Under the pieces are notes generated by a model. That model was not told the DNA's origin. It ran no database searches and worked only from the letters and a program-made list of their open reading frames with translations. 64,000 bases of DNA from Iocasia fonsfrigidae (GTDB lineage: Bacteria > Bacillota > Halanaerobiia > Halanaerobiales > DTU029), in the NCBI RefSeq assembly GCF_017751145.1, contig NZ_CP046640.1, positions 1,468,137 to 1,532,136 of the forward strand, read 5' to 3'. A program made the translations under genes and the position numbers. Within the stretch, counting starts at the first letter, position 1; every line of letters starts with the position of its first letter. This document shows positions 1 to 64,000 of this stretch, piece after piece.

Positions 1-321
1 AGTAAATTTAATATAAATACAAAACTCCCCCAAAATGACGTAAGGGGTGCTGGTCATGAATGGGTACAGTATTTTGAAGATGGCAAGCCTAAACAGGAGT
101 TCTTGGATAAATTGTCTTCAGCAAGGGAGATATTAACAAGTGGTGGCCGTAGTCTTGTACAGGGTGCTTTGGCCTATATCTGGGCAGTAGGTGATAACAC
201 TATTCCTATTCCCGGGTTTAGAAATGTAAAGCAGGCTGAAGAAAATGCACGAGCTATGGAATTTGGTCCATTATCTAAAGAACAAATTAATGAGATAGAT
301 TACATATTGGGACGAAAATAA
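1..321 (+). CDS. Aldo/keto reductase, C-terminal part (copy A, cut by window edge)
   Basis: The frame is open from base 1 to a TAA at 319-321 and encodes the last 106 residues of an aldo/keto reductase, a TIM-barrel NADPH-dependent carbonyl reductase. It matches the C-terminus of the complete gene at 45200-46180 with only about four base differences over 321 nt, so this is a recent duplicate. The match stops exactly at the stop codon; the downstream sequences are unrelated. The 5' part lies outside the window, so it is not known whether this copy is complete or also has the MerR-type promoter found at the other copy. The catalytic residues would lie in the missing N-terminal half. Confidence 0.9.
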   Translation, partial: SKFNINTKLPQNDVRGAGHEWVQYFEDGKPKQEFLDKLSSAREILTSGGRSLVQGALAYIWAVGDNTIPIPGFRNVKQAEENARAMEFGPLSKEQINEIDYILGRK

Positions 322-328
322 CTTGCGA

Positions 329-360
329 AAAAACCTCTGGATATAAACCAGAGGTTTTTC
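329..360 (+). terminator. Rho-independent terminator after aldo/keto reductase copy A
   Basis: A perfect stem AAAACCTCTGG / CCAGAGGTTTT with a 7-nt loop (ATATAAA) is followed by a T run, 8 nt after the stop codon. A related but imperfect hairpin lies at 50933-50963. Confidence 0.9.
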
Positions 361-468
361 TTGATGAAAACCTGGAGAATGCAGTCCAGAACAGATTAAG
401 GAATGCCACGGTTAGCGGTTAAGGTGATTTCAAAAAATTATTTACGGAATCTTTGCTGAATACTAAAG

Positions 469-504
469 AAAAGCCATGATGATTGTAATTTCATCATGGC
501 TTTT
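469..504. repeat. Bidirectional hairpin of the AAGCCATGATGA family (copy 1)
   Basis: The inverted repeat AAAGCCATGATGA / TCATCATGGCTTT has an A run on one side and a T run on the other, so it can terminate transcription from either strand. Close copies occur at 17290-17326 and 53769-53806, and a diverged one at 5315-5356. The rest of 361-866 is AT-rich and holds no complete gene. On the minus strand around 519-590 there is a short in-frame tail (GKKLNVV then NKKP then stop) that resembles the end of a HigA-like HTH antitoxin; it has no start and is probably a remnant. Confidence 0.75.
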
Positions 505-866
505 CTATTTCCCTGGGGCTAAGGTTTTTTATTTCTTGGAGTAATTGCAACTACGTTTAGTTTCTTTCCTAAATTTTTTGTGTAAGTCTTTTTTCTTTTC
601 TTAAGTTTTTAATCCATATTAAAAAGTTAAAGGGTTTTATTAAAATTTTTTAATCTCTTTTTAATTTTGGTCTAATTTTTTTAATGTAAAATATATATGA
701 TGTTGTTAATTTTGTGAATTAGGAAATTTTATAATAAAAGAATAAACGGCATGCACAGGATTTGATTGATTCACGGCATAAATAAATAGATTTAGCAGTG
801 TATGTTCGGAAAGATATATAATTTCAGGTAGTATATATTGAATATTTTACAGTAAGGAGCGATATT

Positions 867-1592
867 ATGAAGGATTATCAAGTAAAATTATCAGTAGTTG
901 CACCAGTCTATAATGAATATGGTAATTTAAGACCATTAACTGAAAAGATTATAGAAGCAATAAGTAATGAGTTTGAATCCTTTCAAATTATATATATTGA
1001 TGATGGGAGTGTTGATGGGAGTAGTGAGTTGCTTGACCAGCTAGCTGAAGAATATGAAGAGCTTAAAGTATATCACTTTACTGAGAATAATGGTCAAACC
1101 GCAGCTTTTGCAGCAGCTTTTAAAAAGGCTGAGGGAAGGTTGGTGGCTACATTAGATGCTGATTTACAAGTTGATCCAGCAGATATTATGAAGTTGTTAA
1201 CTAAGATTAAAGAATATGATCTAGTCTGTGGAGTAAGGGTAGACCGAGAAGATACAATTATTAAGAAAATATCATCTAAGATCGCGAATGGATTTAGAAA
1301 TTACTTGACTGGTGAAGAAATTATTGATACAGGATGTCCTTTGAAATTATTTAGGAGTGAAGTGGTTAAGGATTATAATTTATTTGAGGGAATGCATCGT
1401 TTTTTCCCCACTTTAGCTAAGATGAAAGGCTATAGTGTTGTAGAAGTCCCAGTTAAGCATTACCCTAGACATGAGGGTGAATCCAAATATGGTATTAGCA
1501 ATCGTCTTTGGGTTGGTTTAAAGGATACTTTAGCTGTAAGATGGATGAAAAAAAGGCAGATAAGTTATCAGATTAAAGGAGAAGATAATTAA
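867..1592 (+). CDS. Family 2 glycosyltransferase, polyprenyl-phosphate sugar synthase type
   Basis: This 241-residue GT-A fold enzyme resembles dolichol-phosphate mannose synthase and ArnC. It has APVYNE near the N-terminus, DDGSVDGS around residues 45-52 and DADLQVDP around 96-103, which bind the nucleotide sugar and metal. There are no C-terminal membrane segments, so it should be a peripheral enzyme that loads a sugar onto undecaprenyl phosphate on the cytoplasmic face. A good ribosome site (AAGGAG) precedes the ATG. Its TAA overlaps the next ATG by one base. The downstream GT39 proteins would use the lipid-linked sugar it makes, which supports the role. The exact sugar cannot be told. Confidence 0.9.
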   Translation: MKDYQVKLSVVAPVYNEYGNLRPLTEKIIEAISNEFESFQIIYIDDGSVDGSSELLDQLAEEYEELKVYHFTENNGQTAAFAAAFKKAEGRLVATLDADLQVDPADIMKLLTKIKEYDLVCGVRVDREDTIIKKISSKIANGFRNYLTGEEIIDTGCPLKLFRSEVVKDYNLFEGMHRFFPTLAKMKGYSVVEVPVKHYPRHEGESKYGISNRLWVGLKDTLAVRWMKKRQISYQIKGEDN

Positions 1593-1861
1593 TGCTGTGG
1601 ATAGTTATAGGGTTAATTGGACAAGTAATTTTCTCTTTAAGGTTTATTATTCAGTGGTTAGCATCAGAGAAAGCTAAAAAAAGTATTGTTCCTGATGTTT
1701 TCTGGTATTTAAGCATTGCAGGTAGTCTTACATTATTAACTTATGCTATCCATCAAAAAGACCCAGTTTTTATCTTAGGACAGGCTGCAGGTTCATTTAT
1801 CTATTTAAGGAATTTAGTCTTAATCAAGAAAAATAATGAAAGAGAGGGGGCTAAATATTAA
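1592..1861 (+). CDS. Lipid-A-disaccharide synthase N-terminal domain (LABN) small membrane protein
   Basis: This 89-residue protein has about three hydrophobic segments. The N-terminal region has GLIGQ..FSLRFIIQWLASE followed by FWYLS.AGS, the signature of the small LABN family first noticed at the N-terminus of some LpxB proteins. Stand-alone members usually sit beside a GT2 and an ArnT-like transferase, as here. A role in moving or holding the lipid-linked sugar is often suggested but unproven. It overlaps the next gene by 26 bp, which implies translational coupling. Confidence 0.85.
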   Translation: MLWIVIGLIGQVIFSLRFIIQWLASEKAKKSIVPDVFWYLSIAGSLTLLTYAIHQKDPVFILGQAAGSFIYLRNLVLIKKNNEREGAKY

Positions 1862-3452
1862 AAGCACAAAAATTTCTAAAAAGAAAATGATGCTGTCTTT
1901 GCTAGTAATAGTTTTATTTTGTGGATTGATTTATATTCCCTCAGCATTTCATCGTGATTTACATTATCGTGATGAATTAAGATATGTAGAGGTTGCTCGA
2001 GAGATGTTAGTTAATCACCAATGGTTAGTTCCCCACTTGGGAGGAAGGTTTTATTCAGATAAACCGCCTGTTTATTTTTGGGTTTTAAACTTATTTAAGC
2101 TGATTTTTGGAAATTATTCAACCTTAGCTATGGTTTTACCTAGTATAATTAGCTCAACAATTGTTGTGATATTGACCTTTTTTATAGGCGGGTTATTTAT
2201 GCAGGCTAGATATGCATTATTAGCTGCGCTGGTCTTAGCTACTAGTTTTTTGTTTTTTGGGATGTCGATTTTTGTCAGAATGGATATGATGATGAATCTA
2301 TTTATTACTGGATCATTTTTAGTTTTTTTTAGGGGATATTGTAGTGAGAAAGAAATCAAAGGAAGATATTATCAATTAATGTTTTTCCTAATGGGGATTG
2401 CTACAGTAATCAAAGGACCAGCTGGGTTTTTAGACCCTTTAGTAGTTATTATAGTCTTTCTTTTATTGGAAAAGAATCTAAATGAACTAAAGAGAATGAA
2501 TTTATTTAGAGGGATTTTAATTTTCTTTGCTGTAGTTTTATTATGGATTATACCAGCGGTTATCATTGGTGGCAAAGATTATGCTTATGATTTATTAATT
2601 GTACAAACATTTGGTCGTTCAGTTGATTCCTTTGCTCATCAGAGAGCTATTTATTATTATTTTACTATGTTTCCTTTAACTTTTTTACCATGGTCCTTAT
2701 TCTTAATTAGTAGTTTTTTATGTTTTTTTAATAATATAAGAACTACAAGGAAAGAATTAAAATTTTTATTTTCTTGGTTCTGGATGCCTTTATTAATCTT
2801 TTCTATGCTTAGTGGTAAGTTAGATATCTATTTGTTACCTATCTATCCAGCAGCTAGTTTACTAGTAGCAATTTTATTTAGAGAAATTTTAGAGAATAAG
2901 GCAAATAAAAGGTACCTTACTATCCCTGCAGTTATGACTGCTATCTTGTTTGTAATAATGGCATTTTTAATGCCTAAAATAATAGAGGGTATAACAGTAA
3001 GGAGCATATTAAAACCTACACTTATTTCGATAGTATTATCTAGTATTATTGTATTATTTTTATTAGTAAAGAAGAGATATAAATTCATTCCTTATATCTT
3101 TTTAGTATTAATTTTTGTCTTTTGGTTGAATTTTTCTTGGGGAATAGTAACTCCTTTAAGTGCAACTTATACTAAAAAACCCATTGCTACTAAAATTGAA
3201 GAATTTAAAAAAGAAGGGGTAGATAATATTGTTGCTTATGAATATGGTCAGCCTGAATCTCTAGGTGTTTATACAGATTTTATTATTCCTGAAATAAAAG
3301 GAGAAGAGAATTTATTTAATTATATAAGAAACAAAAAAGAGGTTTTAATAATTATGAAGGTTAAGTATTGGAAGGTTATGCAAAAGAAATTGTTTAAAAA
3401 TTTTCAACGAGTTTATTCATATAATGATTATTTGTTATTGTTAAAACAATAG
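1836..3452 (+). CDS. ArnT/PMT-type (GT39) membrane glycosyltransferase 1
   Basis: This 538-residue polytopic membrane protein has about a dozen hydrophobic stretches. Near residues 45-60 it carries RDELRYVEVAREML, the extracytoplasmic Asp-Glu motif of ArnT and protein O-mannosyltransferases, then the SDKPPVYFW block. Such enzymes move a sugar or aminosugar from undecaprenyl phosphate to lipid A, another glycan or a protein on the outer face of the inner membrane. The start at 1836 has only a weak ribosome site; a strong AGAGAGGGGG lies at 1841-1850, 6 nt before an in-frame ATT at 1857, so the true start may differ. The C-terminal ~100 residues are a soluble tail. Confidence 0.88.
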   Translation: MKERGLNIKSTKISKKKMMLSLLVIVLFCGLIYIPSAFHRDLHYRDELRYVEVAREMLVNHQWLVPHLGGRFYSDKPPVYFWVLNLFKLIFGNYSTLAMVLPSIISSTIVVILTFFIGGLFMQARYALLAALVLATSFLFFGMSIFVRMDMMMNLFITGSFLVFFRGYCSEKEIKGRYYQLMFFLMGIATVIKGPAGFLDPLVVIIVFLLLEKNLNELKRMNLFRGILIFFAVVLLWIIPAVIIGGKDYAYDLLIVQTFGRSVDSFAHQRAIYYYFTMFPLTFLPWSLFLISSFLCFFNNIRTTRKELKFLFSWFWMPLLIFSMLSGKLDIYLLPIYPAASLLVAILFREILENKANKRYLTIPAVMTAILFVIMAFLMPKIIEGITVRSILKPTLISIVLSSIIVLFLLVKKRYKFIPYIFLVLIFVFWLNFSWGIVTPLSATYTKKPIATKIEEFKKEGVDNIVAYEYGQPESLGVYTDFIIPEIKGEENLFNYIRNKKEVLIIMKVKYWKVMQKKLFKNFQRVYSYNDYLLLLKQ

Positions 3453-3496
3453 TAAAGATAATAAAAAATTGATTTTTAATAATTTAGGGGGGATTT

Positions 3497-5143
3497 ATGT
3501 TGATAAAAAGGGTTAACTATGATAAAAAACTCTTAATATATGTGTTATTATTGACTGTTATTGTCTTTAGTTTATATTTCTTTAATATTTGGAATTATGA
3601 TCTATGGTCTCCTGATGAACCGCGTTACTCAGAAGTGGCTAGAGAGATGTTAGTGGAAGGGAATTGGATTATTCCTCATTTAAACCAAGAGATTTATTAT
3701 GAGAAACCACCATTATTTTTTGGAATAATTGCAGCATTTTCAGCACTAGTTGGTAAAATGACTGTTACAACAGTTAGATTACCTGGGATTATTTTAGGAA
3801 GTCTGTTGGTTGGTTTATTAAGTTATTATTATGGAAGTAAGTTAGGTAGAAGAGTTGGAATATTAACAGGGATTGGATTGGCTACTACTGTTAACTATTT
3901 CTGGTATGCTATGAGAGTTAATCTAGATATACCACTTATTTTCTGTACTACTATAGCTATGATATTATTATATGAGCAATTAGAAGATAAGGACAGTTGT
4001 TGGAAATCTTGTTTAGCATTCTTGCTAATGGGAGCTGCTTCTTTAGTTAAAAGCCCAGTAGCCCTATTACCAGTAGTGGTTATTTTGATTTATGCAGCTC
4101 TAACTAAAGAATTAGCTAAGTTAAAGAATATTGCTTGGATCAGAGGAGTTTTATACTTTGCTGTTGTAGTAGGAACGTGGATTGCGTTAGTATTTAAAGT
4201 TGCAGGATATAATTATTTTAAGGTAACAGTATTAGAGCAGTTATTTGAATATTCTACTGGTACACAGGGGCATCCGAATCCATTTTATTATTACTTTATT
4301 AACTTTCCAATTGAGGCTTTGCCCTGGACTATTTTTTTGATTCCTGCTGCTTGTTATTTATGGAAGAAAAGAGATACTCTACCCAAAATAGTAGGGTTTA
4401 ATTGTATCTGGTTTTTAAGTATTCTGATTATATTGAGTTTTGTAGGGAGTAAGAGGGGAGTTTACTTATTACAGGTATACCCTGCTTTTGCCCTTTTGAT
4501 TGCTTGGTATTTTAGTGAGTTTTCTAAGAAAAATATAGAATCTTTAAAGGGACTAAAGATTCCAGCATTAATTTTTGGTATATTTATTTTGATAGTAGGG
4601 GTATTTTTGACTTTACAAGGACTCAATTTATTGGCAAAAGGTTTTAGTTCTGCAATGATACAAAAATATGGTTTTACTACTGTTATTAAATCCTTGTCAC
4701 TGTTTTTAATTATTGAGGGGTTGCTTTTTATTTCTTTATTAGTTCAAAAAAGTAATAAAAAAGTATTTATAGTCACTGTAAGCTTTTCACTTGTATTAAT
4801 TCTACTGATGAAAGTTATAATTATGCCAAAGGTTAATCTAGTTAAAAGTGAACGCTATTTAGCAGAAGATTTAGCTAGTTTAAGAATAGCTAATGAGGAA
4901 GTAGCATTGTGGGGTTCTCATAATAATGATTGTGGCTTTATTTTTTATAATGGAATTTACTATGATGATATCTTTGAGACTAAAGATGAAGTCAAGAAAT
5001 TTTTAAAGCAAAAATCTAGTGTAATTCTAATAGTATCTGAGGCAGATGAATTTTATAATTACTTTAAAATTAAAGATAATTGGATAATCAAAGAATATAT
5101 AATTGGAAGTAATAAGATGTTACTGATTAAGAGTAAAAATTAA
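3497..5143 (+). CDS. ArnT/PMT-type (GT39) membrane glycosyltransferase 2
   Basis: This is a second GT39 enzyme of 548 residues, clearly related to its neighbour but diverged. It has WSPDEPRYSEVAREML near residues 37-52, which is closer to the classical ArnT motif, then YYEKPPLFF, many membrane segments and a soluble C-terminal tail. AGGGGGG precedes the ATG. Two paralogous transferases behind one sugar-phosphate synthase suggest either two acceptors or a two-step modification. The operon ends at the hairpin at 5315-5356. Confidence 0.88.
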   Translation: MLIKRVNYDKKLLIYVLLLTVIVFSLYFFNIWNYDLWSPDEPRYSEVAREMLVEGNWIIPHLNQEIYYEKPPLFFGIIAAFSALVGKMTVTTVRLPGIILGSLLVGLLSYYYGSKLGRRVGILTGIGLATTVNYFWYAMRVNLDIPLIFCTTIAMILLYEQLEDKDSCWKSCLAFLLMGAASLVKSPVALLPVVVILIYAALTKELAKLKNIAWIRGVLYFAVVVGTWIALVFKVAGYNYFKVTVLEQLFEYSTGTQGHPNPFYYYFINFPIEALPWTIFLIPAACYLWKKRDTLPKIVGFNCIWFLSILIILSFVGSKRGVYLLQVYPAFALLIAWYFSEFSKKNIESLKGLKIPALIFGIFILIVGVFLTLQGLNLLAKGFSSAMIQKYGFTTVIKSLSLFLIIEGLLFISLLVQKSNKKVFIVTVSFSLVLILLMKVIIMPKVNLVKSERYLAEDLASLRIANEEVALWGSHNNDCGFIFYNGIYYDDIFETKDEVKKFLKQKSSVILIVSEADEFYNYFKIKDNWIIKEYIIGSNKMLLIKSKN

Positions 5144-5314
5144 TAAATGCTATATTTCAAGATGGAGATGCCTTATATTTACTGCTGGCTATTGATAGAA
5201 AACCTTCCCTCTATTCCCTTCCTAGTACAGCTTAATGCTAGCAATTCCGGCAATATTCAGAAAAATGATATAGTTATGGTCTTATCAAATGGAAAAAAGA
5301 TAATTTATAATAAT

Positions 5315-5356
5315 AAAAAGGGCCAAGATGAAATTATAATCATCTTGGGTTTTTTC
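5315..5356 (+). terminator. Terminator of the glycosyltransferase operon
   Basis: The stem CCAAGATGA / TCATCTTGG (5323-5331 with 5340-5348) is flanked by an A run and followed by TTTTTT. It is a diverged relative of the AAGCCATGATGA hairpins. The stretch 5144-5314 can be translated, but the hairpin lies inside that frame and no family is recognisable, so it is taken as non-coding. Confidence 0.8.
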
Positions 5357-5622
5357 GTGATTTTAGCAAATAAAATCAACCTGATTATTAAGGTATTTCA
5401 TCCTCCCCTATTTCTATGTGGATCCGTTAGTTCTATGACATCTCCACTACCTTCATTCCTTGCTATATTATTTAGACGAAATTAATTTATTATTTTACTA
5501 ATTATGAGCGGCTACAGCTTTTAGTCATATTAATTTTGTGTAATATTTATTAGTGATGTAACGAAAATATAACATAAAAATAACATAAAACATGTATACA
5601 ATAGAAAAATAGGCAAATATAC

Positions 5623-5651
5623 TTGACAACAAAGTTACAAGGAACTATAAT
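5623..5651 (+). promoter_or_regulatory. Sigma-A promoter of the nucleobase catabolism operon, with paired repeats
   Basis: TTGACA at 5623-5628 and TATAAT at 5646-5651 are separated by exactly 17 bp and precede the aminotransferase ATG by 64 bp. Upstream is a perfect 11-bp tandem repeat ATAACATAAAA (5569-5579 and 5580-5590). TAACAT recurs at 5675-5680 and 5686-5691, again 11 bp apart. The two pairs flank the promoter and may be operator sites for a regulator not encoded in this window. Confidence 0.8.
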
Positions 5652-5715
5652 AAAAAACATAAATTGTGTAAATATAACATATACTTAACATGAATAAGGA
5701 TTCAGAGGTGAAAAG

Positions 5716-7059
5716 ATGAAAAAATACAATTTTAAAGATTCGAAAGTTATTAAGGAAATAGATTTACTTAAAAATCTACATTCCTGGTCAGCACAGGGAA
5801 ATCTTGATCCGATTGTGGTAGAAAAGGCCAAGGGAATTTATTTCTGGGACTCAAACGGTAAAAAATATTTTGATATGTCTTCACAACTGGTTAATGTTAA
5901 TATTGGCCATGGAAATATGAAAGTAATTGAAGCTATTCAAGAACAGGCTGAAAAGATGACCTATATGGGACCGGGATTTGCTGTTGATGTTAAGTCTGAA
6001 TTGGCCAGTAAGTTATTAGATATTGCACCTAAGAATATGAAAAAAGTCTTCTTTACTATTGGAGGTGCTGATGCAAATGAAAATGCCATTAAAATGGCCA
6101 AGATGTTTACCGGAAGAGACAAAATATTTTCCAGGTATCGCTCATATCATGGGGCTACTTATGGAGCAGCTAATTTGACTGGTGAACCAAGGAGATTTCC
6201 TGCTGAACCAGGAATTCCTGGCTTTATCAAATTTTTTGATCCTTATTTGTACCGCAGTCCTGTTGACTTTAAAGATGAAGAAGAAGCTTGTAATTACTAT
6301 TTAGAGCAGCTTACAGAACAGATTATTTATGAAGGAAGAGATAGTGTGGCTGCAATTTTTCTGGAAACCGTTACAGGTAGTAATGGGGTTATTATCCCCC
6401 CTGAAAATTATTTAAAGGGTGTTAGAGAGATATGTGATGAATTTGGAATTCTGATGGTATGTGATGAGATTATGGCTGGTTTTGGACGAACAGGAGAATG
6501 GTTTGCCTGTGATAATTGGGGTGTAGTACCTGATCTAATTACCTTTGCTAAAGGAATTACCTCTGGTTACCTGCCTTTAGGTGGAGTACTTGTCAGCCAA
6601 GATATAGCTGATTTTTTCAATGATACTACTTTGATGTGTGGGCTTACTTATAGTGGTCATCCAATGGGTTGTGCAGCCGGTATTGCTACACTTGATGTGT
6701 ATCAAGAAGAGGGTTTAATCAAAAACAGTAAACTTAGGGGGAAGGTTTTAGGTGAAGAACTGGAATTATTGAAGGAAAAACATCCTTCAGTAGGTGATGT
6801 TAGGTATATTGGGTTGTTTTCAGCTATAGAACTGGTTAAAGATAAGGTCAGCAAAGAACCGCTGGTTCCTTATGGACAGGATCCTGGGAAAATAATGCCT
6901 TTGATCTTGTCTAAATTAATAAAACAGGGATTTTTTACCTATACACATGAAAATATTATTATTGTTGCACCACCATTAATTATAAAGGAAGAAGAAATAA
7001 AAGAAGCAATGCAAATTATGGACAGGGTCCTTAGTGAAGTGGATGAAATGCTAAAATAA
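5716..7059 (+). CDS. Class III (omega) aminotransferase, probable beta-alanine or similar amine substrate
   Basis: This 447-residue PLP enzyme of fold type I has the class III features: GGADANENAIKMA, the SYHGATYGA block, CDEIMAGFGRTGEW around residues 249-262, and the PLP lysine in FAKGITSGYLPLGG near residue 279. Class III enzymes transfer an omega-amino group to pyruvate or 2-oxoglutarate. Because PreA, dihydropyrimidinase and an alcohol dehydrogenase are downstream, beta-alanine to malonate semialdehyde is the likeliest reaction, by inference. It is first in the operon, with a good ribosome site, and 13 bp ahead of the M20 gene. Confidence 0.85.
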   Translation: MKKYNFKDSKVIKEIDLLKNLHSWSAQGNLDPIVVEKAKGIYFWDSNGKKYFDMSSQLVNVNIGHGNMKVIEAIQEQAEKMTYMGPGFAVDVKSELASKLLDIAPKNMKKVFFTIGGADANENAIKMAKMFTGRDKIFSRYRSYHGATYGAANLTGEPRRFPAEPGIPGFIKFFDPYLYRSPVDFKDEEEACNYYLEQLTEQIIYEGRDSVAAIFLETVTGSNGVIIPPENYLKGVREICDEFGILMVCDEIMAGFGRTGEWFACDNWGVVPDLITFAKGITSGYLPLGGVLVSQDIADFFNDTTLMCGLTYSGHPMGCAAGIATLDVYQEEGLIKNSKLRGKVLGEELELLKEKHPSVGDVRYIGLFSAIELVKDKVSKEPLVPYGQDPGKIMPLILSKLIKQGFFTYTHENIIIVAPPLIIKEEEIKEAMQIMDRVLSEVDEMLK

Positions 7060-7072
7060 GGGGGGAATATTA

Positions 7073-8389
7073 ATGTCAGAAATTACTATGAAGCTAAAAG
7101 AAATTAGTGAGAGTCTTAATGATGAGGCTATAGCCTTTGCGCAAAAATTAATTCAAACTCCAAGTATTAGTGGAAATGAAAGAGATGTAGCTGATTTATT
7201 AATTGCCGAGATGGAGAAATTGGGTTATGACCAGGTGTTTAGAGACGATATGGGTAATGTTGTTGGAATTGTGGAAGGAAGTAAAGAAGGACCAACAATT
7301 ATGTATAACTCACATCTGGATCATGTCAGCCCAGGGGATGCTAATAACTGGGAAGGTTATAATCCCTATGGGGGGGAGATAGATATCTGTGCAGTGGATG
7401 ACCAGGATGGTAATAGTGATCAAGCAGAATGTATTCATGGACGTGCTGCCTCAGATGTTAAAGGTGGAGAAGCTGCCCAGGTTTATGCAGGTGCTGTTTT
7501 ACTTAAGTTAAAAGAAGAAGGATATGATTTTAAGGGAAATTATATGTTTACTGGTGTAGTACAGGAAGAACCAGCAGAAATGGTTGGTATGGTCCATTTA
7601 ATCGATCAGACATTTAAAGAAAAAGGTCTTACTTATGATGCAATGGTATCTTCTGAGGCTACATCATTAAAGCTGTACTGCGGTCACCGCGGAAGGGTTG
7701 AGATGTTGGCTACTGTCTATGGTCGTACTTCCCATGGTAGTGCACCATGGTTGGGAATTAATGCTATTTATAAATCTATGCCTTTAATTGCGAAGATAAA
7801 AGACGAGTTATATCCGTCATTACCAGAGGATGAACACCTGGGTCAGGCTTCATTGTCTCTGAATATCATTGAATGTTCACCAGGGGCCTTATCTATCGTT
7901 CCTGATAAATGTATGTTATCGATAGATAGACGTACTATACCGGGTGAGAGTGCTGAAACTGCTTTAAAAGAGATAGAAGGATTAATAGAGGAAATAGCAG
8001 CAGAGGATGATGAATTTAAAGCAGATGTAAAGGTTAAGTCAGCTGTAGAGACATCTTATATGGGTCGTGAATATGAAGTTGATAAAGAGATGTATCCATG
8101 GAAAATAAGTGAAAATCATCCTTTTTTACAAGCTGCTGCTTCTGCTCTAGAAGAGTTAGGTGAACCAGTTAAATATGGGTACTGGGATTTTGGAACTGAT
8201 GCCAGTAAAACTGCCGGAATTGATAAAAAGCCTACTATTGGATATTCTCCAATGCAGGAACAATATGCACATACACCTTATGATAAGGTTAGAACCGATT
8301 TCTTGAAACGGGCTATGGTAGGTAATGCAGCTATTTATTTAAAAGTAGTTGAAGCTGGTGAAGAGGCCTTTGAGGAATTAGAATGGTAA
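7073..8389 (+). CDS. M20 family metallohydrolase, YgeY-like
   Basis: This 438-residue zinc-dependent amidohydrolase/peptidase has HLDHVSPGD around residue 80 (metal ligand and Asp), ASDVKGG around 126, the catalytic EEP around 165, and a late metal His in QYAHTPYDKV around 399. The terminal region GTDASKTAG plus IGYSPMQEQ is typical of the YgeY subfamily. YgeY genes also travel with hydantoinase and transport genes in enteric purine clusters, but their substrate is not settled. In this operon an N-carbamoyl-beta-alanine amidohydrolase is the missing step, and this protein is the only candidate; that is inference. AAGGGGGG precedes the ATG. Confidence 0.85.
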   Translation: MSEITMKLKEISESLNDEAIAFAQKLIQTPSISGNERDVADLLIAEMEKLGYDQVFRDDMGNVVGIVEGSKEGPTIMYNSHLDHVSPGDANNWEGYNPYGGEIDICAVDDQDGNSDQAECIHGRAASDVKGGEAAQVYAGAVLLKLKEEGYDFKGNYMFTGVVQEEPAEMVGMVHLIDQTFKEKGLTYDAMVSSEATSLKLYCGHRGRVEMLATVYGRTSHGSAPWLGINAIYKSMPLIAKIKDELYPSLPEDEHLGQASLSLNIIECSPGALSIVPDKCMLSIDRRTIPGESAETALKEIEGLIEEIAAEDDEFKADVKVKSAVETSYMGREYEVDKEMYPWKISENHPFLQAAASALEELGEPVKYGYWDFGTDASKTAGIDKKPTIGYSPMQEQYAHTPYDKVRTDFLKRAMVGNAAIYLKVVEAGEEAFEELEW

Positions 8390-8420
8390 TTCAAAAATTT
8401 ATTATGAAAGGTTGGTTAAA

Positions 8421-9857
8421 ATGGTTGAAGAAGCATTGACTACTAATAGAGTTACTGATGTTGAGGAGTTAAGTTTGGCTGATAATGGTATGGTTTATAC
8501 TCTGGATGATGTGCCTAAACCCTTTAGCACTGCTCTGGGACTGGGATTACAGCATGTCTTAACAATGTTTGGTGCTACAATATCAGTTCCATTATTACTG
8601 GCACCTGCCCTTGGGATGAGCGGAACACAACTGGCAATTCTGGTGGCGTCTGCTATGCTTTGTTCTGGAGTTGCTACTTTTATTCAGGTTAACTTTGGTA
8701 CAAGATTGCCGATTATACAAGGGGTTTCATTTTCATTTCTTGGTCCATTTTTTGCGATTATAGCAGCTACTGCTGGTGGAGCAGTATCAATGCAGTATAT
8801 AGCAGGGGCTATTATACTGGGGGCTTTAGTAGAGATGTTTATTGGTTTTAGTGGATTGATAGGAAAACTTCAGAAGTTTATATCACCAGTTGTGATTGGG
8901 CCCACTATTGCTTTGATTGGTCTAGCCCTGTATGAATCTGGTGCACCAATAGCTGGCAATAATTGGTTTTTAGCTGGGATTGTTATTGTGGGTGTATTTC
9001 TTTTTAATTTTGTACTTGGTAAAAATAAAAATCTGTTTTCTTTATTCCCGGTTCTGCTGTCAGTAATTGCTGCCTATGTGGTTGCTCTAGTGTTAACTTA
9101 TACAGGGGTTTTTGGTCCGGAATCAGCAGGTTATGTTAGTTTTGAAACATTGCAAGCATCGCCCTGGTTTAGAACACCTGGCCAGATATTCATGCCCTGG
9201 GGAGCACCTAAATTTAGTTTGAGTTTCTTCCTGGTTGTTCTGGCTGGTTATTTAGCTTCTACTATTGAATCTTACGGTGACTATCAGGCTATGAATAAAG
9301 TCTGTCAGGGACCAGAACTAACTCCTCAAAGGGTCAGTAATGGTATCGGCTGTGAAGGCCTGGGTTGTCTGATTACAGGATTATTGGGTGGTTTTGCCAG
9401 CACTAGTTATACAGAAAACATAGGTCTGGTTGGTTTGACAAAAGTAGCCAGTAGGTATGTTGTTAATATTGGTGTAGTTGTTTTGATTTTGTTAGGTATA
9501 ATCGGTAAGTTTGGTGGTTTTATTGCCAGTATCCCCATGCCTATAGTTGGTGGACTTTATATTACAATGTTTGGTTTAATTGCTGCTATTGGTTTATCAC
9601 ATACAGCCAAAGCAGATATGAGTTCACAGAGGAATCTGATGATCATTGGTTTTAGTTTATTTATGGGATTGAGTTTACCAACTTATTTTAGTGCCCATCC
9701 ACTGCTATTTGAAAGTGCTCCCTGGTTATCAGATATAATCAATAGTATTGGTGGTACAGGGATGGCTGTTGGGGCTATTTGTGGCTTAATCCTTGATAAT
9801 CTAATTCCTGGTACAGATCAAGAAAGAGGCTTGGAAGCAGAAGGAGAAGCAGCTTAG
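8421..9857 (+). CDS. NCS2 family uracil/xanthine permease
   Basis: This ~478-residue integral membrane protein of the nucleobase:cation symporter-2 family has QHVLTMFGATISVPLL in the first segment, QGVSFSFLGPFFA in the third, ESYGDYQAM in TM8, and STSYTENIGLVGLTKV in the signature region of TM10. These place it with the uracil-xanthine permeases and suggest import of a pyrimidine or purine base to feed the downstream enzymes. I chose ATG 8421 over the earlier TTG because AAAGG lies 9 nt upstream. The context favours a pyrimidine, but specificity cannot be read reliably. Confidence 0.88.
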   Translation: MVEEALTTNRVTDVEELSLADNGMVYTLDDVPKPFSTALGLGLQHVLTMFGATISVPLLLAPALGMSGTQLAILVASAMLCSGVATFIQVNFGTRLPIIQGVSFSFLGPFFAIIAATAGGAVSMQYIAGAIILGALVEMFIGFSGLIGKLQKFISPVVIGPTIALIGLALYESGAPIAGNNWFLAGIVIVGVFLFNFVLGKNKNLFSLFPVLLSVIAAYVVALVLTYTGVFGPESAGYVSFETLQASPWFRTPGQIFMPWGAPKFSLSFFLVVLAGYLASTIESYGDYQAMNKVCQGPELTPQRVSNGIGCEGLGCLITGLLGGFASTSYTENIGLVGLTKVASRYVVNIGVVVLILLGIIGKFGGFIASIPMPIVGGLYITMFGLIAAIGLSHTAKADMSSQRNLMIIGFSLFMGLSLPTYFSAHPLLFESAPWLSDIINSIGGTGMAVGAICGLILDNLIPGTDQERGLEAEGEAA

Positions 9858-9888
9858 TAGAAGTTTAGATATTAAAATATAGGGAGAG

Positions 9889-9928
9889 AATCCAGTAGTG
9901 ATTTATTATTAAGATTTACTACTGGATT
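9889..9928 (+). other. Intra-operon hairpin upstream of dihydropyrimidinase
   Basis: AATCCAGTAGT and ACTACTGGATT form an 11-bp perfect stem with an 18-nt AT-rich loop, between the permease and hydA. There is no T run after it, so it is more likely an mRNA-stabilising or processing structure than a terminator. Confidence 0.6.
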
Positions 9929-10003
9929 CAATTATTAGATTGGAAAAATTAGAATTGAAAATATTCATTATCTATGTTGAAAATTATTTGGGGAGGCATG
10001 ATT

Positions 10004-11371
10004 ATGACTATATTGATCAAAAATGGTACTATTATTACGGCTATAGATAGTTATCAGGCAGACTTATTAATAGAGAACCAGAAAATTGCAATGGTTGGAA
10101 CAAATATAAAGTATGATCCAGATCAAATAATTAACGCAGAGGGGAAATATATCCTTCCAGGTGCCCTGGATGCTCATGTCCATTTAGAAATGCCCTTTGG
10201 TGGGACTATTTCTGCTGACAGTTATGAGGCTGGTACAAGGGCAGCTGCTTGTGGTGGGGTTACAACAGTTTTTGATTTTGTTATGCAGAATAAGGGTCAG
10301 GGACTAATGGAAGCTATAAAAGGCAGAGAAGAGTTGTGTGCCCCTCAGGCATGTGTGGATTATGGCTTTCATGTAGCAATTACTGATCTTAGTGATGATG
10401 TAATTAGAGAATTGGAAGATGCGGTAGAGTATGGAGTACCCAGTTTTAAAACATTTATGGCCTATAAAAAGTCAGGTTTAATGGTTGATGATGGGGTACT
10501 TGCTTATCTATTGGAAAAATCTAAGGATATTGGAGCATTAATCTCAGTACATGCTGAGAATGCAGATATTACTGAGCGCCGTGTAGAAAAGTATTTGTCT
10601 GAAGGCAAAACTTCTGCCTGGTATCATTATAAAAGCCGTCCTGAATTTGTAGAAGCAGAGGCTGACAAAAGGATAATACATTTAGCTAAATCATTGGATG
10701 CCCCGGTTTATATAGTTCATCTGGCCAATAAAGAGGGGATGGAAGAAGTCACTAAAGCTCGTGATGAGGGCTATGAAATATATGCAGAAACATGTCCTCA
10801 TTATCTGCATTTTACAAATGAAGTTTATAAGAGAGATGATGGTAGAAATTACGTATGTTCACCACCTATTAAGGGTAAGGAAAGTCAGGATTCCCTCTGG
10901 GAAGGAATTAAAAAGGGAGATATATCAGTGATTGCAACTGATCACTGCCCATTCCAGAGTGGAGAAAAAGACTGGGGTATTGATGACTTTAGCAAGATCC
11001 CTAATGGCTGTATGGGAGTAGAGAACCTATATCCTTATATGTTAAGTGAGGCCAATCAAGGGAGAATTTCATTTAATAAAGTTGTAGAATTGTGTTCTAC
11101 AAATCCTGCTCAGATATTTGGTTGTGCTGACCGTAAGGGTACCATCGTTCCCAATATTGATGCTGATCTGGTAATTTATGATCCGCAAAAGAAATTTACT
11201 ATTACTCAAGAAAAAATGCATTCAGATATAGACCACACTATCTGGGAAGGGGTAGAACTAGATGGTTATCCAATTATGACTCTTTCGAGAGGTAGAGTTG
11301 TATATCAAGATGGGGAATTTCTCGGGGAAGCAGGCTGGGGTAATTTTGTTAAAAGGAGCCTTAAACGGTAA
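10004..11371 (+). CDS. hydA: Dihydropyrimidinase / D-hydantoinase
   Basis: This 455-residue cyclic amidohydrolase carries DAHVHLEMPFGGT near residue 55 (HxH metal ligands), the SFKTFMAYK block near 148 with the lysine that is carboxylated to bridge two metals, VHAEN near 183, and ATDHCPF near 311 (the last Asp). It hydrolyses 5,6-dihydrouracil or dihydrothymine to the N-carbamoyl-beta-amino acid. The start at 10004 is chosen over an in-frame ATG 30 nt upstream because GGGGAGG sits 7 nt before it. It lies between permease and preA-type genes, which fits reductive pyrimidine catabolism. Confidence 0.9.
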   Translation: MTILIKNGTIITAIDSYQADLLIENQKIAMVGTNIKYDPDQIINAEGKYILPGALDAHVHLEMPFGGTISADSYEAGTRAAACGGVTTVFDFVMQNKGQGLMEAIKGREELCAPQACVDYGFHVAITDLSDDVIRELEDAVEYGVPSFKTFMAYKKSGLMVDDGVLAYLLEKSKDIGALISVHAENADITERRVEKYLSEGKTSAWYHYKSRPEFVEAEADKRIIHLAKSLDAPVYIVHLANKEGMEEVTKARDEGYEIYAETCPHYLHFTNEVYKRDDGRNYVCSPPIKGKESQDSLWEGIKKGDISVIATDHCPFQSGEKDWGIDDFSKIPNGCMGVENLYPYMLSEANQGRISFNKVVELCSTNPAQIFGCADRKGTIVPNIDADLVIYDPQKKFTITQEKMHSDIDHTIWEGVELDGYPIMTLSRGRVVYQDGEFLGEAGWGNFVKRSLKR

Positions 11372-11540
11372 GCTTGCAAGATTAAAATAGGCACTATTTG
11401 CATAATGGATTGTCATCAGGTATGTTGGGCCAGTGGAATATTATGCCAGACACCTAATTAATAAATAAAAAATATAAAATTCAAGTAACTGAAGAGAGTT
11501 AATATATATAAGTAGCACTTAAATATTGCACTTTTGCGTT

Positions 11541-11722
11541 CCAGCCAATTATATTAATTCCGCTTGTCGTTCACTCCAGCATCCGTGCCTTCGTTCTCTG
11601 TCACAACTTTTTACTTCAAAGCATAGAGTCACGCTATGAAGCAAAGCTTCAAGCCGTGCTTCTAATGTTCCGGCGTCCTGCCTCCACAAAAAGTTAGAGT
11701 CGCTCCATTAATATAATTGGCT
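11541..11722. repeat. GC-richer structured element bounded by 16-bp inverted repeats
   Basis: Most of 11372-11796 is gene-free. Inside it, AGCCAATTATATTAAT (11543-11558) and its perfect reverse complement (11707-11722) bound about 150 nt that is visibly richer in G and C than the flanks. Further inverted pairs lie inside, including AACTTTTT with AAAAAGTT, and GAAGCAAAGCTTC. There is no open frame of note. It could be a MITE-like element, an attC-like site or a structured RNA; nothing here decides between them. Confidence 0.55.
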
Positions 11723-11796
11723 TACACAAAGCATTAGTGTGAATAAATTAAATGAAACTTATATAGAAGGATGAATAATAAGAAGAGGTGATAGAA

Positions 11797-12132
11797 ATGC
11801 GCAAGTTAACCTTCGATCTAGCTGAACAGGAAGTTGCAAGGTGTTTGTTGTGTTATGATCCACCATGTACACAGGCTTGTCCAGCTAATATTGATTCTGC
11901 CAGTATTATTCGTTCAATACGGTTTGAGAATTTCCCTGGGGCTCAAGCAAAATATAGGAAATTCGGCTTTCTAGATAAGACTTGTTCAGAGCTTTGTTTT
12001 GAGCAGAGAAATTGTGAAAAAGCCTGTATCAGGGGAAGATTGGATAGTCCTATAAAAATAAGCAGCATAAATAATTTTCTGTCTAATTTGGAATTAGGTA
12101 TTTTAAAGAAGGTGAATAATGATGGCAGTTAA
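11797..12132 (+). CDS. Stand-alone PreT-type N-terminal Fe-S domain (dihydropyrimidine dehydrogenase partner)
   Basis: This 111-residue protein equals only the N-terminal alpha-helical Fe-S domain of PreT/GltD-type proteins. It has [14 protein letters not shown] near the start and CSELC...CEKACIRG later, the pattern of the two [4Fe-4S] clusters in that domain. Full-length PreT has about 410 residues and continues into FAD and NAD(P)H domains; here the gene ends after a short helix and overlaps preA by 14 bp. The frame is clean and the ribosome site (AGAGGTG) is good, so it looks like a deliberately small subunit rather than decay. ATG 11797 fits the ribosome site better than the GTG at 11788. 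Confidence 0.8.
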
Positions 12133-13354
12133 GGATTTATCAATAGAGTTTTGTGGAATTAGGTGTGAAAACCCTTTTTTTCTTGCCTCATCACCGATTT
12201 CCAGTAATTATGAAATGGTTTCCAGGGCTTTAGATGCAGGTTGGGGTGGATTGGTTTTTAAAACAGTTGGTTTTTTTGTAGCCAATGAGGTTTCACCTAG
12301 ATTTGACCAGCTTAAAAAAGAAGGTAGGTCTTTTATTGGTTTCAAAAATCTGGAGCAGACTTCTGAAAAGGGTTTGGAAGAAAACCTGCTGGAAATGGAA
12401 AAAATCAAACGGGATTTTCCTGATAAGATCTTAATTGCGTCTATTATGGGACAGAGTGAAGAAGAATGGAACCAACTGGCAAAATTAATGACAGGGGTTG
12501 GAGTAGATATTATAGAATGTAATTTTTCTTGTCCCCAGATGGCTGATAACAAATTAGGAGCAGATGTAGGTCAAAACCCTGAACTGGTTAAGTCTTATAC
12601 TGAAGCAGTTGTAGCCGGTACTGATCTACCAGTATTAGCAAAAATGACTCCTAATTTGGGTAGTATGATACCACCTGCCTTAGCAGCTATTGAGGGAGGG
12701 GCAAGGGGGTTGGCCGCTATAAATACTATCAAAAGTATAACTTCAGTAGATATTGAAAAAATGGCTCCTGCTCCAGTTATTAATGGTAAATCATCTGTAT
12801 CCGGTTATTCTGGTAAAGCCATAAAGCCTATTGCCTTAAGATTTATATATGAGTTAGCCAGTTATCCTGACTTATATAATGTGCCTGTCAGTGGGATTGG
12901 GGGGATAGAAACCTGGCAGGATGCCCTGGAATTTATACTACTTGGTGCACGTAATGTCCAGGTAGGAACTGCTGTGATGCAGTATGGATATCGTATTATT
13001 GAGGATATGATCAGTGGATTGAGTTATTATCTGGCCAGTAATGGATTTGAGAGTCTGGAAAAACTGCTAGGGTTAGCCCTCGATAATATTGTATCTGCTG
13101 ATAAACTGGATCGGAATTTTATTTTATATCCAGAGATAGATCAGAAAAAGTGTATTGGTTGTGGACGGTGTTATATATCATGCTGTGATGGTGGGCATCA
13201 GGCGATAAGCTGGTCAAAAGTTCGTCAGCCAGTAGTGATTGAAGAAAAATGTGTCGGCTGTCACCTCTGTAATCATGTATGTCCCAGTGGTGCAATTAAG
13301 ACCGGTAAGATGGTTTTCAAAAAAGCTCTTGACTTTAAGGAAGATATTATTTAA
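12119..13354 (+). CDS. preA: Dihydropyrimidine dehydrogenase subunit PreA
   Basis: This 411-residue protein has an FMN-binding dihydroorotate-dehydrogenase-like TIM barrel in residues 1 to ~310, including NFSCPQM near the active-site loop and the glycine-rich [11 protein letters not shown]-terminal 2x[4Fe-4S] ferredoxin follows, with [11 protein letters not shown] near residue 344 and [12 protein letters not shown] near 377. PreA reduces uracil or thymine to the 5,6-dihydro form. It normally gets electrons from NADH through PreT, but only the Fe-S part of PreT is encoded beside it here. The start overlaps the preceding gene, which suggests coupled translation. Confidence 0.9.
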
Positions 13355-13434
13355 AATTAATATTTAATGTGGATGCAGGGATTTATATCTTATTTTGAAT
13401 AATTTGATCTGGAGAAAGGTGGTAAAGCGATTAT

Positions 13435-14598
13435 ATGAAAGCAGCAAGGTTTCTAACGCCTAAATCTATTTTTTATGGAGAAGGTGTCCTTGATCAAGCC
13501 TTAAAGGAGATAGTCAGTTATGGGAATAAACCCTTAATTGTAACAGGTAATTCTGCAGTAAGGCTTGGTTATGTTAAACGGGTTATGGAATTTCTTAGAG
13601 ATTATAATATATTTCCTGTACTTTATAATGATGTAACTTCAGAACCTGATGATAAACATGTGGAAAAAGGATTAGAAATTTATGAAAATAATAATTGTGA
13701 TTTCTTAATAGCTATCGGTGGGGGTAGTCCTATTGATGCAGCTAAAGCTATCGGAATTATGGTTGCAAATCCTGGGAAGATAAGTGATTATATGGGGCTG
13801 GATAAAGTTGAAAATAATATTCCAGCAGTCATAGCTATACCTACAACCTCAGGTACAGGTTCCGAAGTTACAAGATATACAATCATTAATGATACCTCAA
13901 GAGATGTAAAAATGTTGATAGCCAGTTTCTATATAATGCCAGAGATGGCCATAGTAGATCCTGAATTAACTATCTCTGTACCAGCTTCTGTCACTGCTGC
14001 TACTGGTTTAGATGCCTTAACTCATGCAATTGAGGGATATACTTCTGTTAAAAATCAGCCCCTTACTGATAATTTAGCTTTGTCTGCTATTAGAAAAATA
14101 TCCAGGTATTTAAAGAGAGCTTATCTGGATGGAAATGATATGGAAGCCCGCAGTCAACTTATGTTGGCATCTACAGAGGCAGGACTTGTTATTAATAACT
14201 CTTCTGTAACATTAGTACATGGTATGTCAAGACCTATTGGTGCTTTATTTCATATTCCTCACGGTATTTCAAATGCAGTTTTGCTTGGTGATTGTATGAA
14301 ATTTGCCTGTACTGGTAATCAGAAAAGGTTTGCAGAGCTTGCTAGGGCTATGGCGAATAATCGTATAGATGGTTCTGCTCCAGAACTGGCTATTAAGGGT
14401 GTGATGCTGATAAGAAGTCTTTGCAATGATGTGGGAATACCTAATCTACTGGAACTGGGTATTGAGAAAAATGATTACTTAGCTAATTTGGAAAAAATGG
14501 CTGAGGATGCACTGGCAAGTGGTAGTCCTGGAAATACATATCGTAGTCCAGATAAAGAAGATATAATATCAATTTATAAGAAATTACTAGATAGCTAA
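13435..14598 (+). CDS. Iron-containing (type III) alcohol dehydrogenase
   Basis: This 387-residue enzyme has the dinucleotide-binding GGGSPIDAAKA near residue 95, TTSGTGSEVTR near 138, and the iron ligands in LDALTHAIEGY, LVHGMSRPIG and HIPHGISNA. It reduces aldehydes with NAD(P)H. As the last gene of the nucleobase cluster it could turn malonate semialdehyde, made by the aminotransferase, into 3-hydroxypropionate; this comes from context, not from the sequence. GGAGAAAGGTGG lies a little upstream of the ATG. Confidence 0.85.
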   Translation: MKAARFLTPKSIFYGEGVLDQALKEIVSYGNKPLIVTGNSAVRLGYVKRVMEFLRDYNIFPVLYNDVTSEPDDKHVEKGLEIYENNNCDFLIAIGGGSPIDAAKAIGIMVANPGKISDYMGLDKVENNIPAVIAIPTTSGTGSEVTRYTIINDTSRDVKMLIASFYIMPEMAIVDPELTISVPASVTAATGLDALTHAIEGYTSVKNQPLTDNLALSAIRKISRYLKRAYLDGNDMEARSQLMLASTEAGLVINNSSVTLVHGMSRPIGALFHIPHGISNAVLLGDCMKFACTGNQKRFAELARAMANNRIDGSAPELAIKGVMLIRSLCNDVGIPNLLELGIEKNDYLANLEKMAEDALASGSPGNTYRSPDKEDIISIYKKLLDS

Positions 14599-15245
14599 TC
14601 TTAAAGTCTTAGCGGAGTATATTTCATTCCGTTCATTGTTCTTGTGCCAGGCCATTTCATAAGAAATCAAATTACTTATATCCATGGGAATGAGAAGGAT
14701 ATAATCAATATATATTACCAGATCACACAGCCACAGAAAAATATTTAGTTGAGTCTAGAGTATAATATTATGAGAAACAACCTTTATCTGGAAAACTATT
14801 TAATTAACTCTGTTATGCTTGTTAACATAAGTGATAACAAATGGATTAACTACAGCAGGTGAAGGAAAAGCAACCATGATGATGAAGTAATCCTCCTATG
14901 CTATAATATATTTGGCTTCGACAGTCAAAATATAAGCATAGGAGAAAAAACTTTGAATTCTTTAAGTGGTAAATATACTTACTATGCACTGGGTACTGTA
15001 GCTCATAAACACGGCATAATCGGTAGTAATCTCTGTGGTCAGGACATACAGTTTAAGGGAGTTATAGGTACCTCAATTAATTAAGCTTTTTGATCTGGTT
15101 GTGGTCAGAACTGGATTTGATGAAGATCCATCGGCTAAAAAATATATTGCATATACGCTGCACTTAAATTCATGAACCTAACCAAAGTCTGGTCAAGGTT
15201 CATCAACTTCTTAAACTCAAATAGGTTAGAACGCCAAGAAAGCTT
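14599..15245. other. Gene-free stretch between alcohol dehydrogenase and MATE remnant
   Basis: About 650 bases without a complete gene. Around 14950-15084 a short open frame encodes YYALGTVAHKHG then IGSNLCGQDIQ but has no start signal and no family I recognise; it is probably a relic. The words TTGTGCCAGGCCATTTC near 14643 resemble TTGTGCCGGGCATTTCC at 34421, next to another remnant. Confidence 0.4.
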
Positions 15246-15553
15246 GATATTTCTTGCAAAGTGAAACTCCAGAATTTCTATGTTAACCTCCTTATGTATG
15301 AATATCCTAAATATCTTCGGTAATGCTATAGTGATCTATGGCTTCGGTATGGGAGTCGAGGGGGTCGGTATCGCTACATTAATATCCCGCATTGTAGCAG
15401 CTATTATTATGATTGTACTTATTCGGATACCTACTTATGATACCCATATTGAAAGCTTTTGTCTGAAATTTGATTTTCAAATGATTAAACAAATTTTGTA
15501 GATTGGTATACCCAATAGTTTAGAGAATAGTATGTTTCAGGTAGGAAAAATAC
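15246..15553 (+). pseudogene. MATE transporter remnant (internal fragment)
   Basis: This is a fragment of about 100 codons, nearly identical to the middle of the intact MATE gene at 57323-58678 (the part reading FGNAI.IYGFGMGVEGVG and IRIPTYD). It lacks both ends and carries a CAG to TAG change at 15499-15501, so ILQIG reads IL-stop-IG. Similarity ends at GKI, where unrelated sequence begins 43 bp before the next MATE gene. It is dead, and evidence of a duplication that later decayed. Confidence 0.85.
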
Positions 15554-15595
15554 CTAAAGAATACAAAATTAACTATATAGAATTGAGGCACACTT

Positions 15596-16969
15596 GTGGA
15601 AATTGAAAATGATTTTTCAAAGGGCAGTATTACTAAAAATATTATGAACATGGCAGTTCCAATGATCCTGGCTCAACTGGTCAATGTACTCTATAATATT
15701 ATCGACCGGATATTTATTGGCAGAATGCCAGGAGATGCCTTTTTAGCCTTAACAGGTGTAGGTATCTGTCTACCGATTATATCTATGGTGATGGCTTTTG
15801 CTAACCTATTTGGAATGGGTGGTGCGCCTTTATGTTCAATAGAACGTGGTCGTCAGAACTGTGATGAAGCAGAAAAAATTATGGGAAATTCATTTCTTAT
15901 GTTAGTCTCTAGTGGCATTATTTTAACAATAATAGGTTTGTTAATAAAAAAACCGATGCTCTATTTGTTTGGAGCAAGTGAGATGACTTTCCTCTATGCA
16001 GACCAATATGTAACTATTTATCTTCTTGGTAATATCTTTGTCATGATTAGCCTGGGAATGAACCCTTTCATCAATGCCCAGGGATTTGGCCGTATTGGTA
16101 TGATGACAGTAATCTTAGGTGCAATTATAAACATTATCCTTGATCCAATCCTTATCTTTAAATTAGATATGGGTGTACAGGGAGCAGCTTTAGCAACTAT
16201 TATCTCTCAGTCACTATCTGCAATATGGGTTCTTGGGTTTCTAACAGGGAAAAAAGCAATTTTAAAATTAAAGAAAAGCAGTCTCAGACTCAAAAAAGAA
16301 AGAATAAAACGTATTATAGGTTTAGGGACCTCTGGATTTGTAATGCAATTTACTAATTCTCTGGTCCAGATAGTTTGTAATACTACTCTTCAACTATATG
16401 GCGGAGACTTATATGTAGGGATCATGACTATCTTAAATTCAATTCGAGAATTTATCACAATGCCGGTTCAAGGATTAACAACTGGGGCTCAACCTGTTAT
16501 TGGATTCAATTATGGTGCCCGTGAATATAAGAGAGTAAAAAGTAGTATTAAATTTACAGCAATAACATCTATTACTTATACTACTTTAAGCTGGTTATTA
16601 CTTCTGGGCTTCCCCGAGTTCTTCATCAGCATCTTTAATAATGATCCAGAGGTAATAAAAGCAGGAATTCCTATGATGCGACTTTTCTATGCTACTTTCT
16701 TTATGATGGCATTACAATTTACCGGACAAACAACCTTTGTAGCTTTGGGCAAAGCAAAACATGCTGTCTTTTTCTCAACTTTCAGGAAGGTTATTCTTGT
16801 AACTCCCCTTGTTATATTATTACCAGGATTTTTGGGGTTAGGAACAAATGGTATATTTATAGCAGAACCAATTTCACAGTTCATAGGTGGAACTGCCTGT
16901 TTTACCACCATGTTATTCACTATCCGGAAGGAAATAAAGAGAAATATCCACCGATCTATTGTTAAATAA
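15596..16969 (+). CDS. MATE family multidrug/sodium antiporter, MepA-like
   Basis: This 457-residue protein has about twelve membrane segments in two homologous halves. NIMNMAVPMILAQLVNVLYNIIDR at the N-terminus and GTSGFVMQFTNSLVQ at the start of the second half are typical of the MepA branch, as is QPVIGFNYGARE. MATE proteins export cationic drugs or metabolites using sodium or protons. It starts at GTG with TTGAGG 7 nt upstream. It is from a different branch than the MATE remnant just upstream and the intact gene at 57.3 kb. Confidence 0.88.
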   Translation: MEIENDFSKGSITKNIMNMAVPMILAQLVNVLYNIIDRIFIGRMPGDAFLALTGVGICLPIISMVMAFANLFGMGGAPLCSIERGRQNCDEAEKIMGNSFLMLVSSGIILTIIGLLIKKPMLYLFGASEMTFLYADQYVTIYLLGNIFVMISLGMNPFINAQGFGRIGMMTVILGAIINIILDPILIFKLDMGVQGAALATIISQSLSAIWVLGFLTGKKAILKLKKSSLRLKKERIKRIIGLGTSGFVMQFTNSLVQIVCNTTLQLYGGDLYVGIMTILNSIREFITMPVQGLTTGAQPVIGFNYGAREYKRVKSSIKFTAITSITYTTLSWLLLLGFPEFFISIFNNDPEVIKAGIPMMRLFYATFFMMALQFTGQTTFVALGKAKHAVFFSTFRKVILVTPLVILLPGFLGLGTNGIFIAEPISQFIGGTACFTTMLFTIRKEIKRNIHRSIVK

Positions 16970-17289
16970 GAGTTAAAATAAGGCCCAAAAAGTGAAAGGC
17001 ATAAAAAATCTCCTATATTTTTAGAATTGGAAGTAGTATATTCCAAAATATAAATATAGATGGTATGTTAATATTTTTCTCTGGAGTAGAGGGCTTTTTA
17101 GGATTGTTTTTAATGTTATATTTCACAGTGGCTTTTGTAAGAAAGATTTTAAGATAATAAAATATTAAAACTAAAAAAGCGCACATTGTCTAACAAATCA
17201 GGAGTATTTTCGTAATTGCAAGAAAGCAAAATTATAGAATTAAAAGATAGAAATTATATGATTTTTGAGTTTAAATTAGAATATTAATA

Positions 17290-17326
17290 AAAAAAGCCAT
17301 GATGATTATAATCATCATGGCTTTTC
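17290..17326. repeat. Bidirectional hairpin of the AAGCCATGATGA family (copy 2)
   Basis: AAAAGCCATGATGAT / ATCATCATGGCTTTT is a perfect stem with A and T tails. It lies in the gene-free stretch 16970-17672. Just beyond it (about 17375-17400) the minus strand reads TLRNKKP-stop, matching the HigA-like tail next to copy 1, so the similarity extends past the hairpin. Near 17191-17229 is one copy of the dispersed TAACAAATCAGGAG motif. Confidence 0.75.
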
Positions 17327-17672
17327 TTTAACTATTTTAATATTCGGATGATCTTTTTTACTTCTTCAGGGTCAAGGTTTTTTGTTTCTTAGAGTAAATG
17401 CAGTAAATCTTCTCGGTCTGCTCAAAATAAGATAGCAAATTTTTAAGTTCAGAATTATTCTGTTATTTTTTTGTTTTATTGATTATAAATTATGCAGAGC
17501 TAGAGGGTTATATTACGGTAGCAAGATATAATAATTAATCATAATAAGTCCTATGTCAATAATTATTATAAACTACTACAAATTACCCAAAATTACAAAA
17601 TCCAATGCTGCAAATAACAATATATGTTATAATAACATAATAAGGAAAATAATAAAAGGAGTTATTAAGAAG

Positions 17673-18800
17673 ATGATAGAAAAGAAATCTATTAAAAGAA
17701 CATTGATATTACTTATATCACTAACCTTACTTATTACTTTAGCTGCCTGTAATGGGAGTGAAACCACTTTAAATCAGGATAAGGAGAAAAATGAACAGAT
17801 AAGTAAAGCTAGACTGGCGAGAGAGGAAGCTGAGAGGGCTGAAAAAAGAGGACAGGAAGAATTTGTCCTGACAAAAGAGATATATAAAGAAGGTGATGGT
17901 AGTTTAAAGGGGACTGTTGAATATGATTATGATAGTCATGGAAATCTATTATCAGTAAAATACATTGGTAGTGATGATAGCATAGTAGGTAATATTGAAT
18001 ATAAGTATAATGACAGGGATTTGGTTATAAAAAGAGAGGTAAAAAAACATCCAGAGTATTTTGCAAATAAATGGATAGGAAACTCCAGTGCCTGGGGTAT
18101 GGTTAAAGAGGTACAGGAATTCCCCCGTTATCCAAATGGTATAGCAAAATATACCTATAATGAAGATGACCAGCTTATTGAATATCTTGAAAAGGACAAG
18201 GAAACAGGAGAAAAATTACGGATTGTAAAAAAGGAATATTATCCAAGTGGTAATCTGAAATATGAATATGAATGGAGAAATTCTGGTTATGAAGGTGAGT
18301 TTTTCTATGAGGATGTATATATCAGGTATGCCTATGAGTGGACAAAAAGTACAGAAAAAAGGAATAATAAGGTGACTATATCTGAACATGTTTTTGATGA
18401 GAATGGTAATATTTTGTCAGATATTTCGATTACCAGAAATTCAGAGGGAGTTATAGTTGATAGATATAATTCAACAAGTGAGTATAATGAACAGGGTAAC
18501 ATTATAAGAGCTGTTGGTAATATTATTACTTTTGAATATGAGTATAATCATAAAGGTAATTTAATAAGAGAAATAACAAAAGATAGCACAGGAAATATTG
18601 ATGATATATATGAATATGAATATGATGATAGGGGGAATGTGATTAAACTAAAATATAAAAATCCGAAATTATCAAGTTGCAGTGAAATTACTTATGATGA
18701 ATATAATAATAAGATAAAAGCTATCAGGAAGAGGAGAGATGGTAGCATTAGAGGGATTGAAGAGTATGAATATATGAAAGTAGGTGAATTAAGTGATTGA
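17673..18800 (+). CDS. Lipoprotein with YD/RHS-like repeats
   Basis: This 375-residue secreted lipoprotein has a basic start, a hydrophobic core and the lipobox LLITLAAC, whose Cys would be lipidated. After a charged alpha-helical stretch (residues ~35-70) come about eight tyrosine-rich repeats of the form Y-x-Y-D-x-x-G-N-L-x-x, for example YDYDSHGNLLS, YEYNHKGNLIR and YEYDDRGNVIK. YD repeats build the beta-sheet shells of RHS and teneurin proteins, but this protein is far smaller and has no RHS core or toxin tip. I prefer ATG 17673 over the earlier in-frame ATG because it begins the signal peptide and has AAAGGAG upstream. It overlaps the next gene by 8 bp, so they form an operon. Confidence 0.75.
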   Translation: MIEKKSIKRTLILLISLTLLITLAACNGSETTLNQDKEKNEQISKARLAREEAERAEKRGQEEFVLTKEIYKEGDGSLKGTVEYDYDSHGNLLSVKYIGSDDSIVGNIEYKYNDRDLVIKREVKKHPEYFANKWIGNSSAWGMVKEVQEFPRYPNGIAKYTYNEDDQLIEYLEKDKETGEKLRIVKKEYYPSGNLKYEYEWRNSGYEGEFFYEDVYIRYAYEWTKSTEKRNNKVTISEHVFDENGNILSDISITRNSEGVIVDRYNSTSEYNEQGNIIRAVGNIITFEYEYNHKGNLIREITKDSTGNIDDIYEYEYDDRGNVIKLKYKNPKLSSCSEITYDEYNNKIKAIRKRRDGSIRGIEEYEYMKVGELSD

Positions 18801-20238
18801 TGAGAAAGTAGTATCTAGTAAAAGGGTAGTATATGAAAGAAATGAGAATGAAGATGATGGAAATCCAAATGACCCAGGGGCATTTTATTTAGAGGATGAG
18901 GAAAGTGGTGAAAGAATTAAACTGATTGATTTTGATTGGGTAGAACGGGCTGGAGTTATAAAAAATAAAGAGATTGCCAAAGCAACGGCTGTCAGATACA
19001 CAACCCTCTTCCGCCTGACAGATGAACAGGTGAGGTTTGATGCTACGGCAGGTGCCCTGGAGATAGTGGGTAGGGGGATGACTTATGCTGAGGCTTATAG
19101 TAATACTGCTGGTGCACTGGGGGAAAATATAGCCAATATCAGTGTAATGGCTTTAAGCTCTTATACCAGTTCATCTTTAGACTATATGTATCATGATTAT
19201 TTTGATGATGAGACTGATGAAAGTGAAGAGCCTCATCCCAGTAATAAGGTTGATTTAAATGAAGAGAGGGTTCAAAAGGCTGCTGATAACCTATACCTCC
19301 AGACTTTATTATTAATAGGTGGGGAGTTTTTTAACCAGGCAGAACAGTATGCCCAGGAAACCCTGGTAAAGAAGTATTCCAGTCCTGATGCCATTGCTAA
19401 TCTGATCAAGGAGATGGGAGCAGATGGTTTAAAAAGTACTAAAGCAATTAAAACCCTTATGTCAGAATATTTTTGTAACTGGGGTCCGGCAATCATTAAA
19501 CTGGCCCCTAAGGTAAAACACGGTGGTTTTGCAACAGCAGGTGAATATCTGGCAGCCCTTAATAGAGAGCTTATGTTAAATCGAATATCAGGTAGGGTCA
19601 ATATGATCCTTCTCTGTTTAGGGGTAACCCTGATGAAGGCAGGGCATCCCCTGTCAGTGATGCTCGGTGCTGCTGTTGTAGTTTCTGCTCAACCGGTCTC
19701 TATGGGGGTAAGAAAGGCAGCAGAGCATAAACTAAAGGAGAAAGAGAATAATAGTGCTCAAATAGATGAAACTAAACAGACAGATATCTGGGATGAAGTC
19801 CTGGACACTGTTTTTGAGGAATTCAAAAAGCAGTTTAACTTAGTAGAATTATTTAATGGGGTTAGTCAGATGTATCTCTTATGTGACCTTCATACAGATG
19901 ACCCCAGGATAGCCGAATTTGAGATTGATGCCCCTGGTGGGATTGAAGGTTTTGAAATACTCTGGAGGGGCAATGTCAAAAGCCTTGCCAATTTAGATTT
20001 TAAGTGTTTAGCTAAACATGAAGGTATAGGGGATGTAAGTGAGTTTACCAATAAGATTAAAGGCTTATCAGTTTGTTATGGTACTGTGGAAAGTATTGGT
20101 GGAATGATGAACCGTAAATTTGAAAAAAAGGGAAACGAAGCGATTAACCAGCTGGACGATGATTTTGTAGCCTTTTTTGACCATAGGGGGATCAAGACCG
20201 CAGATGGACATCCTTTAAAAACCCTGAGTTTAATCTAA
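18793..20238 (+). CDS. Unrecognised 481-residue protein
   Basis: I do not recognise a family. It starts at GTG 18793 inside the end of the lipoprotein gene, with AGGTGA 5 nt upstream. The N-terminal 70 residues are acidic, then comes a mostly helical body with DATAGALEIVGRGMTYAEAY and a more hydrophobic central region (about residues 265-305) that could be one or two buried or membrane helices. There is no signal peptide. A lysine/glutamate-rich linker (~residues 310-330) separates a C-terminal ~150-residue part. The coding looks genuine: a long, clean frame, a ribosome site, and tight coupling to the lipoprotein. Confidence 0.65.
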   Translation: MIDEKVVSSKRVVYERNENEDDGNPNDPGAFYLEDEESGERIKLIDFDWVERAGVIKNKEIAKATAVRYTTLFRLTDEQVRFDATAGALEIVGRGMTYAEAYSNTAGALGENIANISVMALSSYTSSSLDYMYHDYFDDETDESEEPHPSNKVDLNEERVQKAADNLYLQTLLLIGGEFFNQAEQYAQETLVKKYSSPDAIANLIKEMGADGLKSTKAIKTLMSEYFCNWGPAIIKLAPKVKHGGFATAGEYLAALNRELMLNRISGRVNMILLCLGVTLMKAGHPLSVMLGAAVVVSAQPVSMGVRKAAEHKLKEKENNSAQIDETKQTDIWDEVLDTVFEEFKKQFNLVELFNGVSQMYLLCDLHTDDPRIAEFEIDAPGGIEGFEILWRGNVKSLANLDFKCLAKHEGIGDVSEFTNKIKGLSVCYGTVESIGGMMNRKFEKKGNEAINQLDDDFVAFFDHRGIKTADGHPLKTLSLI

Positions 20239-20276
20239 CCCCGAGATTAATACATAAAAAGAAAACAAAGGATATA

Positions 20277-22094
20277 ATGGACAAACATAATTTCTTATTT
20301 TTACCAGGATATACTATCCCTGAAGTAAAAGACCATTTGAAAGTAATTAATAAACACTTCCCTGAAAGGTATCTAAAGTTCTTGTTGGAACAGGGGATTA
20401 ATATTGGTATTGATACCAGGGGTCGGGTACCTTTTCATCAGGTTCAGCATATCAGTATTATTGACAGACAGGCCGATAAATTTGGTCTAGGCCTGTGTTT
20501 TGAAGATAATAAAGGCTATGAAGAAATTTTGGAGTTAAGTCATAATGAGTTCTTTAAAGAAGAAGGCCTTTACGGGAATTTATTTAGTAAAAAAGAGGGT
20601 GATGGTAAGGGTGTCAACTATGACTATCTAATCTTTAAAGACGACCCTGATGTACTCTTACCCCATGTTTTTTTCAAGAAAAATAATGACAGACTATATG
20701 GGAGTTTAGGAAAAAACAAAGAAGAATTAAGCCCTCCAGAAGAGCCCTATCAATTTACAGCGGGCTTTGGTAAAAAGCAAAACTATAAAAAATCCAATGG
20801 TATGGGGGTAATTAAAATAAATGGCCATACTATTGGTGAAAATATTAGGTTTTTGAGAAAAAGCAGGTATCAAGGACAGTTCAAAGAAGAATATGAAGAA
20901 AATATCTACAAAGAAGGAACAGAGCAGCTAATGTTAAAACTCAGCTATAGTTTTACCCCTCACGGTAAACTAGATTTTAATTCCCTATTTGACCTCTATG
21001 ATAAAACAGAACTAATCATCAAATATGGTATCCCTGGAGAAGGACCAGCAATAGAAAACATACTGGAGATAGATGATTTTCAGAATGGGGATTATGGGAT
21101 AGAATTACCCAGGTATCATCTAATCTCAGGGACATTATATGCCAAACAGAAAAAGGAGTATTCTAATAATGAAATAATAAGCTGTGCGGGAAATGATATC
21201 AAGATAAACATCAACTCTGGAAAGGCCTATAATTATAAATTAAATCAGGAAGATGGAGAAGAGCTTTATAATCAAGCTGATAGGATTATTATTGGGGACA
21301 AGCCTATTGGCAGCGGGATTAATCTACATAGAGAAACAGAAGAAGGGATTATAGAGTATAGGGATGATGATCAAGTAAAATATGAGTTTTCTATCAAAAA
21401 AGACAAACTATTAATTGATTTACAAAACCACCCCCATATTAAAGAAATATACCGTGAAGAATTATCAAAAAATATTAGGGATAGTAAAATACTTGATGCA
21501 ATATTAATAGAGAATTTTAAGAACGGTGATTATGGCTTGCACTTACCCTATGAACATATGGGAGAAAATTTTACGTTGCTGGTAGGGAGCAAAGCCCGGG
21601 AAGAGATAGAAATAAATCAACCCCATGATTATTATATATATTCCCAGAAAAGTTACTGTAATAATGAAGACTGTAAATTAAAAAAGCTCTGTCAGGAAAG
21701 GGGTAAAAATAGTCTTGGAAGTGAAGCCTGTTTCTGTAAACAGTATATATTTAATGAACTGGGATATAAAGCAATTAATGGAAAAGGTGACCTTTATATA
21801 GACGGCCTCAGGCTGGGTGAGATGAATATTGAGAAACTTACTTATATTGGTGGTCTGATCTCTGGATATACATTTAAAAAGGGTTTATATGAACTTGAGT
21901 GTAGATTTGAGCAAAAACTTAATAATGATGATAAGGTTGATGAACTGCTTATTAGTTATAAGGGGGGTATTAGGGGGAAAAATACAGGTGAATGGAATCA
22001 TATCTTGATTAAAGGCTTTCAGAATGGTGATTATAATATCAATCTACCAGAGGTGGTTGTTTCATATCTACCTGGGAGTAATTATATTGGGTAA
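20277..22094 (+). CDS. Unrecognised 605-residue protein with three internal modules
   Basis: I do not recognise a family. It is third in the operon, 38 bp after the previous stop, with AAAGG before the ATG. Residues 1 to ~150 form one domain that contains DTRGRVPFHQVQH. The rest has three modules, each opening with a strand like IKINGHTIGE, IIIGDKPIGSG or LYIDGLRLGE and closing with FQNGDYGIELP, FKNGDYGLHLP or FQNGDYNINLP. Between modules 2 and 3 a cysteine-rich patch (CNNEDCKLKKLC then ACFCKQ) could bind zinc. There is no signal peptide. A truncated relative lies at 34436-34534, so the family has more than one member in this genome. Confidence 0.7.
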   Translation: MDKHNFLFLPGYTIPEVKDHLKVINKHFPERYLKFLLEQGINIGIDTRGRVPFHQVQHISIIDRQADKFGLGLCFEDNKGYEEILELSHNEFFKEEGLYGNLFSKKEGDGKGVNYDYLIFKDDPDVLLPHVFFKKNNDRLYGSLGKNKEELSPPEEPYQFTAGFGKKQNYKKSNGMGVIKINGHTIGENIRFLRKSRYQGQFKEEYEENIYKEGTEQLMLKLSYSFTPHGKLDFNSLFDLYDKTELIIKYGIPGEGPAIENILEIDDFQNGDYGIELPRYHLISGTLYAKQKKEYSNNEIISCAGNDIKININSGKAYNYKLNQEDGEELYNQADRIIIGDKPIGSGINLHRETEEGIIEYRDDDQVKYEFSIKKDKLLIDLQNHPHIKEIYREELSKNIRDSKILDAILIENFKNGDYGLHLPYEHMGENFTLLVGSKAREEIEINQPHDYYIYSQKSYCNNEDCKLKKLCQERGKNSLGSEACFCKQYIFNELGYKAINGKGDLYIDGLRLGEMNIEKLTYIGGLISGYTFKKGLYELECRFEQKLNNDDKVDELLISYKGGIRGKNTGEWNHILIKGFQNGDYNINLPEVVVSYLPGSNYIG

Positions 22095-22148
22095 AAAAGG
22101 ATTTCTATAGTTAAGACATTGTCAAAAACTAATACAGGAATAATTAGG

Positions 22149-22181
22149 AAAAAGTCTGCTATTTATAGACAGGCTTTTTTT
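22149..22181 (+). terminator. Terminator of the three-gene unit
   Basis: AAAAAGTCTG pairs with CAGGCTTTTT (one G.T pair), followed by more T. The same structure at 34589-34621 has AAAAAGCCTG instead, a compensating C that keeps pairing and argues that the RNA fold is selected. Confidence 0.85.
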
Positions 22182-22361
22182 GAATTTAAGCGACTTTTTA
22201 AACTAATGTTTTGCAATTTAAGGATAAGATAATACAGACTTATGACTTATTCTGAAAGACCTATCATAGTTTTAATTTTCTACTACTGGATTCCACTATC
22301 TTTTAAAATGAACAACAAGGTTTGCTGTTGTTAGATTTAGTCGTGTAGGAACAGTTTTTAA

Positions 22362-23066
22362 CTAAAGGGATTCACCAACAAATTTATAGCCAATCCCCCA
22401 AACCGTTTGAATAAATTTAGGTTTTTTGGGATTGGTTTCTATTTTGTGTCGTAAATGATTTATATATACCATAATAGAATTATCATTAATAAAGCTATCA
22501 CCCCATATATTTTGATACAGCTGTTCTTTGGAGAATACCTGATTGGGGTTTTCCATAAAAAATTTTATCATCATTAATTCCTTGGCTGAAAGAGAGATTT
22601 CTTTTTCGTTTTTATATAATTTATAAGTGTCTAAATTAAGTCTAAATGGTTCAATGATGATTTCTTTTCTTTGTTGTTTAAGGGAATTTAAATTTTTATT
22701 CCTGCGCAAATGTGCTTTTACATGAGCACAGAGAACAGCTGGATTAAAAGGTTTGGTAATATAGTCATCTGCTCCTATTCCTAATCCCAGGATTTTATCA
22801 TAGTCTTTAATTTTTTTTCCTGTTATAAGAATAATAGGAATATGAATGCCATCAGTCCTAATTTTTTTGATAATATCTAATCCATCAATGTCCCCAATCA
22901 TTATATCCAAAATAATTAAATCAAATGGTTTTTGAGCCATTATATTGAGAACTTTCTTACCACAATTTGCTTCAAAAATAATCATATTTTCTCTACTAAG
23001 AGTTTTCTTAATAATTTTTCGAATGTATTCTTCATCATCTGCAATTAGTATTTTTTCTTTACTCAT
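22362..23066 (-). CDS. OmpR/PhoB family response regulator
   Basis: This 234-residue protein has an N-terminal receiver with the acidic pair DDEEY, the phospho-acceptor Asp in LIILDIMIGD (about residue 53) and the conserved Lys in ITKPFNP. The C-terminal winged-helix DNA-binding domain has the late signature VWGIGYKF. It is divergent from the hybrid histidine kinase gene, which has 336 bp in between, and lies next to the citrate genes; whether the two proteins signal to each other is not shown. A good ribosome site (GGGGGTTAACC context) precedes the ATG on the minus strand. Confidence 0.92.
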   Translation of the reverse strand: MSKEKILIADDEEYIRKIIKKTLSRENMIIFEANCGKKVLNIMAQKPFDLIILDIMIGDIDGLDIIKKIRTDGIHIPIILITGKKIKDYDKILGLGIGADDYITKPFNPAVLCAHVKAHLRRNKNLNSLKQQRKEIIIEPFRLNLDTYKLYKNEKEISLSAKELMMIKFFMENPNQVFSKEQLYQNIWGDSFINDNSIMVYINHLRHKIETNPKKPKFIQTVWGIGYKFVGESL

Positions 23067-23402
23067 AAGGTTAACCCCCTGCTTTATATAAAATTCAAAT
23101 AATTATGTAACAAAAACTAAAATTAAATCTTAATAATTCTTAAGAAATTACTTAATAAATTTTAAGTTTTTTAAAGATTATTTTAAGTTTTATATTATAG
23201 TATAAAACCATAAAGAAACTTTAATTATTATTATATAATATTTTAAAGATTTTGTCATATAAGAGTCTTTCATAGGTTATTGTCAAACTTTTAGGAATTT
23301 ATAACTGGAAGTTTAATGATTGAAATTTAAATTTTATTTCGAGAAAGCTAACAGGAGAATTGATATAATTGTTTATATATTAAACTTATTGGGGGCTTCG
23401 GA
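23067..23402. other. Divergent intergenic region between response regulator and histidine kinase
   Basis: A very AT-rich stretch with repeated TTTAAGTTTT-like words around 23160-23195 and no open frame. It probably carries both promoters. I could not pick a convincing -35/-10 pair. Confidence 0.5.
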
Positions 23403-25688
23403 ATGAAATTTATAAAAAGAATTAATATTTTTAATACCATTGAGAGTACTAAAATGATGATTTTCTTAATTATTTTTGTTTTTTTGGTCTTAATTTTTTT
23501 AGGGAGGATGATTTATGTAAGTTATACTTACTATCGGGATACTATGGTAATACAGCAAGAACAGCACTTATTAACAATTGCTAAATCTACTGCCAGGAAT
23601 TTGGAGTTGTTTGTTGTTGGAAAAGCAGATAATCTAAAAATTATTGCTGGCAACCCCAAATTTCAAAAAAGACTAAATGTTTTTGTGAAAGATGGTATTG
23701 CACAGCCAGATATTTCTTCTATAAAAGCATTTTATGAGGTTCAAAAAAAAGAGATTCAGTCAGTTGCTTTATATGATGATAAAGGTAAACTTATCTATCA
23801 TTGCTCAGGTGGGGCAAGTGTTAAAATTTCTGAACAGCTTTACAATTCTGTTGATTCTGGCAATGACGATGTAAATTATGTTTTGAAAACACAGCAGTCT
23901 TATATTGGTAGTGTTTATCAGGGAATAAGGGGAGATTTTGTTTTTAATATTTTACAGCCTGTCTTTTATAAGGAACGATTTATAGGAATCTTAGTTGCTA
24001 CAATAAATTTAAATACCCTTTATAATCATCTAGTTAAACCAGTAAAGGTGGGGAAAAAGGGTTATGTAATGGTAAAAGATAAAAAAGGAATTATCTTAAT
24101 GCATCCGGTTAAAGAACAGATTGGGACACATGTCATTATAAAGAGGAAAGAGAAATACCCTGGCTTAAATTTTACTGAATTAAAGAATTTGATAAAAAGG
24201 CAGTTAACAGGAAAAGAAGGGACGGCAGTCTATCATTCATACTGGTGGCCTGACAGTAAATTAGTTATGGTTAAGAAATTGACTGGCTTTGCTCCAGCTC
24301 ATATTGGTGATGATTTTTGGATAGTAGCAGCTCCCATGTCTTATGAGGAAATTGCAGACCCGATAAAGGAGAATTTACTTAGTACTTTGCTGATAGCTGG
24401 AGGATTTATAATTATATTTTCAAGTTGTATTTTTCTTATTATAAAAATACAAAAAAATAAAGAAGCACTGGAAATAAAAACAAAATATTTAAAGGAATTA
24501 AATGAAAAAGCTGAAGAATTGAGGAAAAGTGAGGCACAGTTGCAACATTCCCAGAAGATACAGACAATAGGTACTCTAACAGGCGGTATTGCTCATGAAT
24601 TCAATAATCTACTGACCCCTATTCTTGGTTACGCAGAACTGATGTTAAAAGATTTATCCCAGGAGAACTACTGGTATGAAGATATCAATGAAATCTATGA
24701 AGCAGCAAAAAAATCCAAAGAATTAATAAAACAGATTTTGATCTTTAGCCATAGAGATAATAATAAACACTATAAGCCTGTAAAAATAAATGAATTGATA
24801 AAAGAAACACTGAAATTAATGAAATCTATTTTACCTTCTAACATAGATATAATTGAAAACTTTGAAGATTGCGGATACATTCTGGCTAATCCTACTCAAA
24901 TAAATCAAGTTATTTTTAATCTCTGTACTAATGCCTATGATGCTATGAAGAAACAGGGTGGTTTATTAGAAATAAGCATGCATTTAATTGATAAGGATGA
25001 CGAGAATATATTGAATAATGAAGATTTTTCAAGCAAGAAATACGTAAAAATTTCTGTAAAAGATACTGGTTGTGGTATGAAAGAAAAAATAATGCATCAA
25101 ATCTTTGATCCGTTTTTTACTACAAAAGCTGTGGGTGAAGGGACGGGTCTGGGTTTATCTGTTGTCCATGGTATTGTAGCCAGTCATAATGGTAAAATTT
25201 TTGTCGAAAGTAAAATAGGAAAAGGAAGTGTCTTTAATGTCTATTTTCCACAAATGGAAGGGCAATATGTAGATTTACAAAACAATAATAATATTGTTTT
25301 AAAAGGTGATGAAACTATTTTGTTGATTGATGATGACCCTAGTATAGTAAATATGATGAAAAAGAGATTGGAAAAATTAGGTTATAAAATAATTGCCCAG
25401 ACAAATAGCTTAAAGGCTTTAAAAATTTTCAAGAAAAACCCTCCTAGATTTCAATTAATTATTACAGACCAGACCATGCATCATTTAAATGGGATTGGAG
25501 TAGCTGAAAAGGCTAAGGCTATATACCCTGAGATCAAGGTTATCCTTATGACCGGGTTTGTTAATGAGCCAGTGAAAGATTATATTAATAGTCCACTTAT
25601 TGATGATTATATAATCAAACCGGTCTTACTTAATGAACTTAGTCAAAAAATAAGAAGGGTCTTAATGGTAAACCAGCAAAACGATTAG
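23403..25688 (+). CDS. Hybrid sensor histidine kinase with extracytoplasmic Cache domain and C-terminal receiver
   Basis: This 761-residue protein has TM1 around residues 18-40, a periplasmic dCache-type sensor (about 45-320, with VALYDDKGKLIY and the YVMVKDKKGIILMHP strand pair) and TM2 around 322-346. A short coiled coil leads to HisKA, with the phospho-acceptor His in GGIAHEFNNLLTPILGY near residue 398. The HATPase follows with NLCTNAYDAM, DTGCGM and GEGTGLGLS, then a receiver (about 640-755) with LLIDDDP and the Asp in IITDQTM. Its gene ends 22 bp before citC, so citrate or a related acid is a plausible ligand. It is not of the usual CitA (PAS-only) build. Confidence 0.88.
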   Translation: MKFIKRINIFNTIESTKMMIFLIIFVFLVLIFLGRMIYVSYTYYRDTMVIQQEQHLLTIAKSTARNLELFVVGKADNLKIIAGNPKFQKRLNVFVKDGIAQPDISSIKAFYEVQKKEIQSVALYDDKGKLIYHCSGGASVKISEQLYNSVDSGNDDVNYVLKTQQSYIGSVYQGIRGDFVFNILQPVFYKERFIGILVATINLNTLYNHLVKPVKVGKKGYVMVKDKKGIILMHPVKEQIGTHVIIKRKEKYPGLNFTELKNLIKRQLTGKEGTAVYHSYWWPDSKLVMVKKLTGFAPAHIGDDFWIVAAPMSYEEIADPIKENLLSTLLIAGGFIIIFSSCIFLIIKIQKNKEALEIKTKYLKELNEKAEELRKSEAQLQHSQKIQTIGTLTGGIAHEFNNLLTPILGYAELMLKDLSQENYWYEDINEIYEAAKKSKELIKQILIFSHRDNNKHYKPVKINELIKETLKLMKSILPSNIDIIENFEDCGYILANPTQINQVIFNLCTNAYDAMKKQGGLLEISMHLIDKDDENILNNEDFSSKKYVKISVKDTGCGMKEKIMHQIFDPFFTTKAVGEGTGLGLSVVHGIVASHNGKIFVESKIGKGSVFNVYFPQMEGQYVDLQNNNNIVLKGDETILLIDDDPSIVNMMKKRLEKLGYKIIAQTNSLKALKIFKKNPPRFQLIITDQTMHHLNGIGVAEKAKAIYPEIKVILMTGFVNEPVKDYINSPLIDDYIIKPVLLNELSQKIRRVLMVNQQND

Positions 25689-25710
25689 GAATTTGGAAAG
25701 GAGGTAATTA

Positions 25711-26748
25711 ATGGATACAGAGCAGATAAGAGAAAAAATTGTTCACTTGAATTCTAAGGCGGAAAAAAATCAGGTAATAAAATTCTTAAAGCAACAAAAT
25801 TTAAAGTTTGATAAAGATATAGAATATACAGTCGCTTTATTTGACCCCCAAAAAATGATTGGAACAGGTTCCTTTAGTGGCAAAATTTTGAAATGTATTG
25901 CCATAGCCCCAGAATACAAGAGCTTGGGGTTGGCTAATAAAATTATAACACTTTTACTCCAAGAAGAGTTTCGGCGGGGAAATATTCATTTATTTCTTTA
26001 TACCAAGCCAGAGAATAAAAGGCTGTTTTCTGAATTAGGATTTTACAAAATTTCAGAGCTAAATTCCAGGATAGTACTGATGGAAAATAAAGCTGCTGGA
26101 ATAAAAGATTACCTGACAGAAATTGTTCAGTATAAAAGGGATACTGGAATTGTTTCCACTATTGTAATGAACTGCAACCCGTTTACCCTGGGACATCAAT
26201 ATTTAGTTGAATATGCTGCTTCAAGGAGTGATCAGCTACATATTTTTATTGTCTGGGAGGACAAATCTATTTTCCCTCCTGAATTGAGATATCAATTAGT
26301 GAAAGAGGGTGTTAAACATTTAAGCAATGTAATTGTACATAAAGGAAGGGATTATATTATTTCTGCAGCGACTTTCCCCTCATATTTTATAAAAACATAC
26401 CAGGAAGTAGTTGAGACACAGGCGGCTCTGGATTTGAAAATATTTAGTGACCATATTATACCAGCCTTAGGGATAAGTAAACGTTTTGTTGGTGAAGAGC
26501 CTTTCTGTCCAGTAACAAGGACTTATAATAAAATAATGAAAAAAATATTACCTGAAAAAGGTGTTGAAGTTGTAGAAGTTTCTAGATTGTCTATTGGAAG
26601 AGATATTGTTAGTGCCTCAAAAGTGAGGGAATATATTGGACAGGGGGAATTTTTAAAAGTAAAAAAATTAGTTCCGGAAACTACCTATAATTTTTTGATT
26701 TCAGAGAATGCAAAAGATATTATTCAGCAGCTGCAATCAGGCTATTAA
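25711..26748 (+). CDS. citC: [Citrate (pro-3S)-lyase] ligase
   Basis: This 345-residue enzyme activates citrate lyase by acetylating the thiol of its prosthetic group on the acyl carrier subunit, using acetate and ATP. The N-terminal ~130 residues form a GNAT-like domain (IAIAPEYKS.GLANKI) and the rest a cytidylyltransferase-like domain with MNCNPFTLGHQYLVE (the xxGH motif) and later SASKVREYI. AAAGGAGGT precedes the ATG. It is first of citCDEFX, the usual gene order in Firmicutes. Confidence 0.93.
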   Translation: MDTEQIREKIVHLNSKAEKNQVIKFLKQQNLKFDKDIEYTVALFDPQKMIGTGSFSGKILKCIAIAPEYKSLGLANKIITLLLQEEFRRGNIHLFLYTKPENKRLFSELGFYKISELNSRIVLMENKAAGIKDYLTEIVQYKRDTGIVSTIVMNCNPFTLGHQYLVEYAASRSDQLHIFIVWEDKSIFPPELRYQLVKEGVKHLSNVIVHKGRDYIISAATFPSYFIKTYQEVVETQAALDLKIFSDHIIPALGISKRFVGEEPFCPVTRTYNKIMKKILPEKGVEVVEVSRLSIGRDIVSASKVREYIGQGEFLKVKKLVPETTYNFLISENAKDIIQQLQSGY

Positions 26749-26769
26749 ATTAAGGAAAGGGTGTTAAAA

Positions 26770-27063
26770 ATGAAAATTAAGAATGCAGGGATGGCTGGAA
26801 CACTGGAGTCAAGTGATATTAATATTTTAATAGAGAATAATGATCAAAAGGGTATTGAGATTGATTTAAAGAGCATAGTCCAAAATCAATTTGGAACACA
26901 AATAAAAAAGGTGATTCAGGAAACCCTTGAAAACTTGGGAATTACTGATGCTATTGTTCATGCAAATGATAAAGGTGCATTGGATTGTACAATAAAGGCA
27001 AGGGTTTTAACAGCAGTTTATCGAGCTGCTAATAAAACAGATTATAAATGGGAGGAATTTTAA
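26770..27063 (+). CDS. citD: Citrate lyase acyl carrier protein (gamma subunit)
   Basis: This 97-residue protein has the AGMAGTLESSDI motif, whose Ser receives the 2'-(5''-triphosphoribosyl)-3'-dephospho-CoA group. It carries the acetyl and citryl thioesters between the alpha and beta subunits. ATG 26770 is preferred because AAGGAAAGGG lies 8 nt upstream. Its stop abuts the ATG of citE. Confidence 0.93.
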   Translation: MKIKNAGMAGTLESSDINILIENNDQKGIEIDLKSIVQNQFGTQIKKVIQETLENLGITDAIVHANDKGALDCTIKARVLTAVYRAANKTDYKWEEF

Positions 27064-27942
27064 ATGCATTCTTTAAGAAGAACTATGCTGTATGTTCCGG
27101 GGAATAATCCAGGAATGATACTCAATGTTCATATCTATGGAGCTGATTCGATTATGTTTGACTTGGAAGATTCTGTTTCATTGAATGAGAAAGATTCCGC
27201 TAGATTTTTGGTCTATAATGCTTTAAAAACCTTTGATTATAGAAATACTGAAACGGTCGTTCGTGTAAATGGTTTAAACACTCCTTTTGGAAAAGAGGAT
27301 CTTGAGGCTATTGTCCGGGCTAAACCGGATATAATCCGTCTCCCCAAAACGGAAAAAGCAGAAGATGTACAGGAGGTGGATTACTTAGTAACTGAAATTG
27401 AAAATAAAATTGGTTTGGAGTCTGGAAGTATAAAATTAATGGCGGCAATTGAGAGTGCTCTTGGGGTAATTAATGCTAGCCAGATTGCTACTGCTAGTGC
27501 GAGATTGCTTGGGATTGCTCTTGGTGCTGAAGACTTTGTAACTGATTTAAAAACTACTCGTTCAATGGATGGGATTGAACTGCTTACTGCTAGAAGTCAG
27601 ATTTTATTTGCTGCCCGGGCAGCAGGAATCAATGCTTTGGATACGGTTTTTTCCGATGTTAATGATGAAGAAGGTTTAATAAATGAAGTTAAATTAATTA
27701 AACAATTGGGTTTTGATGGCAAATCAATAATTAACCCGCGGCAGATTGAACCAGTTCATAAAATATTCACACCAACAACAGAAGAGATAGAAAAAGCGAC
27801 CAGGGTTTTAGGGGCAATTAAAGAGGCGGAAGAAAAAGGTTCAGGGGTTATCAGTTTAGATGGAAAAATGGTTGATAAACCAATTGTAGACAGGGCTCGA
27901 CGAACAATAGACTTGGCTAATGCTGCCAGGGTATATATCTAG
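27064..27942 (+). CDS. citE: Citrate lyase beta subunit (citryl-ACP lyase)
   Basis: This 292-residue HpcH/HpaI-type TIM barrel cleaves citryl-ACP to oxaloacetate and acetyl-ACP. It has SLRRTMLYVPGNNPGM at the N-terminus, DSIMFDLEDSV with the metal-binding acids, and IESALGVINA and GAEDF further on. Length and order agree with the family. Together with CitD and CitF it makes the cytoplasmic citrate lyase complex. Confidence 0.94.
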   Translation: MHSLRRTMLYVPGNNPGMILNVHIYGADSIMFDLEDSVSLNEKDSARFLVYNALKTFDYRNTETVVRVNGLNTPFGKEDLEAIVRAKPDIIRLPKTEKAEDVQEVDYLVTEIENKIGLESGSIKLMAAIESALGVINASQIATASARLLGIALGAEDFVTDLKTTRSMDGIELLTARSQILFAARAAGINALDTVFSDVNDEEGLINEVKLIKQLGFDGKSIINPRQIEPVHKIFTPTTEEIEKATRVLGAIKEAEEKGSGVISLDGKMVDKPIVDRARRTIDLANAARVYI

Positions 27943-27956
27943 AAGGAGTGTTTTAG

Positions 27957-29516
27957 ATGATTAATAAAGTAAATAGAGAGATTCCTCAAGAAATAGAAGG
28001 CTTGGAAAAATTATTGCCTTTTCGAGGTTTTAAGGGTCAGATAAAAGATATACAACGATTGAAAGAACGGCAGGTTTCGGAAAACAGGAAGAAGTTTTTA
28101 CCTAGTATTGAAAAAGCTATCCTGGAAACAGGGCTTAAAGATGGAATGACTATTTCTTTTCACCATCATTTTAGAAATGGAGATTACATTATCAATATGG
28201 TAATGGAGGTTATTGCCAAATTAGGGATTAAGGATATTGTTTTGGCTTCAAGTTCCTTGACAAAGATACATTCCTCTCTGATTGAACATATAAAAAATGG
28301 AGTTATTAGGCGAATTGAGACCAGTGGTTTAAGGGGTGAACTAGCAGTTGCAATATCAGAGGGTTTAATGGACATACCGGTATGCTTACGTTCTCATGGG
28401 GGAAGGGCCCGGGCAATTTCTACTGATGAATTACATATTGATGTAGCATTTTTGGGTGTTCCTTCTTGTGATGCATATGGCAATGCTAATGGTTATTCTA
28501 GAGAAAATTCTGCTGCCTCAGCCTGTGGGTCATTAGGGTATGCCAAAATAGATGCTCAGTATGCAGATCAGGTTGTTTTGATTACTGATAATATTGTCGG
28601 ATATCCTAATGTGCCATTTGCTATCCCTCAGTCACAGGTAAATTATATTATCAAAGTTGATTCTATTGGGGATCCTAAAGGAATTATGTCTGGGGCAACA
28701 CGTTTTACTAAAAACCCTAAAGATTTATTGATTGCTAAACATGCTGCTGATGTGATTGAAGCATCTGGTTATTTTGAAGAGGGATTTTCTCTACAGACTG
28801 GTTCCGGTGGTGCGTCTCTGGCGACAACCAGATTTTTAAAAGAAAAAATGATAAAAAAGGGCATTAAAGCCAGTTTTGCTTTAGGAGGAATTACCGGTCA
28901 AATTGTTAATTTACATGAAGAAGGGCTTATAAAAAAGTTACTTGATGTTCAGAGTTTTGATCTTAAGGCAGTAGAATCACTTAAAAATAATCGTTTTCAT
29001 TACCAGATTGATGCTTCCTATTATGCCAATCCTGATAAAGAGGGGAGTGCAGTAAATCAATTAGATATTGTTGTTCTCAGTGCTTTAGAGATAGATAAAG
29101 ATTTTAATGTTAATGTAATGACAGGTTCAGATGGAGTGCTCAGGGGAGCTATCGGGGGCCATTGTGATACAGCAGCTGGAGCCTCTGTTGCTATTGTTGT
29201 AGCCCCGCTGATGAGAGGCCGGATGCCTACTATTTTGGATAGGGTGAATACTATTGTTACTCCTGGAAATACGGTGGATATTCTGGTAACAGACCAGGGG
29301 ATTGCAGTTAATCCTTTAAGAAAGGATCTCTTAGCTAATCTTAGTTCAGCTAAAATACCTATTTATAGTATTGAAGAATTACAGGAAAAAGCTGAACGTT
29401 TAGTTGGTAAACCTGAACCGATCAGGGTAAAAGACAAAATTGTAGGTGTTGTAACTTATCGAGATGGTTCAGTTATTGATGTTGTCCGTCAAATTGATAG
29501 GGAGCGACAATTTTAA
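27957..29516 (+). CDS. citF: Citrate lyase alpha subunit (citrate:acetyl-ACP transferase)
   Basis: This 519-residue CoA-transferase-like protein exchanges acetyl for citryl on the acyl carrier. Typical blocks are TISFHHHFRNGDYI, SHGGRARAI, QTGSGGASLATTRF and GAIGGHCDTAAGA. The full length matches the family. AGAAGGAG precedes the ATG. Confidence 0.94.
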   Translation: MINKVNREIPQEIEGLEKLLPFRGFKGQIKDIQRLKERQVSENRKKFLPSIEKAILETGLKDGMTISFHHHFRNGDYIINMVMEVIAKLGIKDIVLASSSLTKIHSSLIEHIKNGVIRRIETSGLRGELAVAISEGLMDIPVCLRSHGGRARAISTDELHIDVAFLGVPSCDAYGNANGYSRENSAASACGSLGYAKIDAQYADQVVLITDNIVGYPNVPFAIPQSQVNYIIKVDSIGDPKGIMSGATRFTKNPKDLLIAKHAADVIEASGYFEEGFSLQTGSGGASLATTRFLKEKMIKKGIKASFALGGITGQIVNLHEEGLIKKLLDVQSFDLKAVESLKNNRFHYQIDASYYANPDKEGSAVNQLDIVVLSALEIDKDFNVNVMTGSDGVLRGAIGGHCDTAAGASVAIVVAPLMRGRMPTILDRVNTIVTPGNTVDILVTDQGIAVNPLRKDLLANLSSAKIPIYSIEELQEKAERLVGKPEPIRVKDKIVGVVTYRDGSVIDVVRQIDRERQF

Positions 29517-29518
29517 TT

Positions 29519-30052
29519 ATGAATATGATAAGAGAAATTAGTTTGCAGGAACTACTTCGTGCACGGGAGCTAAGGGCAGCTAGGCAAAAAGAGTTGATTA
29601 ATAAATATCAGGCCTGCCTGATATCGTTTATGGTTAATACGCCAGGGAAATTCAAATTAACTGTTTTAAGCAAGAAAATTCATGATGAAGGAAGTAAGGT
29701 TTTAAGGGAAACTTTTGAGAAAGAATATATTTTTCCTATCTATCAGGAAGTTCATAAAAAAGCAACAGGAATAGAGAGTTTCATTCTTGTAAATATGGAT
29801 GAAATAAAATTGAAAAAAATTCTTGTAGAAATAGAAGATAATCATCTCCTTGGCCGGCTGTTTGATTTTGATGTAATCAATAAAGAGTATCAGAATATTA
29901 GCAGGCAAACAATCAAAAAAAGGGGTAGAAGATGTTTGTTATGCAAAGATCAGGCAGCAGTTTGTGTTCGCAGTCAGAAACATTCATATGAGGAACTGCT
30001 GGAAAAAATTAATACAATAAGTAAAGAATATTTCAATATGATGAGTGGATGA
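29519..30052 (+). CDS. citX: Apo-citrate lyase phosphoribosyl-dephospho-CoA transferase
   Basis: This 177-residue protein transfers the prosthetic group made by CitG to CitD. The family motif GRLFDFDVI is present, as is the Cys pair RRCLLCKDQA near the C-terminus. It follows citF by 2 bp. In some species citX is fused to citG; here they are separate and citG lies 3.4 kb downstream. Confidence 0.9.
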   Translation: MNMIREISLQELLRARELRAARQKELINKYQACLISFMVNTPGKFKLTVLSKKIHDEGSKVLRETFEKEYIFPIYQEVHKKATGIESFILVNMDEIKLKKILVEIEDNHLLGRLFDFDVINKEYQNISRQTIKKRGRRCLLCKDQAAVCVRSQKHSYEELLEKINTISKEYFNMMSG

Positions 30053-30166
30053 TTAATATATTTTGTTGGTATACCAGGAAATTATGTGTTTGTTTAATAT
30101 AATATATATTCATTGGTTTAGACCATAAAAGAATGAAGGGAAGGAGGGATTTTACTAATATAATAG

Positions 30167-30217
30167 ATGGTTAATAACCATTGATATATAAAGTTAGGCT
30201 ATTATTAAATAATAGCC
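30167..30217 (+). promoter_or_regulatory. Two palindromes in the leader of the tricarboxylate transporter operon
   Basis: ATGGTTAATAACCAT (30167-30181, 7-bp arms) and GGCTATTATTAAATAATAGCC (30197-30217, 10-bp arms) are both perfect with one central base. They lie between citX and tctC and 30 bp before the tctC ATG. They could be operators or the second could be a stem in the mRNA leader. There is no T run after them. Confidence 0.55.
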
Positions 30218-30246
30218 CTATCAAATCTAAAATGGGAGTGTGAAAA

Positions 30247-31242
30247 ATGAAAACAAAAAAAAGCATAATATTGGGTTTGTTTTTATTACTAACTTTAACG
30301 TTAATTTTTTCCGGGTTAAGTTTAGCCAAGGAATATCCACGAGGGACAATGGAGTTTATTGCTCCTGCTGGGGCAGGTGGAGGTTGGGATTTGACGATTC
30401 GTACAGTAGGAAAAGTATTGAAGGATTCTAAATTAGTGACTGTTCCAATGCCTATTACTAATAGACCAGGTGGTGGTGGTGGGGTAAACTTAGCATATTT
30501 AAATGGTAGTAAGGGAAGTGACAGGATCATTTCAGTTTATTCCCCACCATTGATTTTGATTAATCTTAATGGTTCTACAAATTATAGTTACCGGGATACT
30601 ACACCGCTGGCCCGCTTGATTACAGATTATGGTGTTTTTGTTGTAGCTAAGAATTCTAAATATAATACTATCAAGGAAGTAATGGATGCCCTAAAAAAAG
30701 ACCCTAAGAGTGTAAAAATTGGTGGAACCTCTTCTGTTGGAAGTATGGATCATATTCAATTTTTATTGATAGCTAAAGCAGCAGGGGTAAAAAACTTAAA
30801 GGATATAGATTATATAAGTTTTCAGGGTGGTTCGGGCCCGGCCCAGCTCTTAGGTGGACATATTGATTTACTGTCGACAGGCTTAGGTGATGTAAAAGCC
30901 TTACTGGATAGTGGAAATTTAAGGGCACTTGCTCAAACTGGCAGTAAACGTGTAGGGAAAGGTGTTTTTGCTACGATTCCCACTGTTAAAGAACAAGGCA
31001 TTGAGGCGACATTTGAGAACTGGCGGGGTTTATTCGGAGCTCCTGGAATGCCTGAATATGCTCAAAAATACTGGCGCGAAACGATAGCCAAGATGGTGAA
31101 AACACCAGAATGGCAAGAAGCATGTGTGAGAAATAATTGGACTCAGTCCTATGCAGATGCTGATGAATTTAAAGCCTTTTTAGATAAAGTCAATCAGGAG
31201 TATAAAAGTATTTTAAAAGAAATAGGAATGTTAAAGCAATAA
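30247..31242 (+). CDS. tctC: Tripartite tricarboxylate transporter substrate-binding protein
   Basis: This 331-residue periplasmic-type binding protein has a clear signal peptide (hydrophobic core of LGLFLLLTLTLIF, cut near SLAKEYP). Mature features are the EFIAPAGAGGGWDLTIR and ITNRPGGGGGVNLAYL loops that bind the dicarboxyl part of the ligand in TctC/Bug proteins. It delivers citrate or a similar acid to TctBA in the membrane. The ribosome site is weak (GGGAGTG) but well placed. Placement between citX and citG supports citrate. Confidence 0.9.
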   Translation: MKTKKSIILGLFLLLTLTLIFSGLSLAKEYPRGTMEFIAPAGAGGGWDLTIRTVGKVLKDSKLVTVPMPITNRPGGGGGVNLAYLNGSKGSDRIISVYSPPLILINLNGSTNYSYRDTTPLARLITDYGVFVVAKNSKYNTIKEVMDALKKDPKSVKIGGTSSVGSMDHIQFLLIAKAAGVKNLKDIDYISFQGGSGPAQLLGGHIDLLSTGLGDVKALLDSGNLRALAQTGSKRVGKGVFATIPTVKEQGIEATFENWRGLFGAPGMPEYAQKYWRETIAKMVKTPEWQEACVRNNWTQSYADADEFKAFLDKVNQEYKSILKEIGMLKQ

Positions 31243-31356
31243 GTTATAACTAATGTGGGATTTAGAGGTAAGATTTTTTTCTTGCCTCTTACTTCCTACA
31301 TCCTATTTCTTAACACATACTTAGATGTATTTAAACAATTCTGGAGGTGGATAAAA

Positions 31357-31833
31357 ATGAATATAAGGGTAATATCCGGTCTTTTGGCAATAATTATCGG
31401 CTGTATATATAGTATTTTAGCTTACAATTTACCTAGGGCAACAGTTGGTAATCCAATAGCTCCTATATTATTTCCATTAGGCCTGGGAGTAACAATGCTT
31501 ATTTTCGGCATTATTTTGTTTATAAAAGAGAGTAAAAAAGAAAGGGGATTAGCTGAAGAAAAAAGGAAGAATCAAAGAAAAGTCATATTAAGTTCTGGAA
31601 AATTAGTCATTATAACCTGTTTATCCAGTATTATCTATGCTTTATTATTTGAAAGAATTGGTTATGTTTTATCTACTCTTTTATTTATGGGTTTGATTTT
31701 ATTTGCAATAAATGGAAAGGAAAATTGGAAAATAAATGTCCTGGTAGCGGTATGTTTTAGTGTTGGAATATACTTTATTTTCTTAAAATTATTGGGGATT
31801 CCACTACCTTCCTTACCAGTTTTTGATATTTAA
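31357..31833 (+). CDS. tctB: Tripartite tricarboxylate transporter small membrane subunit
   Basis: This ~158-residue protein has four hydrophobic segments and NIRVISGLLAIIIG at the N-terminus, as in TctB. An upstream in-frame start exists at 31255, but the strong GGAGGTGG 6 nt before ATG 31357 and the loss of sense upstream decide for the shorter form. It ends 18 bp before tctA. Confidence 0.85.
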   Translation: MNIRVISGLLAIIIGCIYSILAYNLPRATVGNPIAPILFPLGLGVTMLIFGIILFIKESKKERGLAEEKRKNQRKVILSSGKLVIITCLSSIIYALLFERIGYVLSTLLFMGLILFAINGKENWKINVLVAVCFSVGIYFIFLKLLGIPLPSLPVFDI

Positions 31834-31851
31834 TTGGAGAGGTGAAAATAA

Positions 31852-33354
31852 ATGGATGTAATATTAAATAATTTGATAGTAGGTTTTCAGACTGCCTTAA
31901 CTCCAGGTCACCTATTTTGGATTACTATAGGGGGAATATTGGGTACAATTATTGGGATGTTACCTGGTTTGGGACCAGCGACAGGGGTAGCAGTTTTATT
32001 ACCGATGACTTTCTCAATGGGACCGGTTACTTCATTGATTACAATGTGTGGAATATATTATGGGGCTATGTTTGGTGGCTCTAGGAGTTCCATCTTGATT
32101 AATACACCTGGAGACGGTGCTGCTTTAGCAGCAACATTTGACGGATACCCTATGTCTCAGCAGGGAAGAGCAGAGGCTGCTCTGGCAATGTCAGCCATTG
32201 CCTCTTTTATTGGAGGAATTATAGCAACGGTTTTTATGACTTTAGTAGCGAACCCGGTAGCAAATTTTGCTTTGAGATTTGGTCCAGCAGAATATTTTCT
32301 ATTGATGGTTACTGCTTTATCAGCAACAGCCTCCATGTCTAAAAAAAATTTAGTACGTGGTTTTATTTCAATGATACTTGGTCTGATGATTTCTACAGTT
32401 GGTCTGGATTCTCAGTCTGGAATTAACCGTTTTACCTTTGGTGTTCTGGAATTACAGACTGGTATTGATTTTCTGGTAGTAATCATTGCGATTTATGCCT
32501 TAGGTGAAGTATTCAAATGTTTCAAAGAAATTCATGAAGGCAAGAAAAAAGCCCAGACTAAGTTTGGTAAGATCTGGATAACAAAAGAGGATTGGAAAAA
32601 AAGCTGGCTACCAATTCTTAGGAGTACACCATTGGGCTTTTTTGTGGGGGCTTTACCGGGAGCAGGTGGAACCATGGCTTCACTAATGGCTTATAATAAT
32701 GAAAAACAGCTGGCTAAAAATCCGGATGATTTTGGAAAAGGGGAGATTGTTGGCCTGGCTGCTCCTGAAGCAGCTAATAATGCTGCCTCTGTGGGGGCTT
32801 TGATACCAATGTTGACCCTTGGAATTCCCGGTTCAGGAACAACAGCTGTTATGATGGGGGCTTTATTGATGTTGGGTTTACAGCCTGGTCCTCTTTTGTT
32901 TACACAACATCCGGATATTGCCTGGGGATTAATTGCCAGTATGTTTTTAGGCAACATGTTGCTGGCAATAATTAATATACCACTGGCAGGTTTATTAGTA
33001 AGGGTACTCTCAATCCCCCCTAAAATCTTATACCCGATTGTATTAGGTTTAGCTTTTATCGGCACCTTTGCAATTAGTAATAGTGTTATTGATTTTTACT
33101 TACTGGTGATTTTTGGTTTGATGGGATATTTTATGAAAAATGCAGGGATTCCTACAGCACCTTTAATTTTGGGGGTTATTGTCGGTAATAAAATGGAAAT
33201 ATCGTTTAGGCAGGCACTAATTATTTCAGATGGTAGTTATAGGATTTTTGTTGCTTCACCAGTAGCAATTGTTTTGATTATCTTGACAGTAATTTCTGTT
33301 GCTTATCCATTTTTGAAAGATTATTTTAAAAATACTAAAGAAATTACCGCCTAA
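31852..33354 (+). CDS. tctA: Tripartite tricarboxylate transporter large membrane subunit
   Basis: This 500-residue membrane protein has about eleven to twelve segments. The family signatures GMLPGLGPATGVAVLLP near the start, GGSRSSILINTPGD, and the second-half copy GALPGAGGTMASLMAY are all present. It is the channel and energy-coupling subunit, using the ion gradient to import the tricarboxylate. GGAGAGGTG precedes the ATG. Confidence 0.93.
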   Translation: MDVILNNLIVGFQTALTPGHLFWITIGGILGTIIGMLPGLGPATGVAVLLPMTFSMGPVTSLITMCGIYYGAMFGGSRSSILINTPGDGAALAATFDGYPMSQQGRAEAALAMSAIASFIGGIIATVFMTLVANPVANFALRFGPAEYFLLMVTALSATASMSKKNLVRGFISMILGLMISTVGLDSQSGINRFTFGVLELQTGIDFLVVIIAIYALGEVFKCFKEIHEGKKKAQTKFGKIWITKEDWKKSWLPILRSTPLGFFVGALPGAGGTMASLMAYNNEKQLAKNPDDFGKGEIVGLAAPEAANNAASVGALIPMLTLGIPGSGTTAVMMGALLMLGLQPGPLLFTQHPDIAWGLIASMFLGNMLLAIINIPLAGLLVRVLSIPPKILYPIVLGLAFIGTFAISNSVIDFYLLVIFGLMGYFMKNAGIPTAPLILGVIVGNKMEISFRQALIISDGSYRIFVASPVAIVLIILTVISVAYPFLKDYFKNTKEITA

Positions 33355-33451
33355 TGTGTAATATTAATAATGAGATATAAAAAACATTCTAAAATTGCAA
33401 GTTGTAAATCTAATTCTATTATTTTTTACATTCTTATAAGTTGGTGGTCAA

Positions 33452-34381
33452 ATGAGTAATCAAACAATCAGTACTAATAGCCTTTGTAAATATATCAGTA
33501 AATCTGCTGTAGAAGCGATGTTATATGAAGTTTCAGCAAGTCCCAAACCAGGGCTGGTTGATAGGTATAATTCTGGCGCTCACCAGGACATGGATTTTTT
33601 TACATTTATGTCTAGCAGCGCTGCTCTTAACTATTATTTCTATAGGTGTGCAGAAAAGGGAGTGGCTTTTGCTAATCAAGATGCCAGGAAGTTATTAGAG
33701 CACCTAAGGGGCATAGGAAAAGAAGCAGAACGAGATATGTATCAAGCTACCGGGGGAGTAAATACCCATAAAGGACTTATTTTTTCTTTAGGGATTATTT
33801 CTGCAGCTGCGGCAAGTTGTTTTTTTGCTGAAGGTAGTTGGCCTCTATCGTTGGAAAGAATTTGTAAGAAGATTTCACAGATAACTAGGGGTATTACAAT
33901 AAGAGAGCTAAGCAGTGCCAAACTAAGTGATATAAAAGAAGAAAAAAATTTAACAGCTGGTGAGATACTCTTTAAGCAATATAATATTAAGGGAATTCGG
34001 GGAGAAGTAGAAAAAGGTTTTCCAACAGTTAGGAAAACTTCTTTTCCCTTCCTTTTGAAGTATTTAAATAAAAACCAGGGAACAATTAATGACATTTTAG
34101 TACAGGTCTTACTATATTTAATGACAGTAACGGAAGATACCAATATAATTGCTAGACATAATTTAAAAATGCTTCAATATGTAAAGTCTTGTGCCCTTCA
34201 GGCCCTGGATTTAGGTGGGATTTTTACTAAAGAAGGTAAAAATTATTTGCAGCAAATGGATGCTGATTTTAGGCAAAAGAATATTAGTCCTGGGGGTTCT
34301 GCTGATCTACTTGCTGTTACAATTATGTTTGTTTTTTTAACGCAAGATATGATGGGAGGTTTAATGCAAAAAGAAAGGTAA
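33452..34381 (+). CDS. citG: Triphosphoribosyl-dephospho-CoA synthase
   Basis: This 309-residue CitG/MdcB family enzyme builds the citrate lyase prosthetic-group precursor from ATP and dephospho-CoA. Motifs are MLYEVSASPKPGLVDRYN, GAHQDMDFFTFM, TGGVNTHKGLIF and SPGGSADLLAVT. It is last of the citrate block; no oxaloacetate decarboxylase or malate dehydrogenase is seen nearby, so oxaloacetate must be handled by genes elsewhere. Confidence 0.93.
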   Translation: MSNQTISTNSLCKYISKSAVEAMLYEVSASPKPGLVDRYNSGAHQDMDFFTFMSSSAALNYYFYRCAEKGVAFANQDARKLLEHLRGIGKEAERDMYQATGGVNTHKGLIFSLGIISAAAASCFFAEGSWPLSLERICKKISQITRGITIRELSSAKLSDIKEEKNLTAGEILFKQYNIKGIRGEVEKGFPTVRKTSFPFLLKYLNKNQGTINDILVQVLLYLMTVTEDTNIIARHNLKMLQYVKSCALQALDLGGIFTKEGKNYLQQMDADFRQKNISPGGSADLLAVTIMFVFLTQDMMGGLMQKER

Positions 34382-34435
34382 TTATTAATTATGATTTAGG
34401 AATCGATGATGTTTTAGCCCTTGTGCCGGGCATTT

Positions 34436-34534
34436 CCTTTATTGGAGATAGATGATTTTCAAAATGCTGATTATAATATAAATCTACCAGAGGTGGTTGT
34501 TTCATATCCACCTGGGAGTAATTATACTGGGTAA
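34436..34534 (+). pseudogene. Tail of a second copy of the three-module protein
   Basis: Thirty-two codons reading LEIDDFQNADYNINLP then EVVVSYPPGSNYTG and a stop match the end of the gene at 20277-22094. The first part is closer to its module 1 (ILEIDDFQNGDYG) and the second to module 3, so the lost gene was a diverged paralogue. There is no start and nothing of the gene remains upstream. Similarity continues past the stop into the terminator and about 60 nt beyond, to about 34690. The rest of 34382-34783 holds no gene. Confidence 0.85.
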
Positions 34535-34588
34535 AAAAGGATTTCTATCGTTAAGATATTGTCAAAAACTAATACAGTAATAATTAGG

Positions 34589-34621
34589 AAAAAGCCTGTT
34601 ATTTATAGACAGGCTTTTTTT
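34589..34621 (+). terminator. Terminator copied with the gene tail
   Basis: AAAAAGCCTG / CAGGCTTTTT with a T tail is the counterpart of 22149-22181, with a fully paired stem. Confidence 0.85.
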
Positions 34622-34783
34622 GGAATTTAAGCAACTTTTAAAACCAGTGTTTTGCAATTCAGAGATGTAATAATATAGACTTATATACTATGTCGATAGA
34701 GGATTTTTTGGATATTTATTGAATTATTATATATATAAAGAATATACTAGCGGACTTTTTACTTAATCTAGGAGGCTAAATAA

Positions 34784-36238
34784 ATGATAACAGGAGAACT
34801 AAAAAATAAAGTAGATAAAATATGGGAGATATTTTGGACAGGAGGGATAACCAATCCCCTTTCAGTTATAGAACAGTTTACCTATTTGCTGTTTATCAAG
34901 GGCTTAGATGATAAACAGAATGACTTAGAGCAAAATGCATCAGTAATTGGAATTGAAGCCAAGGAGATATTTAAAGAAGATGAACAGGATTTAAGGTGGA
35001 AGAATTTTAAACAATTAGCTGCCAAGGAAATGTACAATCTTGTCTCTAAAAAGGTTTTTCCCTTTATCAAGAATTTACATGGTGATAAGGATTCTGCCTT
35101 TTCCAGATATATGGATGATGCTATTTTTATGATACCAACACCACAGATGTTGGAGAAGATAGTAACAAATATTGATACCCTGCCCATGGAAGAAAGAGAT
35201 GCTAAAGGGGACTTATATGAGTACCTTTTATCCAAAGTAGCAACCTCTGGTACTAATGGGCAGTTTAGAACACCAAGACATATTATTAAAATGATGGTTG
35301 AACTGGTTAATCCAACTCCATCAGATATTATAGTTGATCCCGCAGCAGGGACAGCCGGGTTTCTGGTGGCTGCTGGTGAGTATCTACAGAAAAACAATCA
35401 GGATCTCTTTACAGTCCAGGAACTAAATCAACACTACCATAATAATATGTTTCACGGTTATGACATGGATAGGACTATGCTCCGGATAGGTGCCATGAAT
35501 ATGATGTTACATGGGGTTGAAAGCCCTCATATAGAGTATCAAGACTCCTTATCTGATCAAAACAAAGATGAAGAGAAATATACCCTTTTACTGGCCAATC
35601 CGCCATTTAAGGGGTCATTAGATTATGAGTCTGTATCAGCAGACTTACTTAAAGTAACCAAGACTAAAAAGACAGAACTATTATTCTTAACCCTGATGCT
35701 GCGTATGCTGAAAAAAGGCGGCCGCTGTGCTACAATAGTTCCTGATGGTGTCTTATTTGGCAGTTCCAGGGCTCACAAGGCAATCAGGAAAGAGATTGTA
35801 GAGAATCACCATCTACATGCAGTAATCTCAATGCCCAGTGGTGTCTTTAAACCCTATGCAGGGGTTTCTACTGCTATCTTAGTCTTTACCAAAACAGGGG
35901 CAGGGGGAACAGATAAAGTCTGGTTTTATGACATGAAAGCCGATGGCTATTCATTAGATGATAAACGTCAGCCGATAGAAGATAGTGATATAGATGATAT
36001 AATCAAGAGATATCATGCACGGGAGAATGAAGAAGATAGAGAGAGGACAGAGCAGTCGTTTCTGGTTTCTAAGGATGAAATTAAAGAAAATAATTATGAT
36101 TTATCAATAACTATATATAAAGAGATTGAATATGAGGAAGTTGAGTATGAAGAACCACAAGATATTCTTTCCAAAATAAAAAAATTAGAAGATGAAATTA
36201 TAAATATTATTGATGATTTGGAAGGAATGATATATTAA
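34784..36238 (+). CDS. hsdM: Type I restriction-modification DNA methyltransferase subunit
   Basis: This 484-residue protein has an N-terminal HsdM helical domain and then an N6-adenine methyltransferase with DPAAGTAGFLV (AdoMet binding, near residue 186) and the catalytic NPPF in LLANPPFKG near 270. With HsdS it methylates the target; with HsdR it forms the restriction complex. The upstream ribosome site is GGAGG. Its stop overlaps the hsdS ATG (TAATG). Confidence 0.95.
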   Translation: MITGELKNKVDKIWEIFWTGGITNPLSVIEQFTYLLFIKGLDDKQNDLEQNASVIGIEAKEIFKEDEQDLRWKNFKQLAAKEMYNLVSKKVFPFIKNLHGDKDSAFSRYMDDAIFMIPTPQMLEKIVTNIDTLPMEERDAKGDLYEYLLSKVATSGTNGQFRTPRHIIKMMVELVNPTPSDIIVDPAAGTAGFLVAAGEYLQKNNQDLFTVQELNQHYHNNMFHGYDMDRTMLRIGAMNMMLHGVESPHIEYQDSLSDQNKDEEKYTLLLANPPFKGSLDYESVSADLLKVTKTKKTELLFLTLMLRMLKKGGRCATIVPDGVLFGSSRAHKAIRKEIVENHHLHAVISMPSGVFKPYAGVSTAILVFTKTGAGGTDKVWFYDMKADGYSLDDKRQPIEDSDIDDIIKRYHARENEEDRERTEQSFLVSKDEIKENNYDLSITIYKEIEYEEVEYEEPQDILSKIKKLEDEIINIIDDLEGMIY

Positions 36239-37383
36239 TGCATAAAAAAAAATCTATTAAAGAACTATTTACTTTTTTAAAAAAATCCAAGATAAAAGCA
36301 GGTGAAGGTTTAGAAGAAGGGAAGTATCCTTTTTATACTTCTAGTAATACCCTAAGTAAATATCTGAATTATTATGAGATTGAAGATGAATCTTTGATTT
36401 TTGGAACTGGTGGGAAAGCTAGTATTCATTATTCTGAAGGGGAATTTTCTACTTCGACAGATTGTTATGTGATACAACCTAAGGTTGTGGATGAAATAGA
36501 TTTAAAATATGTGTATTATTATTTGTCTGGTAATATGAGAATATTAGAAGAAGGTTTTAGAGGTGCTGGATTAAAGCATATTTCAAAAAAATATCTACGG
36601 ACAATTAAGATTCCTATTCCACCACTCCAAACCCAAAAGAGAATAGTTGAAGTTCTAGATAAAGCTAAGATATTAATTGATTTAAGGAAGAAACAAATTG
36701 AGCTTATGGATAGATTAATAAAGTCTATTTTTTTTAATAAATTTATTCAAAGAGTAGATGAATATAAAAGTTGGGATGTTGTAGAGATACAAGATTTAGC
36801 ATTAAAAAATAAGGATAGTATGCGAACAGGACCTTTTGGAAGTAATTTAAGGCACTCAGAGTTTGTTGATGAGGGTATTGCTGTTTTAGGAATAGACAAT
36901 GCAGTTGATAATGTTTTTAAATGGAAAGAAAGAAGATATATTACAGAAGAAAAATATATGGAGTTGAAAAGATATACAGTTTTTCCAGATGATGTACTTA
37001 TAACAATAATGGGAACAACAGGAAGATCAGCAGTAGTTCCTAAAGATATACCAAAAGCTATAAACACAAAACATTTAGCCTGTATAACAGTTAATAAGGG
37101 AAAAGTATCACCATATTATTTGTCATATTCAATTCATTCTCATCCATATATTCTTAAACAAATTAATTCAAAAAGCAAGGGAGCAATAATGAATGGATTA
37201 AACCTAACAATAATAAAGGAACTTAAAATACCATTACCACCAATTGAATTACAGAAGGAATTTGGGAAATCTTATCTTGAAATACAAGAAAAAAAGAAAC
37301 AATTTGAGAACATTCTTTTTTTGTTAAAAAACAACTTCAATAGCTTAATGCAGAAGGCTTTTAAAGGAGAACTCTTCAATTAA
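36238..37383 (+). CDS. hsdS: Type I restriction-modification specificity subunit
   Basis: This 381-residue protein has two target recognition domains. The first (about 1-130) ends in TIKIPIPPLQTQKRIVEVLDKA, and the second (about 180-345) ends in ELKIPLPPIELQKEFGKSY. Each is followed by a conserved helix that sets the spacing between the half-sites. The first domain starts almost at residue 1, so this is on the short side for HsdS. Its target cannot be read from the sequence. Confidence 0.92.
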   Translation: MHKKKSIKELFTFLKKSKIKAGEGLEEGKYPFYTSSNTLSKYLNYYEIEDESLIFGTGGKASIHYSEGEFSTSTDCYVIQPKVVDEIDLKYVYYYLSGNMRILEEGFRGAGLKHISKKYLRTIKIPIPPLQTQKRIVEVLDKAKILIDLRKKQIELMDRLIKSIFFNKFIQRVDEYKSWDVVEIQDLALKNKDSMRTGPFGSNLRHSEFVDEGIAVLGIDNAVDNVFKWKERRYITEEKYMELKRYTVFPDDVLITIMGTTGRSAVVPKDIPKAINTKHLACITVNKGKVSPYYLSYSIHSHPYILKQINSKSKGAIMNGLNLTIIKELKIPLPPIELQKEFGKSYLEIQEKKKQFENILFLLKNNFNSLMQKAFKGELFN

Positions 37384-37421
37384 TAAAGTAAGATATATTA
37401 TAAGATTAGGAGGAGGGTAAG

Positions 37422-40400
37422 ATGCAATCCAATTTTGCTTTTTTAAAAAAACATAAGATGTATAATGTTTTTTCCGGGGCCTGTATAGAAGCAGAAAAGA
37501 GTTTAGTTATCTCATATGCTACTACCGCTATCTTGACCCGCAGGGCCCTGGAGTTAGCGATTAAATGGCTGTATAGTTTTGATGAAGACTTAACTGTTCC
37601 CTACCAGGTTAATTTATCATCTTTAATACATGACCACACCTTTAGGGCAGTCATCGATACCCGCTTATTCCCTATGCTTAGGTATATACAGAAGTTGGGT
37701 AATAAAGCCGTTCATACCAATAAAGCTATTACTAGAGAACAGGCAGTCCTGGCCCTTAAAAACCTATTTGAGTTTATCTCCTGGATTGATTACTGTTACT
37801 CTGATGAATTAAATACCTCTGAGTTTGAAGAGGGCCTTCTCCACGACAGTGAAGAAGAGAAAAAGACCCGCCAGGAACTACAGGATTTATATGAACGGTT
37901 AAGTTCGAAAGACAGGAAACTGGAAGAAGTAATCGAAGAAAATGAAGCCCTCCGCAAGAAAATGACTGCTAAGAGGGTAGATAATGAACAGCAGCGTGAC
38001 TTTGCAGTAGATGAAATAAGCGAATTTAAGACCCGTAAGATGTATATAGATTTAGAAATAGAATTATCCGGCTGGGATGTTGGGAATGACTGCCTCGAAG
38101 AAGTTGAGGTTGCTAATATGCCGAATGGTTCAGGGCTTGGTTATGTAGACTATGTCCTTTATGGTGATAACGGGAAACCTCTGGCTTTAATAGAGGCTAA
38201 AAAAACAAGTGTTGACCCCAGGGTAGGCAAGAAACAAGCCAAACTCTATGCCGATTGTTTGGAAAAAGAGTATCAGGTCAGGCCAGTTATCTTCTATACA
38301 AATGGCTTTGAATATTATCTCTGGGATGATGTAAGTTATCCAGAGCGGAGGGTAGCTGGTATCTATACAAAAAATGAATTAGAATGGCTGTTCTTTAAAA
38401 GGGAAAATAAGCAGTCTTTAAAATCACCTCAGATTAGAGATGAGATTACTAATAGACCATATCAAAAGATGGCTATCCAGGCTGTCTGTGAATCATTAGC
38501 AAGGGGCCGCCGGAAGGCATTACTGGTTATGGCGACTGGTTCTGGTAAGACCAGGACAGCGATTTCCATAGTAGATGTTTTATCTAAGAAAGGCTGGCTA
38601 AAGAATGTCCTCTTTCTGGCTGACAGGGTAGCCCTGGTCAAACAGGCCCAGAAAAGTTTCCGGAATTTGCTGCCAGAATTATCACTCTGTAATTTGCTTG
38701 ATAACAAGGACAATCCTGAAAGTAGAATGGTTTTCTCTACCTATCCCACGATGATGAATGCTATTGATGCTACTAAAAGTGATGATGGTTCAAAGTTATT
38801 TAGTTCTGGACACTTTGATTTAATTATTGTTGATGAATCACATCGGAGTATTTATAAAAAATATCAGGCTATCTTTGACTACTTTGACGCCATACTTTTA
38901 GGTCTTACTGCTACACCTAAAAATGACCTGGATAAGAATACCTATGAGGTCTTTGACCTGGAGAATAATGTACCGACATATGCCTATGAATTAGAAGAGG
39001 CTGTGAATGATGGATATCTGGTACCATACCATACTGTTGAAACCAGAATGAAGTTTATGGAAAAAGGTATCCATTATGATGATCTTAGTGATGAAGAGAA
39101 AGAAAAATTTGAAGAGACTTTTGATGATGATATCAGAGATATTAGTGGTGATGAGTTAAATAGTTTTCTATTTAACAATAATACAGTAGACACAGTCCTG
39201 CAAGACTTAATGGAGAAGGGGATTAAGGTTGAAGGTGGCGATAAGTTAGGTAAGACGATTATTTTTGCTAAAAACAAAAAGCATGCTGATTTCATAGTTG
39301 AGCGCTTTGATGCTTTATATCCTAGCTATAAGAGTAGTTTTGTAGAAAAAATTTATACTGGTTTACCCTATGTTGAGACTGTTCTTGATGATTTCTCAAC
39401 CAAGGACAAACTGCCTCAGATTGCTGTCTCAGTGGATATGTTAGATACTGGGATTGATATACCTGAAATAGTTAATCTAGTGTTTTTCAAAAAGGTTCGT
39501 TCAAAATCCAAGTTCTGGCAGATGATTGGACGGGGGACCAGACTCTGTGAAGATCTTTTTGCTGTTGGTAAACATAAGGAGAAATTTAGGATTTTTGATT
39601 ATTGCTCTAATTTTGAGTATTTTAGGGAAAATAAAAAGGGTGAAGAGGCCAAAATCACTAAGTCTTTGACCGAAAAATTATTTAATATTAAAGTTGATAT
39701 TATTAAACAACTTCAACACCTTGAATTTCAAAGAGATAATTTTATTAACTATCGAGCAGAATTGATTGCTGAATTAGTAAAGAATATAGCTCAAATTGAT
39801 CAAAGTTCTTTTAATGCTCGCATGAAGATCAAGTATCTACATAAGTACAAGGAAAGGGATACCTGGAATGATATTACAGAGCAAAAAGTTCGTGAAATAG
39901 AGGAGCATATTACTCCGTTAATAAATCCCATAGACGATGATGAATTAGCTAAACGCTTTGATTACTTAATGTTAACTATAGAATATGCTGACCTTAAGGG
40001 TATTTTAGCCTCAAAACCTAAAATGAAAGTAGTTACAACAGCAGAGAGATTATCCCGGATTGGTAATATTGAAGTAGTTAAACAGCAGGAAGAATTGATA
40101 CTGAAGGTACAGACTGAGCAGTTCTGGGAAGATGCTGATATTTTTGACTATGAAATGGTCAGAAAAGCCTTTAGGGACTTGATAAAGTTTATTGACACAA
40201 AATCCCGTGATATTTACTATACAGATTTTACTGATGAGGTCCTGGAAGTTACAGAAAATCCTGGTGACTTTTCAGTTAATAACCTGCAGAACTATAGGAA
40301 AAAAGTAAACCAGTATCTTAGAGAACATCAGGATGAATTGGTTATCTATAAAATAAGAAATAATAAAGCTGTTACTGAAAATGATCTTAAACACTTGGAA

Positions 40401-40748
40401 GATTTATTATGGCATGAACTCGGTTCAAAAGAGGATTATGAAAAGGAATATGGTGATGAACCACTCTTAAGATTTGTATCTAAAGTAGTCGGCCTGGAAG
40501 TAGCAGCAGCCAATGAAGCTTTTTCAGAATTCTTAAGTGATGAAAGCCTTAATTCAAATCAGATGGAGTTTGTTAAGCTTATTATCAATTATATTGTGAA
40601 AAACGGAATCATGGATAAAGAAATCCTTAATGAACACCCTTTTAATAAGTTTGGCAATGTTGTTCATTTGTTTGAAGATAAAATAGCAACAGCTAAAAGA
40701 ATTATTAAAAAGATAGATGAATTAAACGCCAGGATTGATGTTGGTTGA
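37422..40748 (+). CDS. hsdR: Type I restriction endonuclease/translocase subunit
   Basis: This 1108-residue protein starts with a DUF4145-like domain (about 1-115) and a coiled coil (~135-185). The HsdR nuclease domain follows, with the PD-(D/E)xK residues in DYVLYGDNGKPLALIEAKK near 245-265. The SF2 motor has MATGSGKTRTA near 370, DESH near 472, GLTATP near 495 and QMIGRGTRLCEDL near 706, and the EcoEI-type C-terminal domain ends it. It cuts unmethylated DNA after ATP-driven translocation. The frame is intact, and all three hsd genes look functional. Confidence 0.94.
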   Translation: MQSNFAFLKKHKMYNVFSGACIEAEKSLVISYATTAILTRRALELAIKWLYSFDEDLTVPYQVNLSSLIHDHTFRAVIDTRLFPMLRYIQKLGNKAVHTNKAITREQAVLALKNLFEFISWIDYCYSDELNTSEFEEGLLHDSEEEKKTRQELQDLYERLSSKDRKLEEVIEENEALRKKMTAKRVDNEQQRDFAVDEISEFKTRKMYIDLEIELSGWDVGNDCLEEVEVANMPNGSGLGYVDYVLYGDNGKPLALIEAKKTSVDPRVGKKQAKLYADCLEKEYQVRPVIFYTNGFEYYLWDDVSYPERRVAGIYTKNELEWLFFKRENKQSLKSPQIRDEITNRPYQKMAIQAVCESLARGRRKALLVMATGSGKTRTAISIVDVLSKKGWLKNVLFLADRVALVKQAQKSFRNLLPELSLCNLLDNKDNPESRMVFSTYPTMMNAIDATKSDDGSKLFSSGHFDLIIVDESHRSIYKKYQAIFDYFDAILLGLTATPKNDLDKNTYEVFDLENNVPTYAYELEEAVNDGYLVPYHTVETRMKFMEKGIHYDDLSDEEKEKFEETFDDDIRDISGDELNSFLFNNNTVDTVLQDLMEKGIKVEGGDKLGKTIIFAKNKKHADFIVERFDALYPSYKSSFVEKIYTGLPYVETVLDDFSTKDKLPQIAVSVDMLDTGIDIPEIVNLVFFKKVRSKSKFWQMIGRGTRLCEDLFAVGKHKEKFRIFDYCSNFEYFRENKKGEEAKITKSLTEKLFNIKVDIIKQLQHLEFQRDNFINYRAELIAELVKNIAQIDQSSFNARMKIKYLHKYKERDTWNDITEQKVREIEEHITPLINPIDDDELAKRFDYLMLTIEYADLKGILASKPKMKVVTTAERLSRIGNIEVVKQQEELILKVQTEQFWEDADIFDYEMVRKAFRDLIKFIDTKSRDIYYTDFTDEVLEVTENPGDFSVNNLQNYRKKVNQYLREHQDELVIYKIRNNKAVTENDLKHLEDLLWHELGSKEDYEKEYGDEPLLRFVSKVVGLEVAAANEAFSEFLSDESLNSNQMEFVKLIINYIVKNGIMDKEILNEHPFNKFGNVVHLFEDKIATAKRIIKKIDELNARIDVG

Positions 40749-40805
40749 ATTTTCTTAATGACATACCTTAGGTATTCTTACTAAAACTATGTGGTGGTGA
40801 AAGAA

Positions 40806-41984
40806 ATGAAAATATTAATAACACCTATGGCTGCAATGGCTGAAACAAGTGGACCTTTTTCAAGAACTAAAATAATAGCTAATGCATGTTTAAAAAAAGG
40901 ACATGAAGTTGCACTATGTGCTGCGGAAGATGTTAATTATCAACCTATCAAAGGAGTTAAAAACTACTATGCACCTATTCCCTCACCATTTGGTTTACCT
41001 ATGTTTTTAGGAAAGAATTTATTTAAATTAGCCCAAAGATTGGGAATTCAAAAGAGAAAAACAGTTCATAGTTATGAAGAAGTACTTCATATAACTGGAG
41101 CTATAAGTAAAACTCATTTTAAAAAAGATGTTAATAGTATTCAAAAAGCCATTAAAGAATTTGATCCTGATATAGTCTATGCAGAATTTAGGATTGCAGC
41201 AATAGTAGCTGCAAAACTTACAAATAAAAAAGTAATAACTAGTTATAGTTACCCAGTACAAGCTTCATATGCCAGTAATACAGAGTATAGTAAACATGTA
41301 AACCAATTATTAAGAGAAGATAACTTGCCCGCAATAGAGTCAGTATTAGAAATATTTAATTGGGGTGATTTAAAAATAGTACCAAGTATATATAAGTTAG
41401 AACCAATAGAAGATGAGGGTGTAATATTTGTAGGAGCTTTAAATTCATATAGTGAAAATTTTAGTGGTGTCAAAAAACGAGATAAGATAGTTGTTTATAT
41501 GGGGAATGGGACAATAACTCCCAAACGACAGATAGAAGTGATGAAAGAGACTTTTTTAGATTCCAGTTATGAAGTATATATTGCAACTAAGCAATTAGCA
41601 AGTTTTAAAGAAAAAAATATAACTGTTGCTGAAAGATTTGATTTTAGCAAACTAATGCCTGAAACTATAGCTTACATAAATCATGGTGGACAAAATAGTA
41701 TTGTAGATGGATTAGTGTATGGCGTGCCTCAAATAGTTTGTCCAGGTAAAATATTTGAAAGGAAATATAATGCCCAGTCAATTGATAAGATAGGAGCTGG
41801 AAAGATATTATTAGAGAAAGAATTTAAATCTTCTAGTATAAAAAATATAATTAAGGAATTTAATCAGACTAAAAAATATTATAAAAATGCTAAGAAGTTA
41901 GGAGAACAATTAAAAAAATTTGGAGGAGCAGAAAAAATTGTAGAAGTAATAGAAAAATTACATAACGGTGGGTACATTACCTAA
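40806..41984 (+). CDS. GT1 family (UDP-glucuronosyl/macrolide type) glycosyltransferase
   Basis: This 392-residue GT-B enzyme has an N-terminal Rossmann half starting ILITPMAAMAETSGPFSRTK. Its C-terminal donor-binding half has YINHGGQNSIVDGLVYGVP (near residue 285), the HGG.NS...L..GVP motif of MGT-type enzymes, which glycosylate small hydrophobic molecules or lipids. ATG 40806 is chosen for its fit to the family start and the GGTGGTG upstream. It stands alone after the restriction locus. Confidence 0.8.
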   Translation: MKILITPMAAMAETSGPFSRTKIIANACLKKGHEVALCAAEDVNYQPIKGVKNYYAPIPSPFGLPMFLGKNLFKLAQRLGIQKRKTVHSYEEVLHITGAISKTHFKKDVNSIQKAIKEFDPDIVYAEFRIAAIVAAKLTNKKVITSYSYPVQASYASNTEYSKHVNQLLREDNLPAIESVLEIFNWGDLKIVPSIYKLEPIEDEGVIFVGALNSYSENFSGVKKRDKIVVYMGNGTITPKRQIEVMKETFLDSSYEVYIATKQLASFKEKNITVAERFDFSKLMPETIAYINHGGQNSIVDGLVYGVPQIVCPGKIFERKYNAQSIDKIGAGKILLEKEFKSSSIKNIIKEFNQTKKYYKNAKKLGEQLKKFGGAEKIVEVIEKLHNGGYIT

Positions 41985-42000
41985 TAAAATATTGTATTCT

Positions 42001-42351
42001 CGGGATTGGAAAGACAGTAAGCTGATAATAAAGGCTATAGTCATTTCTTTAAATATCAAAGTCTGGAATAATATAAAGACATCCTTAAATGATATCATTA
42101 TTAAAAACTATTGCTGAAGATACTGTTGGATATGGAGTAATTGATACAATCACAGGGGATATCCCTCAGTTAGCAGTTCATATGGATTATCGTCGCCAAG
42201 GAATTGCTTATAATATTTTACAAAGATTAATACAGTACACAGAATCACAAAATGTAAATTTTATTTATATTGATAATAAATGCCTTAGTATCTTTAAATT
42301 TCTCCAAAACTTAATTTGATAGACCAGTATGAAATGATATTAAATATTTAA
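42001..42351 (+). pseudogene. GNAT acetyltransferase remnant with several frameshifts
   Basis: Pieces of one GNAT protein are spread over three frames: RDWKDSKLIIK, then GYSHFFKYQSLE followed by a stop and YKDIL, then VGYGVIDT, IPQLAVHMDYRRQGIAYNIL (the acetyl-CoA binding R-x-x-G-x-A), and finally LIDQYEMILNI. At least three disruptions are needed to join them. It is clearly decayed. Confidence 0.8.
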
Positions 42352-42387
42352 ATATCATTGATTTGTGTAAATAAGAAAATGATATGA

Positions 42388-43905
42388 ATGAAGGGATTGA
42401 AAACATATGAGAAAATTCTATTATTTTTTTTTATACTGATATTTGCTGTGGCCATTCCGGTTTTAGCAGATGAATCTGGCGTAGAAGTCAGGTATAATAT
42501 TAAAGTTAAAGAAGATTATTTCGATGTAAAGGCAGAACTTACAGGTGTATCACAGAATGAGGTTATTATTGCTTTTGAGGAACTATTTGATTGTGTTGAG
42601 GATTTGAAATTTTATAATGAAGATGATAAGGCATTAGATGTTAGTATTTTGGATAAAGGAGTTTATAAAATAAACTTAGCAGGGTCGGAGAATATTAATT
42701 TGTACTATAATTATAGACCTGATGAAGTGGAACACGATTACCATTACCCCACTCTTATTTCAAGTTATCTACATATTCCTGGAGAGAGTTTTTTCATCAG
42801 GCTTTATGACCGAGAAAGTCAAATTGGCGATTATAGCGATTCACTGGTTAAAAATTTCAGACTAAAAATAGAAGAATTACCTGCCGAATGGGATCTTTTA
42901 ACAACTTATCCTGTTGATGAAGAGGGTTATATTTTAATACATACTTATGAGTCATTACTGAGTGCTGGTGATTATGATAGATATACATTTTCTATAGGAG
43001 TCAGTAAGGTAATTATTGCTGTAGATAGTGAGAATAAAATTTCTTTTGAAAACTATATTGACGAAATTGAGGATATATTTGAAAATTATTATAATATTTT
43101 TGCTAAGGTACCAGGCAACCAAAACATTATTGTACTTAATCAAAGTAGGAAAGAATTCAATGAGTATTCATCTTCACTGGGTGGCCAGGCCAAAAAAGAT
43201 AATGTAATAATTGAAATAGGTGGAATTAATGATAATAATATTGATAGGCATAAGGCATCAGTATTGGGTCATATTGGCCACGAAGTTATGCACCTCTGGG
43301 TGCCATGGGGATTCAATATAGCTGGCGATTGGTCCTGGCTCTGGGAAGGGGTAGCAGAATATAAAAGTTACCAGGTGCTTCAGGACTTAAGTTTGATTTC
43401 AAATGATGAATTTGAGAAAGCATTGCTGGAAAGACGGCTTAAAAATTATTATAGAAATGAATTAAAAGATAGTATAGATTTAATTACTGTCTCTACTGCT
43501 CAGGAAGGTCAGCCTGGTTATAGTTCTATGCTGTATGATAAAGGAACGCTACTTATTTATTTGCTTGATCAGGAATTGCATAAAAAGGGTAGGGATATAA
43601 ATGATTTTTTAAGTGAATTATATCAGGAATATGGAGTAACTAATAAGCCACTGGGAAATGGTCAACTAGTTTCTTTTATTAATGCATATCTGGGGGATAA
43701 TACTTTTACTGAAAAATATGTTACTGGGACAGCACCAATTAGTAGATATTCTATAGGTCTGTGGTTTAGATATCAGGATATTGTATTGCGGTCTTATCTG
43801 GGAACACCACCATTTCCATATCCCTGGGATTTAATTGTTGTTCTTTTTATTTTGATTTTTGTTTTTACATTGATATGGCTTATTGTAAAAAAAGTTAGAG
43901 ACTAA
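42388..43905 (+). CDS. Membrane-anchored M61/M1-like zinc metallopeptidase
   Basis: This 505-residue protein has an N-terminal signal (LLFFFILIFAVAIPVLA), a beta-rich N-terminal region, and a gluzincin catalytic helix with HEVMHLW (HExxH, near residue 298) followed about 18 residues later by WEGVAEY with the third zinc ligand Glu. A C-terminal membrane segment (VVLFILIFVFTLIWLIV) and a basic tail anchor it, so the protease domain should face outside. The layout is most like the M61 glycyl aminopeptidases without the PDZ domain. The ribosome site is poor. Confidence 0.75.
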   Translation: MKGLKTYEKILLFFFILIFAVAIPVLADESGVEVRYNIKVKEDYFDVKAELTGVSQNEVIIAFEELFDCVEDLKFYNEDDKALDVSILDKGVYKINLAGSENINLYYNYRPDEVEHDYHYPTLISSYLHIPGESFFIRLYDRESQIGDYSDSLVKNFRLKIEELPAEWDLLTTYPVDEEGYILIHTYESLLSAGDYDRYTFSIGVSKVIIAVDSENKISFENYIDEIEDIFENYYNIFAKVPGNQNIIVLNQSRKEFNEYSSSLGGQAKKDNVIIEIGGINDNNIDRHKASVLGHIGHEVMHLWVPWGFNIAGDWSWLWEGVAEYKSYQVLQDLSLISNDEFEKALLERRLKNYYRNELKDSIDLITVSTAQEGQPGYSSMLYDKGTLLIYLLDQELHKKGRDINDFLSELYQEYGVTNKPLGNGQLVSFINAYLGDNTFTEKYVTGTAPISRYSIGLWFRYQDIVLRSYLGTPPFPYPWDLIVVLFILIFVFTLIWLIVKKVRD

Positions 43906-44001
43906 AAGTTTTCATTTTAGCTGCAGGATGTTATTTTAAAGATTTTATTTGTTGAAAATATGATTAATTAATTGAGGAAATATAGGGGGTGATAAGAGCT
44001 T

Positions 44002-44583
44002 ATGGGAAAATCTTTATCTGAAATGACATTAGAAGAACTTTGGCAATTGTTTCCGATAATTTTACGCAAACATAATCCTGAGTATAAAAAATGGTATTTT
44101 AATGAAAAAGAGAAGATTAAAAAAGCAGTTGGCGTGAATACAATTGAACGAATTAATCATATCGGGAGTAGCGCAGTTGCAGGATTGATTGCAAAGCCAA
44201 CAGTAGATATTTTGTTAGAAGTTGATTGCAATAGTGATATTGATAATTTAAAATTAAGGCTAAAAAATGCAGGTTGGATACTTATGGCATCTGAGAATGA
44301 ACCCGATTTAAAAATGTCATTTAATAAAGGGTATACACCAGATGGATTTGCTGAAAAAGTATTTCATCTTCATGTCCGATTTTTAGGAGATTGGGATGAA
44401 TTATATTTTAGAGATTATCTTATAATTCATAAAGAGGTAGCTAAAAAATATGGTGAACTCAAACAAAAACTAGAAAGACAGTATAAGCATAATAGAGACG
44501 GGTATACAGAGGCAAAAACAGAATTTATTAAAAAATGGACCAAGCAAGCAAGACATGAATTTCCTAATAGATATATGCCATAA
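44002..44583 (+). CDS. GrpB/UPF0157 family protein
   Basis: This 193-residue member of the nucleotidyltransferase-like UPF0157 (GrpB) family has INHIGSSAVAGLIAKPTVDI near residues 51-70 and HLHVRFLGDWDE, both typical. Relatives are also found fused to dephospho-CoA kinase. Its function is not known. GGGGGTGA precedes the ATG, and it forms no operon with its neighbours. Confidence 0.85.
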   Translation: MGKSLSEMTLEELWQLFPIILRKHNPEYKKWYFNEKEKIKKAVGVNTIERINHIGSSAVAGLIAKPTVDILLEVDCNSDIDNLKLRLKNAGWILMASENEPDLKMSFNKGYTPDGFAEKVFHLHVRFLGDWDELYFRDYLIIHKEVAKKYGELKQKLERQYKHNRDGYTEAKTEFIKKWTKQARHEFPNRYMP

Positions 44584-44589
44584 AAATTA

Positions 44590-44732
44590 ATAAAACTAGA
44601 AGCCAATCCATATTATGAAGAATATAAGAGTTATTACAATAAAAGACTAAAAAGAAACAGCTTGCTGTCTGCTAGTAACGGATAGTTTTAAATAAATTGA
44701 GCTGTATGAGGGGAAACTTTCATGTACGGTTC
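44590..44732 (+). mobile_element. Group II intron 3' remnant (maturase tail plus domain V)
   Basis: 44590-44685 encodes ANPYYEEYKSYYNKR and a stop, which looks like the end of an intron-encoded reverse transcriptase. 44699-44732 is a 34-nt sequence that fits the domain V hairpin: GAGCTGTATGAGG, then a GAAA turn, then CTTTCATGTACGGTTC. Everything upstream of the intron has been lost. The domain V family differs from that of the intact intron at 54.2 kb, so it came from another intron lineage. Confidence 0.8.
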
Positions 44733-44759
44733 TTAGGGGAGGAAGAGGGAGGGATCAGT

Positions 44760-45128
44760 TTGAAAATAAGGGAATTTTCTCGAAAAACAGGTTTAACTAC
44801 ATATACACTAAGGTATTATGAAAAAATAGGCTTATTACAACCAGAAAGAGATAAGGCTAATCATAGAGATTATAATGAAAATGACCTGGATTGGATAGAC
44901 TTGCTACAAAAATTGAAGAGTACTGGTATGCCCTTAAAAGATATCAAAGAGTTTTCTAACTTAGTTTTAACTGGAGATAATACTATTCCGCAAAGGATAA
45001 AAATTTTGGAGAAGCATCAAGAAAAGGTAATAGAACAATTAACTGAATTTAATGACTGTCTTGATAAAGTTAATTTTAAGATTAAATATTATAGGGGAGT
45101 GTTGAAAAGTAATATCAGGGAAGCGTAG
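44760..45128 (+). CDS. MerR family regulator (AdhR/NmlR-like)
   Basis: This 122-residue protein has a winged helix-turn-helix at the N-terminus (IREFSRKTGLTTYTLRYYEKIGLL) followed by a coiled-coil dimer helix, and no obvious metal-binding cysteines. It starts at TTG 44760 with AGGGAGGG upstream; the longer in-frame extension to 44697 is intron sequence, not protein. It lies 71 bp ahead of the aldo/keto reductase, whose promoter has a classic MerR-type operator. It therefore probably activates that gene in response to reactive carbonyls, by analogy with AdhR. Confidence 0.88.
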   Translation: MKIREFSRKTGLTTYTLRYYEKIGLLQPERDKANHRDYNENDLDWIDLLQKLKSTGMPLKDIKEFSNLVLTGDNTIPQRIKILEKHQEKVIEQLTEFNDCLDKVNFKIKYYRGVLKSNIREA

Positions 45129-45138
45129 CATAAAACTC

Positions 45139-45169
45139 TTGACTTAGAGTAAACTCTAAGAATTATAAT
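45139..45169 (+). promoter_or_regulatory. MerR-type promoter of the aldo/keto reductase
   Basis: TTGACT (45139-45144) and TATAAT (45164-45169) are separated by 19 bp, longer than the optimal 17 bp. Between them is a perfect palindrome CTTAGAGT-AA-ACTCTAAG (45143-45160). A 19-bp spacer holding a dyad is the hallmark of promoters that MerR proteins activate by DNA distortion. Confidence 0.9.
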
Positions 45170-45199
45170 ATTGATAATAATTGATAAGGAGTTGAAATA

Positions 45200-46180
45200 A
45201 TGCAGGAGTTTACAAGAAAGATTGGAGAAATTAAAGTAAGTGCAATGGGGCTGGGTTGTTGGGCAATTGGTGGTCAGTTTTTCTTAGATGGTAAAGCAGA
45301 TGGTTATGGAAATGTTGAGAATGGGGAATCTATACGTGCTGTCCGTCAGGCATATGATCTTGGTATTACTTTTTTTGATACTGCTGATGCATATGGTGCT
45401 GGTCATAGTGAAGTTTTGTTGGGTAAAGCCTTAAAGGGAATCAGGGATAAGGTAGTGATTGCCAGTAAATTTGGTAATCTTTATAATGAAGAAACCAAAG
45501 AAGTGTCTGGTGTGGATTACAGTCCTGGTTATATTCGAAAAGCTCTGAAGGAATCTCTACGTCGTCTACAGACAGATTATATTGATCTTTACCTACTACA
45601 TATCTGGTCACTGCCAGAAGAAGAAGCAGAGATAGTTGCTGAGACTCTTGACGAACTTGTGCAAGAGGGTTTGATTAGAGCTTATGGATGGAGCACAGAC
45701 CTTTTAGATTGTGCAAAAATGTTCGCTTCCAGAAAAAATTGCAGTGCTATTGAACACAATTTAAATATTTTTGAAAGTGCTGAAGCTATAATTGATATAT
45801 GTGAATCTAATAATTTAGCAAGTATCAATAGAAGTCCTTTGGCTATGGGACTATTATCTGGTAAATTTAATACAAATACAAAACTCCCCCAAAATGACGT
45901 AAGGGGTGCTGGTCATGAATGGGTACAGTATTTTGAAGATGGTAAGCCTAAACAGGAGTTCTTGGATAAATTGTCTTCAGCAAGGGAGATATTAACAAGT
46001 GGTGGCCGTAGTCTTGTACAGGGTGCTTTGGCTTATATCTGGGCAGTAGGTGATAACACTATTCCTATTCCCGGGTTTAGAAATGTAAAGCAGGCTGAAG
46101 AAAATGCACGAGCTATGGAATTTGGTCCATTATCTAAAGAACAAATTAATGAGATAGATTACATATTGGGACGAAAATAA
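45200..46180 (+). CDS. Aldo/keto reductase (complete copy B)
   Basis: This 326-residue (alpha/beta)8 barrel has TFFDTADAYGAGHSE (catalytic Asp and Tyr), VIASKFG (Lys) and YLLHIW (His), the AKR tetrad. The C-terminal GALAYIWAVGDNTIPIPG binds NADPH. It reduces aldehydes or ketones; the MerR regulator and promoter upstream suggest a carbonyl-stress role. AAGGAG precedes the ATG. Its last 321 nt are nearly identical to 1-321. Confidence 0.92.
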   Translation: MQEFTRKIGEIKVSAMGLGCWAIGGQFFLDGKADGYGNVENGESIRAVRQAYDLGITFFDTADAYGAGHSEVLLGKALKGIRDKVVIASKFGNLYNEETKEVSGVDYSPGYIRKALKESLRRLQTDYIDLYLLHIWSLPEEEAEIVAETLDELVQEGLIRAYGWSTDLLDCAKMFASRKNCSAIEHNLNIFESAEAIIDICESNNLASINRSPLAMGLLSGKFNTNTKLPQNDVRGAGHEWVQYFEDGKPKQEFLDKLSSAREILTSGGRSLVQGALAYIWAVGDNTIPIPGFRNVKQAEENARAMEFGPLSKEQINEIDYILGRK

Positions 46181-46257
46181 GATGTTCTCCCAATTTATTT
46201 AACTATATTGATGTTGAAAGCTTAAATTAGCCCCTTTTAGCATAAGATAAAGAAGAA

Positions 46258-46292
46258 CAAAAAGCCTTAGCTCAGGATATTGCTAAGGCTTT
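46258..46292 (-). terminator. Terminator between converging aldo/keto reductase and cupin genes
   Basis: AAAGCCTTAGC / GCTAAGGCTTT forms an 11-bp stem with a 10-nt loop. On the minus strand it is followed by TTTTTGTTCTT, so it best serves the cupin gene. Confidence 0.8.
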
Positions 46293-46335
46293 AAAGGCTG
46301 ATACAGTCGAAGAAAAAAATCTGTATAAATATAAT

Positions 46336-46794
46336 TCATTGTCCATGGTGCTCTTCAGCATCTTCTTTAGTTTCATGAACTGTACCACGTGGATGCTCAG
46401 GTGGAGCATATATAGAGTACAATTTAAGTGGTGTACGACCTGTATTTATCAGATTGTGCCATTTACCAGCAGGTATAAATATTGCATAGTCATCATAGAC
46501 TTTTGCTCTAAAATCTAACTGATCTCTTCTATCACCCATCATAACGAAACCTTGCCCTTCTTCAATGCGTATGAATTGATCAACGTCAGGATGCATTTCT
46601 AAACCTATGTCATCATCTGGATTGATGTTCATTAAGGTGAGTTGTAAATATTCTCCTGTCCATAAAGCGATACGAAAATAGTCATTTTGCTTAGTAATTT
46701 CTTCAATATTAACCACAAATGGACATGGACCATAGTCTTTTAACCTAGTACGTCTTAATGGGTGACGTGGGTTAAATATATAATCATTATGCAT
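46336..46794 (-). CDS. Cupin domain protein
   Basis: This 152-residue single cupin barrel has EMHPDVDQFIRIEEGQGFVMMG (the first cupin motif) followed by FIPAGKWHNLINTG (the second), which supply the metal-binding His and Glu. The protein ends in a His- and Glu-rich tail (EDAEEHHGQ). The substrate is unknown; similar proteins are annotated as mannose-6-phosphate-isomerase-like or oxalate-decarboxylase-like. The start at 46794 is chosen because AAAGGA lies 9 nt upstream; two in-frame ATGs precede it. Confidence 0.85.
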   Translation of the reverse strand: MHNDYIFNPRHPLRRTRLKDYGPCPFVVNIEEITKQNDYFRIALWTGEYLQLTLMNINPDDDIGLEMHPDVDQFIRIEEGQGFVMMGDRRDQLDFRAKVYDDYAIFIPAGKWHNLINTGRTPLKLYSIYAPPEHPRGTVHETKEDAEEHHGQ

Positions 46795-47053
46795 ATTGTT
46801 CATTCCTTTCATAGGTTTTTTAATATAATATGTTATATGTTTAGGATAAGTTCAAAGACTTATAGATGCCCTAAAATTCTCGCTCATTCTAACAAAAACA
46901 ATTTCATTTGGACTAATGAAATATCCAATGATAGTTACAAATGTAGTATGGTTACTGAATGATATTTGGGGATAGGCCAGTGAAATAACATTTACTAAAT
47001 AAATAGGTATAAAGAAGGAGTAAGGGTTTGTTTTGAAGAATATAAAGGAAGGC

Positions 47054-47202
47054 TTAAGAGAATATTTGACTGAAAGGAGTATTAAAAATGAAAATATTTT
47101 AGCTGATGCCTTAAATAATCAGGAGATAGCCGGGGCGGGTATAGATGTATTTGAAATGGAACCACCTATACCTGGGGAACATTCTTTATTAAATTCAAAA
47201 AG
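47054..47202 (+). pseudogene. D-2-hydroxyacid dehydrogenase remnant with large internal deletion
   Basis: The leader and first codons match those of the intact gene at 49035 (GACTGAAAGG, then ATTAAAAATGAAAATA). The sequence then jumps to LADALNNQEIAGAGID and ends after LLNSK. About 700 bp of the gene are missing, and the frame from the ATG stops after four codons. Confidence 0.85.
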
Positions 47203-47294
47203 ATGGCTGGGATAAAAATACGGCCATCTATGCAATAGAGGATTGGTCTTCTAAAAAATAATTTTACAATAAATAAGTAGGAGTGACAAAATTT

Positions 47295-47651
47295 ATGAAT
47301 AATAATTTTGTTGAAGTAAGTATATATCAAGTTAAACCTGATAAGACAAAAGAGTTTGAAGAGGTAATAAAAGAAATGAAAACTTTTCTTGAAGAAAATA
47401 GCGAGTTAATAAATTTTAAAGTAATGAAGAGAACACATCGTATAAAAGATTATGATTCAATAAAAAAAGGTGAACCCCCAGTAAAAATAAAAAGAATTAT
47501 AAAATCAGTGAAATATGCTTTATATTGGGAGATGAATGATGAGGAAATTCATGGTAAGTTAACCAAAGATATTTTTCAGGAATTCCGAAAAAGGTTAAAT
47601 AAACTTCTTATAGTACCTGAAGATAAATATTTAGGAGAAAGAATTATTTAA
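47295..47651 (+). CDS. Small protein of dimeric alpha/beta-barrel type, function unknown
   Basis: This 118-residue protein starts NNFVEVSIYQVKPDKTKEF and has EFEEVIKEMKTFLEEN, a pattern of strand, helix and strand like antibiotic-biosynthesis-monooxygenase (ABM) or EthD-like ferredoxin-fold proteins. No catalytic residue is evident. ATG 47295 has AGGAG 11 nt upstream. The assignment to this fold is tentative. Confidence 0.6.
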   Translation: MNNNFVEVSIYQVKPDKTKEFEEVIKEMKTFLEENSELINFKVMKRTHRIKDYDSIKKGEPPVKIKRIIKSVKYALYWEMNDEEIHGKLTKDIFQEFRKRLNKLLIVPEDKYLGERII

Positions 47652-47737
47652 AGAAAATAGCCATCGATCACATACCGCTGAATGTTTAAGATCTTTTATA
47701 GTAAACTTCTATAAAATCTGGTTAAGAGGAGAAATCT

Positions 47738-48037
47738 ATGAGTTTTTATAATATGTTTGAAAGTTTCCCAGTTATTAAAACTGACCGATTAGTTCTTAGA
47801 GAAATTGATTTAAGTGATGCTAATGATATCTTTGCTTATTTTTCTGATGATGAAGTTACCAGATATTTAGACTTTAGCAGTATTAGTGAAGTTGACATGG
47901 CTAGAAAGTTTATCCAAAGAATCTCTGATGGATTTATAATGAAAGAAATTATCAGGTGGGCAATTACTTTAAAAGATCAAGATAGAGTAATTGGAATTTA
48001 TGACCCAAGGCCGCGGGCCCGCGGTACGATCATATAA
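47738..48037 (+). pseudogene. GNAT acetyltransferase cut after 87 residues
   Basis: A normal N-terminal half of a RimJ/RimL-type GNAT enzyme (IKTDRLVLREIDLSDANDIF, then ITLKDQDRVIGI) breaks off at about 47999. The remaining frame is GC-rich junk ending at 48037. The acetyl-CoA binding half is missing. The break coincides with a GC palindrome (48011-48024) and the hairpin element at 48030-48146. Confidence 0.85.
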
Positions 48038-48146
48038 CAACAATGAGTTTACGGTTCCACTCGTAACGTCGCTTCACCCAAATTGCTGAGCCTAAGCCAA
48101 ATCTGGCTAAGGCTCAAAAACTTGGTAAACTTGGTTCGTTATATGA
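48030..48146. repeat. Inverted-repeat element with attC-like architecture
   Basis: Outer arms TCATATAAC (48030-48038) and GTTATATGA (48138-48146) pair perfectly. After 6-7 nt spacers come inner arms AGTTTAC (48046-48052) and GTAAACT (48125-48131). A central stem TGAGCCTAAGCCA / TGGCTAAGGCTCA has one mismatch and loop AATC. Two paired boxes on each side, unequal spacers and a central hairpin over about 115 nt is the layout of integron attC sites, but the right core is GTTATAT instead of GTTRRRY and no integrase is present. A MITE is the alternative. Confidence 0.5.
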
Positions 48147-48199
48147 CATTGTGTATTGTATGTAGAATACTATATTCGAAAAAAGAGGGAGAAAGAATA

Positions 48200-48814
48200 A
48201 TGGAATTTACAGAAGTAATAAATAAAAGAAGAACAATTAGGGATTTTTCGGATAAAAAAGTTTCAGATGAAGTAATATTTAGTTCTTTACAGTCTGGCCT
48301 TAAAGCACCAAGTTACAATCATTTAAAACAATGGGATTTTATCTTAGTTAAAAAACAAAATGTAAGATATGCACTAACTCAAACTGAGCAAATGGTCGAA
48401 GAAGTAACAGATGAATTAAAACAAACTTTTGATAATTATGATAGTCTAAGCAAAGAAATGTATCTAGATGCAATTCCAAAGCAAAAAAGAATGTTATTAG
48501 AGGCTCCAGAAGTACTAGTTGTTGTTTATAAGCCTAAGACAACAATAATAGAAAGCAAAAAAATATATGATCTTAATGGACTAGCATCAGTTTGGTGCTG
48601 TATAGAAAATATATTGTTAACTTTAGCATATAATAATGTTTTTGGGGTTGCTTTTATACCTAAAAATACAATGGCTGTGAAAAAGATTCTAAATATACCA
48701 AATAAATTAGAAGTTGCCGCTATAATTCCATTTGGATATAAATCTGAAAATGCTAAAATTGTTCCACAGAAAGAAGTTGACATAGAAACAAAATTGCATA
48801 TAAACAAATGGTAA
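48200..48814 (+). CDS. Nitroreductase family flavoprotein 1
   Basis: This 204-residue FMN-dependent nitroreductase-fold enzyme has MEFTEVINKRRTIRDFSDK at the start (the FMN-phosphate Arg residues), KAPSYNHLKQWDF, and a C-terminal AIIPFGYK. These enzymes use NAD(P)H to reduce nitro compounds, quinones or enones; the natural substrate is not known. ATG 48200 follows GAGGGAG. A second, clearly different member is at 50231. Confidence 0.85.
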   Translation: MEFTEVINKRRTIRDFSDKKVSDEVIFSSLQSGLKAPSYNHLKQWDFILVKKQNVRYALTQTEQMVEEVTDELKQTFDNYDSLSKEMYLDAIPKQKRMLLEAPEVLVVVYKPKTTIIESKKIYDLNGLASVWCCIENILLTLAYNNVFGVAFIPKNTMAVKKILNIPNKLEVAAIIPFGYKSENAKIVPQKEVDIETKLHINKW

Positions 48815-48865
48815 ATAAAATATTTGTTTAAAATTTATGATTAAAAATCCATGCACAACCTCACA

Positions 48866-48992
48866 TAACAAACAGGAGTATTTCCACAATTGCAAGAAAG
48901 CTGCTACTTTTATTTTAGGGCCAATAGCTGATAAATTAGAGGAAGCATTATTATTTTTAAAGGAAAAGGTTAGTTTAGATAAAAACATTTAA
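48866..48992 (+). pseudogene. Short gene tail behind a dispersed motif
   Basis: 48866-48901 is one copy of a motif (TAACAAACAGGAGTATTT, then AATTGCAAGAAAGC) shared with 17191-17229 and in part with 57038-57051. It runs into a start-less frame ending ILGPIADKLEEALLFLKEK and a stop at 48990-48992. It is probably the end of a lost gene, with no family assigned. Confidence 0.35.
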
Positions 48993-49034
48993 ATTTAGGA
49001 CTAAGAGAGAATTTGACTGAAAGGGGTATTAAAA

Positions 49035-49997
49035 ATGAAAATAGTAATGTTAGAATCAATAAGTATTTCAGAAAAAGAATTGAGAAAATATCGAAAAAAG
49101 CTTGAAGATGCAGGACACCAATTAATTGTTTATCAGGACAGGGTTGAGGATGAGAATCTTTTGATAGAAAGGGCCGGGGATGCTGATATTTTGATTATTA
49201 CTAATCTGCCCCTTTCTGAAAAAGTAATAAACTCTTGTCCAAACTTAAAAATGATTTCAGTAGCATTTACTGGGGTTGATCATATTGATATGAAAGCCTG
49301 CAAAGCAAATGATGTACTTGTATGTAATTCTTCGGGTTATGCCGATCAGGCAGTTGCAGAGCTGGTATTTGGAATGATAATTTCTATTATGCGAAATATT
49401 AAGTCTTGTGATGATGTAACCCGGTCTGGTGGTACCAGATCAGGTCTAATAGGTAATGAAATAGCTGGCAAGGTATTCGGAATTGTAGGAATTGGATCTA
49501 TTGGACTTAAGGTTGCTGAAATAGCTAAGACATTGGGCTGTAAATTATTAGGCTATGCTACTCATCAGAGGGAAGAAGCCCTGAATTTAGGTGTTGAATA
49601 TCTAAGTTTGGATGAATTAATGAAAAAAAGTGATATTGTTAGTCTGCATGTACCTTTAGTAGAATCTACTAGAAATTTAATAGATAGAGAAAAGCTATCT
49701 TTAATGAAAGAAAGTGCAATTTTAATTAATACATCCAGAGGGCCTGTTGTGGATAGTAAGGCTTTAGCTGATGTCTTAAATAATCAGAAGATAGCCGGGG
49801 CGGGTATAGATGTATTTGAAATGGAACCACCTATACCTGAAAGACATCCTTTATTAAATTCGAAAAATACAATATTGACCCCACATGCAGCTTTTGCAAC
49901 AGAGGAGTCTTTTGTAAAAAGGGCAGCTATAGTATTTGATAATATTGAAAAATACCTGGCAGGGAGTCCACAAAATGTTATAAATCTTATTGAATAA
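49035..49997 (+). CDS. D-isomer 2-hydroxyacid dehydrogenase
   Basis: This 320-residue NAD-dependent dehydrogenase has the Rossmann motif GIVGIGSIGLKVAEIA (near residue 148), the catalytic Arg in INTSRGPVVD (near 236), the Glu in VFEMEPP and the His in LTPHAAFATEE (near 284). It belongs to the phosphoglycerate/glycerate dehydrogenase group; reduction of a 2-keto acid such as hydroxypyruvate or glyoxylate is likely, but the substrate is open. A gene relic with a central deletion lies 2 kb upstream. Confidence 0.88.
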   Translation: MKIVMLESISISEKELRKYRKKLEDAGHQLIVYQDRVEDENLLIERAGDADILIITNLPLSEKVINSCPNLKMISVAFTGVDHIDMKACKANDVLVCNSSGYADQAVAELVFGMIISIMRNIKSCDDVTRSGGTRSGLIGNEIAGKVFGIVGIGSIGLKVAEIAKTLGCKLLGYATHQREEALNLGVEYLSLDELMKKSDIVSLHVPLVESTRNLIDREKLSLMKESAILINTSRGPVVDSKALADVLNNQKIAGAGIDVFEMEPPIPERHPLLNSKNTILTPHAAFATEESFVKRAAIVFDNIEKYLAGSPQNVINLIE

Positions 49998-50059
49998 CCA
50001 CTAAAAAGCAATTGTTTAGAGTGATTATTTTTAATGGATGTCATTCATTTAGCTGATGG

Positions 50060-50215
50060 GCAAAAAAAGAACTTTGCAGCAAATTAATGTAATATTCCAC
50101 GCTAACTTAGATAACAATTGTAATTCTGTAAGTTTATGTTTCCCAAAATTAGGAGAAAACTGCTATATCAATATCACTATATTCATTAGGATTACTTTGC
50201 TTACTGTAAAAAAGA
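50060..50215 (-). pseudogene. MNT nucleotidyltransferase relic with internal deletions
   Basis: Read on the plus strand, this sequence aligns to 56190-56480, which is the minus-strand MNT gene and its end. Matching words include GCAACAAATTAATG / GCAGCAAATTAATG and the region around AATTGCAATTCTTTAAGTT. Two blocks, of roughly 110 and 30 bp, have been deleted. Nothing functional remains. Confidence 0.8.
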
Positions 50216-50230
50216 AAGAAGGACAAATTC

Positions 50231-50836
50231 ATGGAGTTATCAGAAGTAATAAAAAGGAGAAGATCTGTTAGAAAGTTTAAAAATATTGAGATTAGTCCTG
50301 ACATAATTAACGACCTATTGGAGAGTGCAAGTCTTGCACCTGAAACAGATGTTAACAGTTATTATTTTGGCGTTATAAATGATAATAATATTAAGAATAA
50401 ATTAGCAAAAGCGACTTTATGGGCGGAATGGATTGCAGAAGCACCAGTAATATTTGTATGCTGTGTAGATATTAGTTTTGATATAGGAGATCAAAGTGAT
50501 GATAATTATGGGGTCGTAGGTAATAAGTTGAGATATAATGATGAAATAGTTAATTATCTTAGAGAACATAAAGATCGTAAAGTATGTAAGACATTACTTC
50601 ACTCTACTCCTGTATATATTGCAGCTCAGCATATAATATTGACTGCAGTTTCTCATAATTTAAGAGGTTGTCTTGTAGATTATATGGATATTGAAAAAAT
50701 AAATAAAATATTAGATTTACCTGATCATATTACATGTCAAGTGCTAGTCCCGATAGGGTATTCCGATGAAACACCAAAAAAGAAAGGCAAATATAACAAG
50801 AAAGAAAGGGTCTTTTATAATAAATGGGTTAAATAA
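50231..50836 (+). CDS. Nitroreductase family flavoprotein 2
   Basis: This 201-residue nitroreductase-fold protein starts MELSEVIKRRRSVRKFKN, has ASLAPETDVNSYYFGVI, and ends VLVPIGYSDE plus a basic tail. Low similarity to the protein at 48200 shows they are not recent duplicates. GAAGGA precedes the ATG. FMN dependence is expected from the family; the substrate is unknown. Confidence 0.85.
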   Translation: MELSEVIKRRRSVRKFKNIEISPDIINDLLESASLAPETDVNSYYFGVINDNNIKNKLAKATLWAEWIAEAPVIFVCCVDISFDIGDQSDDNYGVVGNKLRYNDEIVNYLREHKDRKVCKTLLHSTPVYIAAQHIILTAVSHNLRGCLVDYMDIEKINKILDLPDHITCQVLVPIGYSDETPKKKGKYNKKERVFYNKWVK

Positions 50837-50932
50837 AATAAAGGATTATTAAAAGAGTTGTTAGTGCAATACGTGAAGTCTATAATTATTTGACATTTGT
50901 CTGAATGTGATAAAGACTGTTAAAAACAAATA

Positions 50933-50963
50933 AAACCTCTGGAGATCTTTATTCCAGAAGTTT
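50933..50963. terminator. Hairpin between converging nitroreductase and doc genes
   Basis: AAACCTCTGG pairs with CCAGAAGTTT with one mismatch across an 11-nt loop. It overlaps the doc stop codon and resembles the terminator at 329-360. Confidence 0.6.
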
Positions 50964-51360
50964 AATCTGATAAAGGAGATGTATTATTTTCAAGCCAGGT
51001 AGTTAACTCATTCTTTGATAGTGTACCTGATGATAGTTGAATCATTATTTTGTAGGTTTCTTTTTCTGAAGCAACAATTTCAAAACCATTTCTTTGTAGG
51101 AAAATATCCATAGCTACAAGGGCGATTCTTTTATTGCCATCTATGAATGGATGATTATTACATAAATGAAAGCCGTATGCTGCAGCCATTTTCATTAAGG
51201 TATCGTGTAAATAATCACCATCATAAGTTGCTTTAGCTTGTTCAAGTGCAGAGTCTAGTAATTTTTCATCTCGAATTCCATAAGTACCACCATAGATTTG
51301 AATAAGTTGATCATAGAAATATAGTATTAGTTCTTTTGGAATAAATATTATGTTTTTCAT
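50962..51360 (-). CDS. doc: Doc-type Fic toxin
   Basis: This 132-residue death-on-curing protein has the Fic motif HPFIDGNKR (near residue 75), which in Doc phosphorylates elongation factor Tu. The length is usual for Doc. Its ATG overlaps the antitoxin stop (ATGA), so the two are co-translated, the usual toxin-after-antitoxin order. Confidence 0.92.
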   Translation of the reverse strand: MKNIIFIPKELILYFYDQLIQIYGGTYGIRDEKLLDSALEQAKATYDGDYLHDTLMKMAAAYGFHLCNNHPFIDGNKRIALVAMDIFLQRNGFEIVASEKETYKIMIQLSSGTLSKNELTTWLENNTSPLSD

Positions 51361-51581
51361 TTTGACAATTCCTTTAAAGTATTTTTATATTTTTTGTTAG
51401 TTTTGTTAAAAGCATCAGCCCATATTTCAAATTCAGGATTGTATGGAGTTAAAGTAAAGCCATCGTTTTTTTCTATAACATGTAGTTCTTCGCCTTCTTT
51501 AAGATTATATTTTTCAATAAGTTCTTTTGGAACAGTAAACCCAAAACTATTTCCGACCTTACGTAATTTTATGGATTTCAC
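51357..51581 (-). CDS. AbrB/MazE-type antitoxin (partner of Doc)
   Basis: This 74-residue protein has a SpoVT-AbrB swapped-hairpin DNA-binding domain (IKLRKVGNSFGFTVPKELIEKY), then EGEELHVIEKNDGFTLTPY, and a C-terminal tail that would bind and inhibit Doc. It starts at GTG, with GAGGTGA upstream; the copy at 54119 has ATG at the same place, which confirms the start. It probably represses its own promoter at 51600-51629. Confidence 0.88.
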   Translation of the reverse strand: MKSIKLRKVGNSFGFTVPKELIEKYNLKEGEELHVIEKNDGFTLTPYNPEFEIWADAFNKTNKKYKNTLKELSK

Positions 51582-51599
51582 ATTTATCACCTCAATAAT

Positions 51600-51629
51600 A
51601 TTATAACATTTGTATTACATAATATGCAA
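51600..51629 (-). promoter_or_regulatory. Promoter of the AbrB-doc operon
   Basis: On the minus strand TTGCAT (51624-51629) and TATAAT (51600-51605) are 18 bp apart. The same elements upstream of the second antitoxin (54138-54143 and 54058-54063 region) are present but with a spacer of only 14 bp. Confidence 0.7.
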
Positions 51630-51812
51630 GAAGGAAAAAAGAAGTATATGAATAAATAACAGGATTTTATTAAAGATGTATCGATTTCTTCTGTAAAATA
51701 TAATATTGATCAAATAAAAAGGTATTGAAAATATTACAACAGTAAGGTAATCTTTATTGACAATAAAATTTTTTTGTATTATACTCTCCATAAATGCTAG
51801 GAGGGAATAATA

Positions 51813-52865
51813 ATGTATCATCCAAGATTAAAAGGCAGACATTATGAAATGGGAAAAAAGATGGGAAATGTATTCAAAAAATATAATACTAAGTTTCCTA
51901 TTAATCTTGATTCATTTCAAATTGAATTTGGTAAAGAAAGTGGGAAACTACTAAAACAGTATTTTCCTGAAGCAGCAGCTGAGATTAAAGGAATTACAGA
52001 TGTAATAGATTATAATAATGAATTATTTACTGCTTGGATTATGTGTATGGGATGTTGTCTTGATATTGATGATGGAAATTCCGTGGAAGTTAAAGGATGT
52101 ACGGCATTTAGCTTTATGTATAATGGAGATATTTATTATGCAAGAAATAGTGATCTTCCGCCATTTTTAAGAAAGATAAGTAAGAGTATATATTATAGAC
52201 CGGAAAATGGAAATGAATTTATTATGAATACATCTTCTTTTATAAATGGTGAGGAAGGTATAAATAATCATGGATTGGCTGTTGCAATGACTTTCGTCAA
52301 GCCTAAATTAGATGAGATTAAACCAGGCTTTAATTCTGTTTTTTTGGTTCGTTATATATTGGAAAAGTGTAAAACAATAGATGAAGGTATTGATGTTTTG
52401 AAAAGACTACCGATAGCTTCGAGTTGTAATATACTTTTGGCAGATAGAAATGAAAAAATGGTAGTAGTAGAATCTAATCCCCTTGAACTGAATATAAGAT
52501 ATCCGGAAAAAAATAAAGATGGTGAAAGCTTTATAATAACAGTAAACCATTTTACTTCAAGAAAGATGAGGAAACATAATGCAAGTAATTATAATATATA
52601 TCGATCTGAAACCAGGTATAAAACAGCATATAATGCTTTAAGGGATATGGACTATATTGATGGAGTTAAACATGCAAAGAATATATTGAGCGGTGAATAT
52701 GGTTTTATGTGTCAGTATGATAAAAAATTAGATTTTGATACTATTTGGTCATCAATATTTGATATTAAAAATCTAAATATATATATAGCAGAAGGTAATC
52801 CTCTAAGAGCAAAATTTAAAGAGGATAAAAGGTTGTTGAAAGATATAAAAAACGGCGCCGCCTAA
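51813..52865 (+). CDS. C45 family acyltransferase/peptidase (Ntn hydrolase)
   Basis: This 350-residue homologue of acyl-CoA:6-aminopenicillanate acyltransferase starts MYHPRLKGRHYEMGKKMG. The expected nucleophile is the Cys in VKGCTAFSF (near residue 94), exposed by self-cleavage of the Gly-Cys bond; YYARNSDLPP follows as in the family. Bacterial members are mostly uncharacterised amidases. GCTAGGAGGG precedes the ATG. The last codons contain an odd GC palindrome (CGGCGCCG). Confidence 0.85.
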   Translation: MYHPRLKGRHYEMGKKMGNVFKKYNTKFPINLDSFQIEFGKESGKLLKQYFPEAAAEIKGITDVIDYNNELFTAWIMCMGCCLDIDDGNSVEVKGCTAFSFMYNGDIYYARNSDLPPFLRKISKSIYYRPENGNEFIMNTSSFINGEEGINNHGLAVAMTFVKPKLDEIKPGFNSVFLVRYILEKCKTIDEGIDVLKRLPIASSCNILLADRNEKMVVVESNPLELNIRYPEKNKDGESFIITVNHFTSRKMRKHNASNYNIYRSETRYKTAYNALRDMDYIDGVKHAKNILSGEYGFMCQYDKKLDFDTIWSSIFDIKNLNIYIAEGNPLRAKFKEDKRLLKDIKNGAA

Positions 52866-53015
52866 ATATTTAATTTAATATATCCCTTTCGATGGTATTA
52901 AAGATAAAATGTGCAATAAAGATTATTTATATAATTGAAGGATGGTGATAATGTGAAAAAGTGCATTGTAATTACTGGAATAGTTTATTAAAAAATAAAA
53001 CTTAGGAGGATTTTT

Positions 53016-53648
53016 ATGACTATTCCAGATGAAAAAATATACCCACGGACCAATGACTTTGAAACAATATATTTGAAAGGTACAATTACAAATCCCAATA
53101 TTATAGTTGGCGATTATACTATGTATAATGATTTTGTGTCTGACCCTACGCAATTCGAAAAGAATAATGTGTTATATCATTATCCCATCAATAAAGATAG
53201 ATTGATTATTGGCAAGTTTTGTTCCATAGCGTGTGGAGCAAAGTTCCTTTTTACAAGTGCTAATCACACTCTTAAATCACTTTCAACTTATCCATTTCCA
53301 TTATTCTTTGAAGAATGGAATTTAAATAAAAAGCATGTTAAGTCTGCATGGGATAATAAGGGCGACATTGTAATTGGTAATGATGTTTGGATAGGATATG
53401 AAGCAGTTATCTTATCCGGTGTTCATATTGGGGATGGTGCAATTATAGGAACACGAGCAGTTGTAACAAAGGATATTCCTCCATATACAGTTGTTGGGGG
53501 TGTTCCTGCGAAAGAAATCAAAAAGCGTTTTGATGAGGAAACAATTAATAAATTACAGCAGATACAATGGTGGAATTGGTCTTTTGATAAGATAGAACAA
53601 TTTTTACCCTATATTATGAATGGGGAAGTTGATAAGTTACATTTTTAA
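53016..53648 (+). CDS. Xenobiotic (Vat/CatB-type) acetyltransferase
   Basis: This 210-residue left-handed beta-helix acetyltransferase has the family signature [19 protein letters not shown] with the catalytic His (near residue 82), then hexapeptide repeats ([28 protein letters not shown]) and [13 protein letters not shown]. Relatives acetylate streptogramin A or chloramphenicol, but many chromosomal members have other, unknown acceptors. CTTAGGAGG precedes the ATG. Confidence 0.9.
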
Positions 53649-53768
53649 ATAATTTCCCATTGAAGGGGTAAGGTATGGAGAAGGGTTCTTAAGTAGGAGC
53701 ATGAGGTTATCCTGCTTTAAAGAAAGGACGAAATTAGATTTTTTTAAGTTTGAATCATAATATTAACG

Positions 53769-53806
53769 AAAAAAGCCATGATGAAATTAATTTCATTATG
53801 GCTTTT
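53769..53806. repeat. Bidirectional hairpin of the AAGCCATGATGA family (copy 3)
   Basis: AAAAGCCATGATGAAA / TTTCATTATGGCTTTT has one G.T pair. The 30 bases before it also resemble those before copy 2. It serves as terminator for the antitoxin frame on the minus strand. Confidence 0.75.
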
Positions 53807-54119
53807 CTTGTGCGCCTAGCATGGGAGCTTTCTTGTCGATACAAGTCCGATAAGGGGGTTGATAGATAAAATTAACGTTTTGGGAACAAAAATTATATTT
53901 TTCATTTAGATAATTCCTTAATGTGTTTCTATATTTGTTATTAGTTTTGTCAAAAGCATTAGCCCATTTTTCAGGATTAAACGGTGTTAAAGTAAAACCA
54001 TCATTATTTTCTATAAGATGTAATTCTTCGCCTTCTTTAAGATTATATTTTTCAACAAGTTCTTTTGGAACAGTAAAACTGAAACTATTTCCAACTTTAC
54101 GCAACTTAATAGATTTCAT
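53796..54119 (-). pseudogene. Second AbrB-type antitoxin, frameshifted, with its doc gene lost
   Basis: The first 60 residues are nearly identical to the antitoxin at 51357-51581 (IKLRKVGNSFSFTVPKEL). One base is missing in the AAGGAATT block near the end, so the natural stop is skipped and the frame runs into what was doc. In the doc frame only MKNIIFVPK survives before unrelated sequence. The product would be an antitoxin with an altered tail of 45 residues, or nothing. A Doc body is absent. Confidence 0.85.
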
Positions 54120-54182
54120 AAATATCACCTCATTAATATTATAACATTTGTATTAATATGCAAAAAGGAGAAAAAAACCTAA

Positions 54183-56129
54183 GTGCGGTCGCACTAAGGC
54201 CTAGAAACGTTGTAAATACGCATCACGTTATCTGGTACGACTGAGCAATGGTATATAGTTTAGTAGGTGGAAATCCTACCTGATAAGATTAAGCCAAATC
54301 ATCAGTAGCGAGTCTTGGAGTCAATAAAGTGATTTATTGATTTAAGTGTAGACAGTTAGGTAATAGGCCTGAAAGTGATTGAGCCTCGAAATCGTACAAT
54401 TGGGAAAGGCTGACAGTTTCAGATATCTGGAAAGCAACATTTTATGAGACATTAATGGCTAGTTTCTTAAAACCTCCCCGGGGTCTAAGAGCCAGGCATG
54501 TTATACAATGACTATATGATAACTCAGGAGACCCTGCAATTCTTCTGAAAAGAAGTATAGCAAACAACTGATAAAAAGGAAGAATGCTGAAGGTTGCAGG
54601 GAGTCGGACAGTTTTCATAGTATTGATGAAGCCGGGTAATGCCGGTGGAGAAAAGGAAAACTGCACGAAATCGTATTTGTTAAGGACACATTAACCACAC
54701 ACAGGGGTGGATAAATAATGTCAACAAAATTAGCAAAGATAGCAATAAAAGCAAAACAAAATCCAAAGACAGTATTCACTTCACTGTATCACTTACTGAA
54801 TGAGGAATTACTGCTGTTATGTCATCAAGAATTGGAAGCTGGTAAGGCAACAGGTGTAGATGAAGTAACTAAAGCAGAATATGAGGAGAACTTAAAAGAG
54901 AATATAAGTGCTCTTGTGAAAAAATTAAAAACACACTCATATAGACCCCAGCCAGTAAGAAGGATATATATACCCAAAGGTAAAGGAAAAGGAAAAGTAA
55001 GACCTCTAGGGATACCAGCATATGAAGACAAGCTAGTGCAGCTGGGATTAAAGAAGATACTGGAGCCGATATATGAAGCCATATTTCTGGACATATCATA
55101 TGGATTTCGACCAGGACTAAGTTGTCATGACGCCTTAAAGAAGCTAAACATAGTAATAGAAAAGCAGAAAATCAGCTATGTGGTAGATGCAGATATAAAG
55201 GGATTCTTTGACAATGTAAATCATGAATGGTTAATGAAATTTATAGGAGTAAATATAGCAGATCCGAATATAAAAAGGCTGATAGTAAGGTTTCTCAAAG
55301 CTGGAATAATAGAAGATGGGGAACTCACAGCAACTGAGCAGGGAACACCTCAGGGAGCAATAATATCTCCATTACTGGCAAATATATATCTTCATTATGT
55401 ACTAGACCTATGGTTTATGGGGATAATTGGCAAACATTATCGTATCAACGGTGAAGCTGAGATAGTGCGATACGCTGACGATTATGTATGCTGCTTTCAA
55501 TACAAAAGAGCAGCAGAGATATTCTTTCATGTACTAAAGAAAAGACTAGCAAAATTCGGTTTAGCACTGGCAGAAGATAAATCCAAGATAATAGAATTTG
55601 GTAGATTTGCAGCCAGTAACAGCAGACGATTAGGTAGAGGCAAACCGGAAACCTTTGACTTTCTAGGTTTTACTCACTACTGTAGTACAAGCAGAAAAGG
55701 TAGATTTAGGGTAAAACGTAGGACGATGAAGAAAAAAATCAACGCCAAGATAGTAGAATTCACAAGATGGATAAAGCTAAGGAGGAATATGTTGACGACC
55801 AACGAAATAGTAGATAAGGTTAAATCCAAGTTGAGAGGACATTATCAATATTATGGAATAACAGATAATAGTAAGTCTATAGATAATTTTAGACAGGCAA
55901 TTATCAGAATACTATTTAAATGGTTGAATAGAAGAAGTCAGAGGAAAAGCTTTATATGGGAGAAATTTAAGAAATATATAATTGATAAACACATACCAAA
56001 AGCAAGAATATGTGTAAATATATATGGATAGTTTTGATTTTATGTGAGATGGAGTGAGGAGCCGGATGCCCGAATTGGGCCCGTCCGGATCTGTGAGGGT
56101 TCGGCATCGTGAGGTGCCTTCTACTCGAC
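54183..56129 (+). mobile_element. Group II intron (complete)
   Basis: The 5' end GTGCGGTCGCAC fits the GUGYG consensus. The ORF at 54718-56031 lies in domain IV. Domain V at about 56059-56091 begins GAGCCGGATG and closes CCGTCCGGATC. Domain VI has a GGCATC/GGTGCC stem with a GTGA loop, and the 3' end is CTACTCGAC with the branch A seven bases from the end. Length is 1947 bp. It sits just upstream of the decayed antitoxin promoter. The boundaries are from consensus and could be off by a few bases. Confidence 0.85.
54718..56031 (+). CDS. ltrA: Group II intron reverse transcriptase/maturase
   Basis: This 437-residue protein has RT motifs in order: KATGVDEVTKAEYEEN (RT0/1), YIPKGKGKGKVRPLGIP (RT2), the ISYGFRPGLSCHDAL block, DADIKGFFDNVNHEWL (RT3), GTPQGAIISPLLANIYL (RT4) and YADDYV (near residue 252, catalytic). 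Domain X follows, ending ARICVNIYG. There is no HNH endonuclease domain, so it would rely on nicks or replication forks for second-strand priming. The frame is intact, so the intron may be active. Confidence 0.93.
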   Translation: MSTKLAKIAIKAKQNPKTVFTSLYHLLNEELLLLCHQELEAGKATGVDEVTKAEYEENLKENISALVKKLKTHSYRPQPVRRIYIPKGKGKGKVRPLGIPAYEDKLVQLGLKKILEPIYEAIFLDISYGFRPGLSCHDALKKLNIVIEKQKISYVVDADIKGFFDNVNHEWLMKFIGVNIADPNIKRLIVRFLKAGIIEDGELTATEQGTPQGAIISPLLANIYLHYVLDLWFMGIIGKHYRINGEAEIVRYADDYVCCFQYKRAAEIFFHVLKKRLAKFGLALAEDKSKIIEFGRFAASNSRRLGRGKPETFDFLGFTHYCSTSRKGRFRVKRRTMKKKINAKIVEFTRWIKLRRNMLTTNEIVDKVKSKLRGHYQYYGITDNSKSIDNFRQAIIRILFKWLNRRSQRKSFIWEKFKKYIIDKHIPKARICVNIYG

Positions 56130-56205
56130 AAATAGCTAGTTGGGTAGAAATAAAGAAGAAAAAGAGCAATTATAATGTGGGTAAAAAAATAAACTTCGCA
56201 ACAAA

Positions 56206-56544
56206 TTAATGTCTTGAAGTTTTATCATAAATTATTTCACCGTTTTTCATTATATTATTAGCTAAATTAGTAGGATCGCTGTTGTTAAGCTGATCAGTAG
56301 AGTATGGAATAGCTTCAATTGACTCATCAATGTTCCAGGTTAATTTAGATAGTAATTGCAATTCTTTAAGTTTGTGTTTTCCAAAGTCAGGAGAAAATAC
56401 AGCTAAGTCTATGTCACTATATTCATCAGGGCTTCCATTTGCCCATGAACCATAAAGAACTACTTTACTTACTGTTATATGTTTTTCTAAGGTCTTTATA
56501 TACTCATTTATTTTGTTTTTAGTCATAGCTTTGTTTCTAGCCAT
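56206..56544 (-). CDS. MNT-type nucleotidyltransferase antitoxin (MntA-like)
   Basis: This 112-residue minimal nucleotidyltransferase has VVLYGSWANGSPDEYSDIDL, the GSx10DxD motif with both Asp residues. In HEPN/MNT pairs it silences the HEPN RNase by adding AMP to a tyrosine. The ATG has AAGGAGGT upstream, inside the end of the HEPN gene (22-bp overlap). A deleted copy is at 50060-50215. Confidence 0.88.
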   Translation of the reverse strand: MARNKAMTKNKINEYIKTLEKHITVSKVVLYGSWANGSPDEYSDIDLAVFSPDFGKHKLKELQLLSKLTWNIDESIEAIPYSTDQLNNSDPTNLANNIMKNGEIIYDKTSRH

Positions 56545-56906
56545 TTGAATAACCTCCTTGTCTTACCAAGAAGTTCAGAGGAATATTTGTAATCCAAATT
56601 TTTTAATACTTCAAGTTCTTGATCGGGATATCTAGTGGCAATATTAAGTGGATTTAATTCATGAATTATATTTAGAAGTTCTTCAGAAATTTCATTATCC
56701 AATTTTGTTAATTTTACTAATCTAGCTAGATTATGAATACGGGGTGGCATTTCTTGAATTTTGTATGAGTAAATAGCTTTTAACATTTTTTCTATTGTTT
56801 GGTGGCACATGAAACCAACATATAGATATCTTTTTGATTTAAGCATTGCTTCAGCTGTTTCCAGATCATATTTTGCAATGTCGGTCCAATAGTTTTCGTT
56901 AGACAT
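56523..56906 (-). CDS. HEPN domain toxin (HepT-like)
   Basis: This 127-residue all-helical HEPN protein has WTDIAKYDLETAEAMLKSKR, YVGFMCHQTIEKMLKA and the RIHNLARL element typical of this subfamily. HEPN toxins cut RNA with an Rx4-6H motif; here that motif is not clear, so it may belong to the branch annotated only as HEPN domain protein. It is paired with the MNT gene. Confidence 0.85.
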   Translation of the reverse strand: MSNENYWTDIAKYDLETAEAMLKSKRYLYVGFMCHQTIEKMLKAIYSYKIQEMPPRIHNLARLVKLTKLDNEISEELLNIIHELNPLNIATRYPDQELEVLKNLDYKYSSELLGKTRRLFKWLETKL

Positions 56907-57037
56907 GAGACTCAGTCCCTTGCTTATTGTTAATTTAATTATAACATGAAAAGAGACAAATGTGAATTATTTGCTAATTATTAAGGTTTGTTATATATTA
57001 TAACCAAAAGAAATAAGTGTAAACGGGCTACATCAGA

Positions 57038-57189
57038 TAACAAATCAGGAGCAGGAATTTATTTTGCAGATTGATAAGGTAATTGATAATAAAAATGATA
57101 AGGAATTAAATAAGCTTATTCTTGAATTAACAAACAGAGCGGAGGAATTCAGAAAGAAATATGTTTTGCAAAGAGTAGGAATATTATAA
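57038..57189 (+). pseudogene. C-terminal relic behind the dispersed TAACAAATCAGGAG motif
   Basis: A start-less frame beginning in the motif (57038-57051) encodes EFILQIDKVIDNKNDKELN then a helix ending EFRKKYVLQRVGIL and a stop. No family is assigned. The rest of 56907-57322 is AT-rich and carries the minus-strand HEPN promoter region and the leader of the MATE gene. Confidence 0.4.
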
Positions 57190-57322
57190 ATTATTATAAA
57201 TAATATCTGGATAAAATTTAAATCTTTTCTTTCTTTAAAAATAGTATTATAATGGTTATATTCTGCTTTATTTCAAACAAATATAATTTATACTATTTAA
57301 TCAAGAAAGAAGTGACCTAACT

Positions 57323-58678
57323 TTGAATCCTATGTTTTCTGACAAAGACTTAAAATGGTTAATTATACCATTGGTGATAGAACAATTTTTAGCTGTAACT
57401 GTAGGTATGGCAGATATTATTATGATATCAGGCGCAGGAGAAATTGCTGTTTCAGGAGTATCTCTTGTAGATACAATTAATATTTTATTGATTAATATAT
57501 TCGCAGCTTTAGCTACTGGTGGGGCTGTTATATCAGCACAATATCTAGGTAAAAAAGACCGGAAAACGGCCTGTATTTCTGCAAACCAACTTTTATTAGT
57601 CTCAGGAACTATATCTATCGGTATTATGTTCTTTGCTTTAATTGGTAATAAAATTATTCTGAATGTGATCTTTGGGCAGGTTGATTCTGCGATCATGAAA
57701 AATGCCCAGATATACTTCTTCCTTTCTTCATTGTCATATCCCTTTTTAAGTGTCTATAATAGTTCTGCAGCACTATTTCGTGCAATGGGAAACTCTAGAA
57801 TATCTATGTTTACCTCCTTATGTATGAACATCATAAATATCTTTGGTAATGCTATATTGATTTATGGCTTTGGTATGGGAGTCGAGGGGGTCGGTATTGC
57901 TACATTAATATCCCGCATTGTAGCAGCTATTATTATGCTTGTACTTATCCGGATACCTACTTATGATATCTATATTGAAAGTTTTTGTTTGAAATTTGAT
58001 TTTCAAATTATTAAACAAATTTTGCAGATTGGCATACCCAATAGTTTAGAGAATAGTATGTTTCAGGTAGGAAAAATATTAGTCATGAGTCTAGTTGCCA
58101 GCTTTGGTACTGTAGCTATTGCTGCTAATGCAGTATCTAATACAATTGCTGGATTTGCAGTTATACCAGGTATGGCTACAGGACTTTCTTTAATTACAAT
58201 TATCGGTCAATGTGTTGGTGCTAATGATTATAAACAGGCAGTCTACTATACAAAAAAGATTATGAAAATAACTTTTGCAGCTCTTGCTATTATAAATTGT
58301 TTTATTATTATTTTTGTCCCTGCAATTGTCAGTATATATAAGTTAAGTGATGAAACTACAAACCTTACTATACAAATCATACGATATTATAGTATTTGCT
58401 GTATCTTTATTTGGCCATTATCCTTTACCTTACCAAATACATTAAGAGCTGCAAATGATGTGAAATTTACAATGATTATTGCAATTATATCTATGTGGAC
58501 CTGGCGAATTGGGTTTAGTTATATTTTGGGAAATACCTTTGGACTTGGCGTATTTGGTATCTGGGTTGCAATGACTATTGATTGGTTATTTAGAGGAATT
58601 TGTCTTACAGGAAGATTTTTTAAGGGTACTTGGAAAGATAAAGAGATTATTTCTCGTATTAAATCTGATACTTTCTAG
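57323..58678 (+). CDS. MATE family efflux transporter
   Basis: This 451-residue transporter has twelve predicted segments: PLVIEQFLAVTVGMADIIMIS in the first half, and GIPNSLENSMFQVGKILVMS at the start of the second. It belongs to the branch close to NorM-like proteins of Firmicutes. The start is TTG 57323 or ATG 57332; the ribosome site is weak (GAAAGAAG). A relic of a near-identical gene is at 15246-15553. Confidence 0.88.
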   Translation: MNPMFSDKDLKWLIIPLVIEQFLAVTVGMADIIMISGAGEIAVSGVSLVDTINILLINIFAALATGGAVISAQYLGKKDRKTACISANQLLLVSGTISIGIMFFALIGNKIILNVIFGQVDSAIMKNAQIYFFLSSLSYPFLSVYNSSAALFRAMGNSRISMFTSLCMNIINIFGNAILIYGFGMGVEGVGIATLISRIVAAIIMLVLIRIPTYDIYIESFCLKFDFQIIKQILQIGIPNSLENSMFQVGKILVMSLVASFGTVAIAANAVSNTIAGFAVIPGMATGLSLITIIGQCVGANDYKQAVYYTKKIMKITFAALAIINCFIIIFVPAIVSIYKLSDETTNLTIQIIRYYSICCIFIWPLSFTLPNTLRAANDVKFTMIIAIISMWTWRIGFSYILGNTFGLGVFGIWVAMTIDWLFRGICLTGRFFKGTWKDKEIISRIKSDTF

Positions 58679-58819
58679 TTTTTTTAAGTTACAGAAGGTT
58701 TGAACATAGGGTTGCTTTGAATTATCTAGCAAAGCAAGAATAAAATCTAATGAGAATGAGATTTTAAAATAATATAGGAACAAAACAGGGAAAGAATCAA
58801 AAATCTTTAGTTTGAAAGG

Positions 58820-59689
58820 GTGTTAAAAATATATATTTCTAAAAAAATTCATCTTATAATTGCATTAATATTAATAGTTATATTAAGTGCATTTTTGGTA
58901 ATGAAGGGAGATTATCTTTTTATGAAAAAAATATATAGTTCAGAAGTAAAATCCGAACTTGAGAAGACAGTTTTAAATAATCAGCCTTTTACAAAAGATG
59001 ATATTGTATCACTACCAGCTCCTGTACAGAGGTATTTTAGATATTGTGGTTATATAGGTAAAAAGAAGATGTCAAATGCTAAAATTGTTTTAGAGGACGT
59101 TGACTTTATAAGTAACGGTAAACAGTTAAAATTAAGATCAGAACAGTATAATTTTGTTTCTGAACCTGCACGAATAGCGTACCTGAGTTCAAAAGTTATG
59201 GGAATAATTCCATTTGAGGGTAGAGATAAATATCAAAACGGGAAAGGTTCTATGATTGGGAAACTGATGAAAATAATAACTCTATTTGATGTAACAGGAC
59301 CTAAGATGGATCAGTCTGCTTTAGTTACTTTTTTAGCTGAGGCACTTATTGTCCCTAATGTTGCACTACAAGATTATATTAAATGGGAAGAAATAGACAG
59401 TAATAAGGCAAAAGCAATTATGAATTATGGTGGAATAAAGGTTGAAGGAATCTTTACTTTTAATGATAAAGGCGAATTTATTAAGTTTGAGACAAATGAT
59501 CGTTATATGGATAAGGGTAATGGGGTAATAGAAAAAGAGAGATGGACAGCTAAAGTAGAAAATTATATAGAAAAAAATGGTATCAGAATTCCAGGCAGAA
59601 TGAAAGGCATATGGAATTTAAGTAAGAACGACCTGGTATATTTTGATGGTAATATTACTGAAATAAATTTTGATAATAGTAATGTTTGA
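58820..59689 (+). CDS. DUF6544-like protein with N-terminal membrane anchor
   Basis: This 289-residue protein has one hydrophobic segment (about 12-30) and a signature SLPAPVQRYFRYCGYIGKK near residue 62-80, as in the DUF6544 (formerly DUF6920) family. The rest is beta-rich and would face outside. Function is unknown. It starts at GTG with GAAAGG close upstream. Confidence 0.7.
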   Translation: MLKIYISKKIHLIIALILIVILSAFLVMKGDYLFMKKIYSSEVKSELEKTVLNNQPFTKDDIVSLPAPVQRYFRYCGYIGKKKMSNAKIVLEDVDFISNGKQLKLRSEQYNFVSEPARIAYLSSKVMGIIPFEGRDKYQNGKGSMIGKLMKIITLFDVTGPKMDQSALVTFLAEALIVPNVALQDYIKWEEIDSNKAKAIMNYGGIKVEGIFTFNDKGEFIKFETNDRYMDKGNGVIEKERWTAKVENYIEKNGIRIPGRMKGIWNLSKNDLVYFDGNITEINFDNSNV

Positions 59690-59754
59690 AAAATGAAATA
59701 ATATCTTTACCCTTCATAGAGTCATTACCCCCTCTAGTTTAGATCCTAATATAA

Positions 59755-59955
59755 AAAGGAGTAAAAGTTATAGCTGTAGATCAATCTGTTAAGATGCTTA
59801 ATAAAATTAGAGATAAGTTTGGAGATAAAGGAGATATCGAATGTCGAGGGGGAAAATTTGAAGAGTTGCCTATAGAAGGTGAATCAGTCGATTACGTTTT
59901 TGCAAATATGTTTTTACATCATGTAAGCTCTCCTACTAATACTGACTTATGTTAG
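59755..59955 (+). pseudogene. SAM-dependent methyltransferase fragment
   Basis: An internal piece of a class I methyltransferase reads GVKVIAVDQSVKMLNKIRDK, then FEELPIEGESVDYVFANMF and LHHV, after which it breaks. The glycine-rich motif I is lost at the 5' side and the C-terminal half at the 3' side. Confidence 0.85.
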
Positions 59956-59968
59956 ATTTATAATTTAT

Positions 59969-60040
59969 CTGAGAACAGGAGCATTATCGGAGACGTCGCG
60001 AATCTCAGGGACGTATGTGAAAGTGTCAGCTGAGCAAAAC
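59969..60040. other. GC-richer hairpin segment of unknown type
   Basis: CTGAGA (59969-59974) pairs with TCTCAG (60003-60008) around GGAGACGTCGCG, followed by GGGACGTATG and GTGTCAGCTGAGC. It starts directly where the methyltransferase relic ends. It is not coding. It may be a recombination site or element end; this cannot be decided here. Confidence 0.4.
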
Positions 60041-60065
60041 AAATGAGAAAAAGGTGGGGATGAAC

Positions 60066-60437
60066 ATGAATTATGAATGGTTGGATGAATATTTATTATC
60101 AAAATTAGGAGTTACTAAAGATTTTAAAGAAGAATGGGAATGGGATAGGTATCTGTTAAATGGTAAGATGATTGCTGCAATATGTACTGATAAGACAGGC
60201 AAAGAGATAATCACATTAAAATGTGAACCATCATTTGGTGAGGAACTACGTATTCAGTATGAAGATATCATACCTGGCTATTATATGAATAAGGTTCATT
60301 GGAATTCTGTGTACTTAGAAGGTGAAGTCCCTGATGAAGTAATAAAGGATATGATTGACCAATCATATGAATTAATATTTAACAAATTAAGTAAGAAGAT
60401 GCAAAATGAAATAAGGAATGGTGATAAAAATGATTGA
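60066..60437 (+). CDS. MmcQ/YjbR family protein
   Basis: This 123-residue protein of the CyaY-like fold has YEWLDEYLLSKLGVTKDFKEEW, PGYYMNKVHWNSVYLEG and IDQSYELIFNKLSKK, all typical of MmcQ/YjbR. Members are sometimes called DNA-binding, but the function is not known. I prefer ATG 60066 because AGGTGGGG is 6-8 nt upstream; ATG 60060 is too close. It overlaps the next frame by 8 bp. Confidence 0.85.
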   Translation: MNYEWLDEYLLSKLGVTKDFKEEWEWDRYLLNGKMIAAICTDKTGKEIITLKCEPSFGEELRIQYEDIIPGYYMNKVHWNSVYLEGEVPDEVIKDMIDQSYELIFNKLSKKMQNEIRNGDKND

Positions 60438-60537
60438 ATCAAGATGTGGAATTTTGTGTAGTGAATGTAGTTATAGCGAGGAGATGGATTGTAAAGGTTG
60501 TATTAGCATTAAAAAGCTTTTTTGGGGTGAAAGTTAA
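60430..60537 (+). pseudogene. DUF3795 protein, N-terminal 35 residues only
   Basis: MIESRCGILCSECSYSEE, CKGCISIKK and FWGES match the cysteine-rich start of DUF3795 proteins. The frame then stops 70 bp before a group II intron 3' end, so the gene was probably cut by the intron that is now deleted. The remaining cysteines needed for the full domain are missing. Confidence 0.75.
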
Positions 60538-60607
60538 AGTAATTCATTAAGGCCCGTACAACTTTAAAGGCCTTATTTGTCTGATTACGGAAGTGAGTAT
60601 TCTTGAG

Positions 60608-60680
60608 GAGCCCGGTGTGGTAGTTCCGCACGCCGGGATCTGAGCGGTGGTGACTGGGCAACTGGTAATTCTACCGTAAC
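60608..60680 (+). mobile_element. Group II intron 3' end remnant (domains V and VI)
   Basis: 60608-60640 fits domain V: GAGCCCGGTG, a TAGTT turn, CACGCCGGGATC, the same 33-nt size as in the intact intron. Domain VI follows and the 3' end is CTACCGTAAC with a suitably placed branch A. No RT gene is present. This relic is of the same lineage as the intron at 54.2 kb but has many compensating changes, so it is older. Confidence 0.8.
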
Positions 60681-60814
60681 GCTGTAAGATGATATAATTT
60701 CAGAGTATAGAATTAGGGTCTATAAAATGTAGTTAAAGTTATCAAAATAGCTATTAATTTAGTAAAGATTATTTATAAACAATGAGAAGACAAATTTGAA
60801 GTTGGAGGTTTATC

Positions 60815-61162
60815 GTGAAAAAATGGTATGATGAGGAATATGAATGGGAAATCGAGGTAATAGGGTTTCTGCGTGGTGACCACACAGAGCGGTATTGCCG
60901 AAATGGCGAGGAAGTCGGGGATAAGTATACCTGCACCTATGGCTGTCCTGTAAATGCAAATGGACAGGGTATTTGCTCCAAAGCAATGATGATTATGTTT
61001 CCAATCATGGAGGCTGTCAGAAGTGGTGGAGATTTAGAGAATATTGGCGGAACTAGCAAATATAGCAAAGATATTGTATGTCCAGATGGTTGCGTTATAT
61101 TCAGGCTGACGGCAAAGAAACTTGGGAATGAGAATTTTTATAAGGGAAAGTTTTTCGATTAG
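60815..61162 (+). CDS. TIGR04076 family protein
   Basis: This 115-residue cysteine-containing protein has CTYGCPVNANGQGICSKAM, MFPIMEAVRSGGDL and VCPDGCVIFRL, the conserved blocks of the family. Function is unknown. GGAGG lies before the GTG start. The three C-x-G-type loops could bind a metal. Confidence 0.8.
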   Translation: MKKWYDEEYEWEIEVIGFLRGDHTERYCRNGEEVGDKYTCTYGCPVNANGQGICSKAMMIMFPIMEAVRSGGDLENIGGTSKYSKDIVCPDGCVIFRLTAKKLGNENFYKGKFFD

Positions 61163-61224
61163 CTTTAATTTTTATTGTATTCAGTTGAAGATAGTCGAAA
61201 TATTCATTTGATAGGTTGATTGAT

Positions 61225-61285
61225 GAGGTATATCAATAATATATTAGGCCCCTACTTCGGGGAGCTATTGATTGATATATCTAGT
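61225..61285. repeat. Long imperfect hairpin
   Basis: AGGTATATCAAT on the left pairs imperfectly with ATTGATATATCT on the right, and the centre is the strong stem CCCC-TACTTC-GGGG flanked by TAG/CTA. It lies in the gene-free stretch 61163-61441. It may terminate the TIGR04076 gene or be a small repeat element. Confidence 0.5.
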
Positions 61286-61441
61286 TGGAAATATGGTTTT
61301 GTTTTCTATTTTAAATAAAAAAATAATTTGAGGAACATTAGCAGATAAAAAGCTAGGAAAATGTTGCATTTTAATGTTTATATCTACAGCTTTTATTGAT
61401 ATAATAGAAATATAAAGGACAAAGGTTAGGAGGTAATAGCT

Positions 61442-61771
61442 GTGGCTAATCAGAAAATAAGTATAGATATTGATAATTTAATCAAGAAAATCAGTCAGGA
61501 AATAGCTGCTGAAGAAATAATCTTATTTGGTTCACATGCTTATGGAATACCAAATGAAGACAGTGATATAGATTTATGTATTCTTTCTAAACTAAACGGT
61601 AAACGCAAACTAGATCTAATGAGAAAGGCCAGAAAAGCAATTATACCTCTTACTTCAAGACCGGTAGATCTCCTGGTCTATGATCAGAATGACTTCTATG
61701 ATAGAGCAAATATCGCTTCAACTCTGGAGTTTAAGATAAAAAATGAAGGGGTTAAAGTCTATGGACAATAG
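61442..61771 (+). CDS. MNT-type nucleotidyltransferase antitoxin 2
   Basis: This 109-residue protein has IILFGSHAYGIPNEDSDIDL (GSx10DxD), with a third acidic residue in RPVDLLVYD. TAGGAGGT precedes the GTG start. It is paired with the HEPN gene that begins 11 bp before its stop. It is not close to the minus-strand MNT protein at 56.2 kb. Confidence 0.88.
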   Translation: MANQKISIDIDNLIKKISQEIAAEEIILFGSHAYGIPNEDSDIDLCILSKLNGKRKLDLMRKARKAIIPLTSRPVDLLVYDQNDFYDRANIASTLEFKIKNEGVKVYGQ

Positions 61772-62143
61772 GGAAATAGCTCAGGAATGGTTTGAATTAG
61801 CTGATTATGATTTACAATCAGCTGTTTTCTTACTTAAAATGAAGCCCAAACCCCTAGAGATAATGGCATATCATTGCCAGCAATCTGTAGAGAAATATTT
61901 AAAAGGATTTCTGGCTTTTCATGGAGGTCAAATTAAAAAAACACAGACTTAATATTCTTAAATAAGGAATGTCAGAAATATGATGCTTTATTTAAGAATA
62001 TTATAGATGAATGTATAAATCTAACTGATTATGGAGTTCAGGTGAGTCCCTTTCATATTGATATCGAAGAAGAAGATGTTAAATTGGCCATAAAAGATGC
62101 CAAAAAGATAAAAATTTTTGTTTTGGCTAAGATAGCTGATTAG
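61761..62143 (+). pseudogene. HEPN domain protein with frameshift
   Basis: MDNREIAQEWFELADYDLQ and YHCQQSVEKYLKGFLAFHG are a normal HEPN N-terminal half. After IKKTQ a stop follows at 61950-61952. In another frame the protein goes on with DLIFLNKECQKYDALFKN and ends ...KIFVLAKIAD at 62143. One missing base near 61947 (for example in CA-GAC, expected His-Asp) or a shortened A run (A7 at 61933-61940) explains it. It is either a dead toxin or a sequencing error. Confidence 0.8.
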
Positions 62144-62191
62144 GAAAAATTATGTATAGGATAGATTTAAAAAATAATATTAGTAGCTTGC

Positions 62192-62216
62192 ACCCTGGCA
62201 TCTCATGATCCAGGGT
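62192..62216 (+). terminator. Hairpin after the HEPN gene
   Basis: ACCCTGG / CCAGGGT with an 11-nt loop, followed by TTAATTGTTTTT. It is next to the end of a minus-strand relic, so it may act both ways. Confidence 0.65.
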
Positions 62217-62381
62217 TTAATTGTTTTTGATCCACTTTATTTCATAACCAAGAATATCTGCAATTTCCTTTACTTCACTGTATTTAATAGTTTCCTGTCT
62301 AATCTTATTACTTAGATTTTGCAGTGTTTTATTAATATTATATCTTTTATTCAACTCTTTTGCCTGTCCACCCAGATTTAA
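62217..62381 (-). pseudogene. HTH protein relic (Cro/C1-like tail)
   Basis: On the minus strand an in-frame tail reads AKELNKRYNINKTLQNLSNK, then YSEVKEIADILGYEIKWI and a stop, which resembles the end of small XRE-type regulators. An in-frame stop cuts it off upstream and no start is visible. Confidence 0.6.
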
Positions 62382-62460
62382 CTATTATTGCCTTTTAATA
62401 TTATATCTTCTGCTTTAAAAAAAGTAAAATACTTTAAGTAAAATAGATTCAAAAATAAAC

Positions 62461-62581
62461 TTGACAATTTAAAGTAATTAGTTTCATATTAAATTATAAA
62501 CTGTAATTAAATTATAAAGAGGAGGCTGATAAATTGGCTAAAAAATTATTAAGTGGAACAATACTTGGAGACTATTGTTAG
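62461..62581 (+). promoter_or_regulatory. Promoter region with inverted repeat and a 15-codon stub
   Basis: TTGACA at 62461-62466 is followed by TCATAT 17 bp later. An imperfect inverted repeat, AATTAGTTT / AAACTGTAATT, overlaps the -10 and looks like an operator of HxlR or MarR type. A strong AGAGGAGG lies before TTG 62534, but its frame (AKKLLSGTILGDYC) stops after 15 codons, so the original gene is lost. Beyond this, 62144-62693 has no gene. Confidence 0.5.
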
Positions 62582-62693
62582 ACGAAATACTATGATATTT
62601 TATAATTTTATAAACATGACATACTGTAGTCGGGTTTAACGTGATATATTTAATGTATAAACAAAAATCGTTACAAATAATGGAGGAGAGGGA

Positions 62694-63332
62694 ATGAAAA
62701 ACAAATTAATTTATGAAAATTGCTATATATATGTTCTGGATACTCTATCTGATTGGGAAATAGCATTCTTAACTGCGGAATTAAATAGTCGTCGATATTT
62801 TAATAAAAATAAAAAGACAGAACTTATTATGATTGGAAACACTTTAAAACCCATAAAAACAATGGGTGGAATAACTATTACACCTGATAAGGATATTAAT
62901 AATATCGAATTCCAGGAAGGAGATATACTTATCCTTCCTGGAGCAGATACTTGGATGGATGATAAAAACAAGGAAATATTAAATATAGTGTCAGATGTGA
63001 TTAATAGGAAAGTCATAATTGCAGCAATTTGTGGTGCTACAGTAGCATTAGCTCAAATTGGCTTATTAGATAATAGAAAGCACACAAGTAATGATAAGGA
63101 TTTTCTGAAAATGTTTAGCCCTAATTATAAAGGGAGTTCTCATTATATAAATGCTCCAACAGTGGTAGATGATAATTTAATAACTGCTACAGGACTTGCT
63201 CCGTTGGAATTCTCATACGAAATATTTAAAAAGATAAATGTAATGAAAAAGGATACATTAGAAGCATGGTATCAATTATATAAAACTAAACAACCTAAAT
63301 ATTTTTACAGTTTAATGGAAACATTGAAATAA
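62694..63332 (+). CDS. DJ-1/PfpI family protein
   Basis: This 212-residue class I glutamine-amidotransferase-like protein has DWEIAFLTAELNSR at the start, GDILILPGADTW, and the nucleophile elbow IAAICGATVALA with Cys near residue 108. Members act as deglycases, chaperones or amidases; the function here is open. GGAGGAGAGGG precedes the ATG. The IS66 element begins 3 bp after its stop. Confidence 0.85.
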   Translation: MKNKLIYENCYIYVLDTLSDWEIAFLTAELNSRRYFNKNKKTELIMIGNTLKPIKTMGGITITPDKDINNIEFQEGDILILPGADTWMDDKNKEILNIVSDVINRKVIIAAICGATVALAQIGLLDNRKHTSNDKDFLKMFSPNYKGSSHYINAPTVVDDNLITATGLAPLEFSYEIFKKINVMKKDTLEAWYQLYKTKQPKYFYSLMETLK

Positions 63333-63411
63333 TTGTAAGCGCCAATTCTAGCACACATTCACAGCAAGCAATTATTATGAGATAATCTCCCTGAAGGGAG
63401 GTAATCTACAA

Positions 63412-63709
63412 ATGAATGATAAAAGAGCATACTGGATGAAACACTATCAAGCTTATCAGTTCCAAAATGGTGTAAAAAAATGGCATTCCTGCTAATACTC
63501 TCAGGTACTGGATTAAAAAATTTAAAGATGAAAATAAACAGACAAAACTTAGAAAGACTCAGTGGGTGTCTGTTGCTTCTGCCCCATCAATTGCTGATCA
63601 GTTTCAACATCTAAAGGTTACCATTGGTAATTCAACAATTGAGGTGCCAAAAGGGATTGACCCAACTACATTTGAAACCATAGTCAGGATTCTTAAGGAT
63701 CAATGTTAA
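63412..63709 (+). pseudogene. tnpA: IS66 TnpA, frameshifted
   Basis: The frame starts MNDKRAYWMKHYQAYQFQNG and meets a stop at about residue 25. The rest, IPANTLRYWIKKFKDENKQ to GIDPTTFETIVRILKDQC, is in another frame. Removing one A from the run of seven in GTAAAAAAATGG restores a single 98-codon frame. GGGAGGT precedes the ATG. Confidence 0.85.
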
Positions 63710-64000
63710 ATCAACATCATATCAATAAGGTGTACTTAGCCCTAGGGCCTACTGATCTTAGGAAATCAATCAATGGCCTATCCTTAATAGTTCAGGAGAG
63801 CTTTAAGCTCAATCCCTTTTCTCATGACCTCTTTGTCTTCTGTAACAGAAAGCAGGAAAAGCTCAAGATTTTGGAATGGGATAATAATGGTTTCTGGTTA
63901 CACTACAAACGTACACTACAAACGCCTGGAAAAAAGCAGATTCAGATGGCTTGATGGTACTACTGGCTCTACAGTAATGATTGATGAAAGACAATTCAGG
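63703..64000 (+). pseudogene. tnpB: IS66 TnpB, frameshifted by a 13-bp tandem duplication
   Basis: VYLALGPTDLRKSINGLS, HDLFVFCNRKQEKLKILEWD and GFWLHYKR are typical TnpB (IS66 Orf2). TACACTACAAACG then occurs twice in a row (around 63899-63925). The extra 13 bp shift the frame to an early stop at 63952-63954. With one copy removed the protein continues LEKSRFRWLDG and on to the window end. Confidence 0.88.

What the first reader, a model, noticed from the sequence alone, without database searches (positions are those of the whole stretch)
17673..22094. Unrecognised three-gene unit: YD-repeat lipoprotein, 481-residue protein, 605-residue three-module protein
The first two genes overlap by 8 bp, the third follows after 38 bp, and one terminator closes the unit. 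The lipoprotein has RHS-like YD repeats but no RHS core or toxin tip. The 605-residue protein has three modules that each end in F-x-N-G-D-Y-x-I/L-x-L-P, plus a cysteine-rich patch. I cannot place the second and third proteins in any family. A surface-anchored binding protein with two cytoplasmic or exported partners, perhaps in contact-dependent competition or envelope biology, is one guess.
Basis: partly seen in the sequence, partly recalled or inferred. Interest (0 to 1): 0.62.

Follow-up and report, generated by a model that had tools for sequence, protein, structure and literature searches.

The report
Decayed cargo cassette of injection machine
The three genes are the worn-out remains of a single cargo cassette (a membrane-anchored, probably protective lipoprotein plus one large protein that a deletion has split in two) belonging to a phage-tail-like injection machine whose main gene cluster sits elsewhere in the same chromosome and appears not to have been described in this group of bacteria.

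Summary
Genes 2 and 3 are halves of one ancestral gene. The same chromosome has an intact copy (B): YD lipoprotein, then one 1207-residue ORF (protein 2, two LysM, protein 3), then a DUF4280 (PAAR-like spike-tip) gene. In the window a 385-bp deletion between ~11-bp direct repeats removed both LysM domains and broke the frame, and the DUF4280 gene is gone. A third copy (C) lies inside a contractile-injection-type locus: Hcp/TssD-like tube, VgrG-like spike, DUF4280, a 725-residue putative sheath, Hsp70/DnaJ-like, FHA, PP2C and kinase genes. Among 59 class members the sheath candidate occurs in 7 of the 8 DUF4280 carriers and nowhere else; among 398 Bacillota, 12 of 13 sheath-bearing genomes have DUF4280. 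The NGDY motif recurs in DUF4280 proteins and lipase-headed effectors. Protein-2-type heads always follow a YD lipoprotein (17/17), lipase heads follow other lipoproteins. Best reading: orphan, decayed effector/immunity cargo of a T6SS-like system. The machine link is well supported; sheath, toxin and immunity roles are inferred. The machine may be the "unknown phage-like translocation system" suggested for Firmicutes in 2021 (PMC8651086).

The parts
17673..18800 (+). YD-repeat lipoprotein (375 codons incl. stop); putative immunity protein of the cassette
   Evidence: Lipobox Cys26; PF05593 E=3e-9; homologue directly upstream of every protein-2-type head examined
18793..20238 (+). Protein 2: N-terminal head (putative toxin) of an originally larger effector, cut off by the deletion; its last residues are out-of-frame sequence
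   Evidence: 90-91% identical to residues 1-467 of the 1207-aa ORF of copy B
19603..19710 (+). Conserved hydrophobic stretch of protein 2 (residues 271-306)
   Evidence: Hydropathy of family members
20195..20196 (+). Junction of a 385-bp deletion between ~11-bp direct repeats (both LysM domains lost, frame broken)
   Evidence: DNA alignment with copy B, L011:9893-10277
20196..20276 (+). Remainder of the linker, still readable in the frame of gene 3
   Evidence: Frame translations
20277..22094 (+). Protein 3: three NGDY modules, the C-terminal delivery/adaptor half of the same ancestral gene
   Evidence: 71-73% to copy B residues 620-1206, 43-44% to copy C
21078..21110 (+). NGDY motif 1 (FQNGDYGIELP)
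   Evidence: Translation
21516..21548 (+). NGDY motif 2 (FKNGDYGLHLP)
   Evidence: Translation
22017..22049 (+). NGDY motif 3 (FQNGDYNINLP)
   Evidence: Translation
21657..21737 (+). Cysteine-rich patch (C461-C487), only partly conserved in paralogues
   Evidence: Alignment A1
22147..22181 (+). Intrinsic terminator
   Evidence: MFE -13.2 kcal/mol, z -3.9
34440..34684 (+). Remnant of another copy: hybrid of NGDY module 1 start and module 3 end plus the terminator region
   Evidence: 90% identity over 228 bp to 22017-22243 and 89% over 35 bp to 21061-21095

Best explanation
The window holds a dispersed, decayed copy of a cargo cassette of a T6SS-like contractile injection system (CIS). In intact form the cassette is: lipoprotein, then one effector (variable head, LysM, NGDY modules), then a DUF4280 PAAR-like spike tip, sometimes all fused. 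Proposed working: NGDY modules and PAAR-like domain attach the effector to the VgrG-like spike; contraction injects it; the head (protein-2 type, with a hydrophobic stretch, or lipase type) damages the target's membrane; the matching lipoprotein, exported and anchored in the producer's envelope, blocks the head in kin. In this copy a 385-bp deletion removed the LysM linker and split the effector, and the spike-tip gene was lost, so it probably no longer delivers anything; the lipoprotein may still protect. Shown: homology, the deletion, the linkage, tube/spike/PAAR-like homologies, head-lipoprotein pairing. Inferred: that the 725-aa protein is the sheath, that the head is toxic, that the lipoprotein is immunity, that NGDY modules are the adaptor.
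For: Three copies in one chromosome; B has genes 2+3 fused with two LysM and a DUF4280 gene next. 385-bp frame-breaking deletion. Copy C lies in a locus with a VgrG-like protein (TIGR01646 1.5e-8; profile hits All3320 4e-5 and Pvc8 0.004 in PDB), an Hcp/TssD-like tube (12 of 15 members match PF17642, best 3e-5; only PDB hit is Hcp1, E 0.05) and DUF4280. A relative's VgrG-like protein carries Phage_base_V above cut-off. Same gene order in further class members and much of the core across Bacillota. DUF4280 and sheath candidate co-occur: 7 of 8 vs 0 of 51 (p 2e-8) and 12/19 vs 1/379 (p 2e-17), not corrected for phylogeny. The NGDY profile also matches N-termini of DUF4280 proteins and lipase effectors. 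17/17 protein-2-type heads follow a YD lipoprotein; lipase heads follow other lipoproteins; both types form arrays of lipoprotein + truncated head. Lipase_3 above cut-off in two effectors. DUF4280 = PAAR-like in IglG (PMC5014421). Protein-2 family found only in CIS-bearing genomes.
Against: The 725-aa sheath candidate matches no sheath family (VipB, Phage_sheath_1, PHROGs, PDB) and its AF2 model failed (pLDDT 29). No T6SS membrane-complex IcmF match in this genome. No enzyme signature or confident fold for protein 2 or 3. Between copies A and B the head is more alike (91%) than the lipoprotein (66%), probably through gene conversion, so co-divergence of a toxin/immunity pair is not visible. 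dN/dS below 1 and a plausible ribosome site leave open that the halves are still made.
Confidence: 0.66

Rival explanations
1. Structural rather than toxic: protein 2-LysM-protein 3-DUF4280 is a spike-tip or envelope-docking part of the machine and the YD lipoprotein anchors or guides it in the producer's envelope.
For: Protein-2 type is present in the main locus of several class members; LysM binds peptidoglycan; LysM is a shell domain of eCIS loci (PMC8213781); no catalytic motif found.
Against: Several copies per genome, arrays of truncated heads each with its own lipoprotein, dispersal away from the machine, and swapping of the head for a lipase on the same NGDY modules fit cargo better; the protein-2 family is absent from CIS-bearing genomes outside the class.
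Confidence: 0.22
2. A working split effector: proteins 2 and 3 are still made from one transcript and act together, with a DUF4280 protein supplied in trans by copy B or C.
For: Both ORFs open, dN/dS below 1, ribosome-site-like AAAGGA before gene 3; copy C is also split between the two halves.
Against: The split coincides exactly with a deletion at direct repeats that removes the linker, and the end of protein 2 is out-of-frame sequence. Low dN/dS also reflects the intact partner copy and gene conversion.
Confidence: 0.1
3. A surface-anchored binding or adhesion unit unrelated to injection.
For: Lipoprotein with YD repeats; no secretion gene next to it in the window.
Against: Conserved linkage to DUF4280 and, in copy C and relatives, to tube, spike and the rest of the locus.
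Confidence: 0.02

Closest known systems
T6SS effector-immunity cassettes on VgrG/PAAR spikes (e.g. Tle phospholipase with Tli lipoprotein immunity, PMC9860674)
   Same: Effector fused or linked to spike parts, lipase heads in some members, lipoprotein gene beside the effector, orphan copies and truncated arrays
   Different: Adaptor is the NGDY module plus DUF4280; the machine lacks recognisable TssC and IcmF; the protein-2 head is of no known family; the lipoprotein has YD repeats
DUF4280 / PAAR_H proteins, IglG of the Francisella T6SS (PMC5014421)
   Same: DUF4280 domain as presumed spike cap
   Different: Here with an N-terminal NGDY module and often fused to the effector; the host machine is another lineage
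Unknown phage-like translocation system of Firmicutes suggested from Phage_GPD genes next to PAAR_H2 (PMC8651086)
   Same: Bacillota, VgrG/GPD-like gene near DUF4280, no recognised T6SS or eCIS genes nearby
   Different: Here tube, sheath candidate, Hsp70/DnaJ-like, FHA, PP2C and kinase genes are assigned to it, with a cargo repertoire; that the two are the same system is my inference
RHS/YD-repeat toxins
   Same: YD repeats
   Different: Only the small lipoprotein has them; no RHS core or toxin tip

Membership tests
Contractile injection systems (general) | Hcp-like tube protein | tested here: met
   12 of 15 family members match PF17642 TssD (best 3e-5; the window genome's member 5e-4, below the curated cut-off); only PDB hit Hcp1, E 0.05
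Contractile injection systems (general) | VgrG/gp27-gp5-like spike | tested here: met
   TIGR01646 1.5e-8, Phage_GPD 7e-7; PDB All3320 4e-5, Pvc8 0.004; Phage_base_V above cut-off in a relative
Contractile injection systems (general) | Contractile sheath | tested here: inconclusive
   725-aa protein next to the tube gene, 69-85% conserved in the class, but no family match and AF2 model unusable
Contractile injection systems (general) | PAAR or PAAR-like tip | tested here: met
   DUF4280 far above cut-off in copies B and C; absent from the window copy
Canonical T6SS | TssM/IcmF membrane complex | tested here: not met
   PF06744 no match in the own genome
Canonical T6SS | TssC (VipB) sheath | tested here: not met
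   PF05943: only a sub-threshold hit elsewhere in the genome
Extracellular CIS / phage tail-like particles | Phage-type sheath (PF04984) | tested here: not met
   No match in the own genome
T6SS-type effector-immunity pair | Head type and neighbouring antidote candidate co-vary | tested here: met
   17/17 protein-2 heads with YD lipoprotein, lipase heads with other lipoproteins
T6SS-type effector-immunity pair | Head is toxic and neutralised by the partner | not testable with these tools
   Needs expression assay
RHS polymorphic toxins | RHS core shell and variable C-terminal toxin | tested here: not met
   Only short YD repeats in a small lipoprotein

The most novel reading that the evidence does not exclude
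An undescribed CIS lineage spread patchily through Bacillota (including two-membraned halophiles), with its own sheath family and an Hsp70/DnaJ/FHA/PP2C/kinase module, delivers a new membrane-attacking head (protein 2) by NGDY-DUF4280 adaptors, and a YD-repeat lipoprotein serves as its antidote, a new job for YD repeats. The window is a fossil cassette of it.
Probability: 0.45. Interest if true: 0.78.

Novelty: new variant of a known kind. Interest (0 to 1): 0.58.

Why it matters
The window genes are a decayed copy, but they lead to a whole gene cluster. [quoted passage not shown] a 2016 survey reported T1SS and T5bSS for Halanaerobiales, and the passages found mention no T6SS there (PMC4793230). 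The locus found here supplies a parts list, a sheath candidate that no library names, and two cargo types with paired lipoproteins, so that question becomes directly testable.

Tried and rejected
Pfam, NCBIfam and PHROGs with proteins 2 and 3: only sub-threshold hits (tail chaperone, E+ motif), taken as chance. AF2 of the 725-aa sheath candidate with 7 close sequences: pLDDT 29, useless. AF2 of copy B (1200 aa, 18 sequences): mean pLDDT 59, parts of the NGDY regions about 75-86; Foldseek and VIA-align gave nothing above noise except LysM (Z 5.2, 30% identity); no fold is claimed or excluded. Sheath candidate vs phages and plasmids by tblastn: no match. Genome-contig scan: 4 loci only, used for names. 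Rfam around the unit: nothing. RHS-toxin and phage-chaperone readings rejected. Literature searches for CIS in Halanaerobi- found no paper.

Full report
WHAT IS THERE. The first is a lipoprotein with YD/RHS repeats; the third has three NGDY motifs; a good terminator follows. Pfam and NCBIfam place neither protein 2 nor protein 3.

GENES 2 AND 3 WERE ONE GENE. The own genome (3.93 Mb, one contig) has two more copies. Copy B (C1:1907330-1913091) is lipoprotein (66% identity), one 1207-codon ORF and a DUF4280 gene. The 1207-aa protein is protein 2 (91%), two LysM domains (PF01476 3e-21) and protein 3 (73%). Aligned as DNA, the window lacks 385 bp (L011:9893-10277) at 20195/20196, between two near-identical 11-bp direct repeats; 385 is not a multiple of three, so the frame breaks, and the rest of the linker can still be read in the frame of gene 3. 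The DUF4280 gene is absent: similarity to B ends near 22095. A second fossil lies at 34440-34684, a hybrid of NGDY module 1 and module 3 plus the terminator region, as recombination between modules would leave. Identity along A and B is mosaic (head core 85-100%, flanks 57-95%), which I read as gene conversion.

CONTEXT. Copy C (about C1:2506.5-2512.2 kb, minus strand) is inside a ~34-kb locus: 725-aa protein, 146-aa tube-like protein, lipoprotein/lipase-head arrays, a 2146-aa lipase-like protein ending in a VgrG-like domain, a VgrG-like protein, 426- and 229-aa proteins, an Hsp70-like protein, a 256-aa protein, DnaJ, two FHA proteins, PP2C, YD lipoprotein, protein 2 with LysM, protein 3, DUF4280, PP2C with TPR-like repeats, kinase. 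The DnaJ, FHA, PP2C, TPR and kinase names rest on my reading of the sequences, not on a profile search; the Hsp70 name on weak DnaK-model hits. The spike and tube assignments are supported by profiles; DUF4280 is the PAAR-like domain of IglG (PMC5014421). The same order is found, in whole or in the parts that are assembled, in six more genomes of the class. Contigs of matching length and hit give names to three carriers: a Halanaerobiaceae MAG (G002), Candidatus Frackibacter sp. WG13 (G038) and Halanaerobacter jeridensis (G056).

CO-OCCURRENCE. Among 59 genomes of the class, the DUF4280/NGDY protein is in 8 and the sheath candidate in 7 of those 8 and in no other (the eighth is a fragmented MAG). 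Among 398 Bacillota, the sheath candidate is in 13, DUF4280 in 19, both in 12 (Fisher 2e-17, not corrected for relatedness); several pairs lie within about 15 kb. Outside the class the tube, VgrG-like, 426, 229, Hsp70-like, 256, DnaJ, FHA and PP2C genes largely recur. The protein-2 family was found only in class members that carry the machine.

CARGO LOGIC. The NGDY profile from protein 3 also matches the N-terminal part of DUF4280 proteins and the C-terminal halves of lipase-headed proteins; Lipase_3 is above cut-off in L022 and L057. So NGDY modules are shared and heads change. Every one of 17 protein-2-type heads, full or truncated, directly follows a YD lipoprotein (in one case one fused to a head fragment); lipase heads follow other lipoproteins; both types occur as arrays of lipoprotein plus truncated head, and one ORF (L051:13269-15107) fuses a head fragment to a YD lipoprotein. 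This is the pattern of effector-immunity arrays. Lipoprotein immunity to a T6SS phospholipase has precedent in Tli3 (PMC9860674, abstract listed). The protein-2 family has a recurrent hydrophobic stretch, which makes membrane attack a guess, no more.

LIMITS. The sheath is inferred from its place next to the tube gene and its conservation; profile searches and AF2 did not confirm it. Toxicity and immunity are untested. Copy C is also split between protein 2 and protein 3, so a split form may sometimes be tolerated; for the window copy the deletion is plain.

VERDICT. The window unit is an orphan, broken cargo cassette of a T6SS-like injection system. It is not a canonical T6SS (no TssC or IcmF match) nor a phage-type eCIS (no Phage_sheath_1) by the tests run, though it works like them in outline. 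New variant of a known kind; the machine behind it is the more interesting object, and may be the Firmicutes system suggested in PMC8651086. A haloarchaeal CIS paper reports Bacillota as closest relatives of its system (PMC11566945); whether those are this lineage was not tested.

Noticed in passing
34440-34684: Remnant of a further cassette copy: hybrid of NGDY modules 1 and 3 with the terminator region.
   Followed up: yes
G000:C1:2503000-2537000 (L012, L013, L014): Undescribed-looking contractile-injection-type locus with 725-aa sheath candidate, Hcp-like tube, VgrG-like spike, Hsp70/DnaJ-like, FHA, PP2C and kinase genes.
   Followed up: partly
L013:8967-15407 and L073:1-7720: 2146-aa lipase-like protein ending in a VgrG-like domain; arrays of 3-4 lipoprotein genes each followed by a truncated lipase-head fragment.
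   Followed up: partly
L051:13269-15107: In-frame fusion ORF of a truncated protein-2 head with a YD lipoprotein.
   Followed up: no
L102, L103 (G299, G425): Compact divergent versions of the same locus with a ~1000-aa protein (weak Hsp70 match in L102) and a sheath candidate at 27-29% identity.
   Followed up: no
L077:15904-17751 (G056): In-frame stop in the sheath candidate of the Halanaerobacter jeridensis genome; several broken effector and DUF4280 copies there.
   Followed up: no
17289-17328: Long inverted repeat with T-tract between the MATE-type gene and the unit, probably a terminator.
   Followed up: no
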